NCBI GenBank assembly: GCA_002507545.1
Contig: DAVR01000042.1
Location: 1 to 48,381 of the forward strand
DNA from: Archaeoglobus sp. UBA230
GTDB lineage: Archaea > Halobacteriota > Archaeoglobi > Archaeoglobales > Archaeoglobaceae
DNA: 48,381 nt
Direction of reading: 5' to 3'
In this document: piece after piece, positions 1-48,381 of the stretch
Layout: the number at the start of each line of letters is the position of its first letter
Position numbering within the stretch: the first letter of the stretch is position 1
Program-made: the position numbers and the translations under genes
The notes under the pieces: model-generated
Seen by the model: only the letters and a program-made list of their open reading frames with translations
Told to the model about the DNA's origin: nothing
The model's database searches: none

Positions 1-2835
<2,835 letters not shown>

Positions 2836-2952
2836 TCGCCGGTAAAGCCGGTCCCAGATTGCATTTGGGGACGAACCTCTGCACGGCTTCACCTGGGCAC
2901 TTTGCCCATCAACCCTTCCCCGACGACTTTCATCGCCGGGTGCACGGAATAA

Positions 2953-3024
2953 TGGACTCGGCGGGATTTGAACCCGCGGCCTCCGCCTCGCAAAGGCGGC
3001 GCTCTCCCGCTGAGCTACGAGCCC
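2953..3024 (-). tRNA. tRNA-Ala(TGC) in the 16S-23S spacer
   Basis: A 72-nt cloverleaf: acceptor stem GGGCTCG pairs with CGAGTCC, the discriminator is A, and the anticodon loop is TTTGCGA with anticodon TGC. The T-arm reads GCGGGTTCAAATCCCGC. CCA is not encoded, since the template after the discriminator reads T. A tRNA-Ala between 16S and 23S is typical of euryarchaeal rRNA operons. Confidence 0.97.
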
Positions 3025-3073
3025 ATGGGCTTGCCAGCATATGAGCCCGGCAGGCGAGGCTGAACGCACCTTT
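3025..3073 (-). other. 3' arm of the pre-16S processing stem
   Basis: Two blocks, 3027-3039 (GGGCTTGCCAGCA) and 3047-3059 (CCGGCAGGCGAGG), are exact reverse complements of 4617-4629 and 4597-4609 on the far side of 16S. The two helices are interrupted by about 7 unmatched or weakly matched bases on each side. This fits an archaeal bulge-helix-bulge substrate for the splicing endonuclease that excises pre-16S. Confidence 0.85.
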
Positions 3074-4565
<1,492 letters not shown>

Positions 4566-4766
4566 TGGCGGGGAGTGTAAAGCGGGTGAATACGTCCCTC
4601 GCCTGCCGGTTTACTCTGCTGGCAAGCCCACATCAGACCGCATTACCTGCGGTCCTCCCGTATTATACCGTGGGTAGGAAGGCTTCCCCTCATACCAGGC
4701 TTACGCCTTGTCAGGGCACTTGCCGGACCCACGGTTTCAACCGTTTTGGCAACATCTTATTTGGTT
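4566..4766 (-). other. Transcribed, highly structured pre-16S leader
   Basis: No gene lies here. On the minus strand it is the 5' external transcribed spacer. Besides the 5' arm of the 16S processing stem (4597-4609, 4617-4629) it contains a 7-bp hairpin (4636-4642 with 4648-4654) and a 9-bp stem (4667-4675 with 4727-4735). That stem encloses smaller hairpins around 4678-4688 and 4698-4709. The whole looks like a multibranched RNA element. It does not have the size or the recognisable helix 8 of a complete 7S/SRP RNA. Confidence 0.7.
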
Positions 4767-4770
4767 TTTA

Positions 4771-4781
4771 GATTTATAAGG
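4771..4781 (-). promoter_or_regulatory. rRNA promoter, proximal TATA box
   Basis: On the minus strand the sequence reads CCTTATAAATC. Transcription would start about 25 bases further, near 4750, just before the structured leader. AAAAGCC, immediately upstream on that strand, could serve as a BRE. Confidence 0.7.
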
Positions 4782-4840
4782 CTTTTGCTTACGCCCTTAA
4801 CTTTCAAGGGCATCTGTTATGAGATTAGGTGCATGAGGTA

Positions 4841-4851
4841 GGGTATTTAAG
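4841..4851 (-). promoter_or_regulatory. Possible second, distal rRNA promoter
   Basis: The minus strand reads CTTAAATACCC, a TATA-like box about 70 bases upstream of the proximal one. Tandem promoters are common before archaeal rRNA operons. It could be only the AT-rich tail after the neighbouring minus-strand gene. Confidence 0.4.
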
Positions 4852-4881
4852 ACTTTTGGATTGTCAGACAAGCGCTTATCG

Positions 4882-5391
4882 CTATTTTTCCTGTAAAATC
4901 ATCTCAAGATACGACTGAGTTATACTTTCTTCCCTTGAGTAACCCAGTAATTTAGCAATATCAAAGAGTATCTCCTTGTCCCTAATACTTCCAGACTCAA
5001 TTTCAATCTCAATAAACCTCCCAACACCTTCAACATCATCAACGCACACTATGGCACCCTTTAATCTGTAGATTTTCCTCAGTTTCTTCACTTCCCTAAC
5101 AGGTCTGAACCCCAACTTCTGGAGAAGTTCAAAGGCGTTTTCAAAGCTGTCAACTTTAACCTTAACTTCCTCTCTGCTTTTCGTTTCTAAATCAACCTTG
5201 GGACCTTTGTACGTAACGGTTACACCCTCAACGTCCCTTCTTATTCTAACGGCTTCATCCGTTTTCTTGAAGTCTTTACACGGATGATTGAAATAGATGT
5301 CATGCTCAAACTTTTCGATAACAGGTTCGGCAATCTCTCTGAGCTTTTCTTCAACACCTTCCTTGTAGATAAACTTGGCCTCGACCTCCAT
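4882..5391 (-). CDS. CYTH-domain protein (class IV adenylate cyclase / triphosphatase family)
   Basis: A 169-residue protein that fills one CYTH fold. The family signature ExExK is seen at once as E2-V-E4-A-K6. Further basic and acidic residues typical of the tunnel follow (VRIRRD near 47-52, TYKGPK near 59-64, IEIEIESG near 127-134). CYTH proteins bind triphosphorylated substrates with two metal ions. Members include class IV adenylate cyclase (CyaB) and thiamine or inorganic triphosphatases, and sequence alone does not separate these. The start at ATG 5391 gives the motif its usual N-terminal place. A minus-strand TATA-like CTTTTTAAGCC (about 5418-5428) lies 25-30 bases upstream, so the mRNA is probably leaderless. 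The gene is divergent from the FKBP gene and the two promoters interlock in 47 bp. Confidence 0.85.
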   Translation of the reverse strand: MEVEAKFIYKEGVEEKLREIAEPVIEKFEHDIYFNHPCKDFKKTDEAVRIRRDVEGVTVTYKGPKVDLETKSREEVKVKVDSFENAFELLQKLGFRPVREVKKLRKIYRLKGAIVCVDDVEGVGRFIEIEIESGSIRDKEILFDIAKLLGYSREESITQSYLEMILQEK

Positions 5392-5438
5392 CTCAATCTT
5401 TTTATACCCGCCCCTTGGGGCTTAAAAAGGTGGTGCTA

Positions 5439-6191
5439 ATGATATCGGAAGGTGACGTTATCAGGATCAGCTATACAGCTAAGCTCGAAGATGGTACTAT
5501 TGTAGACACTACAGACGAGGAAGTGGCCAAAAAACACGACATATTCAATGAGAATGCAAGGTATGGAGACATATACTTAATTGTTGGTAAAGGGCACGTT
5601 CTGCCGGGACTTGAAGAAGATATAAAAGGAAAAGAAGTGGGTTACAAGGGAACGGTAGAAGTGCCGCCAGAGAAGGCATTTGGAGAGTATGACCCAGAAC
5701 TCAAAGACACGTTCAGTGTGAACAGATTCAAGGAAAGACCAGAGGTTGGGCAACGAGTTAGAATTGGAGACAGACTTGGGACTGTAGAAAGGATAGTAGG
5801 AAGAAGAGTCATCGTTGACTTCAACCATCCTCTCGCGGGAAAGAAAATCATATTCGAGTATGAGATTAAAGAGAAACTTGAGAAACCAGAGGACAAAATC
5901 AAAGCTCTGTTTGTAATTCACACTGGTGTTGATACCAAAGATGTGAAAATTGAAGATGGAAAAGCGGTTGTCGAGGTGTCGAGTGACGCGTATCTGAACC
6001 AGTTGTTCCTTATAGGAAGATATAGAGCTGTAAAGGAAATCTTTGAGGCAACAGATGTTAAGGAAATAGAAATCATCGAAAGATTTGAGAGAGAACATGA
6101 ACTGCTTAAACTTGGAAAGGAGATTAAGGGAGAAAAGAGTGGAGAGGAGGAGTCAAAAGAGAGTAGCGAGACGAAGAAGACAAATGAATAA
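5439..6191 (+). CDS. FKBP-type peptidyl-prolyl cis-trans isomerase (long archaeal, SlyD-like)
   Basis: A 250-residue cytoplasmic folding helper. Residues 1-155 are the FKBP domain with an insert-in-flap. Seen are IRISYTAKLEDG near 8-19, VGKGHVLPGLEEDI near 48-61, the insert with FSVNRFKERPEVGQRVRI, and the return strand DFNHPLAGK near 128-136. Residues 155-220 form the extra C-terminal domain of long archaeal FKBPs, followed by a charged Lys/Glu/Ser tail. The start at ATG 5439 is chosen over an upstream ATG at 5415 because AAGGTGGTG (5427-5435) is a well-placed ribosome site and the family begins near MISEGD. A TATA box CTTTTTATACC (5396-5406) precedes it. A T-tract after the stop (6193-6202) may terminate transcription. 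Function is inferred from the family. Confidence 0.93.
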   Translation: MISEGDVIRISYTAKLEDGTIVDTTDEEVAKKHDIFNENARYGDIYLIVGKGHVLPGLEEDIKGKEVGYKGTVEVPPEKAFGEYDPELKDTFSVNRFKERPEVGQRVRIGDRLGTVERIVGRRVIVDFNHPLAGKKIIFEYEIKEKLEKPEDKIKALFVIHTGVDTKDVKIEDGKAVVEVSSDAYLNQLFLIGRYRAVKEIFEATDVKEIEIIERFEREHELLKLGKEIKGEKSGEEESKESSETKKTNE

Positions 6192-6192
6192 G

Positions 6193-6204
6193 TTTTTTCT
6201 TTAA
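6193..6204 (+). terminator. T-rich terminator after the FKBP gene
   Basis: TTTTTTCTTT begins two bases after the stop codon of the prolyl isomerase gene. Oligo-T runs on the coding strand are the usual archaeal termination signal. No hairpin is needed or seen. Confidence 0.45.
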
Positions 6205-6260
6205 TAACAAATTCGTAACCTTTTTTGATTTTGGCTGTAAAGTGTGAAATTAATGGAGAG

Positions 6261-6372
6261 CGCCCGGGCCGGGATTTGAACCCGAGTCGCGGGCTTTCCG
6301 CGGAATTGGAGCTTACCCTCACTCCACCTCCACGACAGGCCCGCATGATAGGCCGGACTACACCACCCGGGC
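6261..6372 (-). tRNA. tRNA-Asp(GTC) with a 37-nt intron
   Basis: The minus strand starts GCCCGGGTGGTGTAGTCC and ends CCGGCCCGGGCG, and the acceptor stem pairs fully. The anticodon GTC is the complement of 6334-6336 within loop CTGTC(G/A), closed by CGGGC/GCCCG. An extra 37 nt (6296-6332) sits between positions 37 and 38, the canonical archaeal intron site, for removal by the splicing endonuclease from a bulge-helix-bulge. Without it the tRNA is 75 nt. CCA is not encoded. Confidence 0.95.
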
Positions 6373-6418
6373 TTCTTTAAGGCTTAGGGCTGTGAGGTTT
6401 TTAAGAATTTTGGTAAAA

Positions 6419-8074
6419 TCACGGGTGGGTATAAATCGCCAAAACCTCCTCTCCAGCCTTCTCAATCTTGCAAAACGCAAATCTTTCAAACTGCACAACC
6501 TTTCCTTCATCACGCACAACGCTCTTTTCCACCAGACCTCCCCACGTTTTCTCTCCTAAAACCGTGCATTGGAGAGTTTCTCCATCAGGAAGCCAGTGGA
6601 TGATGTTCTTTCCCTTCTTCACATCACCAAGCTCAAATCCTCTGAACTCAGCCTTTTTATCAAGCAAGATGTTACAGAAGTCCTTCAACCTCACAACCTT
6701 CCCCTTAAGCCTCTCGAAGTCATCCCTTGTTACATACACTACACTCCTCCCCCTCAGCCTCCTACTCGTCCCTTTATTTGGATTGAGAGGTAATTCAACC
6801 TCTATATCCTCGGACAATCCTTCAATCTCAACCTTGACAGGATTCCAGACGAAGAAATAGCGATTAGCCTTAGGGTCAATAATTTTCCTATTCTCCGCAT
6901 AGAGATTCTTAAGGCTGATGGAAACATCATTCTCTCCAACTCCGAGTGAAATGAAGAACTTTCTGATCGCCTCACTCTCAAACCCTCTCCGTCTGAAGGC
7001 TCTGATCGTCGGCAGTCTCGGATCATCCCATCCCTCATATCTCCCACTCTCCACATCCCTTCTCAGCGAAGAGGTTGAGAGTTTGCCAAACTCGAATATT
7101 TTCACCCTGCCCCAGTGCTTGGTAACCGGATACTCCCAGTTAAAGTATTGGTAGATATACCTCTGCCTTCTCTCAGAGTCTATCAAATCTTTACCCCTTA
7201 TTATGTGCGTAATCCCACAGAGACGGTCCTCAATCGCAGACTCAAAGTCGAGGGTGGGATACACCACAAAACTATCGCCCGTCAGAGGATGAGACTCCTT
7301 TATTATCCTGAAGGCGACCCAGTCCCTTATCGCGGGGTCTTTGTGTCTCATGTCTGTCTTGATCCTGAGAACGACTTCTCCCTCCCCATACTCACCATCC
7401 AACATCCTCTCCCACACTTCGAGAGTTACTTCGGGTGAAATATCACGATGAGGACACTCAACACCACTATCTCTGTACACCTTGAACTCCTTCTGACTGC
7501 AAAAGCACGTATAGGCTTTCCCCATCTCAATAAGCTTTCTGGCGTATTCATAATACACTGGGATTCTTTTTGAAGCATAAATAACCTCATCTGGTTTGTA
7601 ACCAAGCCACTCAATGTCCTCGAGATACCAGTCATACGCCTCAATCATCGGCCTCTTTGTTCTCGGATCGGTATCGTCAAATCTAATGACAAACTTTCCA
7701 TGATACATTTTCACGTATTCTCCATTGACAATTATCCCTCTCGCAGAACCGAGTGTTGGTGGGCCGTTAGGGTTAGGGGCAAAACGCATCACAACCTTTC
7801 CCTTCTCCGCTTTTTCGAGAGGGGGTAAAGCTACAACCTGTTCCCTTCTCTTTTCGGCTTTTTCAGTACTAAATTTTTGGATTAACTCCCCTTTTTCACC
7901 TTCACTCAGACTTTCAAACTCAGCAATGCATTCCCTGACCATCTCAAGAACCTCTTTCACCCTACTTCTCAGTTCAGGGTTCTCTGCCATCACCTTACCC
8001 ATTACTGCCTTCTCGTTCGCCTTTCCGTATTTTGCTGCGTTAGCAACCACATATTTCATTATCAGGTCTTTCAC
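6419..8074 (-). CDS. gltX: Glutamyl-tRNA synthetase (archaeal, non-discriminating type expected)
   Basis: A 551-residue class I aminoacyl-tRNA synthetase that charges tRNA-Glu. In archaea it usually also charges tRNA-Gln, for later amidation by GatDE. An alpha-helical N-terminal extension (1-95) precedes the Rossmann catalytic core. The HIGH-like signature is degenerate, PNPNGPPTLGSARG near 101-113, with GS where GH is usual. The KMSKS loop is KLSTS at 331-335. The C-terminal half (about 370-551) is the beta-barrel anticodon-binding domain of the archaeal/eukaryotic GluRS/GlnRS type. The start is a GTG at 8074; the TATA box CTTTATATTTC (8094-8104, minus strand) lies about 25 bases upstream, predicting a leaderless mRNA. 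An in-frame ATG at 8059 is the alternative. Confidence 0.97.
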   Translation of the reverse strand: MKDLIMKYVVANAAKYGKANEKAVMGKVMAENPELRSRVKEVLEMVRECIAEFESLSEGEKGELIQKFSTEKAEKRREQVVALPPLEKAEKGKVVMRFAPNPNGPPTLGSARGIIVNGEYVKMYHGKFVIRFDDTDPRTKRPMIEAYDWYLEDIEWLGYKPDEVIYASKRIPVYYEYARKLIEMGKAYTCFCSQKEFKVYRDSGVECPHRDISPEVTLEVWERMLDGEYGEGEVVLRIKTDMRHKDPAIRDWVAFRIIKESHPLTGDSFVVYPTLDFESAIEDRLCGITHIIRGKDLIDSERRQRYIYQYFNWEYPVTKHWGRVKIFEFGKLSTSSLRRDVESGRYEGWDDPRLPTIRAFRRRGFESEAIRKFFISLGVGENDVSISLKNLYAENRKIIDPKANRYFFVWNPVKVEIEGLSEDIEVELPLNPNKGTSRRLRGRSVVYVTRDDFERLKGKVVRLKDFCNILLDKKAEFRGFELGDVKKGKNIIHWLPDGETLQCTVLGEKTWGGLVEKSVVRDEGKVVQFERFAFCKIEKAGEEVLAIYTHP

Positions 8075-8093
8075 AAATGCAATTCAGGGGGCA

Positions 8094-8104
8094 GAAATAT
8101 AAAG
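8094..8104. promoter_or_regulatory. TATA element between gltX and the DUF401 transporter gene
   Basis: GAAATATAAAG on the plus strand reads CTTTATATTTC on the minus strand, so it resembles a TATA box in both directions. It lies 25 bases from the gltX GTG and 46 bases from the transporter ATG. One element may therefore serve both divergent genes, with gltX leaderless and the transporter carrying a 5' untranslated region of about 20 bases. Confidence 0.55.
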
Positions 8105-8145
8105 TCTGTGAAAAAGGTTAAAAGACAGGAGACTACCAATGAGAG

Positions 8146-9312
8146 ATGAATCAGAGTTTTGCGCTGCTCGCATCAATTGCACTTGTTCTCATGCTTATCA
8201 AAAGGCTGGGCATTGGAGTATCCCTATTCATTGGCTCAGCTGTACTCAGCTACCTATTATTCGGATTTGATAGGTTCGAAATTCTTCTACAAGCCCTCAC
8301 CAGCCCCCAAACCTTAGAAATTGTTGTAATAGTCATCCTTGCATTCACACTCGGCTACTCCATGGAATATTTTGGAATGTTGAACGAGCTTGCAGATGAA
8401 CTTTCAAAGTCCATTGGAGCTCTGAGCTTCGTTATGATACCTCTTCTTATCGGATTGCTTCCAATGCCGGGTGGAGCGTTGATTTCTGCTGTAATGCTCG
8501 GCCCGCTGATGAAAAAATACACTCTCTCTCCAGAAAAAGCGACATTACTGAACTACTGGTTCAGACACGTTTGGGTCTCCTTCTGGCCTTTGTATCCGAG
8601 CGTGATAATTGGTGCTGCAGTCCTTAACATCAATTCCTTCACCTTCGCAGCCTCAACTTTTCCTATTGCGATATTAGCGATTGTTTCGGGACTAATGTTA
8701 ACGAGGGGGATTGAAAAAAGGTTCCATATTTCGAGAGATACCTTCAAAGCCTTAATCCACCTCTACCCAATAGCCATCCTGCTACTCCTTTCTGTGATCC
8801 TTAAGTTCGATCTTCTGATTTCACTCCTGATTGCCATCTTTGCAGTCGCGATCCTCAGAAAGGGTAGTGTAAAGGATTTTGAAAAAATTCTGAAAAAAAC
8901 CGTTGACAGAAAAATAATAGTGCTGGTCTTTGCTGTCATGTGCTATAAGAGCGTGATACAGTTGAGTGGTGTTGCTGAGAGCTTGCTCACTGACATATCT
9001 CTCGAATTTCCCATGCCTATTGCAGCCTTCATCCTAACTCTGATCGTGGGTTTTGCAACTGGCATCGAGATGAGCTATTCATCTATCGCACTTCCTCTGC
9101 TCACCGGGTTTACAGGGGTTGAAGCTGTCAATCCAAAGAACCTCATGCTCGTAATAGCTGCTGGCTATCTTGGTGTTATGCTTTCTCCGATGCACCTTTG
9201 CTACGTTCTGACCGCTGAATACTTCGGCACGGATGTGAGCAGGACCTACAGGCAGCTTGCCCTTATTGCAGCTGTCGTTGCAGTACTTGTGTGGGTGCTT
9301 TACCTGATTTAA
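8146..9312 (+). CDS. DUF401-family integral membrane transporter-like protein
   Basis: A 388-residue, strongly hydrophobic protein with about ten membrane segments. It has no signal peptide beyond the first transmembrane helix (ALLASIALVLMLIKRLGIGVS). The pattern fits the DUF401 (PF04165) archaeal/thermophile family, which resembles ion transporters of the ArsB/NhaD/GntP type. Seen are a LLPMPGGALISAVMLGPLMKK re-entrant-like stretch near residues 105-125, a Trp-rich turn FRHVWVSFWPLYPS near 142-155, and a second half with GFATGIEMSYSSIALPLL near 301-318. The substrate is unknown. It is divergent from gltX, and its stop is one base from the stop of the convergent acyl-CoA synthetase gene. Confidence 0.75.
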   Translation: MNQSFALLASIALVLMLIKRLGIGVSLFIGSAVLSYLLFGFDRFEILLQALTSPQTLEIVVIVILAFTLGYSMEYFGMLNELADELSKSIGALSFVMIPLLIGLLPMPGGALISAVMLGPLMKKYTLSPEKATLLNYWFRHVWVSFWPLYPSVIIGAAVLNINSFTFAASTFPIAILAIVSGLMLTRGIEKRFHISRDTFKALIHLYPIAILLLLSVILKFDLLISLLIAIFAVAILRKGSVKDFEKILKKTVDRKIIVLVFAVMCYKSVIQLSGVAESLLTDISLEFPMPIAAFILTLIVGFATGIEMSYSSIALPLLTGFTGVEAVNPKNLMLVIAAGYLGVMLSPMHLCYVLTAEYFGTDVSRTYRQLALIAAVVAVLVWVLYLI

Positions 9313-9313
9313 T

Positions 9314-10972
9314 CTATTGTTTCATGTAATAATCCTTGTACTGTTCCCTCAGCATTCTCTTGCTGAACTTCCCAACACTCGTCTTTGGAATCTCATCTGT
9401 GATTATTATGTCATCTGGGAGTTGCCATTTTGCAAATCTCTGTCTGAGGTGCTCGTACAGCTCTTCCTTGGTTATATTACCCTTAAAGTCAGGTTTTGGA
9501 ACAACGAAAGCCAACGGTCTCTCCTCCCATTTGGGATGAGATATACCAACAACGCACGCTTCAAAGACCTTTGGGTGCGCCATCAGGTAGTTTTCCAGAT
9601 CAACGCTGCTTATCCACTCCCCACCACTCTTTATCAAATCTTTGAACCTGTCAACGATCTTGATATACCCATACTCGTCAATTGTTGCCGCATCTCCACT
9701 TTTCCACCACTTCATAACCCCGTCTTCAATGAAGGACTCGAAAGTTCTCGGATCCTTGTAGTAGCTTCCAGTAATCCAGTGTCCCCTTATGCAAAGCTCC
9801 CCAATTGTTTTTCCGTCATGAGGTAGCTTGTTCCCTTCATCATCGGCAAGCATAACCTCAACACCAAATACAGGGATTCCCTGCTTCCTCTTTAGCTCCC
9901 ACAACTCGTCCTCAGACATTTCCTTCTCAAGACCCGGCTTGACGAAGTTGTAGCAGACAAGCGGAGAGGTTTCTGTTGCTCCATAGGCGTGAACGATCTC
10001 TATACCAAACTCCTTCAGACCCTTCATCATTGCAAGTGGTGGTTCAGTTGCTCCACTCCAAGCCCTTATGTTGAATTTCGGTTTCGGCTCCATCTTTTGC
10101 AGATAGTTCAGCAGAGGGATGAATATAGCCGGAGCTCCTGCTGTTGCCGTCACACCTTCACTCTGCATAAGCTCAACCACTGGGGCAAGGTTGTCTACTG
10201 CATACCTTCCGGGAAATACAAGCTTACTCCCTGCAATCGTAGCCGCGAAGAAGACTCCCCAGCCGTTCGCATGAAACATCGGCACAATCTGCATATAGAC
10301 ATCCTCAGGTTTGAGTCCCATTCCAACCGCTGCAATGATTGAGTGCAACACCATTGATCTGTGGGAGTAATAAACGCCCTTTGGATTCCCGGTGGTGCCA
10401 GAAGTGTAGCATGCAGCATAAGCAGAGGTCTCATCAACCATAGGAAAGTCATACTCTTCATCAGCGTCCTTTAACAGCTCCTCATAGCTGTAAACCTCTG
10501 GCAGCTTTGTCTCAGGAAGTTCACCATCCGTCATTACAACATATTTCTCCGCCTTTATCGCGGGAGCTATAGCTTCAGCAAGCGGTAACAGAGATTCATC
10601 AACAAATATCACCTTTGCTCCACTGTGATTTGCGACATAGGCTATTTCCTTCGGATGCAGCCTCAGATTCATCTCAAGAAGCACAGCTCCGATTCCAGAG
10701 ATACCAAAGAAGAGTTCATAGAACCTGTGGGTGTTCCAGCTCAGAACCCCAACTCTGTCTCCAACGTCAACACCTATACTTTCAAGGGCATTGGCAAGTT
10801 TCGAAACCCTTCTGAAGGCTTCGCCATAGCTGTATCTGAACAAACTTCCATCCAAGTTCCTCGAAACTACCTCTCTCTCCGGGAAGTTCGTCGCTGCATA
10901 TTTCAAGATGTTTATCATATTCAACTGGTAGTCATCCATCATTGTTGATGGAAACCCTCTCACAAATCGCAT
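9314..10972 (-). CDS. Long/medium-chain fatty acyl-CoA synthetase (AMP-forming)
   Basis: A 552-residue ANL-superfamily enzyme: fatty acid + ATP + CoA gives acyl-CoA + AMP + PPi. Visible motifs are the phosphate-binding loop YTSGTTGNPKG (189-199), the adenine site HAYGATETSPL, the hinge region GDAATIDEYGYIKIVDRFKDLIKSGGEWIS (shown here in several motif pieces), and the C-terminal catalytic Lys in KTSVGKFSKR. Family length is normal. The ATG at 10972 lies about 35-40 bases after a TATA-like run TTAAATTTAAATATGG on the minus strand. An alternative start is the MMDDYQ methionine 10 residues in. It fits the beta-oxidation-rich metabolism of Archaeoglobus, as does the 3-hydroxyacyl-CoA dehydrogenase further on. 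The exact chain-length preference cannot be read from sequence. Confidence 0.93.
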   Translation of the reverse strand: MRFVRGFPSTMMDDYQLNMINILKYAATNFPEREVVSRNLDGSLFRYSYGEAFRRVSKLANALESIGVDVGDRVGVLSWNTHRFYELFFGISGIGAVLLEMNLRLHPKEIAYVANHSGAKVIFVDESLLPLAEAIAPAIKAEKYVVMTDGELPETKLPEVYSYEELLKDADEEYDFPMVDETSAYAACYTSGTTGNPKGVYYSHRSMVLHSIIAAVGMGLKPEDVYMQIVPMFHANGWGVFFAATIAGSKLVFPGRYAVDNLAPVVELMQSEGVTATAGAPAIFIPLLNYLQKMEPKPKFNIRAWSGATEPPLAMMKGLKEFGIEIVHAYGATETSPLVCYNFVKPGLEKEMSEDELWELKRKQGIPVFGVEVMLADDEGNKLPHDGKTIGELCIRGHWITGSYYKDPRTFESFIEDGVMKWWKSGDAATIDEYGYIKIVDRFKDLIKSGGEWISSVDLENYLMAHPKVFEACVVGISHPKWEERPLAFVVPKPDFKGNITKEELYEHLRQRFAKWQLPDDIIITDEIPKTSVGKFSKRMLREQYKDYYMKQ

Positions 10973-11065
10973 CTTCTATCACCAATTTTAACTACAATTA
11001 ATCACCATATTTAAATTTAACTTAGAGAGCTGTAGGATGGTGACAAACCATCTCCGTTCTCAGGA

Positions 11066-11076
11066 CAAAGTTTAAA
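11066..11076 (+). promoter_or_regulatory. tRNA-Asn promoter
   Basis: AGTTTAAATTC is an archaeal TATA box centred about 31 bases before the first base of tRNA-Asn, so transcription would start a few bases upstream of the mature 5' end. Confidence 0.6.
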
Positions 11077-11101
11077 TTCATTGTGGCAAAGAAGCTGATG
11101 A

Positions 11102-11174
11102 GCCGCCGTAGCTTAGCTGGTAGAGCGTCCGGCTGTTAACCGGACGGTCGCAGGTTCGAATCCTGCCGGCGGCG
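11102..11174 (+). tRNA. tRNA-Asn(GTT)
   Basis: A 73-nt cloverleaf without intron. The acceptor is GCCGCCG with CGGCGGC and the discriminator is G. The anticodon loop TGTTAAC carries anticodon GTT at 11135-11137. The T-arm is GCAGGTTCGAATCCTGC. No CCA is encoded. T-runs at 11187-11190 and 11197-11201 can end the transcript. Confidence 0.97.
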
Positions 11175-11263
11175 CTTCGTCGCCGCTTTTAAAGCATTTT
11201 TGAGTTCGTTTACTTTAACACCCCCCTAACTTTGTAACTGAGCTGTCCTGTTCTACAACAAAA

Positions 11264-11273
11264 TTTTTAAATA
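11264..11273 (+). promoter_or_regulatory. Promoter of the aromatic amino acid operon leader
   Basis: TTTTTAAATA, preceded by CAACAAAA, is a good archaeal TATA box. Its centre (about 11269) lies 26 bases before the ATG of the Phe-rich leader peptide. The transcript should therefore start at or next to that ATG, well upstream of the first enzyme gene at 11438. Confidence 0.65.
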
Positions 11274-11294
11274 CTGCATGGCAAACAACAGGCA

Positions 11295-11366
11295 ATGGGT
11301 CTAACGCCAAGACTCGAAAACACCTTTGGATTTTTCTTCGGTTTTAGATATAGCTTTAGCTTTTAA
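11295..11366 (+). CDS. Putative Phe/Tyr-rich leader peptide of the aromatic operon
   Basis: A 23-codon ORF from ATG 11295 to TAA 11364-11366. Phe occupies positions 11, 13, 14, 15, 17, 21 and 23 and Tyr position 19, so 8 of the last 13 residues are Phe or Tyr. These are two of the end products of the operon that follows. The TATA box 26 bases upstream makes the message leaderless or nearly so. The stop codon overlaps a near-perfect SD site (AAAGGAGGTGA, 11366-11376). By analogy with bacterial pheA/pheST leaders, a ribosome stalling at Phe codons could change the folding of the downstream leader. This control is an inference. The composition could be chance, but the position, length and promoter all fit. 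Confidence 0.55.
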   Translation: MGLTPRLENTFGFFFGFRYSFSF

Positions 11367-11437
11367 AAGGAGGTGAACTGCATTGGTTTCGGGTGTTTGT
11401 ATATGTCTATGGTCTAAAAATATAAGAGGTGTTTTAT
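11366..11437 (+). promoter_or_regulatory. Aromatic operon leader with SD sites and long-range pairing
   Basis: This is the untranslated or lightly translated part of the leader. It holds SD1 AAAGGAGGTGA (11366-11376), complementary to the 16S 3' end, and SD2 GAGGTG (11426-11431), which serves the ADH synthase ATG at 11438. Two nested helices can form. Bases 11317-11327 pair with 11425-11435 (11 bp, one G-U), which hides SD2. Bases 11342-11348 plus 11350-11353 pair with 11413-11419 plus 11407-11410. The 5' strands of both helices lie inside the Phe-rich peptide gene. Confidence 0.5.
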
Positions 11438-11448
11438 ATGATAGGTAA
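11383..11448 (+). CDS. Possible second small leader ORF (TTG start) coupled to ADH synthase
   Basis: A TTG at 11383 lies 9 bases after the GGAGG core of SD1. It opens a 21-codon frame ending at TAA 11446-11448, which overlaps the first codons of the ADH synthase gene (ATG 11438) by 11 bases. The predicted peptide has Cys at 6 and 8 and Trp at 10 and resembles no known family. Its likely role, if translated, is coupling: ribosomes loading at the strong SD1 would end on top of the next start. The alternative is that SD1 serves no ORF and acts only as an RNA-pairing or ribosome-standby site. Confidence 0.3.
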   Translation: MVSGVCICLWSKNIRGVLYDR

Positions 11449-12211
11449 AAGAAGAAGGATGCAAAGAATACTTAAGAATGGAAGGTCAGTGATACTTCCA
11501 ATGGATCACGGAATCACTCAGCCAGAGAAAGGGATTGAAAAAGTTGACAGAGTCGTCGAAGTAGTACAGGAATATGTGGATGCCATAATTGTACATAAGG
11601 GAGTTGCGAAGAGGTCAGAGGTTATTGCAGAGATGGATGCAGGACTGATTATACATCTGAGCGGTTCTACGATGTGGGCTGAAGACCCGAATGACAAGAG
11701 ACTGGTGACAACCGTGGAGAAGGCAATCTCTCTGGGAGCGGATGGTGTAAGCATGCATGTAAATATCGGGAGCAAAACTGAAGCCGATCAAATCGAGAAA
11801 CTTGGTTACGTATCCGAGGTATGCGACTGGTATAGCATTCCGCTGCTTGCGATGATGTATCCGAGAGGGGATATTGAAGTCAACACTGAAACTGTAAAAC
11901 ATGCGGCAAGAATTGGCTATGAACTGGGAGCAGACATAATCAAGGTTCCTTACACCCTCAAGTTCGAGAAAGTGACAGCAATTTGTGATTTGCCTGTTGT
12001 CATAGCCGGAGGAAGTAAAGGGAGCGAATATGAACTTTACAAAAAAGTGGAAGATGCCATGAGCAGGGGTGCTGCTGGAGTCGCTGTTGGGAGAAATATA
12101 TTTAACAGTAGCCATCCAGCTAAGGTTGCCAAAGCACTGCACATGATAGTCCATAACAACCTGAGTGCAGAGGATGTGATAGAATATGAAGGAAATATGG
12201 TTGTTGGCTGA
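11438..12211 (+). CDS. aroA': 2-Amino-3,7-dideoxy-D-threo-hept-6-ulosonate (ADH) synthase, aldolase-like
   Basis: A 257-residue class I aldolase-fold enzyme. It starts the archaeal route to 3-dehydroquinate by joining 6-deoxy-5-ketofructose 1-phosphate with L-aspartate semialdehyde. It replaces DAHP synthase. The barrel motif PMDHGI is at residues 21-26 (Asp23 and His24 in the active site). The catalytic Tyr lies in MMYPRG (Tyr141) and the Schiff-base Lys is Lys169 in IIKVPYT. The C-terminal phosphate loops AGGSKGS and GRNIFNS are also visible. The start is ATG 11438, with SD GAGGTG at 11426-11431; a GTG at 11429 is in frame but would place the SD inside the gene. The 3' end overlaps the DHQ synthase II gene by 26 bases. 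It is the first enzyme gene of the aromatic operon, preceded by a peptide-coding leader. Confidence 0.95.
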   Translation: MIGKRRRMQRILKNGRSVILPMDHGITQPEKGIEKVDRVVEVVQEYVDAIIVHKGVAKRSEVIAEMDAGLIIHLSGSTMWAEDPNDKRLVTTVEKAISLGADGVSMHVNIGSKTEADQIEKLGYVSEVCDWYSIPLLAMMYPRGDIEVNTETVKHAARIGYELGADIIKVPYTLKFEKVTAICDLPVVIAGGSKGSEYELYKKVEDAMSRGAAGVAVGRNIFNSSHPAKVAKALHMIVHNNLSAEDVIEYEGNMVVG

Positions 12212-13160
12212 AACTGAAAGTTGGGAAGTTGCCAAGGAGATGCTGAAAGACGCGATCGAAATTGGATTCGACGGTGCTGTTGTAAGTGAGAAGTTTCTGG
12301 ACAAAGCGAAGAAGCTCGGCAGGATAAAACTCCTGCCCCTTGAGAAGGCTTTGATGAAAATAAGCTCAGCAGATGACCAGCTTAAGGCTGTTGAAAGTGG
12401 TGACGTCGTCATTTTGAAGTTTGAAGACTGGAAGGTTATTCCGCTTGAGAACATCGTAGCAATGAAAAAGGGTGGGAAGGTAATTGCTGCAGTTGATAAT
12501 ACCGACGATGCAAAGCTGGCTCTGACAACACTGGAAAAAGGAGCTGACGGCATAGCGGTCAGGGGCGATAGAGAAGAGCTGATGAGCTACTACAGATTAG
12601 TTAAAGAGCAGAAAGAGAGCATTGAACTTCTGAGAGGTAAAATTGTAGAAATAAAGCCTCTTGGAGTTGGTGAGAGAGTCTGCATTGATACCGTAACACT
12701 GATGACTCCCGGAGAGGGGATGCTTGTTGGCAACAGGTCTGCTTTCATGTTTCTTGTGGCAAGTGAGAGTGAAGAAAGTGAGTATGTCGCTTCAAGACCT
12801 TTCAGAGTAAACGCCGGAAGTGTCAACGCTTATCTGAAGGTGGGAAACAAGACGAAGTATCTTGCAGAGCTTAAGGCTGGGGATGGAGTTGAGATTGTGA
12901 GGTATGACGGAAAAGTGAGAGAGAGCTACGTGGGTAGAGTTAAGATTGAGAGGAGACCGCTTATCCTTGTCAAGGCTTCTGTGAATGGAGAAGTAGGTAG
13001 CATCATACTCCAGAACGCTGAAACGATAAAGCTTATCGCTCCAGATGGAAAGCACATTTCGGTTTCTGAACTGAAGGAAGGTGATGAAGTGCTTATCTGG
13101 ATTGGTGAAAAGGCGAGACATTTTGGTGTTGAAGTTGATGAATTTATTGTGGAGAGATGA
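12186..13160 (+). CDS. aroB': 3-Dehydroquinate synthase II
   Basis: A 324-residue archaeal DHQ synthase II. It oxidatively deaminates and cyclises the ADH synthase product to 3-dehydroquinate with NAD, and is unrelated to bacterial AroB. The family is recognisable from the N-terminal MKEIWLLAE, the central block GVGERVCIDTVTLMTPGEGMLVG (near 177-199) and the following FLVASESEESEYVASRPFRVNAG run. Length is normal for the family. The start at ATG 12186 lies inside the end of the ADH synthase gene, and the stop forms an ATGA overlap with aroD, so translation of the three genes is probably coupled. Confidence 0.96.
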   Translation: MKEIWLLAETESWEVAKEMLKDAIEIGFDGAVVSEKFLDKAKKLGRIKLLPLEKALMKISSADDQLKAVESGDVVILKFEDWKVIPLENIVAMKKGGKVIAAVDNTDDAKLALTTLEKGADGIAVRGDREELMSYYRLVKEQKESIELLRGKIVEIKPLGVGERVCIDTVTLMTPGEGMLVGNRSAFMFLVASESEESEYVASRPFRVNAGSVNAYLKVGNKTKYLAELKAGDGVEIVRYDGKVRESYVGRVKIERRPLILVKASVNGEVGSIILQNAETIKLIAPDGKHISVSELKEGDEVLIWIGEKARHFGVEVDEFIVER

Positions 13161-13765
13161 AGCTCGTTGCCACAGTTTCAAGCCTTAAAGAGGTAAAGCT
13201 GGCAGAGAAGGCCGATTTAATCGAAATCAGGCTTGATCTGTTCAATAGAGTTTGGGAAGCCATTGACGAGATAAGAGGGATTGAAAAGGAGATAATTGCA
13301 ACCTGCAGAAGAGAGAGAGATGGTGGGAAGTTCACAGGAAGAGAGGAGGAAAGAATCGAGGCTTTGAGAAAGTTCGCTGAGGAGACCAATGTGGCCTATG
13401 TAGATGTTGAGTGTGACATGCCAGATTCCGCCTTCAATTTTGATTGTGAAATAATCGAATCATACCATAACTTTAAGGAGACGCCTGACTATTCAGAACT
13501 CAGGAGTATTGTTGAGGGCAAACGGGGAGACCTTGTTAAGGTCGTGACGATGGGGAGGAGCAAAAAAGATGTTGGAAAGATTGTCAAACTCCTTCTGGAA
13601 TTTGAGGGTGTGATTGCTTTTCTTATGGGCAAAGAGTTTTCCTTCACCCGCATAATGGCTGCCTACTTGGGGTCACCCTTCATTTACTGCCATGTTGGCG
13701 AATCCAAAGCTCCGGGACAGATTCATCTTAATGACGCCTACAAGATACTGAAAACTCTGGGGTGA
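13157..13765 (+). CDS. aroD: Type I 3-dehydroquinate dehydratase
   Basis: A 202-residue class I dehydroquinase that turns 3-dehydroquinate into 3-dehydroshikimate through a Schiff base. The entry strand IEIRLDLF (22-29), the general-base His104 in ESYHNFKETP, and the Schiff-base Lys128 in LVKVVTMGRS are all present. The C-terminal lid FIYCHVGESKAPGQI contains the usual substrate-contact Ser and Gln. It is shorter than bacterial AroD (about 250), as archaeal forms tend to be. Its ATG overlaps the stop of the DHQ synthase II gene (ATGA). Confidence 0.96.
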   Translation: MKLVATVSSLKEVKLAEKADLIEIRLDLFNRVWEAIDEIRGIEKEIIATCRRERDGGKFTGREEERIEALRKFAEETNVAYVDVECDMPDSAFNFDCEIIESYHNFKETPDYSELRSIVEGKRGDLVKVVTMGRSKKDVGKIVKLLLEFEGVIAFLMGKEFSFTRIMAAYLGSPFIYCHVGESKAPGQIHLNDAYKILKTLG

Positions 13766-13770
13766 TATGT

Positions 13771-15630
13771 TTGAAAATTCTGATTTATGGCGTTGGGAAC
13801 ATGGGGGAGCTTTTCAGAGACCTGTTCTACAGTAGAGGTTACTATGTAAAGGGATACGATATTGACGAGATGAAAAGAGATACAAACACCGTTTCAGGCT
13901 TTGATGTGATTTTTGTTTGCACACCCATGTATGCGCTTGAAGAATCTATCAAACATCTGATGAGGGAGGCTGACCCAACATCCCTCCTCGTTGACATTTC
14001 CTCAGTAAAGAAGGATTCAATTCCAATCTTTGAGAAATCTGGTTTTGACTTTCTCAGCATTCACCCTATGTTTGGGGGTGACAGTGAGATTGCACTTTCG
14101 AATATTATCGTAGTTCACGAGTCGGGAAGAGAAGAGGAGAGAGCGATCCTTAATGAGTTCATAAAGAGCGGAGCGGTGATAAGCAAGCTGGATGTTGAGG
14201 AGCACGACAGGAAGATGGCAGAGATTCAGGGTGTGGCTCATTTTCTGCTTGTCTCGATGGCCGATTTTCTGAGATACAAGAAAGATGAACTAAGATACGC
14301 CTCTCCGATTTTTACAGTTCTTTACAAACTTGCAAGCAGGATAATCAACCAGAACTGGGAAATGTATTACAGGATTCAGAAAAACGCTGAAGATGTGAGG
14401 CAGCAATTTTTAGAAAGAGCTTTGAAGCTCCACGAAAATTTAAAGAACTATGATAAGTTTAGAGAAACTTTTGAGGATTTGAGGAAGATTTACACTGATT
14501 ACGAATCGAGCACGATAATCTTGGAGGCTTACAAAGCGACGAAGAGAGTCGAGAACCTTGATGAACTCAGGGGACTCATAAGGTCTATTGACTCCCTCCT
14601 ACTCAGGTTGATAGAGAGGAGGGTAGAGGCTGCAAGAGAAATAGCGAGAATAAAGGCTGAGAGGGGTGAACCTATAGAGATCAAAGATGTGGAAGAAGAG
14701 AAGATAAGGGATGTGATTTCAAAAACCGGACTTAACCCCATTAGGGTGAAGGATATCTTTGAAAGCATAATGGCACTTACAAAGGAGGAGGAATACAGAG
14801 TTACTGGGATACAAAGAACCGTTGCCGTTCTCGGTCCTCAAGGTAGCTTTAGCGATGAAATGGCACTAAAGCTTGTCGGTTCGAGAGTGCCATTGAGATA
14901 CTGCGCCACAACAGATGAGATTATAAAGCTGGTTGAAAGGGGTGAAGTTGATTTTGGTATTGTTCCCATTGAGAACTCGGTTAACGGAACAGTTCTACCA
15001 GTCCTTGACGCTTTAATGAGCCACGATGTTGAGGTTTTTGGCGAGGCAAGGCTTGAAGTTAATCATTGCCTCGTCGCGAAACGTAAGATTGAGCTGAAGG
15101 ATATCAAGACCATCTACTCTCATCCTCAGGCAGTTGCACAGTGCATGGGATTCATAAACAACTATCTGCCAAATGCAAGCATTCGTTACACGTCTTCGAC
15201 AAGCGATGCTGCAAAAATGCTCGATGATTATTCTGCAGCGATAATGTCAGAAAATGCCGCAAGGTTCTACAGGCTGCATGTGCTGAGGAAGGGAATTCAG
15301 GATTTGAAGGGACGAAACATAACGAGGTTTTACCTGATAAGGCGTAAAACTGGTAGGAGAGAAGGGAAGATTACCTCTCTTTTCTTTGGAGTTGAAGATA
15401 GACCGGGAGCGCTGAAGGATGTTTTAGAGGTGTTTTACAGGAAAGGATTCAACCTGAGAAAGCTTGAATCAAGACCCGCAGGGACGGGATTGGGAGACTA
15501 CGTCTTCTTCGTTGAAGTGGAAGCGTCACTCAGTGAGGATGATCTAAAAGACCTTAAGAACGTTACAGCATTCTACAAGGTGGTAGGGGTATTTGATGAG
15601 ATCGAAACCCTGGACGTGTATAATTTCTGA
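13771..15630 (+). CDS. pheA: TyrA-AroQ-PheA-ACT fusion: prephenate dehydrogenase / chorismate mutase / prephenate dehydratase
   Basis: A 619-residue multifunctional enzyme that takes chorismate towards both Phe and Tyr. Residues 1-240 are a prephenate dehydrogenase with NAD-binding IYGVGNMGE (4-12) and HPMFGG near 93-98. Residues about 265-345 are an AroQ chorismate mutase helix bundle (IDSLLLRLIERRVEAAREIARIK pattern). Residues about 348-525 are prephenate dehydratase (VAVLGPQGSFS, VPIENSVNG, and the catalytic TRF near 517). Residues about 535-615 are an ACT domain with the Phe-binding ESRP motif near 565. The ACT domain points to feedback by phenylalanine. I prefer TTG 13771, 5 bases after the aroD stop and after SD GGGTGA. 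A GTG at 13762 in the same frame adds three residues. Similar fusions are known in Archaeoglobus. Confidence 0.95.
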   Translation: MKILIYGVGNMGELFRDLFYSRGYYVKGYDIDEMKRDTNTVSGFDVIFVCTPMYALEESIKHLMREADPTSLLVDISSVKKDSIPIFEKSGFDFLSIHPMFGGDSEIALSNIIVVHESGREEERAILNEFIKSGAVISKLDVEEHDRKMAEIQGVAHFLLVSMADFLRYKKDELRYASPIFTVLYKLASRIINQNWEMYYRIQKNAEDVRQQFLERALKLHENLKNYDKFRETFEDLRKIYTDYESSTIILEAYKATKRVENLDELRGLIRSIDSLLLRLIERRVEAAREIARIKAERGEPIEIKDVEEEKIRDVISKTGLNPIRVKDIFESIMALTKEEEYRVTGIQRTVAVLGPQGSFSDEMALKLVGSRVPLRYCATTDEIIKLVERGEVDFGIVPIENSVNGTVLPVLDALMSHDVEVFGEARLEVNHCLVAKRKIELKDIKTIYSHPQAVAQCMGFINNYLPNASIRYTSSTSDAAKMLDDYSAAIMSENAARFYRLHVLRKGIQDLKGRNITRFYLIRRKTGRREGKITSLFFGVEDRPGALKDVLEVFYRKGFNLRKLESRPAGTGLGDYVFFVEVEASLSEDDLKDLKNVTAFYKVVGVFDEIETLDVYNF

Positions 15631-15632
15631 CC

Positions 15633-16100
15633 TCAAACAAGTCTAAAAAATAGGGTGTAGAGAACCAGTACAACCAGTACAACAACTTTCAGAATCCAAT
15701 ATCTGTCAAAATAACTCTTTGCGAAGAGATAAAGTGTCAAGTAGAGGAACACAAGTGTGCTAAGGAAATTAAGCATGCCGGGATAAAGAATGTACATGGC
15801 TAAACTCAATAAGATGCCAAAAGGTGCCAGATACTTAAGCAGAGCCATGTAACCTCTACCATAAGTCACGTCCAGCACGGGATAACCTTTATCTACCTTT
15901 TCAAGTGGCTCCGGCAATTCTTCAATCGGAAGTTCCATAAAAACCGTTCCAACAAAACCGCATCGGTTACATCTGTAGCTGTAAAGAGCGCCAAAAGCGA
16001 CTGCTGCCGGAATGGAGAGATCGGGAGAAATATCAGCGCTTCTGCAGACCGGACAGATTCTGACGTTCTTCATTTTATTTTTCAAGTCACCACGTTTCAT
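15633..16100 (-). CDS. Small zinc-ribbon membrane protein, unknown function
   Basis: A 155-residue protein that I do not recognise by function. Residues 17-50 form a zinc ribbon (CPVC near 17-20, CNRC near 44-47). After a charged linker come three hydrophobic segments (about 90-107, 109-127 and 135-153), so the ribbon likely faces the cytoplasm from a membrane anchor. The start is uncertain: ATG 16100 overlaps the end of the nitroreductase gene by 14 bases, while an internal ATG at 16073 would start just before the ribbon. It lies tail to tail with pheA, two bases apart. Confidence 0.65.
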
Positions 16101-16608
16101 AGTGTGTTAGCATGCTTACAGGATACCTGCTTCTTCTACCCGGATTCTCCGCTGGATGCCCTATTGGCACGATCGCCATCGGTCTTACGAACTCCGGAAG
16201 ATTCAAGATTCTGGATACCTCTCTCTCATCGAAGGCACCAACCCAAACAGCTCCGAGATCAAGAGCTGTTACAGCCAGTAGTATGTTCTCAACCGCTGCT
16301 GTTGCATCCTGCTCAGCATAGAGCTTTCCTCTTTCCCCATAAACCCTCATGCTTCTCGGATAGTTCGCACACACAACGACAACAACCGGAGCTTCGGCGA
16401 TGAACATCTGCTTCAACGCCGCTTTTGCCAGTTTGATCTTCCTCTCTTTGTCCCTAACAACAACAAAATCCCTCGCCTGCAAATTTCCGGCTGACGGAGC
16501 GGCGTTGGCAGCTTCCAGTATGAGTTGAAGAGTTTTATCGTCAATATCATCACTGGTGAATCTCCTTATCGAGACCCTCTTAAAAATTAACTCGAGTCTT
16601 TCCTTCAT
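16087..16608 (-). CDS. Nitroreductase-family FMN oxidoreductase
   Basis: A 173-residue single-domain nitroreductase fold that probably works as an FMN-bound dimer with NAD(P)H. The N-terminal FMN phosphate motif SIRRFT (13-18), the APSAGNLQ loop near 36-43, and the C-terminal [16 protein letters not shown] stretch are typical. [22 protein letters not shown] near 104-125 is the usual core helix. The physiological substrate cannot be told. It is followed by the small zinc-ribbon gene with a short overlap. The TAAAGAATTTAATG region just upstream (about 16625-16645) separates it from livM. Confidence 0.88.
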
Positions 16609-16645
16609 GGAATAATTTTTGCAAGGGGTTTAAAGAATTTAATGT

Positions 16646-17596
16646 TTAAGCCTTTTCCTCAATCCTCTCTCTGAGTTCATGGAAGAATCCACGTGGCATT
16701 AAAATTCCGATTGCAATCAGAATTGCGTAAAGTACTATTTCATCGTTTATCGGGAGCGATGCAATGTCTATCAAATCCCTCAGCCACCAGTTCTTGGCGA
16801 GGTAAATGACAATAGCTCCGATCAAAGGTCCATAAATTGTTCCAAGACCACCAAGAACTGCGGATAAAATTACGAGAAGCATGAGAGGGATATCATATAG
16901 CTCCGGGCCGACTGTATAGCGGTAGTTCACAATTGCCGCTCCAGCTATGCCAGCGAAAAAGGAGCTGAGAACGAACGCCAATACCTTGTATTTTGTCGTA
17001 TCTATCCCGATTGACTCTGCAAGTTCCTCGCTATCCCTTACAGCCATAAACCTTAATCCTATCCTGCTTTTTACAATCCTACGCATCGCAGCAAGTGAGA
17101 CGAGGAGTAGAGCAAGGGAAAAGTAGTATTTTGACAGAGTGGTGTCAAGCAAAGAGTATCCTGCTATCGAGAATCCCTCTTCTCCACCAAAAACGTCTCT
17201 CCAAATGAAAACCGTCTGCATAAAGACAAGGGGAAGAATAGCTGTCACGAGTGAGAAGTAATATCCCCTCAATCTAAGAGTGATTATGCCAATAAAAAAG
17301 CCAACGAGTGCTGCTGCAAGTCCACCAAGGATTATTGCAGCTAAGGGGTGAATTGCAATTCCTATTCTCATTGGAGTCTGGAGCAGTGCTGCGATGTATG
17401 CCCCAAGTCCCACGAAGGTCGTATGACCGAGATTTACCTGCCCTGTATAGCCCACCATCAGGTCCCAACTTATCACAACGATTGCAAAGAGATACGTGAG
17501 GCCGATGAGATAAAGGTACGCTTCTGGAATTACTACCGGAAGAGCTGCGGAGACGAGAATCATTAAAACTCCAAAAAGCTTTAGGATACTCTTCAT
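16646..17596 (-). CDS. livM: Branched-chain amino acid ABC transporter permease LivM
   Basis: A 316-residue inner-membrane permease with about nine hydrophobic segments. The LivM-type loop GYTGQVNLGHTTFVGLGAY near 49-67 is a clear marker. The cytoplasmic coupling region RLRGYYFSLVTAILPLVF and the conserved RDSEELAESIGIDTTKYKVLAF near 185-208 contact the ATPases. Its start overlaps the livH stop by 4 bases, so the pair is translationally coupled. With LivH it forms the channel for Leu/Ile/Val or related substrates delivered by the LivJ-type binding protein. Confidence 0.95.
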   Translation of the reverse strand: MKSILKLFGVLMILVSAALPVVIPEAYLYLIGLTYLFAIVVISWDLMVGYTGQVNLGHTTFVGLGAYIAALLQTPMRIGIAIHPLAAIILGGLAAALVGFFIGIITLRLRGYYFSLVTAILPLVFMQTVFIWRDVFGGEEGFSIAGYSLLDTTLSKYYFSLALLLVSLAAMRRIVKSRIGLRFMAVRDSEELAESIGIDTTKYKVLAFVLSSFFAGIAGAAIVNYRYTVGPELYDIPLMLLVILSAVLGGLGTIYGPLIGAIVIYLAKNWWLRDLIDIASLPINDEIVLYAILIAIGILMPRGFFHELRERIEEKA

Positions 17597-18447
17597 TCTT
17601 CCACCCCAAATAACCCTGTTGGTCTCACAACCAGTATCGTCACTATTGCAAGCAGCATGACAAATTCAGACCATCTTGCTCCAAGAAATGTTATCGTCAG
17701 GACCAGTATGTAGCCCACTATGAAAGACGAGACTATGCTTCCTCTCAAACTACCAAGCCCACCGAGTATGACTATGGCAAAGGCGTAAATTAAAGCTTTG
17801 AGCGAGGTTTCAGGAGATATCGCGAAAATCTGTGCATAAAGGATGCCAGCAAATCCCGCAAGAATAGATGAAAGAACCATAACAAGAATAAAGACCTTCT
17901 CAACATCTATCCCAATAAGCATTGCCGCCTCACTGTCTTGTGATGTAGCAATTATCTTCTTTCCGATGCTCGTTTTTGAGACCATGAGGTCAAGGGAGAC
18001 CAAAGATGTTACAGCGAGAACAAAAGATGCTATTCTCATATTTGTAACCTTAACATTGTTTAGCTCTACAACTCCCTGAACTAAGGGAAGCATGGAAATC
18101 CCCTTGTCACCAAAATTAACAAGTAAAATCTGCTGAATGAGGAGAGCAAGGGCAAGGGTTATGATTATGACCATCACCTCGTTTTTACGAACCGGTCGGG
18201 TTAACAGGTAAACGAGAAGTCCGAGCAAACCTGAGACTGCCAAACCGGCGAGAATGCTTAGATAAACGTTAAATCCACTTCCAGAAAGTAAAAATGCCAC
18301 ATAAGCCGCACAAACAAAAGCTGCACCATGAGCGAAGTTCAGAATTCTCGATACTCCAAAAATTAAGGAGAAACCTGAGGCCACGAGACCCCAGATTCCC
18401 CCAACGACCGTGCCAAATACTATGATCTTGAGCAGGACATCTATCAT
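17593..18447 (-). CDS. livH: Branched-chain amino acid ABC transporter permease LivH
   Basis: A 284-residue permease with about eight membrane segments. LivH hallmarks are GLVASGFSLIFGVSRILNFAHGAAF near 20-44 and the cytoplasmic loop ATSQDSEAAMLIGIDVEKV near 174-192. A Gly-rich YAFAIVILGGLGSLRGSIVSSFIVGY segment near 220-245 follows. It lies 33 bases after the binding-protein gene on the minus strand and overlaps livM. The gap holds CAGGT just before ATG but no strong SD. Confidence 0.95.
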   Translation of the reverse strand: MIDVLLKIIVFGTVVGGIWGLVASGFSLIFGVSRILNFAHGAAFVCAAYVAFLLSGSGFNVYLSILAGLAVSGLLGLLVYLLTRPVRKNEVMVIIITLALALLIQQILLVNFGDKGISMLPLVQGVVELNNVKVTNMRIASFVLAVTSLVSLDLMVSKTSIGKKIIATSQDSEAAMLIGIDVEKVFILVMVLSSILAGFAGILYAQIFAISPETSLKALIYAFAIVILGGLGSLRGSIVSSFIVGYILVLTITFLGARWSEFVMLLAIVTILVVRPTGLFGVEE

Positions 18448-18480
18448 GTACCTGCTGCGTTATCTAAGTGTTTATTTACC

Positions 18481-19740
18481 TTACTCAATCCATGGTGGTA
18501 GCTTTAGCTCTCCATTCGCAACGCTCTCTGGATAGATGATGTATTGCTTCCCGTCCTGCCACTGTGATATCCAGTTCCTGACGTAGTTGTCACCCCACAT
18601 CAGGTCGTGGTTTTTGTAGAAGGCAATAGGTCTTGTCAGCTCGATGGGATTTGAGGCGTCGAACTTCTCGAGATACTTCACCAGAACATCCGGGTCAAAG
18701 GGGTCCTTCTCACCAGCCTTTGCTGCCATCTCGACCACTGTCTTGTAGAGGTAAACTGCATCATAAGCTCCATACGCCTGATGCGACTCTGGATAATGGC
18801 CGTACTTCTTCTTGTAGGCATCAACAAACTCCTTGCATTTCTCTGTCGGAGGAGCAGTAATGAGAGCACCACCATCAGCGAGGAATATCTCGTAATTTGC
18901 CATTCCATTTGTCTTGTTGTAGAATTCAGCATCTATCGCAGCAAGGTCATGCCCGGCAAGCAGAATGTTCGGTTTCAGCGTTGCCCATTGCTTGGTCAGT
19001 ATATCCCCTGTACCGGCAATCGCAAGTATTGGCATTATGAGGTCGGCATCCAAGCTCTCAGCTTCGTGAATAAGCTGCTCGTATTCTGAATAGCCTCTGG
19101 GAACTCTGACATCTTTGACAATTTCAACCCCTTGCTCTTCGAGCAGGGGTGTGAGAGCCTCTACAACAGGGTCTGTCCAAACGTGCTCGTCCCTGATTAT
19201 GTAAACCTTCTTGACATCATATCCGCTGTCTCTCAGGAATCTAACCATATCAGCCAGATCAAGTGCAAAGGTTGAGCCGTTGTTTTGAGTAACCCTGAAC
19301 CAGTACTTATACCTTTCATAATTCTCAGCGACCTTTTTGGCGTGTGCAGGTGACGACGCATCTGCAAGAAATAGGGTTTTTGTTTCTGCCATCGTCTCCA
19401 TCATCGTAAGCATTACACCGCTCGAAAAACCACCGATTATGACATCAGCATTTTCTATGGTCGCAAGTCTCCTGAACTCTGTTGAGGCTGTATTAGAATC
19501 AAGCTTGGTGTCTCCCACAACCACCTCAACCGGATGTCCGAGTATACCCCCCTGTGCGTTTATTTCCTCCGCAGCCAGCTTCACAGCTTTTTCTTCTGCC
19601 ATCCCCTCAGGTAGAGACATGGGACCAATTACACCGATTACCACCTTTTCTCTTTCAGTCTTCTGTCCTCCCTGCACACATAGCGACGTTATAGCAGCGA
19701 GCAGTATTAAGGCTGTTAGCACAGCTTTAGCATATCTCAT
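18481..19740 (-). CDS. livJ: Branched-chain amino acid ABC transporter substrate-binding protein (LivJ/LivK type)
   Basis: A 419-residue extracytoplasmic binding protein. The N-terminus (about 1-21) is a signal peptide: MRYAKAV, a hydrophobic core, then a Cys near 22 that could be lipidated, although the box TSLC is not a perfect lipobox. The mature part has the type I periplasmic-binding fold with VVIGVIGPMS, the AAEEINAQGGILGHPVEVVVGD opening, and YEKYGHYPESH-like family motifs in the C-lobe. The start is ATG 19740; its A lies 27 bases from the TATA centre at 19766, so the mRNA is leaderless. An upstream GTG at 19755 would put the start too close to the TATA. The gene leads livJHM and is divergent from livGF. 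Confidence 0.93.
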   Translation of the reverse strand: MRYAKAVLTALILLAAITSLCVQGGQKTEREKVVIGVIGPMSLPEGMAEEKAVKLAAEEINAQGGILGHPVEVVVGDTKLDSNTASTEFRRLATIENADVIIGGFSSGVMLTMMETMAETKTLFLADASSPAHAKKVAENYERYKYWFRVTQNNGSTFALDLADMVRFLRDSGYDVKKVYIIRDEHVWTDPVVEALTPLLEEQGVEIVKDVRVPRGYSEYEQLIHEAESLDADLIMPILAIAGTGDILTKQWATLKPNILLAGHDLAAIDAEFYNKTNGMANYEIFLADGGALITAPPTEKCKEFVDAYKKKYGHYPESHQAYGAYDAVYLYKTVVEMAAKAGEKDPFDPDVLVKYLEKFDASNPIELTRPIAFYKNHDLMWGDNYVRNWISQWQDGKQYIIYPESVANGELKLPPWIE

Positions 19741-19761
19741 GTTGTGGATGAGCACAGCAAA

Positions 19762-19771
19762 GTATTTAAAC
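19762..19771. promoter_or_regulatory. Shared bidirectional TATA box for livJ and livG
   Basis: GTATTTAAAC has a palindromic TTTAAA core. It is centred 26 bases before the livG ATG on the plus strand and 27 bases before the livJ ATG on the minus strand. Only one such element lies in the 52-bp gap between the two starts, so both leaderless transcripts probably fire from it in opposite directions. Confidence 0.6.
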
Positions 19772-19792
19772 CTTCCTCAAACACAACGAATC

Positions 19793-20482
19793 ATGCTAAA
19801 GGTCAAAGACGTGCACAAGAGCTTCGGCGAACTCAAGGTTCTTGAAGGTGTAAATCTTGAGGTTAACAAAAGAGAGAGGGTTGGTATTATAGGTCCAAAC
19901 GGGGCTGGAAAGACAACCCTGTTCAACATAATATCAGGTTTTCTCAGACCGGATGACGGTAAAGTTATCTTCAAGAACAAAAACGTTGTTGGTTTAAGAC
20001 CGAATCAGCTTGCAAAAATGGGGTTGGTCAGAACATTCCAGATTGTTAAGGTATTCAGTAACATGACAGTTGAAGAGAACATACTAACTATCTCTTCCGA
20101 TCTCGACTACCTTAAGGATTTTGGTTTATGGGAGAAAAGAAGGGAAATTGCAGCAAATCTATCCTACGGAGAACTCAGAAAGCTCAGCATTGCCCTTGCT
20201 ATTGCCTCAAACCCGAAATTGCTTTTGCTTGATGAACCATTTTCCGGCCTTAGTCCGAAGGAGGCGAGGGAGCTTGCAGACATAATCAGAGATATACATT
20301 ATAACGGCCAGTCTATTGCGATAATTGAGCACAGGCTCAGCGATCTCTTTGATGTTGCGGAAAAGGTTCTGGTTTTGAATTCAGGGAAGATAATATTTGA
20401 GGGGCAACCCGATGAGGTGGTGAGGGAAAAGTCTGTTATAGAAGCATATCTTGGTAAAAAGTATGCGAAAGTATTTGCTTGA
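19793..20482 (+). CDS. livG: Branched-chain amino acid ABC transporter ATPase LivG
   Basis: A 229-residue ATP-binding subunit. It has Walker A GPNGAGKT near 33-40, the Q-loop in VRTFQIVK, signature LSYGELRK (LSYGE in place of LSGGQ), Walker B LLLLDEP and the switch His in IIEH. It is a little shorter than typical LivG (about 250). The start is ATG 19793, 26 bases after the TATA centre, hence leaderless. The reading frame is open further upstream, but that stretch is antisense to livJ and not coding. The 3' end overlaps livF by 20 bases. Confidence 0.95.
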   Translation: MLKVKDVHKSFGELKVLEGVNLEVNKRERVGIIGPNGAGKTTLFNIISGFLRPDDGKVIFKNKNVVGLRPNQLAKMGLVRTFQIVKVFSNMTVEENILTISSDLDYLKDFGLWEKRREIAANLSYGELRKLSIALAIASNPKLLLLDEPFSGLSPKEARELADIIRDIHYNGQSIAIIEHRLSDLFDVAEKVLVLNSGKIIFEGQPDEVVREKSVIEAYLGKKYAKVFA

Positions 20483-21143
20483 AGTCGAGAACCTTTATGC
20501 CTACTACGGAAAAGCCGAGATACTCAGGAACATTAACATTTATGTTGAAAAGGGAGAATCTGTAGCGGTTTTAGGTCCAAACGGGGCTGGAAAGACAACC
20601 TTACTCAAATCTATTTGCGGACTTGTTGAAACTAAGGGGGAGATTCGATTTAACGGTGTAGAGATTTCCGGATTGAAGCCGCACGAAAGAATCAAGCTCG
20701 GAATTGCTATAAGTCCGGAAGGTCGAAGGTTATTCCCCGAAATGACCGTTGAAGACAACCTACTGCTTGCTGGAAATGGTGAAAAGCTCGAATTCGTTTA
20801 CAACCTTTTTCCAAATTTAAAGGAAAAGAGGGGGCAGCTTGCGAGGAACATGAGTGGTGGAGAGCAGCAAATGATTGCCATCGCAAGGGCTTTGATGCTG
20901 GAACCAAAGCTTTTATTGCTCGATGAACCCTCCATGGGTCTCGCCCCCATCGTTGTTGAAACAATAGCCGAGGCTATAGATAGAATAAGGGACGAGCTTG
21001 GCATATCCATCCTTATAGTCGAACAAAATACACAGATGGCCTTTGATGTTGCAGAGAGAGCATATATTCTCGCAAGCGGTGAGGTAGTAAAAGAAGGAAT
21101 GATTGAGAGTTTACAGGGGATAGAAAGGGACTACTTTGGTTAA
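20463..21143 (+). CDS. livF: Branched-chain amino acid ABC transporter ATPase LivF
   Basis: A 226-residue ATPase with Walker A GPNGAGKT near 38-45, LivF-type ISPEGRRLFPEMTVEDNL, signature MSGGEQQM, Walker B LLLLDEPSMGLAP and IVEQN with the switch region. The start is ATG 20463 inside the end of livG; a TTG at 20451 is also in frame. A stretch of 29 bases around Walker A is identical to livG (20572-20600 versus 19890-19918). It completes the LivFGHMJ transporter. Confidence 0.95.
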   Translation: MRKYLLEVENLYAYYGKAEILRNINIYVEKGESVAVLGPNGAGKTTLLKSICGLVETKGEIRFNGVEISGLKPHERIKLGIAISPEGRRLFPEMTVEDNLLLAGNGEKLEFVYNLFPNLKEKRGQLARNMSGGEQQMIAIARALMLEPKLLLLDEPSMGLAPIVVETIAEAIDRIRDELGISILIVEQNTQMAFDVAERAYILASGEVVKEGMIESLQGIERDYFG

Positions 21144-21203
21144 CCCTTTGAATTTATTGTCCCTCTCCATCTACTCCATTGATTGGGTACTCATCAGTAA
21201 AAA

Positions 21204-22724
21204 CTAAGCCCCCAAGCTGAAAATTGCCTCCCAAATCCTTTCTTCAATCCCGAGCCTCTCCTCCTCTTCATAAAGGTCAATGGCTGCGGTAATTGCTGAA
21301 ATTTCCTCTCTCGTAAATTCACTCTCCATAAATATTTCGTCCAGCTTTGCCTTTATCGGTCTGAAAGCTGCCATATACTCCTTTACCTTCTCTGCTATGT
21401 TTCTCTCCTCCACGAATCTCGTGTGGATGTTCCCCTTCACAAACTCTTCGTCGTTCATCACCGCAATGTGGAAGGGGATGTTGGTTTCAACACCCTCAAT
21501 CACATACTCGTAGAGAGCCCGCCTCATCCTCGCAATAGCCTCTCTTCTTGTCTCTCCGTACGTAACAAGCTTTGAAATCATACTGTCGTATTCCTCTGGA
21601 ATGCGGTAGCCCATATGGATGCCACTATCAACTCTTACACCTATCCCACCCGGACTTCTGTAGTGCACTATCCTTCCGCTTCTTGGATAGAAGTTAATGG
21701 GGTCTTCAGCATTGATCCTACACTCTATCGCATGTCCTCTAAACGTAACATCCTCCTGATCGTGGTGCAACGGTTCTCCATCAGCTATCAGAATCTGATA
21801 TTTCACAATATCAATCCCCGTGACTACCTCAGTGATCGTGTGTTCAACTTGTAGTCTCGAATTTATTTCAAGGAAGTAAAATTCACCATTCTCATACAAG
21901 AACTCAAAGGTTCCCGCATTGGTGTATCCAATCTCCTTGGCACCTCTCACTGCAAGTTCGCCGATTTTTTCCCTTAACTCCTCATCAACCACTGGGGAGG
22001 GCGATTCCTCAATCAACTTCTGATGCCTTCTCTGTATGCTGCACTCCCTCTCCCCCAGATGAATTACATTTCCATGCTCATCAGCGATAATCTGAACCTC
22101 AATGTGTCTCGGCTTTGCGAGATACTTTTCGAGATATATCGTCGAGTCCTTGAAATAGCTCTCTCCCAGCTTTTTGGACTTCTTAAAGGCCTCTTCCAGC
22201 TCAGAAGGGTTGTTTGCAATTACAATGCCTATGCCCCCTCCACCGCCGGATGCCTTAACAGCTACAGGATAACCAAGTTTTTCAGCCCATTCAAAGGCAT
22301 CATCAACACTATCAATCTTCGGTGAACCGGGAATAACTGGCACACCAGCACTCGTCATCTTCTCCCTTGATCTAACCTTGGAGCCGGCTATTCTGATAGC
22401 CTCCGGGCTTGGGCCGATGAAGATGAAGCCCTCCTCCTCACACATCTCAGCAAATTCGGCATTTTCTGCAAGAAAGCCATAACCGGGATGAATAGCATCA
22501 ACTTCAGCCTTTTTCGCCACCTCAAGAATTCTCTCAATGTTCAGATAACTTCTCCTCGGATCAGCCTTACCGATATAGTGGGCTTCATCCGCATAAACCC
22601 TGTGGAAGGCTTTTTTGTCTGCTGAGCTATAAATAGCAACACTTTCAATTCCAAGCTCCCTGCAGGCTCTCATCACTCTTACCGCTATTTCCCCCCTGTT
22701 CGCCACCAGCACTTTGCTGAACAT
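21204..22724 (-). CDS. accC: Biotin carboxylase subunit (acetyl-CoA / pyruvate carboxylase A type)
   Basis: A 506-residue ATP-grasp enzyme that carboxylates biotin on a carrier protein using ATP and bicarbonate. Visible are the N-terminal [22 protein letters not shown], the Gly-rich ATP lid [12 protein letters not shown] near 158-169, the catalytic [14 protein letters not shown] near 287-300, and the conserved [10 protein letters not shown]. It has the biotin carboxylase domains only, with no biotinyl or transcarboxylase domain, so partners must be encoded elsewhere. About 50 residues of charged tail follow the usual end (near 450), as in archaeal PycA/AccC. A minus-strand TATA GGTTTTTAAATCGG (about 22747-22760) lies 25-30 bases from ATG 22724, predicting a leaderless mRNA. 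Whether it serves pyruvate or acyl-CoA carboxylation is undecided. Confidence 0.93.
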
Positions 22725-22900
22725 CCGGTTTAAAGGCTAAAACACCCGATTTAAAAACCTTTTTTCAAATAATGCTGCTGTAATACATAAATTTGAGGAC
22801 AGAAATATCTCGAATACGTATTTGATTTGTACCACCTGCAGAGAATTTTATTCTATAAGTTAAAATAATTAATTTTGTCACCGAAAACAATTTACAGCGG
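22725..22900. promoter_or_regulatory. Divergent intergenic region accC / leuA
   Basis: It holds the accC TATA (22747-22757). An AT-rich stretch AAAATAATTAATTTTG about 30 bases before leuA probably carries the leuA promoter. No gene of credible length was seen, only an isolated ATG-CTG-CTG-TAA triplet string. Confidence 0.4.
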
Positions 22901-24415
22901 ATGCGACTTGTGAACATGATGAGCGAAGTTAGAGTGTTTGACACAACTCTCAGGGACGGAGAGCAGATGCCAGGAGTTTCTCTACCCTTGAATTACAAGG
23001 TGAGGATTGCGAAGCAGCTTGACAAGCTCGGGGTTGATGTTATCGAAGCTGGCTTTCCCTCTGCCACAAAAGGTGAGTTTGAAGCTGTTAAGGAGATAAG
23101 CTCACTCGACCTTAATGCTAACGTTTGTGGGCTTGCAAGAATCGTTAAAGAAGATATTGACGCTGCCCTTGACGCTAATGTTGATATGGTCCATATCTTC
23201 GTTCCCACCTCGGAGATTCAGATCGAGCACACTGTAAAAATGACTAAGGAAGAGATCATCGAGAAATCTGTTGAGTGTGTAGAGTACATCAAGTCTCACG
23301 GTGTAAAATGCATGTTTTCCGCAATGGATGCCACAAGAACAGAGATTGACTATCTCAAGAGGATTTTCAAGGCTGTTGAGGATGCCAATGTTGATATTGT
23401 GAATGTTCCGGACACCGTTGGTGTTGCAACACCCTTCAAGTTCCACGAGGTGATAAGGCAGCTCAGAGAATACCTGACAGTTCCCATTGACGTTCACTGT
23501 CACAACGACTTTGGTCTTGCAGTGGCAAATACCTACGCAGCGGTTCTTGCTGGAGCCAATGAGGTGCAGGTCACGGTGAATGGCATAGGAGAGAGAGCTG
23601 GTAATGCTGACTTAGCTCAGGTAGTAATGATTCTGCATTCGATTGAGGGGATCAAGACAAACGTTAAAACTGAACATCTCTTCGAAACTTCAAAACTCGT
23701 GGAAAGGCTCACGGGGATTAAAATGCCTCCCAATACCCCCATTGTAGGGGATAATGCCTTCAGCCATGAGAGTGGAATTCACGCCCACGGAGTGCTGAAG
23801 GAGTTCTCAACCTTTGAGCCGGGAGTCGTAACTCCCGAGATGGTTGGGCACAAGAGGAGAATCGTTATTGGAAAGCACGCTGGCAGGCACCAGATCAAGA
23901 AGATTCTGGAAGATGCAGGATACGCTGTTGATGATGAAACGCTGAACAAGATATTCGAGAAGGTCAAGGAGATCGGAGACAAAGGGAAGAGAGTTACAGA
24001 CCTCGACCTCTTTGCCATTGCGGAGGTTGTGATAGGAGAGCTCAGGAAGGAGGAGAAAGCAATACTTGTTGATGAGGTTACTGTGCTTACCGGTAATAAA
24101 ATCACACCGACTGCAGTTTTGAACGCAGAGGTCTTTGGTGAGAGAAAGGTAACCTCTGCAATCGGTGTTGGACCCGTGGATGCATCGCTCAAAGCTGTCA
24201 CTGGGCTTCTCGGCAAGAGTGTGAAGATAACAGAGTTCAGAATGGATGCCATTACTGGCGGTAGTGACGCTCTGGCTGAAGTATACGTCACGGTTGAGGA
24301 TGAAGAGGGACACTCCTTCACAGCCAGAGGTGCAGCACAGGACATTGTCATGGCCTCCATAGATGCGGTGATAAACGCCGTGAACTACCTTTTGAAGATG
24401 AAGAGCAGAAAATAA
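22901..24415 (+). CDS. leuA: 2-Isopropylmalate synthase family (LeuA; citramalate or homocitrate relatives possible)
   Basis: A 504-residue Claisen condensation enzyme: 2-oxoisovalerate + acetyl-CoA gives 2-isopropylmalate, the first step of leucine synthesis. The TIM barrel begins with FDTTLRDGEQMPGVSL (metal Asp, catalytic Arg) and carries the metal HxH in DVHCHNDFGLAVAN and the GIGERAGNADLAQV loop. The linker (about 285-370, SHESGIHAHGVLK, HAGRHQIKK) and the C-terminal LeuA regulatory domain (about 375-500) are complete, so leucine feedback is likely. Archaeal paralogues make citramalate or trans-homoaconitate precursors with very similar sequences, so substrate choice is not certain. The ATG at 22901 is used; MMSEVRV at 22916/22919 is an alternative start. 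It is convergent with the LarA-like gene, one base between the stops. Confidence 0.88.
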   Translation: MRLVNMMSEVRVFDTTLRDGEQMPGVSLPLNYKVRIAKQLDKLGVDVIEAGFPSATKGEFEAVKEISSLDLNANVCGLARIVKEDIDAALDANVDMVHIFVPTSEIQIEHTVKMTKEEIIEKSVECVEYIKSHGVKCMFSAMDATRTEIDYLKRIFKAVEDANVDIVNVPDTVGVATPFKFHEVIRQLREYLTVPIDVHCHNDFGLAVANTYAAVLAGANEVQVTVNGIGERAGNADLAQVVMILHSIEGIKTNVKTEHLFETSKLVERLTGIKMPPNTPIVGDNAFSHESGIHAHGVLKEFSTFEPGVVTPEMVGHKRRIVIGKHAGRHQIKKILEDAGYAVDDETLNKIFEKVKEIGDKGKRVTDLDLFAIAEVVIGELRKEEKAILVDEVTVLTGNKITPTAVLNAEVFGERKVTSAIGVGPVDASLKAVTGLLGKSVKITEFRMDAITGGSDALAEVYVTVEDEEGHSFTARGAAQDIVMASIDAVINAVNYLLKMKSRK

Positions 24416-24416
24416 A

Positions 24417-25883
24417 TCAGTAGGCGAAAAATACGGGTGGAAGGCACACGTAAGCAATCTTCCCACAACCCATTTCCTTTAAAATTTTTATCGCCTCATC
24501 CATGTCCTCAGCTGACTCAAATCCGAGTGGTTTTAAGGCTGTGGACTTGCTGCCAGCAACTACAACCTTCTCAAGTCTTTCCATGCCCAGAGCACCCCAG
24601 TAGTAGGCAATCACGGCATGGGCAGGGTGATACGCAAATCCATTTCCGTAGGCATTCATGAGCTTTGAATTTTCAACAAGCTGTCTCTCGGCACTCTCAA
24701 TTTCATCAAAGTCCGTCTTTCCCTTGGAAATGTATTTACAGTAAAATTCCCGGTAAGCGGGATGCTGCTTTTCATCAAAAACCTCATAAACAGGATTCTG
24801 AACGACAAAAAATGCCCTCTTCCTTAGCATCTTCTCGAACATGTTGCACAGATAGCCTCTTACCATTGTGTGGAATAGAATTGGATTAAGCTCCGAATTT
24901 ACGCTGTAAGGAGACATGTTTGGCAGTCCGAATATAAGCGCATCGTACTTCTTCTCGATTTTCAATCCTCTGTGCTCGTAAACCCTCTGAAGCACTTCAG
25001 AATGCACTTCATCAACCTCGCCTGCCGCAACGTAGGCGATTTCGTAACCTGCTCTGTATCTTCTCCTCACTCTGGACTTTATGGATGAGGGCATCATATT
25101 GGAGAGGGACATCAAAAGCTTCTGGTCAAGCCTATCCTCCCCCCTAACATTTTTCCATGCTTTGCTGACAAATCCCCTGTAAAAGCTGTTGTTCACCACA
25201 GCATCAATGTGAAGGACGGGAATTTGCTCCGCGACATGCCTGCCGATCTCCTCTATAATTCTGTGCATATCGGAATGCGGATTCATGTATGGGGATTTTG
25301 TAAGAATGTCGGGGAGATGATGCTGCCTGATGCAAGCATAACTCCCCAACCCAACAGCAATTGACTTCCATCCTCCGTTCATCGGGAGGAATGGCACGCT
25401 CAGATAGATTATCACATCCGATTCGGCAGCATACCTGTTTATCTCAACAATGTATCCGCTTTCAGTTTCTCCAAGCGACACAACATCCCTGCAGTCATGG
25501 TTCACAACTCTGTAAGCTGAAACCACTTCTCCGAGCATTTGCCTGAGTTCCGCATTACTGCATTTCCTGTGCATTCCCGTGGCGCATACAAGCGTTACCT
25601 GCTCTTTACCAATACCCATACTTTTCAACTTTCTCAAAATCTCTTTAACCATGAGCCTTCTTGGATCAGTTTGAGGGAGGGGCAGAGGAACACTTACGTC
25701 ATCAAATGCTATGACCACCTTGGAGTTCTTGCTCATTTTTAGCTCTGCATCGTCTATCGCCTTTTTTACAATCTCACGGGCTGGTTTAGAAGTGGAGATT
25801 GGCTCAGGAGGGTAGATTATGTCAACTTCATCCGGAAAATCGTAAATTTCAACGTTATCTCCGTTGAAGATTACCTCCCTCAT
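24417..25883 (-). CDS. LarA-like protein (nickel-pincer lactate racemase superfamily, DUF2088)
   Basis: A 488-residue protein with the N-terminal LarA-type domain. IAFDDVSVPLPLPQTDPRR (near 58-76) corresponds to the substrate/cofactor D-x-x-R region. CATGMHRKCSN (His105) and VVNHDC (His129) match two conserved His sites of lactate racemase. The larger C-terminal part has a NMMPSS and CLPPVFFAY ending that I cannot assign. LarA binds a pyridinium-based nickel pincer nucleotide and racemises 2-hydroxy acids; many relatives act on other 2-hydroxy acids, so the substrate here is open. Its ATG overlaps the stop of the 3-hydroxyacyl-CoA dehydrogenase gene (ATGA), which suggests a common role in hydroxy-acid or fatty-acid breakdown. 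No larB, larC or larE partners lie in the window. Confidence 0.65.
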   Translation of the reverse strand: MREVIFNGDNVEIYDFPDEVDIIYPPEPISTSKPAREIVKKAIDDAELKMSKNSKVVIAFDDVSVPLPLPQTDPRRLMVKEILRKLKSMGIGKEQVTLVCATGMHRKCSNAELRQMLGEVVSAYRVVNHDCRDVVSLGETESGYIVEINRYAAESDVIIYLSVPFLPMNGGWKSIAVGLGSYACIRQHHLPDILTKSPYMNPHSDMHRIIEEIGRHVAEQIPVLHIDAVVNNSFYRGFVSKAWKNVRGEDRLDQKLLMSLSNMMPSSIKSRVRRRYRAGYEIAYVAAGEVDEVHSEVLQRVYEHRGLKIEKKYDALIFGLPNMSPYSVNSELNPILFHTMVRGYLCNMFEKMLRKRAFFVVQNPVYEVFDEKQHPAYREFYCKYISKGKTDFDEIESAERQLVENSKLMNAYGNGFAYHPAHAVIAYYWGALGMERLEKVVVAGSKSTALKPLGFESAEDMDEAIKILKEMGCGKIAYVCLPPVFFAY

Positions 25884-26992
25884 ACCATCCCCTTTAGCAT
25901 CTCACAAGGTTTGAAGGTCTCCGCCCCTGTCTCCCCGTATTTCTTCTCCAGCGCATCAAGGATGGTCGCGTAGCCGAGCATTTCTGCAACATCCAGTATC
26001 CCTACAGGTGAGCCAAGTGCGAGACTGTAGGCTCTGTTTACGGTATCTCTATCCGCTAAACCCTCTTCAATTTCTCTAAGAGCCTCATTTACCGTTGCAG
26101 CTGCCATTGGAAGGATGTCTGCAGGTTCAGCTTCGGGAACTGTTGCCCTGCCGTTTATCCATCTGTAAAACCCTTCCCCACTCTTTTTGCCCAGTTTGCC
26201 CCACTCAACCATCCTTTCAAGCAGCCATCTGAAACCCTTTGAAAGCTCAAATCTATCACCGTGAGCCTCTATAAGACTATCCTGAACCATCAGAAGAACG
26301 TCTATTCCGATGTGGTCAAGCAATTCAAAAAAGCCTACAGGTGAGCCAAGGCTTTTTATCGCTGCATCAATTTGCGGTGGCGAGAATTTTCCCAAATCCC
26401 AACCTATAGCTGCGACGGCAGCACAGAGAAACCTGTTGAATACGTGTCCTCTGCTATCTTTTCTCAGCACGACGGGCTCTTTCCCTATGCTTTTTACAAT
26501 CTCCAGCACCTCCTGCATGTATTCCTCAGCCAGTGTCTCTCCTCCAACCTCCACAATCTCCCTCAGTATGGGAGGATTGGAAAAGTGGAATAAAGTGAAC
26601 CTATCTGGTCTTTTCAACTTTACAGCAAGCTCGGAGGGTTTAAATGAGGAAGTGTTGGTCGCGATTATGCAGTCCTCAGACACGAGATGCTCAAGCTTTT
26701 CGAGAAGCTCGATTTTCACCGGGAGCTTTTCAACAATTGCTTCAACGACAAAGGAGCAGTTCCCTAAGTCTTTTATATCCAAGGTATATTTTATTTTCGA
26801 AACCAGATCATCCCTCTTCTTTAAGCCAGCCTCCATGAGTTCTCTTAAAATCTCTCCCTCATGTCTTTCCTTAGCCTTCTTCAGGGCTTCCTCACTTACG
26901 TCAACAAGAACTACATCATAGTCAGCATTGGCAAACAGGGCAGCTATTGCAGCACCCATCGTTCCTGCCCCTATAACTCCTACCCTGAGCAT
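25880..26992 (-). CDS. 3-Hydroxyacyl-CoA dehydrogenase
   Basis: A 370-residue NAD-dependent enzyme of beta-oxidation, (S)-3-hydroxyacyl-CoA to 3-oxoacyl-CoA. The Rossmann motif GVIGAGTMGAAIA starts at residue 5 and the end of strand 2 is VLVDVSEEAL. The catalytic His lies in LFHFSNPP, preceded by IATNTSSF. The C-terminal dimerisation domain is present with GHVFNRFLCA and SPVGFFELLDHIG. A second copy follows (AYSLALGSPVGILDVAEMLG), as in archaeal forms longer than the 280-residue bacterial type. A TATA AAGTATTTAG (about 27013-27022, minus strand) is about 25 bases from ATG 26992, so the mRNA is leaderless. It leads a two-gene operon with the LarA-like gene. Confidence 0.93.
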   Translation of the reverse strand: MLRVGVIGAGTMGAAIAALFANADYDVVLVDVSEEALKKAKERHEGEILRELMEAGLKKRDDLVSKIKYTLDIKDLGNCSFVVEAIVEKLPVKIELLEKLEHLVSEDCIIATNTSSFKPSELAVKLKRPDRFTLFHFSNPPILREIVEVGGETLAEEYMQEVLEIVKSIGKEPVVLRKDSRGHVFNRFLCAAVAAIGWDLGKFSPPQIDAAIKSLGSPVGFFELLDHIGIDVLLMVQDSLIEAHGDRFELSKGFRWLLERMVEWGKLGKKSGEGFYRWINGRATVPEAEPADILPMAAATVNEALREIEEGLADRDTVNRAYSLALGSPVGILDVAEMLGYATILDALEKKYGETGAETFKPCEMLKGMV

Positions 26993-27069
26993 GGTCTTAA
27001 TTGAACATGATTTACTAAATACTTTTGGGAAATACGAATGGCATAAATATTCCCGAGCAGATTCAGCCT

Positions 27070-28239
27070 GTGAACATCATAATTGGGAGTGGCGATAGGG
27101 TAGGTAAGATAGCCTCAAAACTTCCAGAAAGCCTGATTATTGACCGAAATCCCAAAAGTGCAGCCGATCTTGAGCTTAAGGGATTTAACGTGCTCAATGC
27201 CGATGCTTCGAATGTTGAAGTTCTCTCGAAATTCGACAGTGGTTCAAAACTAATACTTGCGGATGAGGATGAGTTTAACCTGAAAGTCGCAAAGATTGCA
27301 AAAACTCTCGGTTTCGACGTTTTTGCTGTTGTTAGTGACGAGGAAAAGTGCAGTCTTTACGAAATTGAAGGTATAAGCAAGGTTTGCAGTTCTGTCGAAT
27401 CTTTAATTTCGTCAGTATTTGGAAAAACGAGGTATCTTGAGGTTCCAGTTAGTGACGAAATGGAGGGTCTGACCCTAAGGGAATACGATGCTGGAGAGGA
27501 CTGTATGGTTGTTTCTATTTTCCGTGAGGGTAAGATTTTGCATCCATTTCCCGAAATGAAGCTCAAAAGCGGAGATCTACTTGGTGTGGTTTGTGGAGAG
27601 CACGTCAGAATTACCAAGAATCCCTTTGATAACATTTTACTGCTGAAAGGAGAAATGGGGGAGGGTGAAGTAAAAGAGGCAGAAATGCTTGCAGAGAAGT
27701 TTTCTGCCAATCTCATTCTGTTTGAAAAGGTTGGAAATGCCTTTGCTTGTGTTTTAGATGGTTACTCCGAAAGTTTTAATCTCGATGAGGCTGTTGAGAT
27801 GCTTAAAAGGAGCGATGAGCTTGACCTGATAGTGACGACATTAAAGGAGAAAAACGAAAAGATTCTGAAAGACTTGGTGTCGAAATTTCCAACTTTAATC
27901 CTGACAGGCAAAGGCAACTACAGAAGAACACTTGCCCTCGTGAACACTTCTAACCCCGATAGTGTAATAAACATAGCCAAAGCCTTTTCAAGGTACTTCG
28001 GTGGGGTTAAGGTTCTTTTCTTGGAGGAGGAACAGCTCAAGCACTTCTCGAAATTCACCGAAACTGAGATGGAGGTAGAGGTTTCGAAGGGGAATCCAAT
28101 GGTTGATGCCGTTAAGGAGTTCAAGAGCGGCTATGATCTGGTAATACTCTCTCTGAGCAACAACATCGGGAACATTGACAGAGACATACTCTGGAAGATT
28201 ATCCTCGACAAGAATTCGTCGGTTCTGGTGGTCGAGTGA
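27070..28239 (+). CDS. RCK (TrkA-N/TrkA-C) regulatory protein with a C-terminal USP-like domain
   Basis: A 389-residue cytoplasmic protein. Residues 1-125 are a TrkA-N/RCK nucleotide-binding domain, with VNIIIGSGDRVGKIASKL forming the dinucleotide loop and acidic IIDRNP at the end of strand 2. Residues about 130-195 are TrkA-C (RYLEVPVSDEMEGLTLRE and LLGVVCG). The rest (200-389) resembles two universal-stress-like halves. It should gate the antiporter encoded next, whose start overlaps its stop (GTGA). The start is placed at GTG 27070, with TATA ATAAATAT (27043-27050) 24 bases upstream. A TTG at 27025 is in frame, but the TATA would then lie inside the gene. Confidence 0.8.
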   Translation: MNIIIGSGDRVGKIASKLPESLIIDRNPKSAADLELKGFNVLNADASNVEVLSKFDSGSKLILADEDEFNLKVAKIAKTLGFDVFAVVSDEEKCSLYEIEGISKVCSSVESLISSVFGKTRYLEVPVSDEMEGLTLREYDAGEDCMVVSIFREGKILHPFPEMKLKSGDLLGVVCGEHVRITKNPFDNILLLKGEMGEGEVKEAEMLAEKFSANLILFEKVGNAFACVLDGYSESFNLDEAVEMLKRSDELDLIVTTLKEKNEKILKDLVSKFPTLILTGKGNYRRTLALVNTSNPDSVINIAKAFSRYFGGVKVLFLEEEQLKHFSKFTETEMEVEVSKGNPMVDAVKEFKSGYDLVILSLSNNIGNIDRDILWKIILDKNSSVLVVE

Positions 28240-29372
28240 TTGAAGTTGCAGGAGAGTTTGCCACAATTGCCTTAATCTCCGCTATAGCCTTTGTCTCACC
28301 CATAATTGCTGAAAGAGTGAAGATTCCTGCGGTTGTTCTTGAAATAGTTCTCGGCATGGTTTTTGGAGTTAGCTTTCTCAACATTATTCAGGAGTCCGAG
28401 TGGCTGTCGTTCCTGTCCCTTTTTGGTCTCATCTTCCTTATGTTTCTCGCTGGGCTGGAAATTGAGGTTGAGAACGTCCTGAGAAGTGGAAACTTAAAGC
28501 AGATAGTTGCCTTCTTTTCCCTTTCCCTTTCACTGGCAGTAGTTTTTGCAGTTTTGATGGGATTCGACCTTTTTTACGCAATAATTCTCACAAACGTTGC
28601 TGTTGGTGTTGTTGTTTCCGTTCTGAGAGAGGTAGGGCTGGAGAAAGAGAACTTTGGACAAATAAACATAGTTACAGCCCTCGTTTCAGACTTTTCGACC
28701 ATGTTCCTGCTTTCAATATACTTCCTCACTGGCCTTTTGCAGATTGCCTTCGCCCTCATGATTATTCTGGTCTTCTATGTCGCCTATCGCTTTGGCAAAC
28801 TCGCAATCTGGTACTTTCCCGACTTCATTTCAAGGTGGTTCTCGGATGAACCTTCAGAAATTGGTGTGAGGGGGAGTCTGGCAATAATGATCCTCTTTGT
28901 GGGCTTAAGCTCCCTGCTCGGTGTTGAGGCAATTCTCGGAGCATTCCTTGCAGGAGTTCTCCTTTCCATAACCTTCAGGGGTGGAAGAAAGCTCTATGAT
29001 AAGCTTTACGGCATGGGTTTTGGCTTCTTCATCCCCATATTTTTCATAAAAACTGGAAGCGAACTCAACATCTTTCAGGGGATTGAAAGACTCGATCTCG
29101 TTATCATACTGCTTTTAGCCTCAATGCTGGTGAAGATCGTCCCATCTCTGATATTCTCCCCAGTATTTGGAGTTAGAAAAGCTATTTCAATGGGCGCTTT
29201 GCAGTCTACAAAGCTCAGCTTAACAGTCGCGGGAGTGGCGATTGCAATGACTGCAGGAATTATAACGGAGATTGAAGCCACAGCCCTCGTAACCTTTACG
29301 ATAGTGTCCTGTCTGCTTTCTCCAACCCTTTTCCAGTACCTTTATCCAAGTTTTCTGCCAAATACAAGATAA
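28236..29372 (+). CDS. Kef/CPA2-type cation:proton antiporter
   Basis: A 378-residue membrane protein with 11-13 hydrophobic segments and the CPA2 fold. Seen are PAVVLEIVLGMVFGVSF near 28-44, FLMFLAGLEIEVENV near 65-79, and the discontinuous-helix region VALVSDFSTMFLLS near 148-161, where an acidic residue usually carries ions. It has no TrkA-N domain of its own; that part is the separate RCK protein in the gene before it. It probably exchanges K+ or Na+ for H+. The GTG start overlaps the preceding stop. Its last 31 bases overlap the convergent methyltransferase gene. Confidence 0.88.
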   Translation: MIEVAGEFATIALISAIAFVSPIIAERVKIPAVVLEIVLGMVFGVSFLNIIQESEWLSFLSLFGLIFLMFLAGLEIEVENVLRSGNLKQIVAFFSLSLSLAVVFAVLMGFDLFYAIILTNVAVGVVVSVLREVGLEKENFGQINIVTALVSDFSTMFLLSIYFLTGLLQIAFALMIILVFYVAYRFGKLAIWYFPDFISRWFSDEPSEIGVRGSLAIMILFVGLSSLLGVEAILGAFLAGVLLSITFRGGRKLYDKLYGMGFGFFIPIFFIKTGSELNIFQGIERLDLVIILLLASMLVKIVPSLIFSPVFGVRKAISMGALQSTKLSLTVAGVAIAMTAGIITEIEATALVTFTIVSCLLSPTLFQYLYPSFLPNTR

Positions 29373-30085
29373 CCGGTATGCCAGATTTTGGTCGAAGCTC
29401 TCGTTCCAACACGCTTTATGTCCAAGTCTACCTTTAAAAGCTCGAAAGCTTCAATTTCCTTAAAATCACGCCTTTCCATTTCCCTGTAAACATCCCTCGC
29501 AGCCTCGATGTATGGGTTGTAAACCACCACATATCCGCCGGGCTTCAGAATCTCCTTAGCCTTGGGTATAAAGGCAACATCATCCTTCATATCAAGCACA
29601 ATCAGGTCAAAATCAACCTTAAATCCATCCGCAACAAAAAGGGCATCTCCGATTATCTGATGGATGTTCTTCAGACCTGCAGTTTCAAAGTTTTTTCTCG
29701 CAATCTCAGCAAAATCCTTTCTCTTCTCAACCGTGACTACCTCCCCATACTTGTTGAAGTAGGCAAGGTAGGCTGCAAGAACTCCACTGCCAGTTCCAGC
29801 ATCAAAAATGATTGAGTCCGGAGATAAGCCGGTGTAGGCTATTATAGCCCCTATGTCCTTGGGCATTATCGGTGTAGCCCCTCTTTTGAAGTGTCTGAAA
29901 AAGTCAGAAGGTTTGAAGGGCAAAATTCTGTATTTGACACCGAGATGTGTTCTTACCTCATCCCCATAGTCCTTCTCTTTAAGCTCCTCCAGCTTAATTA
30001 CTCCGTGATGGGTATGCAAAACACCTTCAAATCTCTCAACGAGAAAGCTATGCTTACCCCTTGAGAGAACTACTGGTGGTTCCAT
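29342..30085 (-). CDS. trmI: tRNA (adenine-N1)-methyltransferase, TrmI family
   Basis: A 247-residue SAM-dependent Rossmann methyltransferase. Archaeal TrmI methylates A57 and A58 in the T loop of tRNA, which stabilises tRNA at high temperature. The small N-terminal beta domain (1-70) is followed by motif I IIFDAGTGSGVLAAYLA (92-108), the acidic VTVEKR at strand 2, FDLIVLDMKD as motif IV, and the typical IWHTGYLVFGRK ending. The active form is a tetramer in this family. It lies 2 bases after the NAC gene on the same strand, so the two are co-transcribed. The 3' end overlaps the antiporter gene on the other strand by 31 bases. Confidence 0.92.
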   Translation of the reverse strand: MEPPVVLSRGKHSFLVERFEGVLHTHHGVIKLEELKEKDYGDEVRTHLGVKYRILPFKPSDFFRHFKRGATPIMPKDIGAIIAYTGLSPDSIIFDAGTGSGVLAAYLAYFNKYGEVVTVEKRKDFAEIARKNFETAGLKNIHQIIGDALFVADGFKVDFDLIVLDMKDDVAFIPKAKEILKPGGYVVVYNPYIEAARDVYREMERRDFKEIEAFELLKVDLDIKRVGTRASTKIWHTGYLVFGRKLG

Positions 30086-30087
30086 TT

Positions 30088-30417
30088 TTATTCCTGAAGC
30101 TTCATAAGGGCTTCTGCCAAATCCCCATTTGCCTCTTCAAGTGCTCTTCTCGCAGTTTCCTCGTCAACATTTGCTTGTTCCATGATCAGCTTCACGTCCT
30201 CCTCGCTGATCTGAGGTGCCCTTTTGATAACCTCATACTCGCCAATGACCTGAAAGGTCTCAACACCTCTCGCAGAAATCTTGGAAACATTCGGATTCCG
30301 AAAAACCAGCTCTTCATCGCTTGTTCTGATTATCACTTCTTCTGCATCAAGTTCTTCCATCTCTATGCCCATCTGTTTCATCATCTTTTTCATTTGCTTG
30401 GGATTCATTGGGAGCAT
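30088..30417 (-). CDS. nac: Archaeal nascent polypeptide-associated complex protein (aNAC)
   Basis: A 109-residue ribosome-associated chaperone. It has an N-terminal basic Met/Lys helix (NPKQMKKMMKQMGIEME), the NAC dimerisation barrel (about 22-66), and a C-terminal UBA domain (about 72-108, ISEEDVKLIMEQANVDEETARRAL pattern). The start is ATG 30417, since the TATA AATATTTTAAC (about 30438-30449, minus strand) lies about 26 bases upstream. That makes the message leaderless, and the promoter sits between this gene and the C-terminal codons of the CARDB protein. A longer frame from 30456 would add 13 non-family residues. Confidence 0.95.
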   Translation of the reverse strand: MLPMNPKQMKKMMKQMGIEMEELDAEEVIIRTSDEELVFRNPNVSKISARGVETFQVIGEYEVIKRAPQISEEDVKLIMEQANVDEETARRALEEANGDLAEALMKLQE

Positions 30418-30452
30418 AGTATGAGTTTGAGAGAATGTTAAAATATTTTGGG

Positions 30453-32528
30453 TCAACCTTCCCCTTTCCCTTTCTCCTTCTCCTTCACCCTCTTCCTCAC
30501 AAATCCTCCCGCAATTATTAGCGCGATTAAAGCAAGGAAGAGTGCTACGTAGATCAGGTAGGGTTGTGACTGCTTTACTTCAAGAGATATCACGATGGAA
30601 TTGGATATATGACTGTATCCCCTTTCGTCGTAGTACTTGACCTTTACAGAGGCTGGATAGCTTCCCTCTCCCGCATCCTTGTCAACTTCAACCCTGAACT
30701 TTGCTATTGCAGTATCTCCGGGTTTCATAGTTCCAATAAAGTATTTACCGGGCTGTGACTGACCCACAAAACTGGCTATAGAGGTCGTTCCTGCAATAGA
30801 CAGGGGTGGTGAAACTTCGAGCATTATTACGGTGTTGTAAATCTCAGCGTTCCCCGAATTTTTGATTTCAAGCACCACCTCACCCGTAGAGTCGGGATAA
30901 AGGTCACTCTTTATCGAGAGAATCTGGAATGACGCAAGCTTCGGTGCGATGTAGATCGGGAATTCGGCAACACTGACGAGGTCTTTTGCATACCGGGTAT
31001 CAAAGGATTCTACAAGATACAGCAAATGTTTTCCAGCAAGCGAATCATCACTGACCGCAACTCTAAAATTGGCCCTTTCGCCAACATTATCAATGTAGGA
31101 TGTAGAACTAACAGGAGTTATGGTCGGATCGGGTGATATCAGGTAAAGTTTCACATTGTTGACATCCAATTCGCTGCTCAGGCTAAGTTCGAGATCGCCA
31201 ACAAGCCCGACACCTAAATTTGAGGTTTCAATCTCTTTAACAGAGATTGCAGGATCCGCGCTTACTTCCACATTAACGTATATTTTTGGGCTGACAACCT
31301 CGCCACCATACTCATCCTCGTATTTTATAATCACATACCCCAGATAGCTTCCCGCAGGAGCGTTCGAGGTTACGTAAAAGGTAATATTGCTGCTCTCTCC
31401 ACCCTCCAAGTCACCGATATAGGGTGTGCTTGTTGACGTCAGCAGCGGAGTATCAAAAATCAGAGAGGCGTAGGCATCTCTGATTGTCTCACCCGTGTTC
31501 GTGATCCGGATAGTTACATAGCCACGTGAGGGTATGGTTATAATACTGCTCGCACTCTGCTGCGAAACTGATTGTTGTGTAGAGGGAAGTGCTGGTATGT
31601 TTAAAGATGGCACTTGTATCTTCTGCTCAACTCTTACAGTCTTAACCGAACTCAGAAACTCGCTGATTTTTTCAACCTTGAAGTAACCCTTACCCTCTAT
31701 CTCAAGACCGAGTGGCTTTGAATTCCTGGCAGGCAATCCTGAGGACGTCCTGAATATCATGACGAGTTCTGCGGGATATGACTGAAGAAAGACACCATCA
31801 GGAACAAAGACCTTGAAGGACGCTGATGCTGTATCCCCTTCTTCCATATCTCCCACATACACACTCATAGCTTTTGGATTGGGTTTTAAGGGGGGCGTTG
31901 TGTTGAGAACCAAGACAGCGTCGTAAATCTTCTTTTGTCCCGTGTTCTTTATCTCAACCGTAACAACCCCCTCTCTACCGGCAACGAGGTTTGAGGTTAC
32001 GGACTGAATGCTGAAGTCGTAATCCTTCTTCTCGATTTCGATTTTAACAGACACACTGTCCTTCTGATCTGTAACATACTTCAGCGTCACATTTCCTCCA
32101 GAATCAATCTCAGCCCTCATCTTCGTGTAGTAAATATCAAATTTTAGGCTGTGAGTGCCCTCCGTTGCTCTCTCATCAACATCCACAACAATCGTGATCG
32201 GGATTGCTCTCCCGCAAGGCAGATCTCCGACAAGAATCTCTTCGCTTTCAACCTCAATCACCGAGGCATAGGGTTCCAGCCTCACATCTTTGGCAGTTGT
32301 CAGCATGGGCAAAATTTCAGATGTGTTCTCATTTACTGGCAAATACTCTATGCTTCCACCCGTAACCTCGCATGATAAAAGGAGGGTCACCGATGTCTTA
32401 TCTCCCGGATGCAGGATGTTTGTTCCTGCCAAACTCGCGTGAAAGTCAAAATTTGACTCAAAGCTTACAGCAGATACCTTCGCTGCTAAAAGTAACAGCA
32501 CAACGACAACGAGTAAACCTGACCGCAT
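30453..32528 (-). CDS. Secreted, membrane-anchored CARDB / S-layer-like protein
   Basis: A 691-residue protein on the cell surface. The signal peptide is residues 1-20 (MRSGLLVVVVLLLLAAKVSA). Four or more repeated beta-sandwich units of about 120-150 residues follow, each with the pattern IKNTGxxxIYDAxLxL..PPL and a GDxxxGxxxxxxFxV element (for example near 190-245, 345-400 and 560-620). This is the CARDB/COG1361 type found in archaeal S-layer-related proteins. A single C-terminal membrane helix (YLIYVALFLALIALIIAGGF) and a Lys/Glu/Gly tail in the cytoplasm complete it. The exact role (adhesion, envelope) is unknown. It is divergent from a TrmB-type regulator, 53 bases away. Confidence 0.8.
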   Translation of the reverse strand: MRSGLLVVVVLLLLAAKVSAVSFESNFDFHASLAGTNILHPGDKTSVTLLLSCEVTGGSIEYLPVNENTSEILPMLTTAKDVRLEPYASVIEVESEEILVGDLPCGRAIPITIVVDVDERATEGTHSLKFDIYYTKMRAEIDSGGNVTLKYVTDQKDSVSVKIEIEKKDYDFSIQSVTSNLVAGREGVVTVEIKNTGQKKIYDAVLVLNTTPPLKPNPKAMSVYVGDMEEGDTASASFKVFVPDGVFLQSYPAELVMIFRTSSGLPARNSKPLGLEIEGKGYFKVEKISEFLSSVKTVRVEQKIQVPSLNIPALPSTQQSVSQQSASSIITIPSRGYVTIRITNTGETIRDAYASLIFDTPLLTSTSTPYIGDLEGGESSNITFYVTSNAPAGSYLGYVIIKYEDEYGGEVVSPKIYVNVEVSADPAISVKEIETSNLGVGLVGDLELSLSSELDVNNVKLYLISPDPTITPVSSTSYIDNVGERANFRVAVSDDSLAGKHLLYLVESFDTRYAKDLVSVAEFPIYIAPKLASFQILSIKSDLYPDSTGEVVLEIKNSGNAEIYNTVIMLEVSPPLSIAGTTSIASFVGQSQPGKYFIGTMKPGDTAIAKFRVEVDKDAGEGSYPASVKVKYYDERGYSHISNSIVISLEVKQSQPYLIYVALFLALIALIIAGGFVRKRVKEKEKGKGEG

Positions 32529-32581
32529 GGTAATTTGGCTTTAAAAAAGTATATAATTTTGTTGTTACCAGCAGAGTTACA

Positions 32582-33307
32582 ATGGATGATGTGGTTGAAG
32601 CTCTAAAAAAGCTGGGTTTCAGGGAGTACGAGGCGAGGATTTATGCAACTCTCGCGGTAAAGGGAGAAGCTACGGCGAGTGAGATTCACAAAATCAGCGG
32701 TGTTCCAAGGACAAAGGTTTACGAGGTGCTGAAGTCGCTGGAATCCAAAGGCTTTGTGGAGACAATAAAAAGCTCTCCAGCGTCTTTCAGGGTGATTGAT
32801 CCCGAAAAAGTGCTTGAAGATTACAAGCAGGATTTTGTCAGCGCTGTAAACACAGTTGTTGAGGCCTTCAAAGATATGAAGTACGAGCGGCATATGCAGC
32901 ATCCCGTTTGGTGTGTGAGAGGTTCTGCCGGTGTGAGAAACAGGGCAAAGGCTATAGTTCAGGAAAGCAATGAGCTTATTGTTATCACAGCAAGGAGAGA
33001 CCTGGTTGACAGGATTATGGCTATCAAACGAGATAAGACGAAAGTTGTAATTGTTACAGACGATTCCAGCAGATTCAGAGATTTGGACGCTGAGGTCATG
33101 GAAATTCGAAGGGATTTTGCTTCGATATTCGAGGAAACCGTGATTGATGAAGTTAAATACAAATTCGAAATCTTGCTCATTTCTGATGGATACGAGTCAT
33201 TCGGAGTTTACAGAACCGGCGATGACATCGTTGGAGTGAGTATAAAACTACCTTTGATAATACTGTTCCAGAAGATGATTTTTCTTGGCTTGCTGGCGAA
33301 GAGATGA
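32582..33307 (+). CDS. TrmB-family transcriptional regulator
   Basis: A 241-residue DNA-binding protein. Residues 1-65 form the TrmB winged helix: LKKLGFREYEARIYATL, then a helix-turn-helix ASEIHKISGVPRTKVYEVLKSLESKGFVE. A coiled linker (75-100) leads to a phospholipase-D-like fold (about 108-241) seen in regulators of this type, in place of the sugar-binding domain of TrmB itself. The ligand is unknown. It sits head to head with the CARDB surface-protein gene. The 53-bp gap contains AAGTATATAATTTTG (about 32548-32562), which can serve as TATA for this gene, with ATG 32582 about 27 bases away. Control of the neighbour is plausible but not shown. Confidence 0.87.
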   Translation: MDDVVEALKKLGFREYEARIYATLAVKGEATASEIHKISGVPRTKVYEVLKSLESKGFVETIKSSPASFRVIDPEKVLEDYKQDFVSAVNTVVEAFKDMKYERHMQHPVWCVRGSAGVRNRAKAIVQESNELIVITARRDLVDRIMAIKRDKTKVVIVTDDSSRFRDLDAEVMEIRRDFASIFEETVIDEVKYKFEILLISDGYESFGVYRTGDDIVGVSIKLPLIILFQKMIFLGLLAKR

Positions 33308-33337
33308 AACATTTTAAAGCCTCTGATAACTTTTTCC

Positions 33338-34549
33338 ATGAACGAAATTCTCAGCCTCAGAAGAGAATTCAAGATTGACGATTACATCGAGAAGGTCAAG
33401 CCTGTGGTAGACGCAGTAAGAAAGGAGGGAGATAAGGCGGTAATAAAGTTCACGAAGGAGTTTGATGGCGTTGAACTTAGAGAAATTAAAGTTGGCGAAG
33501 ACGAGATTGACGCAGCATACGATGAGGTCAGTGACGATTTGATTGATGCCTTGGAAGTTGCAAAGGAGAATATTGAGAGATTTCATTACGTCACGGCAAT
33601 TGAGAGGGAGATGAGAATTCAGTTCGAGGACTGTTTGATGGGCAAGATTTACACGCCAATTGAGAAAGTTGGAGCTTACGTACCCGGTGGAAGGGCAAGC
33701 TATCCTTCAACGGCGCTCATGATTGGCATTCCTGCAAAGATTGCGGGAGTCGAAAAGCTGATAGCTTGCACACCTCCAGACAGTGACGGAAAGATTGGCC
33801 CGCTTACCCTTGTTGCTCTCGATATGGCAGGATTTGACGCCGTTTACAAAGCTGGGGGGGCACAGGCAATAGCAGCCATGGCTTACGGAACTGAAAGCAT
33901 ACCGAAAGTATACAAGATAGTAGGGCCGGGGAACATATTTGTCACCGCTGCAAAGCTGCTGGTTGCGAAGGATGTGGCAATTGATATGCCCGCAGGCCCT
34001 TCAGAGATTATGGTTATTGCCGATAATACTGCAAATGCCGAGTTTATAGCCTATGACTGCTTGGCTCAGCTTGAACACGATCCTATGGCTGTAGCTGTGG
34101 TGTTAACAACCTCAAAAGACCTTGCTGAGAGAGTTAGAGAACTGGTGGAAAAGCACGGCAGCTTTGAGAATTTCAGAATAGCAGTTGTTGAAAGCATTGA
34201 GAAGGCAATCGAAATATCCAATGAGTTTGCCCCTGAACACCTGACCATTGCTGTTGAGAATGTCGAAGAGTTACTGAGCAAAATCAGAAATGCTGGAAGT
34301 GTCTTTCTCGGAAATTACTCCCCCGTTGCCGCTGGAGATTATGCATCCGGAACGAATCATGTCCTACCCACTGCAGGCTTTGCGAGGATGTTTGGAGGGT
34401 TGAGTGTCGAGAGTTTCATGAAGCACTTCACTTTCCAGATGCTGAGCGAGGAGACGATGAACAGAATTGGAGATGCAATAATTAAGATTGCTGAAGCTGA
34501 AGGGCTGAGATTTCACGCTGAGAGTGTGAGGAGGAGGCTTGGGAGATAG
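33338..34549 (+). CDS. hisD: Histidinol dehydrogenase
   Basis: A 403-residue zinc enzyme for the last two steps of histidine synthesis (L-histidinol to L-histidine, two NAD reduced). Family blocks seen in order are [16 protein letters not shown] near 110-125, [16 protein letters not shown] near 171-186, [15 protein letters not shown] near 195-209, [14 protein letters not shown] near 217-230, the catalytic Glu-His pair in EFAPEHLTI near 295-303, and [13 protein letters not shown] near 336-348. Length is slightly below the bacterial enzyme (about 430). TATA ATTTTAAAG (33311-33319) is 23 bases before ATG 33338, so the mRNA is leaderless. No other his gene is in the window. Confidence 0.97.
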
Positions 34550-34644
34550 TTTTTGGCACTTTTTAATTTGGATTGGCTGCAAACTGATTTGCGGTCGTCA
34601 GATTGCACATTGTCTTGATGCTTACACTTATAGAACAGTTAAAG

Positions 34645-34653
34645 TTATATAAT
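34645..34653 (+). promoter_or_regulatory. Promoter of the CRISPR interference operon
   Basis: TTATATAAT is a strong TATA box. Its centre is 24 bases before the cas6 ATG at 34673, so the operon mRNA is predicted to be leaderless. Confidence 0.65.
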
Positions 34654-34672
34654 AGCTGGATAGTATGTAACT

Positions 34673-35389
34673 ATGCGATTAAGGGTTAATCTGACACCCC
34701 CTGAGGGTGTGGCCAAGGTTGACCTCAACTATTCCTACTACCTCTCTTCTCTCATATACCGGGCCATAAAATCCGCAGACAAAACCCTTTCACTGGAACT
34801 CCACAGGCCTTATGGTCCAAAACTCTTCACCTTCAGCAAACTTTTTGCCGAAAACTTCAAAATTGATGGAGGACGGATGTGGATTGAGGGCTCAGCCCAC
34901 TTCTTCTTCTCCTCGCCAAAAAACGAGATGTGTGGGAAGTTCGTTGAGGGACTTCTAACGAACCCTGAGGTAAATATCGGAGATGCACAGTTTCTCGTCA
35001 CCGGTATTGAGGTACTGAGGGAGAAGAAGATAGGAAAAAAGGAGAAGTTCGTCACCCTGAGTCCCATAACGGTCTCAACCGTCGAGCGTCAGGGTTATTC
35101 CAGAAAAAGCGTTGACCTCTATCCATCAGATGCGAGATTTTACGAAGTCATCAGGAAAAACCTCGTGAAGAAATACGTAGCTCTTCACGGCATCGAGCCA
35201 GAGGATGTTGAATTGAGTATAAAGCCAATTGCCGTGAAACCGAAGAGGTTGAGGATAAAGAATACGTTTCACCGCTGTTCAGAGATGGTTTTCGTCGCAG
35301 AGGGAAGCAGGGAGCTTCTTGAGGTAGGCTACAAGACAGGTTTTGGGGCGAAGAACAGCATGGGGTTTGGGATGGTGAAGGTGGTATGA
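34673..35389 (+). CDS. cas6: Cas6 CRISPR RNA endoribonuclease
   Basis: A 238-residue RAMP protein with two ferredoxin-like halves. The C-terminal glycine-rich loop GFGAKNSMGFGMV (about 223-235) is the Cas6 hallmark. Cas6 cuts each repeat of the precursor transcript 8 nt before the spacer, leaving a 5' handle that here would be AUUGAAAG. His or Tyr residues near the N-terminus (Tyr20-Tyr22, His44) are candidates for catalysis. Base composition is like the host chromosome, unlike the cas8-cas3 genes after it. It is the first gene of the operon; its stop overlaps a 15-codon mini-ORF. Confidence 0.92.
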   Translation: MRLRVNLTPPEGVAKVDLNYSYYLSSLIYRAIKSADKTLSLELHRPYGPKLFTFSKLFAENFKIDGGRMWIEGSAHFFFSSPKNEMCGKFVEGLLTNPEVNIGDAQFLVTGIEVLREKKIGKKEKFVTLSPITVSTVERQGYSRKSVDLYPSDARFYEVIRKNLVKKYVALHGIEPEDVELSIKPIAVKPKRLRIKNTFHRCSEMVFVAEGSRELLEVGYKTGFGAKNSMGFGMVKVV

Positions 35390-35433
35390 AAATGAACTTG
35401 CTTAATACCCTCAGCTCATTGATGAGGGGATAA
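35386..35433 (+). other. 15-codon mini-ORF between cas6 and cas8
   Basis: An ATG overlapping the cas6 stop (ATGA) opens a short frame that ends at TAA 35431-35433, three bases before the cas8 ATG. The peptide (MKMNLLNTLSSLMRG) is too short to assign. It may be the leftover N-terminus of a gene that once followed cas6, or a small coupling ORF. Confidence 0.3.
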
Positions 35434-35436
35434 TAA

Positions 35437-36756
35437 ATGATCGAATATTGGCTCCAAAATGGTGACGCATATCTACTTGAGAACAATCTTGAACCAGAAG
35501 ATATACCTTCAGAATTTCAAATAAGAGATCCTCCAAAACAAATACGGGATATCTTAGAACCATTACTTCAAAACAATGGTAAAGCTACAATATTCTTTAA
35601 CTCTTATTTTGGGCAATTTAGGGGAGGTAAAGCTAGATTCAAAGAGAGTAAAACCAAGACTTGCTCTACTTGCGGAAATAAAGGTGCAGACAAAATAAAA
35701 GGATGGATATTTCCATTCATAATTGACAAGAACAAGTTTCCAAATCTTTACCCACATGGAAAGATAGAATCCTTAAATCTCTGTAGAAATTGCGCTGTTA
35801 GAAGTTTTGCAGCTTATCACAATGTCTATTTCACAGCCCAAAGAGACTACATAAGCTTTGTGATATTTTACTCTGACACACCAAAAGACCTTAACGAATT
35901 TTTAAAAACATATGCTCCAAAAAGAGTTTCAAGAGAATATTACTACAATTGGAGAGCTCCAGATAGAGTTTTCTTTCCATACGAGTATTTGGCAACGATA
36001 CTTAATGAAATTTCCGAAAATATTAAAATTGAAACTGAAATATTTGAAAAAAGAACTGGAGCCTTAGTTTTTGGCGTATCTGTGAGAGGTAACAAGAAAA
36101 TATTTGAGTTTGCAGAAATACTTAGTGATTTATCAGAATTCATAAATATTTTCCAAATATTCAAAAGCAAGCACACAAAAAATCCATTTTATCAGTTATT
36201 TAGAAATCTTCGAAAAGGAAAAGATGGGGAAGTTAAACCCGATTTATTTATCTGGAGGAACTTATTTTTCAAGAAACTTTTCAAATATCGTGATATAGAC
36301 TGGAATATTGTAGAGAACATATTGTTCTATAACATAAGGGAGAGGAACCAAACTCCACCTTTTTTACCTTCTTTTTTGTTATCTGTAATGGAGGTGTTCG
36401 GAATGGGTGATAAAGAATTGTATGAGAAAGTTTCAACCTTGGGGTACAGATTAGGAATGGAAACTTTAAGAAAGGAGTTGGGGAAAAATATAGAGGAAGC
36501 TAATAGAGATGAAATCGATAGAGCGAGGAAAAAGCTAGTTCAGCGGATATATGAGTTGAAAAGAAAGAGAACGTTAGAAGAGTTCCTAGATTCTCTGAAT
36601 ACTCTCCAGCTAAGCGCAGAAAGTGAAATAGACGATAGACCATTTAGAGAGAATGAAAAAATTTTCTACAAACTGAAAGTTTTCTTTTTGATTGGTATAA
36701 GCAACGCGGCGTTTAGCAAAAGGAAAGAAAAAGGAGGTGATAAGAATGAGGGCTAA
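35437..36756 (+). CDS. cas8: Cas8, Cst1-type CXXC-CXXC large subunit of a type I (I-B-like) Cascade
   Basis: A 439-residue protein, in the position where the large Cascade subunit is expected. It has two zinc-knuckle-like pairs, C76-STC79 and C116-RNC119, matching the CXXC-CXXC (Cst1) family. That family has been filed as Cas8a1 or as a I-B (Tneap) Cas8, and from memory A. fulgidus AF0070 belongs to it. The rest is basic, AT-rich in its codons, and without other motifs I can name. In the family it helps recognise the PAM and load Cas3. SD GAGGGGAT (35423-35430) precedes ATG 35437. It overlaps cas7 by 11 bases. Confidence 0.82.
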   Translation: MIEYWLQNGDAYLLENNLEPEDIPSEFQIRDPPKQIRDILEPLLQNNGKATIFFNSYFGQFRGGKARFKESKTKTCSTCGNKGADKIKGWIFPFIIDKNKFPNLYPHGKIESLNLCRNCAVRSFAAYHNVYFTAQRDYISFVIFYSDTPKDLNEFLKTYAPKRVSREYYYNWRAPDRVFFPYEYLATILNEISENIKIETEIFEKRTGALVFGVSVRGNKKIFEFAEILSDLSEFINIFQIFKSKHTKNPFYQLFRNLRKGKDGEVKPDLFIWRNLFFKKLFKYRDIDWNIVENILFYNIRERNQTPPFLPSFLLSVMEVFGMGDKELYEKVSTLGYRLGMETLRKELGKNIEEANRDEIDRARKKLVQRIYELKRKRTLEEFLDSLNTLQLSAESEIDDRPFRENEKIFYKLKVFFLIGISNAAFSKRKEKGGDKNEG

Positions 36757-37630
36757 TTTTGTGGAAATAGCTTTTTTAAGTAAGCTAGAGAAAACAAACA
36801 TAAATGCAAGTGGAACTGAAGGGAACGTAACAATTCTAAAGAAAACAGAAGAAATTGATGGAACTCAGAGAATTTACATTTCTGGAGCATCGCTTAAATA
36901 TGCAATTAAAACATATTTAGCAGAGAATGGATGGATACTCTCCGAAGTAAAACCAAAAACACGCACAGCACAAATAACAACCGAATGTAATCCAAAGGAG
37001 CGAATAGACGATGATTTATTTGGTTATTTGGATACAGAAGCAGATAAAAAGAGAGTTGCACCTATTAAAACAAATGGTATGATTTCGCTATTCCCATATA
37101 AGGGTGACCTAAACAGAGGAGTTAGATTTGACCCAGAAGGGAAGGAACACAGTCTTTATGATATAGAAATTGCAACAAACGTCTTTAGAAGCAATTGGGC
37201 AGTTGAATTAGACAGGATAGGGAAGGGCGATGATTGGGAAATTCCAGTAGAGGAGAAAGAGAAAAGAATTAAAGCGTTCCTAAAAGCTTTATTTAATCTT
37301 TGGAGCAGAGTCAAGCAAACAAACTTTCTAACAAAAATATCCCCTGAGGTTATTGTGTTCGCTTTTAGAGACGATAAAACACTTACTATTGCAGATAAAC
37401 TAAGAATTGACGAAAATTACAATCTTGACATTGAAGCTCTTAAAGAGGCTTTGGATTACCATAAAGATTCACTAAAAGAGGTTTATATTGGTGGTATGAA
37501 GTCTTCTATTAAAAACTGGAATTATGTTGCAAAAGAGCTTGATGGCTACCTAAATGGTAAAGTAAGAGTAACGGATTTACCATCGTTAAAGAGTCTAATA
37601 TTAGGCGATGATTTCAAGTTCTATGGGTGA
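36746..37630 (+). CDS. cas7: Cas7, Cst2/DevR-type backbone subunit
   Basis: A 294-residue RAMP of the DevR (Cst2) group that polymerises along the crRNA in Cascade. Family features are the start NFVEIAFLSKLEKTNINASGTEGN (shown as separate motifs SKLEKTN and GTEGN), YISGASLKYAIKTYL near 48-62, and the Thr-rich C-terminal AKELDGYLNG. The start is ATG 36746 because of a near-perfect SD AAAGGAGGTGA (36730-36740); a GTG at 36737 inside the SD is not credible. It overlaps the cas8 end and abuts cas5, with coupled expression. Confidence 0.88.
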   Translation: MRANFVEIAFLSKLEKTNINASGTEGNVTILKKTEEIDGTQRIYISGASLKYAIKTYLAENGWILSEVKPKTRTAQITTECNPKERIDDDLFGYLDTEADKKRVAPIKTNGMISLFPYKGDLNRGVRFDPEGKEHSLYDIEIATNVFRSNWAVELDRIGKGDDWEIPVEEKEKRIKAFLKALFNLWSRVKQTNFLTKISPEVIVFAFRDDKTLTIADKLRIDENYNLDIEALKEALDYHKDSLKEVYIGGMKSSIKNWNYVAKELDGYLNGKVRVTDLPSLKSLILGDDFKFYG

Positions 37631-37635
37631 AAAAT

Positions 37636-38328
37636 ATGCATGGATTATACTTCGAAGTAACATCAGATTTTGGACACTTTAGAAATCCGTTTACATTATC
37701 TTTTTTTGAAACTTTTTTAGCACCACCCAGAACAACGATCCTTGGGCTTGTTGGAGCTGCACTGGGGCTTGATGAAAGTGAAACTATAAAGTTAGGAGAT
37801 AAATTGAAGGTAGGAGTGAAGATTCTCGAAATTAAAGGATTTGCAAGAGAGATCGTCACTACATTTAATTACAAAGTAAAACCACCTGAGCGCACACCAA
37901 TAATGAGAGAAATACTTGTAAATCCAACCTACAGAGTCTATTTAGGGTCTGAAGATAAAGATTTATTAAAATCGATCATTGAAGCATTAAAAAAACCAAA
38001 ATACTCATTATATATGGGCATAAGCGAGTTTTTAGCGAGAGTTACTAAAATAAGTAAATTACAGAAATTTGATGGAGTTATGGAAAAACGTTTCGGCTGT
38101 ATAGTCCCGATAAATGGAGAATACAAAGTCAGGGTAGAACTAGATGTTGGCAAAAGCTATTTTCCTCCTAAGATATGCAAAACTGTTTATTCATATGAAA
38201 TTACAAAGAAGGGGAGAAATCCTAAAAAATTTATAAATTTGCTAATGTTTTTAGGGTATGATGTTGAATTAGAAAAACCAATTAAAGCATACAAGACAGA
38301 GGAGAACGAAGTTATATGTCTACTATGA
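37636..38328 (+). CDS. cas5: Cas5 Cascade subunit (Cas5h/Cas5t type)
   Basis: A 230-residue RAMP that caps the 5' handle of crRNA. Typical N-terminal features are LYFEVTSDFGHFRNPF and the PPRTTILGLVGAALGL loop (near 30-45), found in nearly all Cas5. Further on is the Arg-Glu-containing REILVNPTYRVYL block. The start is ATG 37636, with SD GGTGA at 37625-37629; the GTG at 37627 is part of that SD. The stop lies inside the first codons of cas3. Confidence 0.9.
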   Translation: MHGLYFEVTSDFGHFRNPFTLSFFETFLAPPRTTILGLVGAALGLDESETIKLGDKLKVGVKILEIKGFAREIVTTFNYKVKPPERTPIMREILVNPTYRVYLGSEDKDLLKSIIEALKKPKYSLYMGISEFLARVTKISKLQKFDGVMEKRFGCIVPINGEYKVRVELDVGKSYFPPKICKTVYSYEITKKGRNPKKFINLLMFLGYDVELEKPIKAYKTEENEVICLL

Positions 38329-40433
38329 ATCTACTTGCAAAACCCAATAAAAGCTTAAAAAGTCATTTGGAGGAGACACTGAAAATTGCAGAAAAGATAT
38401 GGATAGGTGACGGAAAATTAAAAAAATATGCTTTAATTGCTTCAGCTTTTCATGATATCGGTAAAGCTGATAAGAGATTCCAGGAATATATCAGAAACGG
38501 GAGAAGAGCCCCTCCTCATCCATTGTTGGGGTTACCTATCTTGAATAATGTTTTAAGTAATTTGGGTATAGAGGAACCATATAAAAGTTTAGTAATCTTA
38601 GCTGTTGCTTCGCACCACACTCCTTTGCATGAGAAACTTTATTTTGATTACCCCTTAGATTTGAAGATCGAGATCAAAGCAGTTAATGAATTAAAAGCAA
38701 TAATAAGTGGATTGTTATCCACTATGGGGTACGATGTTGAAATTGACTTAAATAACTTGGATTTACCGAGAAAAATTTTGGAACTTGCAAGAAAACAGAT
38801 TGTTGGAAAATATGCTTCACAAATCAGAGAAGATTTTGTTGAAATTCAAGGTTGTTTAATGTACGCTGATTACCTAGCGAGTGCTGAAAAAGAAGTTGAA
38901 GACTTTCGTTTTCCGAGCAAATTTGTTGAGGAGGAATATTATTACCAAATAAAAGCGATGAAATTGATGGGAAATGTGTTCATCACGCTTCCTACTGGCA
39001 CTGGTAAAACTGAAACCGCTCTTTATTGGGCTAAAAACAATTTTAAAGGATGTTTATTCTATGTTCTACCAACGGCTACTACAATAAATGCAATGTATAA
39101 AAGACTCAGAAAATTCTTTAAAGAGTCTGTTGCATTGTATCATTCATATGCAGATATGTTTTTATTTCATGAAGATGAGAACCTAGAGAATCTTTTATAT
39201 TATAAATATTTCCTTTATCCAATCAATGTTACAACTCCCGACCAATTAATGTTAGCTTTAATGAACTACAAAAAATACACCTTGAAGAACTTTAGAATTC
39301 TTAACTCCACAATAATAATTGACGAAGTGCATTCTTATGATCCTGAAACGTTCTTCCTTTTAAAATATTTGTTGAAGTATCTCTCAAGAAACTCAAATAT
39401 TTGTGTTATGAGCGCTACTTTTCCAGAAAAGTTCAAAGAGGAGCTATCCTTTCTGAATGCAAAAGAATTAATGTCAAAAAATGAAATAGAGGAGATATAT
39501 TCCTCCAAAAGAAGGACAAAACCGGTGTTTATTCGTGATTATTTGCTCAATTATATTGAAGACGTATTAAAAGACTATAAGAATGGTAAAAGTGTCCTTG
39601 TTGTTTTGAATACTGTAAAAAGAGCACAGGAATTTTATAAAAATATTTTAGATAAAATCCCAGAAGAAGCAGACGTGGAATTATTTCATAGCAGATACAT
39701 TGCCAAGCACAAGATGGACAAAGAAAATAAAATTACACAAAATAGTGTAAAGATTCTTGTGACAACACAGGTAGTTGAGGTATCGCTGGATATCGATTAT
39801 GATCTGTTATACACTGAGGCAGCATATCTTGATTCTTTAATTCAAAGAGCAGGTAGAGTAAATAGGAGAGGACTAAAAGTTTTTGGTGAGCACAATGTCA
39901 AGATCTTCGAGCCAGAAAATTATTATCCGTACAACAAAAAGCTTTTGGAAACAGCATTAAATATTCTTGAAAATTCGGATATGATAAACTCAGAGTTCGA
40001 GTACTTGAGGTTGACAAATTTATTTTATGATGAAATATGGGCTGAAATAAAAAAGAATGAGGAGAACAGATATAAAAAAATATGGAAAGAGTTAAGCTAT
40101 ATTTATTCTGCAGATCTAACAGATGAGCAAATCCAGAAGTTATTGAAAACAAGAAGTGGAATTATAAATATACCCGCTATACCATACACATATAAAGATT
40201 ATATGGAAGAAATCAATGCGAGAATTGACGAGATTAATGCTAAATTAAAAAGAACTCATAACAATAATCTTGAGTACAATAGACTGAAACTAATTGAGGA
40301 GAAGAGAATGTATATCGTTAATGTTCCAATTTTTTATAAAGATTATATTACGTTGGATAACAAAGATTATTATGTGATGTTAGAATACGACAGGAAACTT
40401 GGACTAACAGATGAGTTTGATAACATGATTTGA
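38316..40433 (+). CDS. cas3: Cas3 HD nuclease-helicase
   Basis: A 705-residue effector that unwinds and degrades DNA marked by Cascade. The HD nuclease is N-terminal: His17 (KSHLEE), His46-Asp47 (SAFHDIGK), and SHHTPLH near 95-101. The superfamily 2 helicase follows with LPTGTGKTE near 227-235, DEVH in IIDEVHSYD near 334-342, MSATFP, and motif VI QRAGRVNRRG near 509-518. Domain order HD-helicase is that of classical type I Cas3. DNA is very AT-rich. It starts inside cas5 and ends the operon; a degenerate stretch follows. Confidence 0.95.
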   Translation: MSTMNLLAKPNKSLKSHLEETLKIAEKIWIGDGKLKKYALIASAFHDIGKADKRFQEYIRNGRRAPPHPLLGLPILNNVLSNLGIEEPYKSLVILAVASHHTPLHEKLYFDYPLDLKIEIKAVNELKAIISGLLSTMGYDVEIDLNNLDLPRKILELARKQIVGKYASQIREDFVEIQGCLMYADYLASAEKEVEDFRFPSKFVEEEYYYQIKAMKLMGNVFITLPTGTGKTETALYWAKNNFKGCLFYVLPTATTINAMYKRLRKFFKESVALYHSYADMFLFHEDENLENLLYYKYFLYPINVTTPDQLMLALMNYKKYTLKNFRILNSTIIIDEVHSYDPETFFLLKYLLKYLSRNSNICVMSATFPEKFKEELSFLNAKELMSKNEIEEIYSSKRRTKPVFIRDYLLNYIEDVLKDYKNGKSVLVVLNTVKRAQEFYKNILDKIPEEADVELFHSRYIAKHKMDKENKITQNSVKILVTTQVVEVSLDIDYDLLYTEAAYLDSLIQRAGRVNRRGLKVFGEHNVKIFEPENYYPYNKKLLETALNILENSDMINSEFEYLRLTNLFYDEIWAEIKKNEENRYKKIWKELSYIYSADLTDEQIQKLLKTRSGIINIPAIPYTYKDYMEEINARIDEINAKLKRTHNNNLEYNRLKLIEEKRMYIVNVPIFYKDYITLDNKDYYVMLEYDRKLGLTDEFDNMI

Positions 40434-40606
40434 AATACAAAATTGGAAACTCCTGGATGAAAAAGCGAAAGCAATTGACGAAAACTAACCAAACTTCAAA
40501 AGCATCTCACAGCTTTTGATAAACTCATAATAATTGAGAAAATATGCCTACCATCTGTTGATGTTTCTGTTGACGGTAAGTTATACAGACCAACTAAAAC
40601 TCCTCC
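40428..40606 (+). pseudogene. Possible short coding remnant after cas3
   Basis: Downstream of the cas3 stop one frame reads a stretch ending at TAA 40486 with protein-like composition (QNWKLLDEKAKAIDEN). Another frame continues, without a stop, through KLTKLQKHLTAFDKLIIIEK and on to DVSVDGKLYRPTK near 40590. Joined by one frameshift, they look like the C-terminal part of a lost gene. I do not recognise the family, and chance is a real alternative. Confidence 0.22.
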
Positions 40607-41016
40607 AAACCCCTCACAAACACCCCATACTCGTCCCTTAAACTATCAATAAGCTTCCTGTCAGCAGTGACCATGACAGAATCCTTCAGAATGGCCAAAG
40701 AGACATACGCAGCATCGTAAACAGTAACGTTATTTTCAAAAGCTACCTCCAAGGTTTTTCTTGCATATTCTCCCCTCAGGGGATACAATTCCATCGAATA
40801 AGCTTCCAAAGCCTCTGAAATATCCTTTAGCTCGGAAATTGAGAAGAGTTTTTTGTAGTAAAGAGCATTTAAAACTTCAAAAACTATCAGCTCTGGAGCG
40901 ATAAGTTTTATTTTTCCATTAATGTATGCATCTCTTATCTTCAGGGCCTCATCTGATTTCTCTTCCTCCACAAACCACTTGACAACAACGCTCGCATCAA
41001 CTACGATTTTCTCCAT
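40594..41016 (-). CDS. vapC: VapC-type PIN-domain ribonuclease toxin
   Basis: A 140-residue PIN domain. The four acidic metal-binding positions are present: Asp7 (VVDASV), Glu47 (VFEVLNA), Asp101 (VYDAAY) and Asp119 (TADRK). VapC toxins cut tRNA or rRNA when free of their antitoxin. The ATG lies inside the end of the antitoxin gene (20-base overlap), the usual VapBC arrangement. The pair lies between the convergent cas operons. Confidence 0.92.
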   Translation of the reverse strand: MEKIVVDASVVVKWFVEEEKSDEALKIRDAYINGKIKLIAPELIVFEVLNALYYKKLFSISELKDISEALEAYSMELYPLRGEYARKTLEVAFENNVTVYDAAYVSLAILKDSVMVTADRKLIDSLRDEYGVFVRGLEEF

Positions 41017-41239
41017 ATCTATCCTCTCTGAATTGCCTTATTATTTCTTCAGCCTTGGCCTCCCCTTTGCTCTTCTTCCTTAATCTCTCATTTATAAGTA
41101 TTGCCTTGGCCAAATTTCTGTTTTTTTCCTCTTCTATCTTTTTTCTTATGGCTTCTCTTATGAATTCGCTCCAGTTTATCCTTATCTCATTCATCAGTTT
41201 CTTTGTCTCATCATCTATCCTCACGGTAATTACAGCCAT
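40997..41239 (-). CDS. vapB: VapB-type antitoxin (ribbon-helix-helix)
   Basis: An 80-residue antitoxin with an N-terminal MetJ/Arc strand-helix-helix (AVITVRIDDETKKLMNEI, then WSEFIREAIRKKIEEE) for DNA binding and dimerisation. A charged C-terminal tail (about 45-80) wraps the toxin in this family. The start is ATG 41239, where the domain begins. A minus-strand TATA-like AACAATATTTACTG (about 41258-41271) lies 25 bases upstream, so the extra codons back to 41305 are unlikely to be translated. It probably represses its own operon. Confidence 0.85.
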   Translation of the reverse strand: MAVITVRIDDETKKLMNEIRINWSEFIREAIRKKIEEEKNRNLAKAILINERLRKKSKGEAKAEEIIRQFREDRYGENRS

Positions 41240-41308
41240 ATTCGTATTATTGTCATTACAGTAAATATTGTTTTCTCTACTTATAACCTGAAAATCTCCC
41301 ATCACCCC

Positions 41309-41748
41309 TCAATACAGGGAGCTTATGCAGATTTTTTGTGAGCCACCCTACTTTCTCTGTCTCTCTCGCATCGAATTCCGGGACGTAGGGTTTGATATCC
41401 AGCAGAGGAGTTCCATCCACAATGTCCACATCTCGATGTGCAGCACATTTTCCTCAACTCTGACGAGGCGCACAACCGGGCTGGTGCTCTGGTTGCAAAT
41501 ACTCCACGGAACTGGTCATCCAGAAACGGCTTTACCTTTAAGCTGTAGCCCTTGGCCAAATGGAAGTGATATATCAGAATGATATGGGAGAAACCCTCGA
41601 TATCTTTTAAACCCTCAACGTATTCGGGGAATACTTCAACTGTCCCGTCAATACCAATCGCAGCAGCAGGCTGTATCGGCGTTCCCTTGGGTTCCTTAAA
41701 TGGAGAATGAATGATCCCGATCGGTCTGTAATTTATAACGTCCATCAT
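41309..41748 (-). pseudogene. trmO: TrmO/TsaA (tRNA-Thr m6t6A37 methyltransferase) pseudogene
   Basis: The N-terminal half is intact: YRPIGIIHSPFKEPKGTPIQ, then FSHIILIYHFHLAKGYS, KPFLDDQFRGVFATRAPA. Near 41475-41487 the expected RPNPIGL substrate motif is missing and the frame shifts. The sequence then resumes as VVRLVRVEENVLHIE. Near 41429-41437 one base is missing, after which DVDIVDGTPLLDIKPYVPEF continues in the third frame to a TGA at 41309-41311. Two lesions mean the gene is dead. The uninterrupted frame of 141 codons has a nonsense C-terminus. Good SD GAGGTGA (about 41752-41758) remains upstream. Confidence 0.85.
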
Positions 41749-41766
41749 GGACTCACCTCTTTTAAT

Positions 41767-42030
41767 TCAAATAATCTCATCCACACTGCTTTTCTCTATC
41801 CCCAAAACCTCCCTCTTTGCCGCATCCCTCGACCTTAACCTGTATATCACAATCATGTCCTCATCCTCGTTTATGATTTCCCGCAGCCCCATTTTGACTT
41901 CCTCAAGGTCGGCTTGTGTCAGCTCACCCTCAAACAGCGAGTTTTGAATCCAGTTTAGGTGCTTCCTCAGAAACTTCTTCACTTTGTTCACCCTCTCCAC
42001 GTTGACATCGTAGGCAATTATCACATACAT
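41767..42030 (-). CDS. cas2: Cas2 adaptation protein
   Basis: An 87-residue ferredoxin-fold protein. The first strand carries IIAYDVN with Asp8, and RVNKVKKFLRKHLNWIQNSLFEGEL is a diagnostic second block. Two Cas2 dimers or one bridge Cas1 dimers in the spacer-integration complex. It follows cas1 by one base on the minus strand. Confidence 0.95.
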   Translation of the reverse strand: MYVIIAYDVNVERVNKVKKFLRKHLNWIQNSLFEGELTQADLEEVKMGLREIINEDEDMIVIYRLRSRDAAKREVLGIEKSSVDEII

Positions 42031-42031
42031 A

Positions 42032-43000
42032 CTACCACCACATCATGAAAGGCCTGTACTTTTCCACCCCCAGAATGTGTTTAACGAGCTTGTAACATTC
42101 CAGTCTTATCAGCCGCTGGTAGGAAACGTTCCTGCCCAATGTTCTGTGTTTTACAGTCCTCTCAAGCCTCTCGTTGAAAGCCTTTAGAAATTTCTTCCTG
42201 CCCTTCTCACTCAAAAGAACTCCTTTAAAGTCCTCATCAAAGTCCCCTTCACCAACCATTTTTTTGTTCACGAGGGAAATAACAAGTCTGTCCACGAGCA
42301 AGGGTTTGAAAATCTCTGCAAGGTCAAGCGAGAGGCTGAATCTCCTCTCAGACGGTTCATGGAGATAGCTAATTGCCGGATGCAGCTGAGTGTGGTAGAT
42401 TTCAGTAAGAACTGCAGAATACAGGAGAGAATTGCCGAAGCTGATCATGGCATTAACTTCATTCTCCGGCGGTTGCCTGCTCCTTTTCTCGAACTTCATT
42501 CCAGTCAGCATGTTATCAAACTTTGAATAATACTCCGTCCTTGCTGCTGCTTCAGCTCCCATCACCTCCTCCACACTCTCTGACTCTTCAAGGCCTTGAA
42601 GAGCTGAAATTACGCCTGAATCATCTTCTCCACTCCTCCTTAGCACACGGGCCATGTTCATGATGCTGCCCTCAACGAACGCCTTTGCAAGGTACAGCCT
42701 CTTCACCCTGTCAAGGTAATGCTCCGCCTGCCTGACCACCACATCTCCGGAGATTAAGCTCTCTCTGGGATAAAACGAGCCGGTGTAGTAACCATATCTG
42801 TTGAAGAAATGCACACAGATGCCCTCCTTGGCCAGATAGTTGAGAGCCTGCGAGGTTATGGTCAGCGAACCGAGAGCGTATATGGCGTATATTGAGTTTA
42901 TCGGAATCGGCCTCTTTCCTTCGGCATTCTCAAAGTATATCGTATTCTCCTTCCTTTTCAGCTTGCCGTCGGAGACTATATAGAAGTTCCTTTTCCTCAT
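42032..43000 (-). CDS. cas1: Cas1 spacer integrase
   Basis: A 322-residue metal-dependent integrase. An N-terminal beta domain (1-85) precedes the helical catalytic domain. Candidate metal ligands are Glu150 (MGAEAAAR), His214 ([11 protein letters not shown]) and Asp226 ([11 protein letters not shown]). The conserved [18 protein letters not shown] lies near 177-194. The start is ATG 43000, preceded by GGGTGA; five extra codons back to 43015 run into cas4 and are unlikely. It is the central gene of cas4-cas1-cas2, next to the array leader. Base composition is host-like. Confidence 0.96.
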
Positions 43001-43004
43001 TTTG

Positions 43005-43505
43005 TCACCCGGCAAAGCAGAACTCGAAATAAGCGCACTTCCTGCAGTGCTTTTTCCTGACGGGCTTTGGCATCTCTCCCCTCTTCAACCCATCAATTTC
43101 TCTCAAGATTTTTTCCAAATCTCTTGACTTCTCCTCGTCCAACTCAACATTCACAACTTCCTTGCTCTTTGGATATGTGATTCTGCCCTTGGCGGATATT
43201 CCAAGCTTTGACAGGTAAAACAGATAGTATGCCATCTGAAAAAAGTCAGCTTTTTCCATCGATTTTGCTTTCTTTACCTCCTGAATCTCCAGCTCATTTC
43301 CCTTCCTGATAACATCTATTGCTATTGGCCCAATCTGGACATCTTTTCTATCCCTCTGGTAGAATTCTTTATGGACGAGCTTTCCAAGTTTTACAAGGTC
43401 GCTCTCCTTCTCTAAACTCACGTTATGACTGAAAAGCCAAAGTTTGGTCTTGCACACGAAATAATAGTTAACCTCCACGCCCCTGATGTACATTTCATCA
43501 ATCAT
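43005..43505 (-). CDS. cas4: Cas4 PAM-processing nuclease
   Basis: A 166-residue RecB-like nuclease with an iron-sulfur cluster. The four cluster Cys are Cys18 (FVCKT) and Cys154, Cys157 and Cys163 ([12 protein letters not shown]). The nuclease core shows GKLVHKEF near 42-49, IAIDVIRK near 62-69 and the catalytic QEVKKAK (Glu/Lys) near 75-81. Cas4 trims prespacers and sets PAM-proper orientation. A minus-strand TATA GTTATTTATTG (about 43524-43534) lies about 25 bases from ATG 43505, so the adaptation operon mRNA is leaderless. It points away from the array and shares the leader region with it. Confidence 0.93.
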
Positions 43506-43927
43506 AAATTAACTACTTTTTGTACAATAAATAACTTACTTCACACTGATTTCTGTATTGAGCTTTAGCCTGAAGAGAAGTCGCAAAAATTGGAATAAAC
43601 TGTTTAAAAAGGGGTTGGGCTGAAAAACGGCTGTTTGATACGGTCGCAAAACGATTTATTTTGGAATTTTATTGCATATACTTTTAATTTTTATTTCCTT
43701 TATTTTAAAAACAGAGTAACTGAATTTTTATTATAAGATTCCTCCACGCCGATTTGCCTTAAATTTCCTTAAAAAGTGATATGGTTCGTCCAATTTGAAA
43801 TAAATCTCCAGAATAAAAGTTGCACATCTTTATAAATGACCTGCAACTTTAGGGATTTACGACAGTATATAAATCAAAGAAAGGACAAGAAAGCTTTAAA
43901 TTAGAAATAGAGGAAATATTACTGGAT
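43506..43927 (+). promoter_or_regulatory. CRISPR leader with array promoter
   Basis: A 422-bp AT-rich region without genes. At its left end is the cas4 promoter (minus strand). At its right end are two TATA boxes on the plus strand: CTTTATAAAT (43828-43837) and TATATAAAT (43866-43874). The second would start transcription near 43896, about 30 bases before the first repeat. A 9-bp perfect inverted repeat, AAAGTTGCA (43816-43824) and TGCAACTTT (43842-43850), encloses the first TATA box. Leader side and direction agree with repeats ending in ATTGAAAG. Confidence 0.8.
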
Positions 43928-46900
43928 GTTGAAATCAGACCAAAGTGGGATTGAAAGCGTAAGCGTCTAAATCGGTTACTGTCCACGTTCCACCACGTTG
44001 AAATCAGACCAAAGTGGGATTGAAAGTTTTGGAACAGAGATATTAAAGAATGAAATACTGCGCAGTTGAAATCAGACCAAAGTGGGATTGAAAGGAATCG
44101 TCTGGTAAGCATTTTATGCTTACAGAATCTGCGTTGAAATCAGACCAAAGTGGGATTGAAAGTTTTTGTTTTGACTGGTTTGGGGGCCTGCTCAAGGAGT
44201 GTTGAAATCAGACCAAAGTGGGATTGAAAGCCACCTCGCCGCGCTCCATGAGTTCTCCGAGCTTCAGGTTGAAATCATACCAAAGTGGGATTGAAAGACA
44301 GTAAAACTTGATGTCAACGCTTACGAAATCCTGGTTGAAATCAGACCAAAGTGGGATTGAAAGGTGGATGTATCGCAGCTACAAGAAGCAGCACAAAGAG
44401 TGTTGAAATCAGACCAAAGTGGGATTGAAAGTTAAATTTATATTCTTAAAAAGAAATTTTTAATTGGGGTTGAAATCAGACCCAAGTGGGATTGAAAGGA
44501 ATCTGCAACTTCTGAAGTTAGCGTATATGGTGGTAAGTTGAAATCAGACCAAAGTGGGATTGAAAGACTTATGGAAGTGACAATAATGAAAAGTAAAAGT
44601 ACAAGTTGAAATCAGACCAAAGTGGGATTGAAAGACTACAGCCCCTATAGAATCCGAATCTTTTGAATTCGTTGAAATCAGACCAAAGTGGGATTGAAAG
44701 TTATACAGATGACACTCAATTAATGTTTTGGACATTAGATGTTGAAATCAGACCAAAGTGGGATTGAAAGGAATACTTGCGAGGTCACAAAGCCCACCGA
44801 GTAATCGTTGAAATCAGACCAAAGTGGGATTGAAAGATTTACATGTCTATTTATTAATGCAAATAATTTATAAAGTTGAAATCAGACCAAAGTGGGATTG
44901 AAAGGAGGAGGAGGCGGGATGCAGACATCGGGATATGAGGGTTGAAATCAGACCAAAGTGGGATTGAAAGACATCCCCGACGATGTCGTGAGTCAGGTAG
45001 TGGAGCGTTGAAATCAGACCAAAGTGGGATTGAAAGGTGGTTTATGCGTTTTCTCAACTTCTTATTGCCAGAAGTTGAAATCAGACCAAAGTGGGATTGA
45101 AAGGTTGAGGTGAGGGTCGATGAAGTTGTTAAACATATTAGTTGAAATCAGACCAAAGTGGGATTGAAAGAAGAATCCTCCAATCCAGTTAACAAACGAC
45201 GAAAACGAGTTGAAATCAGACCAAAGTGGGATTGAAAGAAGGGTGTTAAAACAAAATATAGATTTGGAATTGTGGCGTTGAAATCAGACCAAAGTGGGAT
45301 TGAAAGATTAGAATTTTGCTGACATGCTCGACTACGGAGTTAGGTTGAAATCAGACCAAAGTGGGATTGAAAGAACCTATCCACTGCATTGTTGGGTCTG
45401 TTGGCATCGTTCGTTGAAATCAGACCAAAGTGGGATTGAAAGATAGTTGATGATTCAACAATATTTAAGGTTAGGGATTTAGTTGAAATCAGACCAAAGT
45501 GGGATTGAAAGTGAGGATGTTTCATAAGACTAATCTACCAATACCGAAATGTTGAAATCAGACCAAAGTGGGATTGAAAGACTTTATTGCTTCAATTGCT
45601 GCAAAGGTTGCATCTCTTAGTTGAAATCAGACCAAAGTGGGATTGAAAGCTGACATTTCTGAGAACTTCCTCTTTATCAATTCTGGTGGTTGAAATCAGA
45701 CCAAAGTGGGATTGAAAGTGGACATTAGATGATCTTGATATGGCATGGCGTGAGGCTGTTGAAATCAGACCAAAGTGGGATTGAAAGATACTCAACATCA
45801 ACAACTGAATTGACTCGATAAGTCGTTGAAATCAGACCAAAGTGGGATTGAAAGTTGCGGCAATAAGAGGTGCAAGGGGCGGCGTTAAGATAGTTGAAAT
45901 CAGACCAAAGTGGGATTGAAAGATTGAAGCCTATTGGCTTAAGATTACCAAGAGGGTCTTGTTGAAATCAGACCAAAGTGGGATTGAAAGGTCTTGTGTC
46001 AAGAATCCACATCTGAGGCATCTTCTCCGTTGAAATCAGACCAAAGTGGGATTGAAAGACATCCAAGTTGGTTTACTGCAACATCCGCTGACTATGGTTG
46101 AAATCAGACCAAAGTGGGATTGAAAGGAAGTTTTTCCTGTCCACCCCGAACAGCACTTCAGCAGCCTTCAAAACAAGTTGAAATCAGACCAAAGTGGGAT
46201 TGAAAGGACTCTCTGAAAGTTGGTGAGGTGACGCAGAGTGTTAGTTGAAATCAGACCAAAGTGGGATTGAAAGTCCACAAACTCACTATCTTCTCTCTCT
46301 CATCATACTGAGTTGAAATCAGACCAAAGTGGGATTGAAAGCGAGTTCGGTCATTAGTATGGAGTAGAGAGCAGCTAGAAGTTGAAATCAGACCAAAGTG
46401 GGATTGAAAGTCAGCTGCAGCTGAAACTGTGGATACAGTAAAATCAAAGTTGAAATCAGACCAAAGTGGGATTGAAAGAATTTTATATCTTCAACCGGAT
46501 AATTGCTAAATGAAGTTGAAATCAGACCAAAGTGGGATTGAAAGAAACGTTGGAGTTACTTAAAAAAAGTCGTTAAAGATACGTTGAAATCAGACCAAAG
46601 TGGGATTGAAAGAGCTCTTCACAAATCAGGGAAGGATTAGGATACCAGCGTTGAAATCAGACCAAAGTGGGATTGAAAGTTGTTTGCTCCTCTGAACCAC
46701 CTCCACTCCAAGAAGTATGTTGAAATCAGACCAAAGTGGGATTGAAAGATGCTTACAATATTGATGACAGTCGCTACATTACAGTGTTGAAATCAGACCA
46801 AAGTGGGATTGAAAGTGAATATCATTTTAGAAATGCAGTTCAAGCAGAGCCAGGTTGAAATCAGACCAAAGTGGGATTGAAAGCATGGTTTCACCAGCCC

Positions 46901-48381
46901 AAGGACACTGCAACCAGCAAGACCGAGTTGAAATTAGACCAAAGTGGGATTGAAAGGGAGTTCCTCAGAGAGCAGTCGGAGTTCTTGGACAAGGGTTGAA
47001 ATCAGACCAAAGTGGGATTGAAAGAACAGTTTAAAAACATCTCTCAGTCCTTCTTTTCTTTTTTCGTTGAAATCAGACCAAAGTGGGATTGAAAGTGATG
47101 TAATTTTTCAGCCCCCTGCTGATCCGCTCCGGCAGTTGAAATCAGACCAAAGTGGGATTGAAAGACATTTACATTGACGAAACTGATTTTACGGCGGAGC
47201 GTTGAAATCAGACCAAAGTGGGATTGAAAGCAAGATACGCAACAAAGAGTACGCCCTCGTGATCTTCGTTGAAATCAGACCAAAGTGGGATTGAAAGCTT
47301 TACGTCCGACCAGTGGGTCTTTCCACTTGCGATTGGTTGAAATCAGACCAAAGTGGGATTGAAAGGTGTACACTGTTACGGTGCCGTACCTCTTCCTGCG
47401 GCCACCGTTGGTTGAAATCAGACCAAAGTGGGATTGAAAGGTCTTGGTCTTGAAACATGCTATCGTTAGGAGCGTGGTTGAAATCAGACCAAAGTGGGAT
47501 TGAAAGCTTCACGACACCCATGATATTCCTTATACTCTCTCCATGTTGAAATCAGACCAAAGTGGGATTGAAAGCGCAAGAGCTACAGGAGGTGAAACAT
47601 GCTCTGCCTTCTGGTTGAAATCAGACCAAAGTGGGATTGAAAGAGATGACTCTGCCTGCACCGTCAACGACGATTCCGTCTGTTGAAATCAGACCAAAGT
47701 GGGATTGAAAGTGACCTTTTTGGAGTGCTTGGATACCACCGTCAGCAGGTTGAAATCAGACCAAAGTGGGATTGAAAGTCAGTCGTGTCCTGCCTATTTC
47801 GCCAGTGCTGTGGACGTTGAAATCAGACCAAAGTGGGATTGAAAGTCCTTTCCCCAATCTTCATCGTACTGCTCTTTGTATTCCTCAGGTTGAAATCAGA
47901 CCAAAGTGGGATTGAAAGCTCCTCTGTAAGGGCGTTCTTGTCCACTTCCAAATACAGTTGAAATCAGACCAAAGTGGGATTGAAAGCTCTGCATCGGCGA
48001 GCGTTGCGCTTGGTTCGTGCCAGTTGAAATCAGACCAAAGTGGGATTGAAAGAGATACCGAAGGGCAAGACAGTTCCCGATGAAGAAAGTTGAAATCAGA
48101 CCAAAGTGGGATTGAAAGTCCTCTCTCCCCATCCTCCTCAACAAATCTCTTTTCCCGTTGAAATCAGACCAAAGTGGGATTGAAAGGTCAATTTCACTAA
48201 CTCCAGTCGTTGGTGGACTCCAACCGCGTTGAAATCAGACCAAAGTGGGATTGAAAGCAGTTTTGAGGGATCTGTCGATGTACCAGCCCAGGTCGTTGAA
48301 ATCAGACCAAAGTGGGATTGAAAGTTTTGCCGTTTATGACTGCGATGAGTTTGACGATTGATGTTGAAATCAGACCAAAGT
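43928..48381 (+). CRISPR. CRISPR array, 65 complete 30-nt repeats plus one cut at the window edge
   Basis: The repeat begins GTTGAAATCAGACC and ends AGTGGGATTGAAAG (30 nt). I counted 65 full copies from 43928 and a 66th from 48363 that is cut after 19 bases, so the array continues. The 65 spacers are mostly 36-41 nt; exceptions are 50 nt (46127-46176), 45 nt (47366-47410) and several of 43 nt. Three repeats differ by one base: copy 6 (44268, CATACC), copy 9 (44469, ACCCAAG) and copy 45 (46927, AAATTAG). The ATTGAAAG end is the usual archaeal 8-nt crRNA handle, so transcription is rightwards from the leader. Reverse-strand translation gives monotonous peptides with no meaning. Confidence 0.99.

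Follow-up and report, generated by a model that had tools for sequence, protein, structure and literature searches.

Ribosome stalling within a leader ORF that controls an amino acid operon is a textbook bacterial mechanism, and the leader-peptide attenuators of Escherichia coli pheA (pheL) and pheST (pheM) each contain a short Phe-rich ORF. No archaeal leader-peptide attenuator was found in the open-access full-text literature among the matches listed, a scope that leaves subscription journals mostly outside. The words 'attenuation' and 'leader peptide' are absent from the main text of PMC8116511, and the part of a Methanosarcina mazei Ribo-seq study that deals with uORFs names none of them as an amino acid attenuator (PMC11456600). 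Some archaeal mRNAs are described as having no 5′ UTR (PMC8116511), and for most archaeal terminators a hairpin is not strictly needed (PMC8716108). Because terminators are mostly hairpin-independent and some mRNAs lack a 5′ UTR, an archaeal version of leader-peptide control should work differently from the bacterial one. Translational coupling of neighbouring ORFs at short spacings is reported for Haloferax volcanii (PMC12548453).

A Phe/Tyr-rich ORF ahead of the ADH synthase operon

The window analysed here is a stretch of 48,381 nt from Archaeoglobus sp. UBA230 (contig DAVR01000042.1). A short ORF (ORF1) lies on its forward strand behind a TATA box:

11266..11273, + strand: TATA box TTTAAATA, centre 25 nt 5′ of the ORF1 start codon
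11295..11366, + strand: ORF1, candidate aromatic leader peptide MGLTPRLENTFGFFFGFRYSFSF, probably leaderless, 23 codons from the ATG at 11295 to the TAA at 11366

Phe occupies positions 11, 13, 14, 15, 17, 21 and 23 of ORF1 and Tyr occupies position 19, and a gap of 71 nt separates the ORF1 stop from the ATG (11438) of the ADH synthase (ADHS) gene. The TATA box, the 23-codon ORF, the Phe/Tyr positions and the 71-base gap had all been named in the original prediction, and each was found again when the window sequence was re-read; the presence of a Phe/Tyr-rich ORF before the ADHS gene is confirmed as an observation. A second ATG, at 11278, is in a frame different from that of ORF1 and lies 5′ of the expected transcription start. 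A tRNA-Asn (GTT) gene (11102-11175) is located on the same strand, directly upstream of the ORF1 promoter.

The genes downstream, assigned with Pfam and NCBIfam, follow the order ADHS-DHQS-aroD-tyrA/CM/pheA:

11438..12211, + strand: ADH synthase (2-amino-3,7-dideoxy-D-threo-hept-6-ulosonate synthase); TIGR01949, 353 bits, cut-off 299
12186..13160, + strand: 3-dehydroquinate synthase II; PF01959, 391 bits, and NF002627 above cut-off
13157..13765, + strand: type I 3-dehydroquinate dehydratase; PF01487, and TIGR01093 above cut-off
13762..15630, + strand: prephenate dehydrogenase/chorismate mutase/prephenate dehydratase/ACT fusion; PF02153, PF20463, PF01817, PF00800 and PF01842, all above cut-off

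The earlier reading of the last gene as a TyrA-AroQ-PheA fusion was borne out by its PDH_N/PDH_C, chorismate mutase, PDT and ACT domains. Since the operon encodes this TyrA/chorismate mutase/PheA/ACT fusion, Phe and Tyr are its products; Trp derives from the same chorismate.

ORF1 resembles pheL and pheM in being a small, Phe-rich reading frame that heads its operon, which in those cases makes Phe or PheRS, and it presents one feature of amino acid leader-peptide attenuators, a product-codon-rich ORF directly 5′ of the operon. Unlike them, the archaeal ORF probably lacks a 5′ UTR, is geared to Phe, Tyr and Trp together, and has aromatic codons that run to the stop, and neither alternative hairpins nor a hairpin terminator were detected at the archaeal leader. 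We consider it likely that ORF1 is a leader peptide at the very 5′ end of the mRNA, on which the ribosome senses charged tRNA-Phe, tRNA-Tyr and tRNA-Trp and controls entry into the operon; this reading of the sequence is supported by the comparison over 46 genomes and by the analogous case in methanogens, both described below.

Conservation and probable leaderless geometry in Archaeoglobales

An aromatic-rich ORF lies just 5′ of an aro-type ADHS gene in 46/46 Archaeoglobales genomes in which such a gene was examinable, out of 57 genomes searched (the 46 comprise the 44 tabulated loci plus G034 and G039). The original prediction depended on such an ORF being conserved in relatives, and this is what was found. 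Among the remaining 11 genomes, four had no ADHS match, one had a fragment and six had only a paralogous ADHS, as judged by similarity. The four genomes without any ADHS match are G009, G021, G023 and G051; entry into aromatic synthesis may differ in them, or these drafts may be incomplete. In G034, the best-matching ADHS copy (L026, on G034:C186) has no leader and another aro-type copy has one; L026 was excluded from the 44-locus table, and taking only the best-matching copy per genome would give a count of 45/46. L026 is an extra ADHS copy that is overlapped by an upstream ORF.

Leader peptides from distant genera include MPAHTSRYGYFGFFWFNFSFGFSF, MLARSDGNLAFRHFFWFTFSFSYRYSF and MTMIYDNNVMEVNIPDFWFSFRYFYYRFSY. 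An alignment of 35 leader peptides has zero invariant columns; what is kept is composition and position, with F, Y and W occupying equivalent places in different genera. ORF1 is 20-34 codons long in the 44 loci, and its N-terminal half is variable. The predicted richness in Phe and Tyr held, with the amendment that the peptide reads Trp too rather than Phe alone.

In 44/44 loci, 24-28 nt separate the ORF1 start codon (43 ATG, one GTG) from the midpoint of a TATA-like box, and elsewhere within 60 nt an ATG occurs at 1.4% of positions; as the start codon was picked among alternatives to suit the TATA distance in several loci, this agreement is a fit and not a blind test. Archaeal transcription starts at about this distance from the TATA centre. 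An SD-like (Shine-Dalgarno) 5-mer precedes ORF1 in 2/44 loci versus 43/44 for ADHS. Given the constant TATA spacing and the rarity of an SD before it, ORF1 is very probably leaderless, and the leaderless geometry first proposed for the window alone proves to be conserved across the set.

A profile search of the 57 genomes with the leader gave 34 matches, 29 at leaders and five elsewhere, and missed 17 of the 46 leaders. The off-leader matches consist of one in G021 antisense to a lysine-rich ORF, three in frames of ~300 codons (G021, G023 and G024) and one on G003:C11 (L124). At paralogous ADHS genes, an aromatic leader within 220 nt was found in 0/18 loci, and in 0/5 further paralogue loci; frames with 6-7 aromatic codons in the paralogue loci L233, L235 and L238 lie farther upstream than 220 nt. 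These results bear on the idea that the ORF1 product is itself a functional micro-protein, for example a membrane-bound one, which is merely co-transcribed with the operon. The aromatic, hydrophobic C-terminal half would be compatible with membrane contact, but the idea is very improbable in view of the short length, the variable N-terminal halves, the lack of any invariant residue, the tie to aro-type ADHS with absence at the paralogue, and profile matches that fall mostly at leaders.

Frame specificity and codon choice

The 44 ORFs were picked for their aromatic richness, and controls were therefore needed; the absence of Leu codons was no selection criterion. The last 14 codons contain on average 8.23 Phe/Tyr/Trp codons in frame, whereas the two alternative frames average 1.09 and 1.95 and shuffles 2.97; taken singly, 43/44 leaders have p<0.01. 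At least seven aromatic codons in the last 14 are present in 42/44 leaders, compared with 8/5010 other stops preceded by 14 open codons in the same loci. The aromatic share amounts to 59% of the last 14 codons versus 9% of the rest of ORF1, the final sense codon is aromatic in 37/44 loci, and an aromatic codon is found among the last two in 43/44. Gaps inside ORF1 are multiples of 3 and those past its stop are not, as seen in an alignment of 11 loci (4/8 of genus g1 and 7/8 of genus g20). Among 84 codon columns from six genus groups, 52 are identical, 12 have synonymous changes only, one has an aromatic swap and 19 have other residue changes. Of the two signs of selection on the peptide that had been proposed as a check by alignment, retained aromatic richness is evident, and synonymous drift is visible but modest (12/84 columns).

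Of the 377 T-starting codons in the 44 leaders, 362 are aromatic, and TTA and TTG never occur, so that U-richness alone cannot explain them. Runs of U4 or more inside the aromatic codons are not enriched either (70 observed, 64 expected, p 0.18), and U-rich DNA was rejected as the source of the Phe codons.

Codon choice within ORF1 is itself unusual. Before the base A, Phe is encoded by TTT 92 times and by TTC once, compared with 126 to 225 in background genes; where F-S is written with AGC, it is TTT AGC in 71/71 cases, versus 13 TTT to 21 TTC before AGC in the background. The resulting hexamer TTTAGC (UUUAGC in the RNA) occurs in 43/44 leaders and is out of frame within ORF1 only once (L039). 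AGC, TTT and TAT are all over-used in ORF1, in a count for which several start codons were later revised. The TTT-before-A and TTTAGC contexts may sensitise waiting ribosomes, or something else may read the RNA as well, and the near-fixed UUUAGC hints at a nucleotide-level role outside the leader-peptide model. Another possibility is that coding is incidental and that a protein binds UUUAGC repeats here, in the DNA or in the RNA. We regard this as highly unlikely, however constant the TTT AGC writing and the TTT preference before A may be: the in-frame placement of the hexamer and the exclusion of TTA and TTG speak against it, and a binding site would have no use for the exchange of F, Y and W, the TGG codons or the start-codon spacing.

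The region between ORF1 and the ADHS gene

Three further elements lie between the ORF1 stop and the beginning of the ADHS gene in the window:

11367..11376, + strand: SD1, strong Shine-Dalgarno sequence AAGGAGGTGA directly after the ORF1 stop
11383..11448, + strand: ORF2, short second ORF that begins with TTG (LVSGVCICLWSKNIRGVLYDR) and overlaps the beginning of the ADHS gene
11426..11431, + strand: SD2, Shine-Dalgarno sequence GAGGTG of the ADHS gene

SD1 is found 0-10 nt past the ORF1 stop in 8/8 g1 loci and 8/8 g20 loci, and the SD2 region AAAATATAAGAGGTGTTTTATATG is identical in all eight g1 loci. In the eight genera with ORF2, a strong SD follows the ORF1 stop at a distance of at most 17 nt in 27/28 loci. 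A generous scan, applied in the same way to both sets of genera, identified a candidate ORF2 ending between −6 and +25 nt of the ADHS start in 25/28 loci of these eight genera versus 1/16 loci of the six others. ORF2 is thus missing in six genera, and it ends elsewhere in 3/28 loci of the eight that have it. Its start varies among ATG, GTG and TTG, indels in it do not come in multiples of 3, and neither its sequence nor its frame is stable; judging from this pattern, the ORF2 sequence seems unimportant.

This arrangement resembles the coupling of neighbouring ORFs in H. volcanii in that the end of ORF2 meets or overlaps the start of ADHS; it differs from it in that an aromatic sensor ORF precedes ORF2 and in that ORF2 is no pathway gene. 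For the window, we tentatively suggest, at somewhat less than even confidence, that a ribosome waiting on ORF1 covers SD1, halts the ORF2 traffic and so frees the ADHS SD. It is just as conceivable that ORF2 delivers ribosomes to ADHS by coupling; the sign of control would then be reversed, and wrong for an operon of biosynthesis.

The proximity of a strong SD to the ORF1 stop, together with the aromatic final sense codon in most loci, would also suit a nascent-peptide sensor of the TnaC type, in which the finished peptide arrests the ribosome at the stop when free Phe/Tyr is high, blocks the next SD and represses the operon, a sign that fits feedback repression. Arrest peptides usually retain specific residues, but the leaders conserve composition alone, with no invariant column among the 35 aligned sequences and with F, Y and W interchanging between genera, so that such a sensor is improbable.

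The main rival to control at the level of translation comes from the loci without ORF2. Runs of T5-T8 between ORF1 and ADHS occur in 8/16 of them, compared with 2/28 loci of the ORF2 genera (Fisher p 0.002, with loci that are not independent). The U-tracts in or after ORF1 could be terminators of the aCPSF1/FttA type, shielded by a stalled ribosome, and the leader would act on transcription. aCPSF1 binds U4 tracts, and a hairpin is mostly not strictly required (PMC8716108); some genera have U5-U8 runs after ORF1 and before ADHS that are like the U-tracts of this termination. The U4 runs within ORF1 are not enriched, a U5 run is lacking in half of the loci that have no ORF2, and the use of the mechanism here is hypothetical. 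We consider this termination variant rather unlikely.

RNA structure

The bacterial comparison had suggested a terminator/antiterminator fold, which was looked for and did not materialise: no terminator-like hairpin was detected in window positions 11200-11500, and mutually exclusive antiterminator and intrinsic terminator hairpins of the trp/phe type were not found in Archaeoglobales. A joint fold of 11 g1 and g20 sequences provided no conserved RNA structure (RNAalifold −3.4 kcal/mol, one covarying pair only). The region after ORF1 has a mean z of −0.39 over the 44 loci, with four below −2.5 (G049, G052, G036 and G058). A possible hairpin drawn by eye between the ORF1 start and the aromatic codons in g1 and g20 is near-invariant in g20, hence uninformative there; in g1, visual inspection shows a single compensatory change (G004/G005), and the joint fold lacks this hairpin. 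Among the Rfam 15 covariance models, including T-box and riboswitch models, only that of the upstream tRNA reaches its gathering score in window positions 11000-12300.

Modelling at 65 °C of the 44 loci, in which the frame of L033 was off and several start codons were later revised, gave an ADHS SD accessibility of 0.54 in the free RNA versus 0.54-0.56 with a modelled ribosome at three positions. With accessibility flat, a switch that exposes the ADHS SD is unsupported in Archaeoglobales. The accessibility of SD1 rose from 0.46 to 0.60-0.68 with the modelled ribosome, which is largely an artefact of scoring the covered SD1 as unpaired. As Archaeoglobales include hyperthermophiles, a device that relies on where the ribosome stands, and not on weak hairpins, is plausible.

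Analogous ORFs in methanogens

An analogous aromatic ORF was present in 12/12 genomes examined from five families of the same phylum (f6, f13, f23, f24 and f25). Methyl-coenzyme M reductase is encoded in 11 of these 12 leader-bearing genomes and was not found in the draft G088, so the twelve are taken to be methanogens; we infer that they belong to Methanomicrobiales. Their leader precedes the first of two tandem ADHS genes, and the one operon that was read has the order ADHS, ADHS, DHQS, tyrA, pheA, aroA. The open frame spans 48-68 codons when counting begins at the base that follows a conserved ATG; its start codon is provisional, and its last 14 codons contain 6-10 aromatic codons versus 0-5 in the other frames. 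The codon preference recurs as well: within the last 14 codons, Phe before A is encoded by TTT 14 times and otherwise once.

The RNA past the leader stop has z from −0.24 to −3.65 (mean −1.3), and the minimum-energy hairpin contains the ADHS SD in 7/12 loci (f6, f23 and f24). This hairpin is like that of the ermC translational attenuator in that it holds the SD of the controlled gene, and in f6 the ADHS SD is released in the model once a ribosome sits on the final codon or the stop. Unlike in ermC, the proposed signal is an uncharged aromatic tRNA and not an antibiotic, no such hairpin is conserved in Archaeoglobales, and the f23 SD stays closed with the modelled ribosome. In the 11 methanogen loci with a recognised SD, modelled ADHS SD accessibility averaged 0.21 in free RNA, 0.39 when a ribosome occupied the final codon and 0.51 when it stood at the stop, a rise due mainly to family f6. 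In the model, opening is clear in f6 (5/5), restricted to the stop position in f24, weak in f13 and absent in f23 and f25. Since opening in this model requires a ribosome on the final codon or the stop, termination by itself could be enough to bring it about.

The leaders (L068, L125, L126 and L129-L137) start with a strongly conserved stretch of ~40 nt that lies ~25-30 nt past a TATA-like box. It could encode a leaderless peptide, for example MRGGCFFAGDRFYLG, in a frame that differs from that of the aromatic ORF, and the stretch could be a peptide, an operator or both. In family f25 (L125 = G137, L129 = G145), long hairpins are found past the leader stop, compared with the short SD hairpins of f6, f23 and f24.

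Searches outside these leaders

No convincing leader was found before ADHS elsewhere in the phylum among 34 loci of 14 families, a scan that lay outside families f10, f15, f16, f20 and f22. A first filter passed 2/34 loci (L076 and L081) yet missed the true f6 leader L068, and the loci were rescanned by the aromatic count in the last 14 codons. The rescan gave 6-7 aromatic codons in four of the 34 (L069, L076, L081 and L097), with L076 and L097 within 150 nt; these four are near chance and probably no true leaders. Among the best 80 named ADHS loci, 77 had enough upstream sequence and seven had at least eight aromatic codons, all of them from Archaeoglobaceae; 5/70 without a true leader have 6-7 aromatic codons (L153, L159, L163, L172 and L217).

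For other amino acids, no consistent Trp-rich ORF was detected in the first 1500 bases of 12 trpE loci, where a few frames with 2-3 Trp were seen, and trpE need not be the first gene of its operon. No consistent His-rich ORF was detected before hisG in 12 loci. A 34-codon frame with six His, ending VLHHYVFHHHHLL, lies ~220 nt before the HisG match in L116 (G014), in this single genome.

Proposed mechanism and implications

In the proposed leader-peptide mechanism, translation of ORF1 would begin at the extreme 5′ end of the transcript, and the ribosome on it would gauge charged tRNA-Phe, tRNA-Tyr and tRNA-Trp. A starved ribosome would wait on hungry aromatic codons, and because these crowd into the final 14 codons and reach the last sense codon or its neighbour, its leading edge would sit on the bases past the stop. 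The element that it meets there may differ by genus: SD1 and ORF2 in the window and seven other genera, an SD-hiding hairpin in some methanogens and U-tracts in some genera. Waiting ribosomes would alter the use of this downstream element, and expression of the ADHS operon would rise when aromatic amino acids are short, a sign expected from bacterial attenuators and from knowledge of the pathway. We infer the translation of ORF1, the stalling on hungry codons, the direction of control and the output in each genus.

In its widest form, which we hold to be about as probable as its opposite, this would mean that archaea have their own ribosome-mediated attenuation, based on a leaderless ORF whose first ribosome loads on a naked 5′ end and senses three aromatic tRNAs. 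It would be kept throughout Archaeoglobales and, with a longer ORF, in five families of methanogens, and its output would have been swapped among U-tract termination, a hairpin that hides the SD, and SD occlusion acting via a relay ORF. The leaders described here provide a compact, conserved and testable case, with a probably leaderless sensor ORF in 46 Archaeoglobales and 12 methanogen genomes. If the mechanism is true, ribosome-dependent control and the coupling of transcription and translation would become measurable at one natural archaeal switch.
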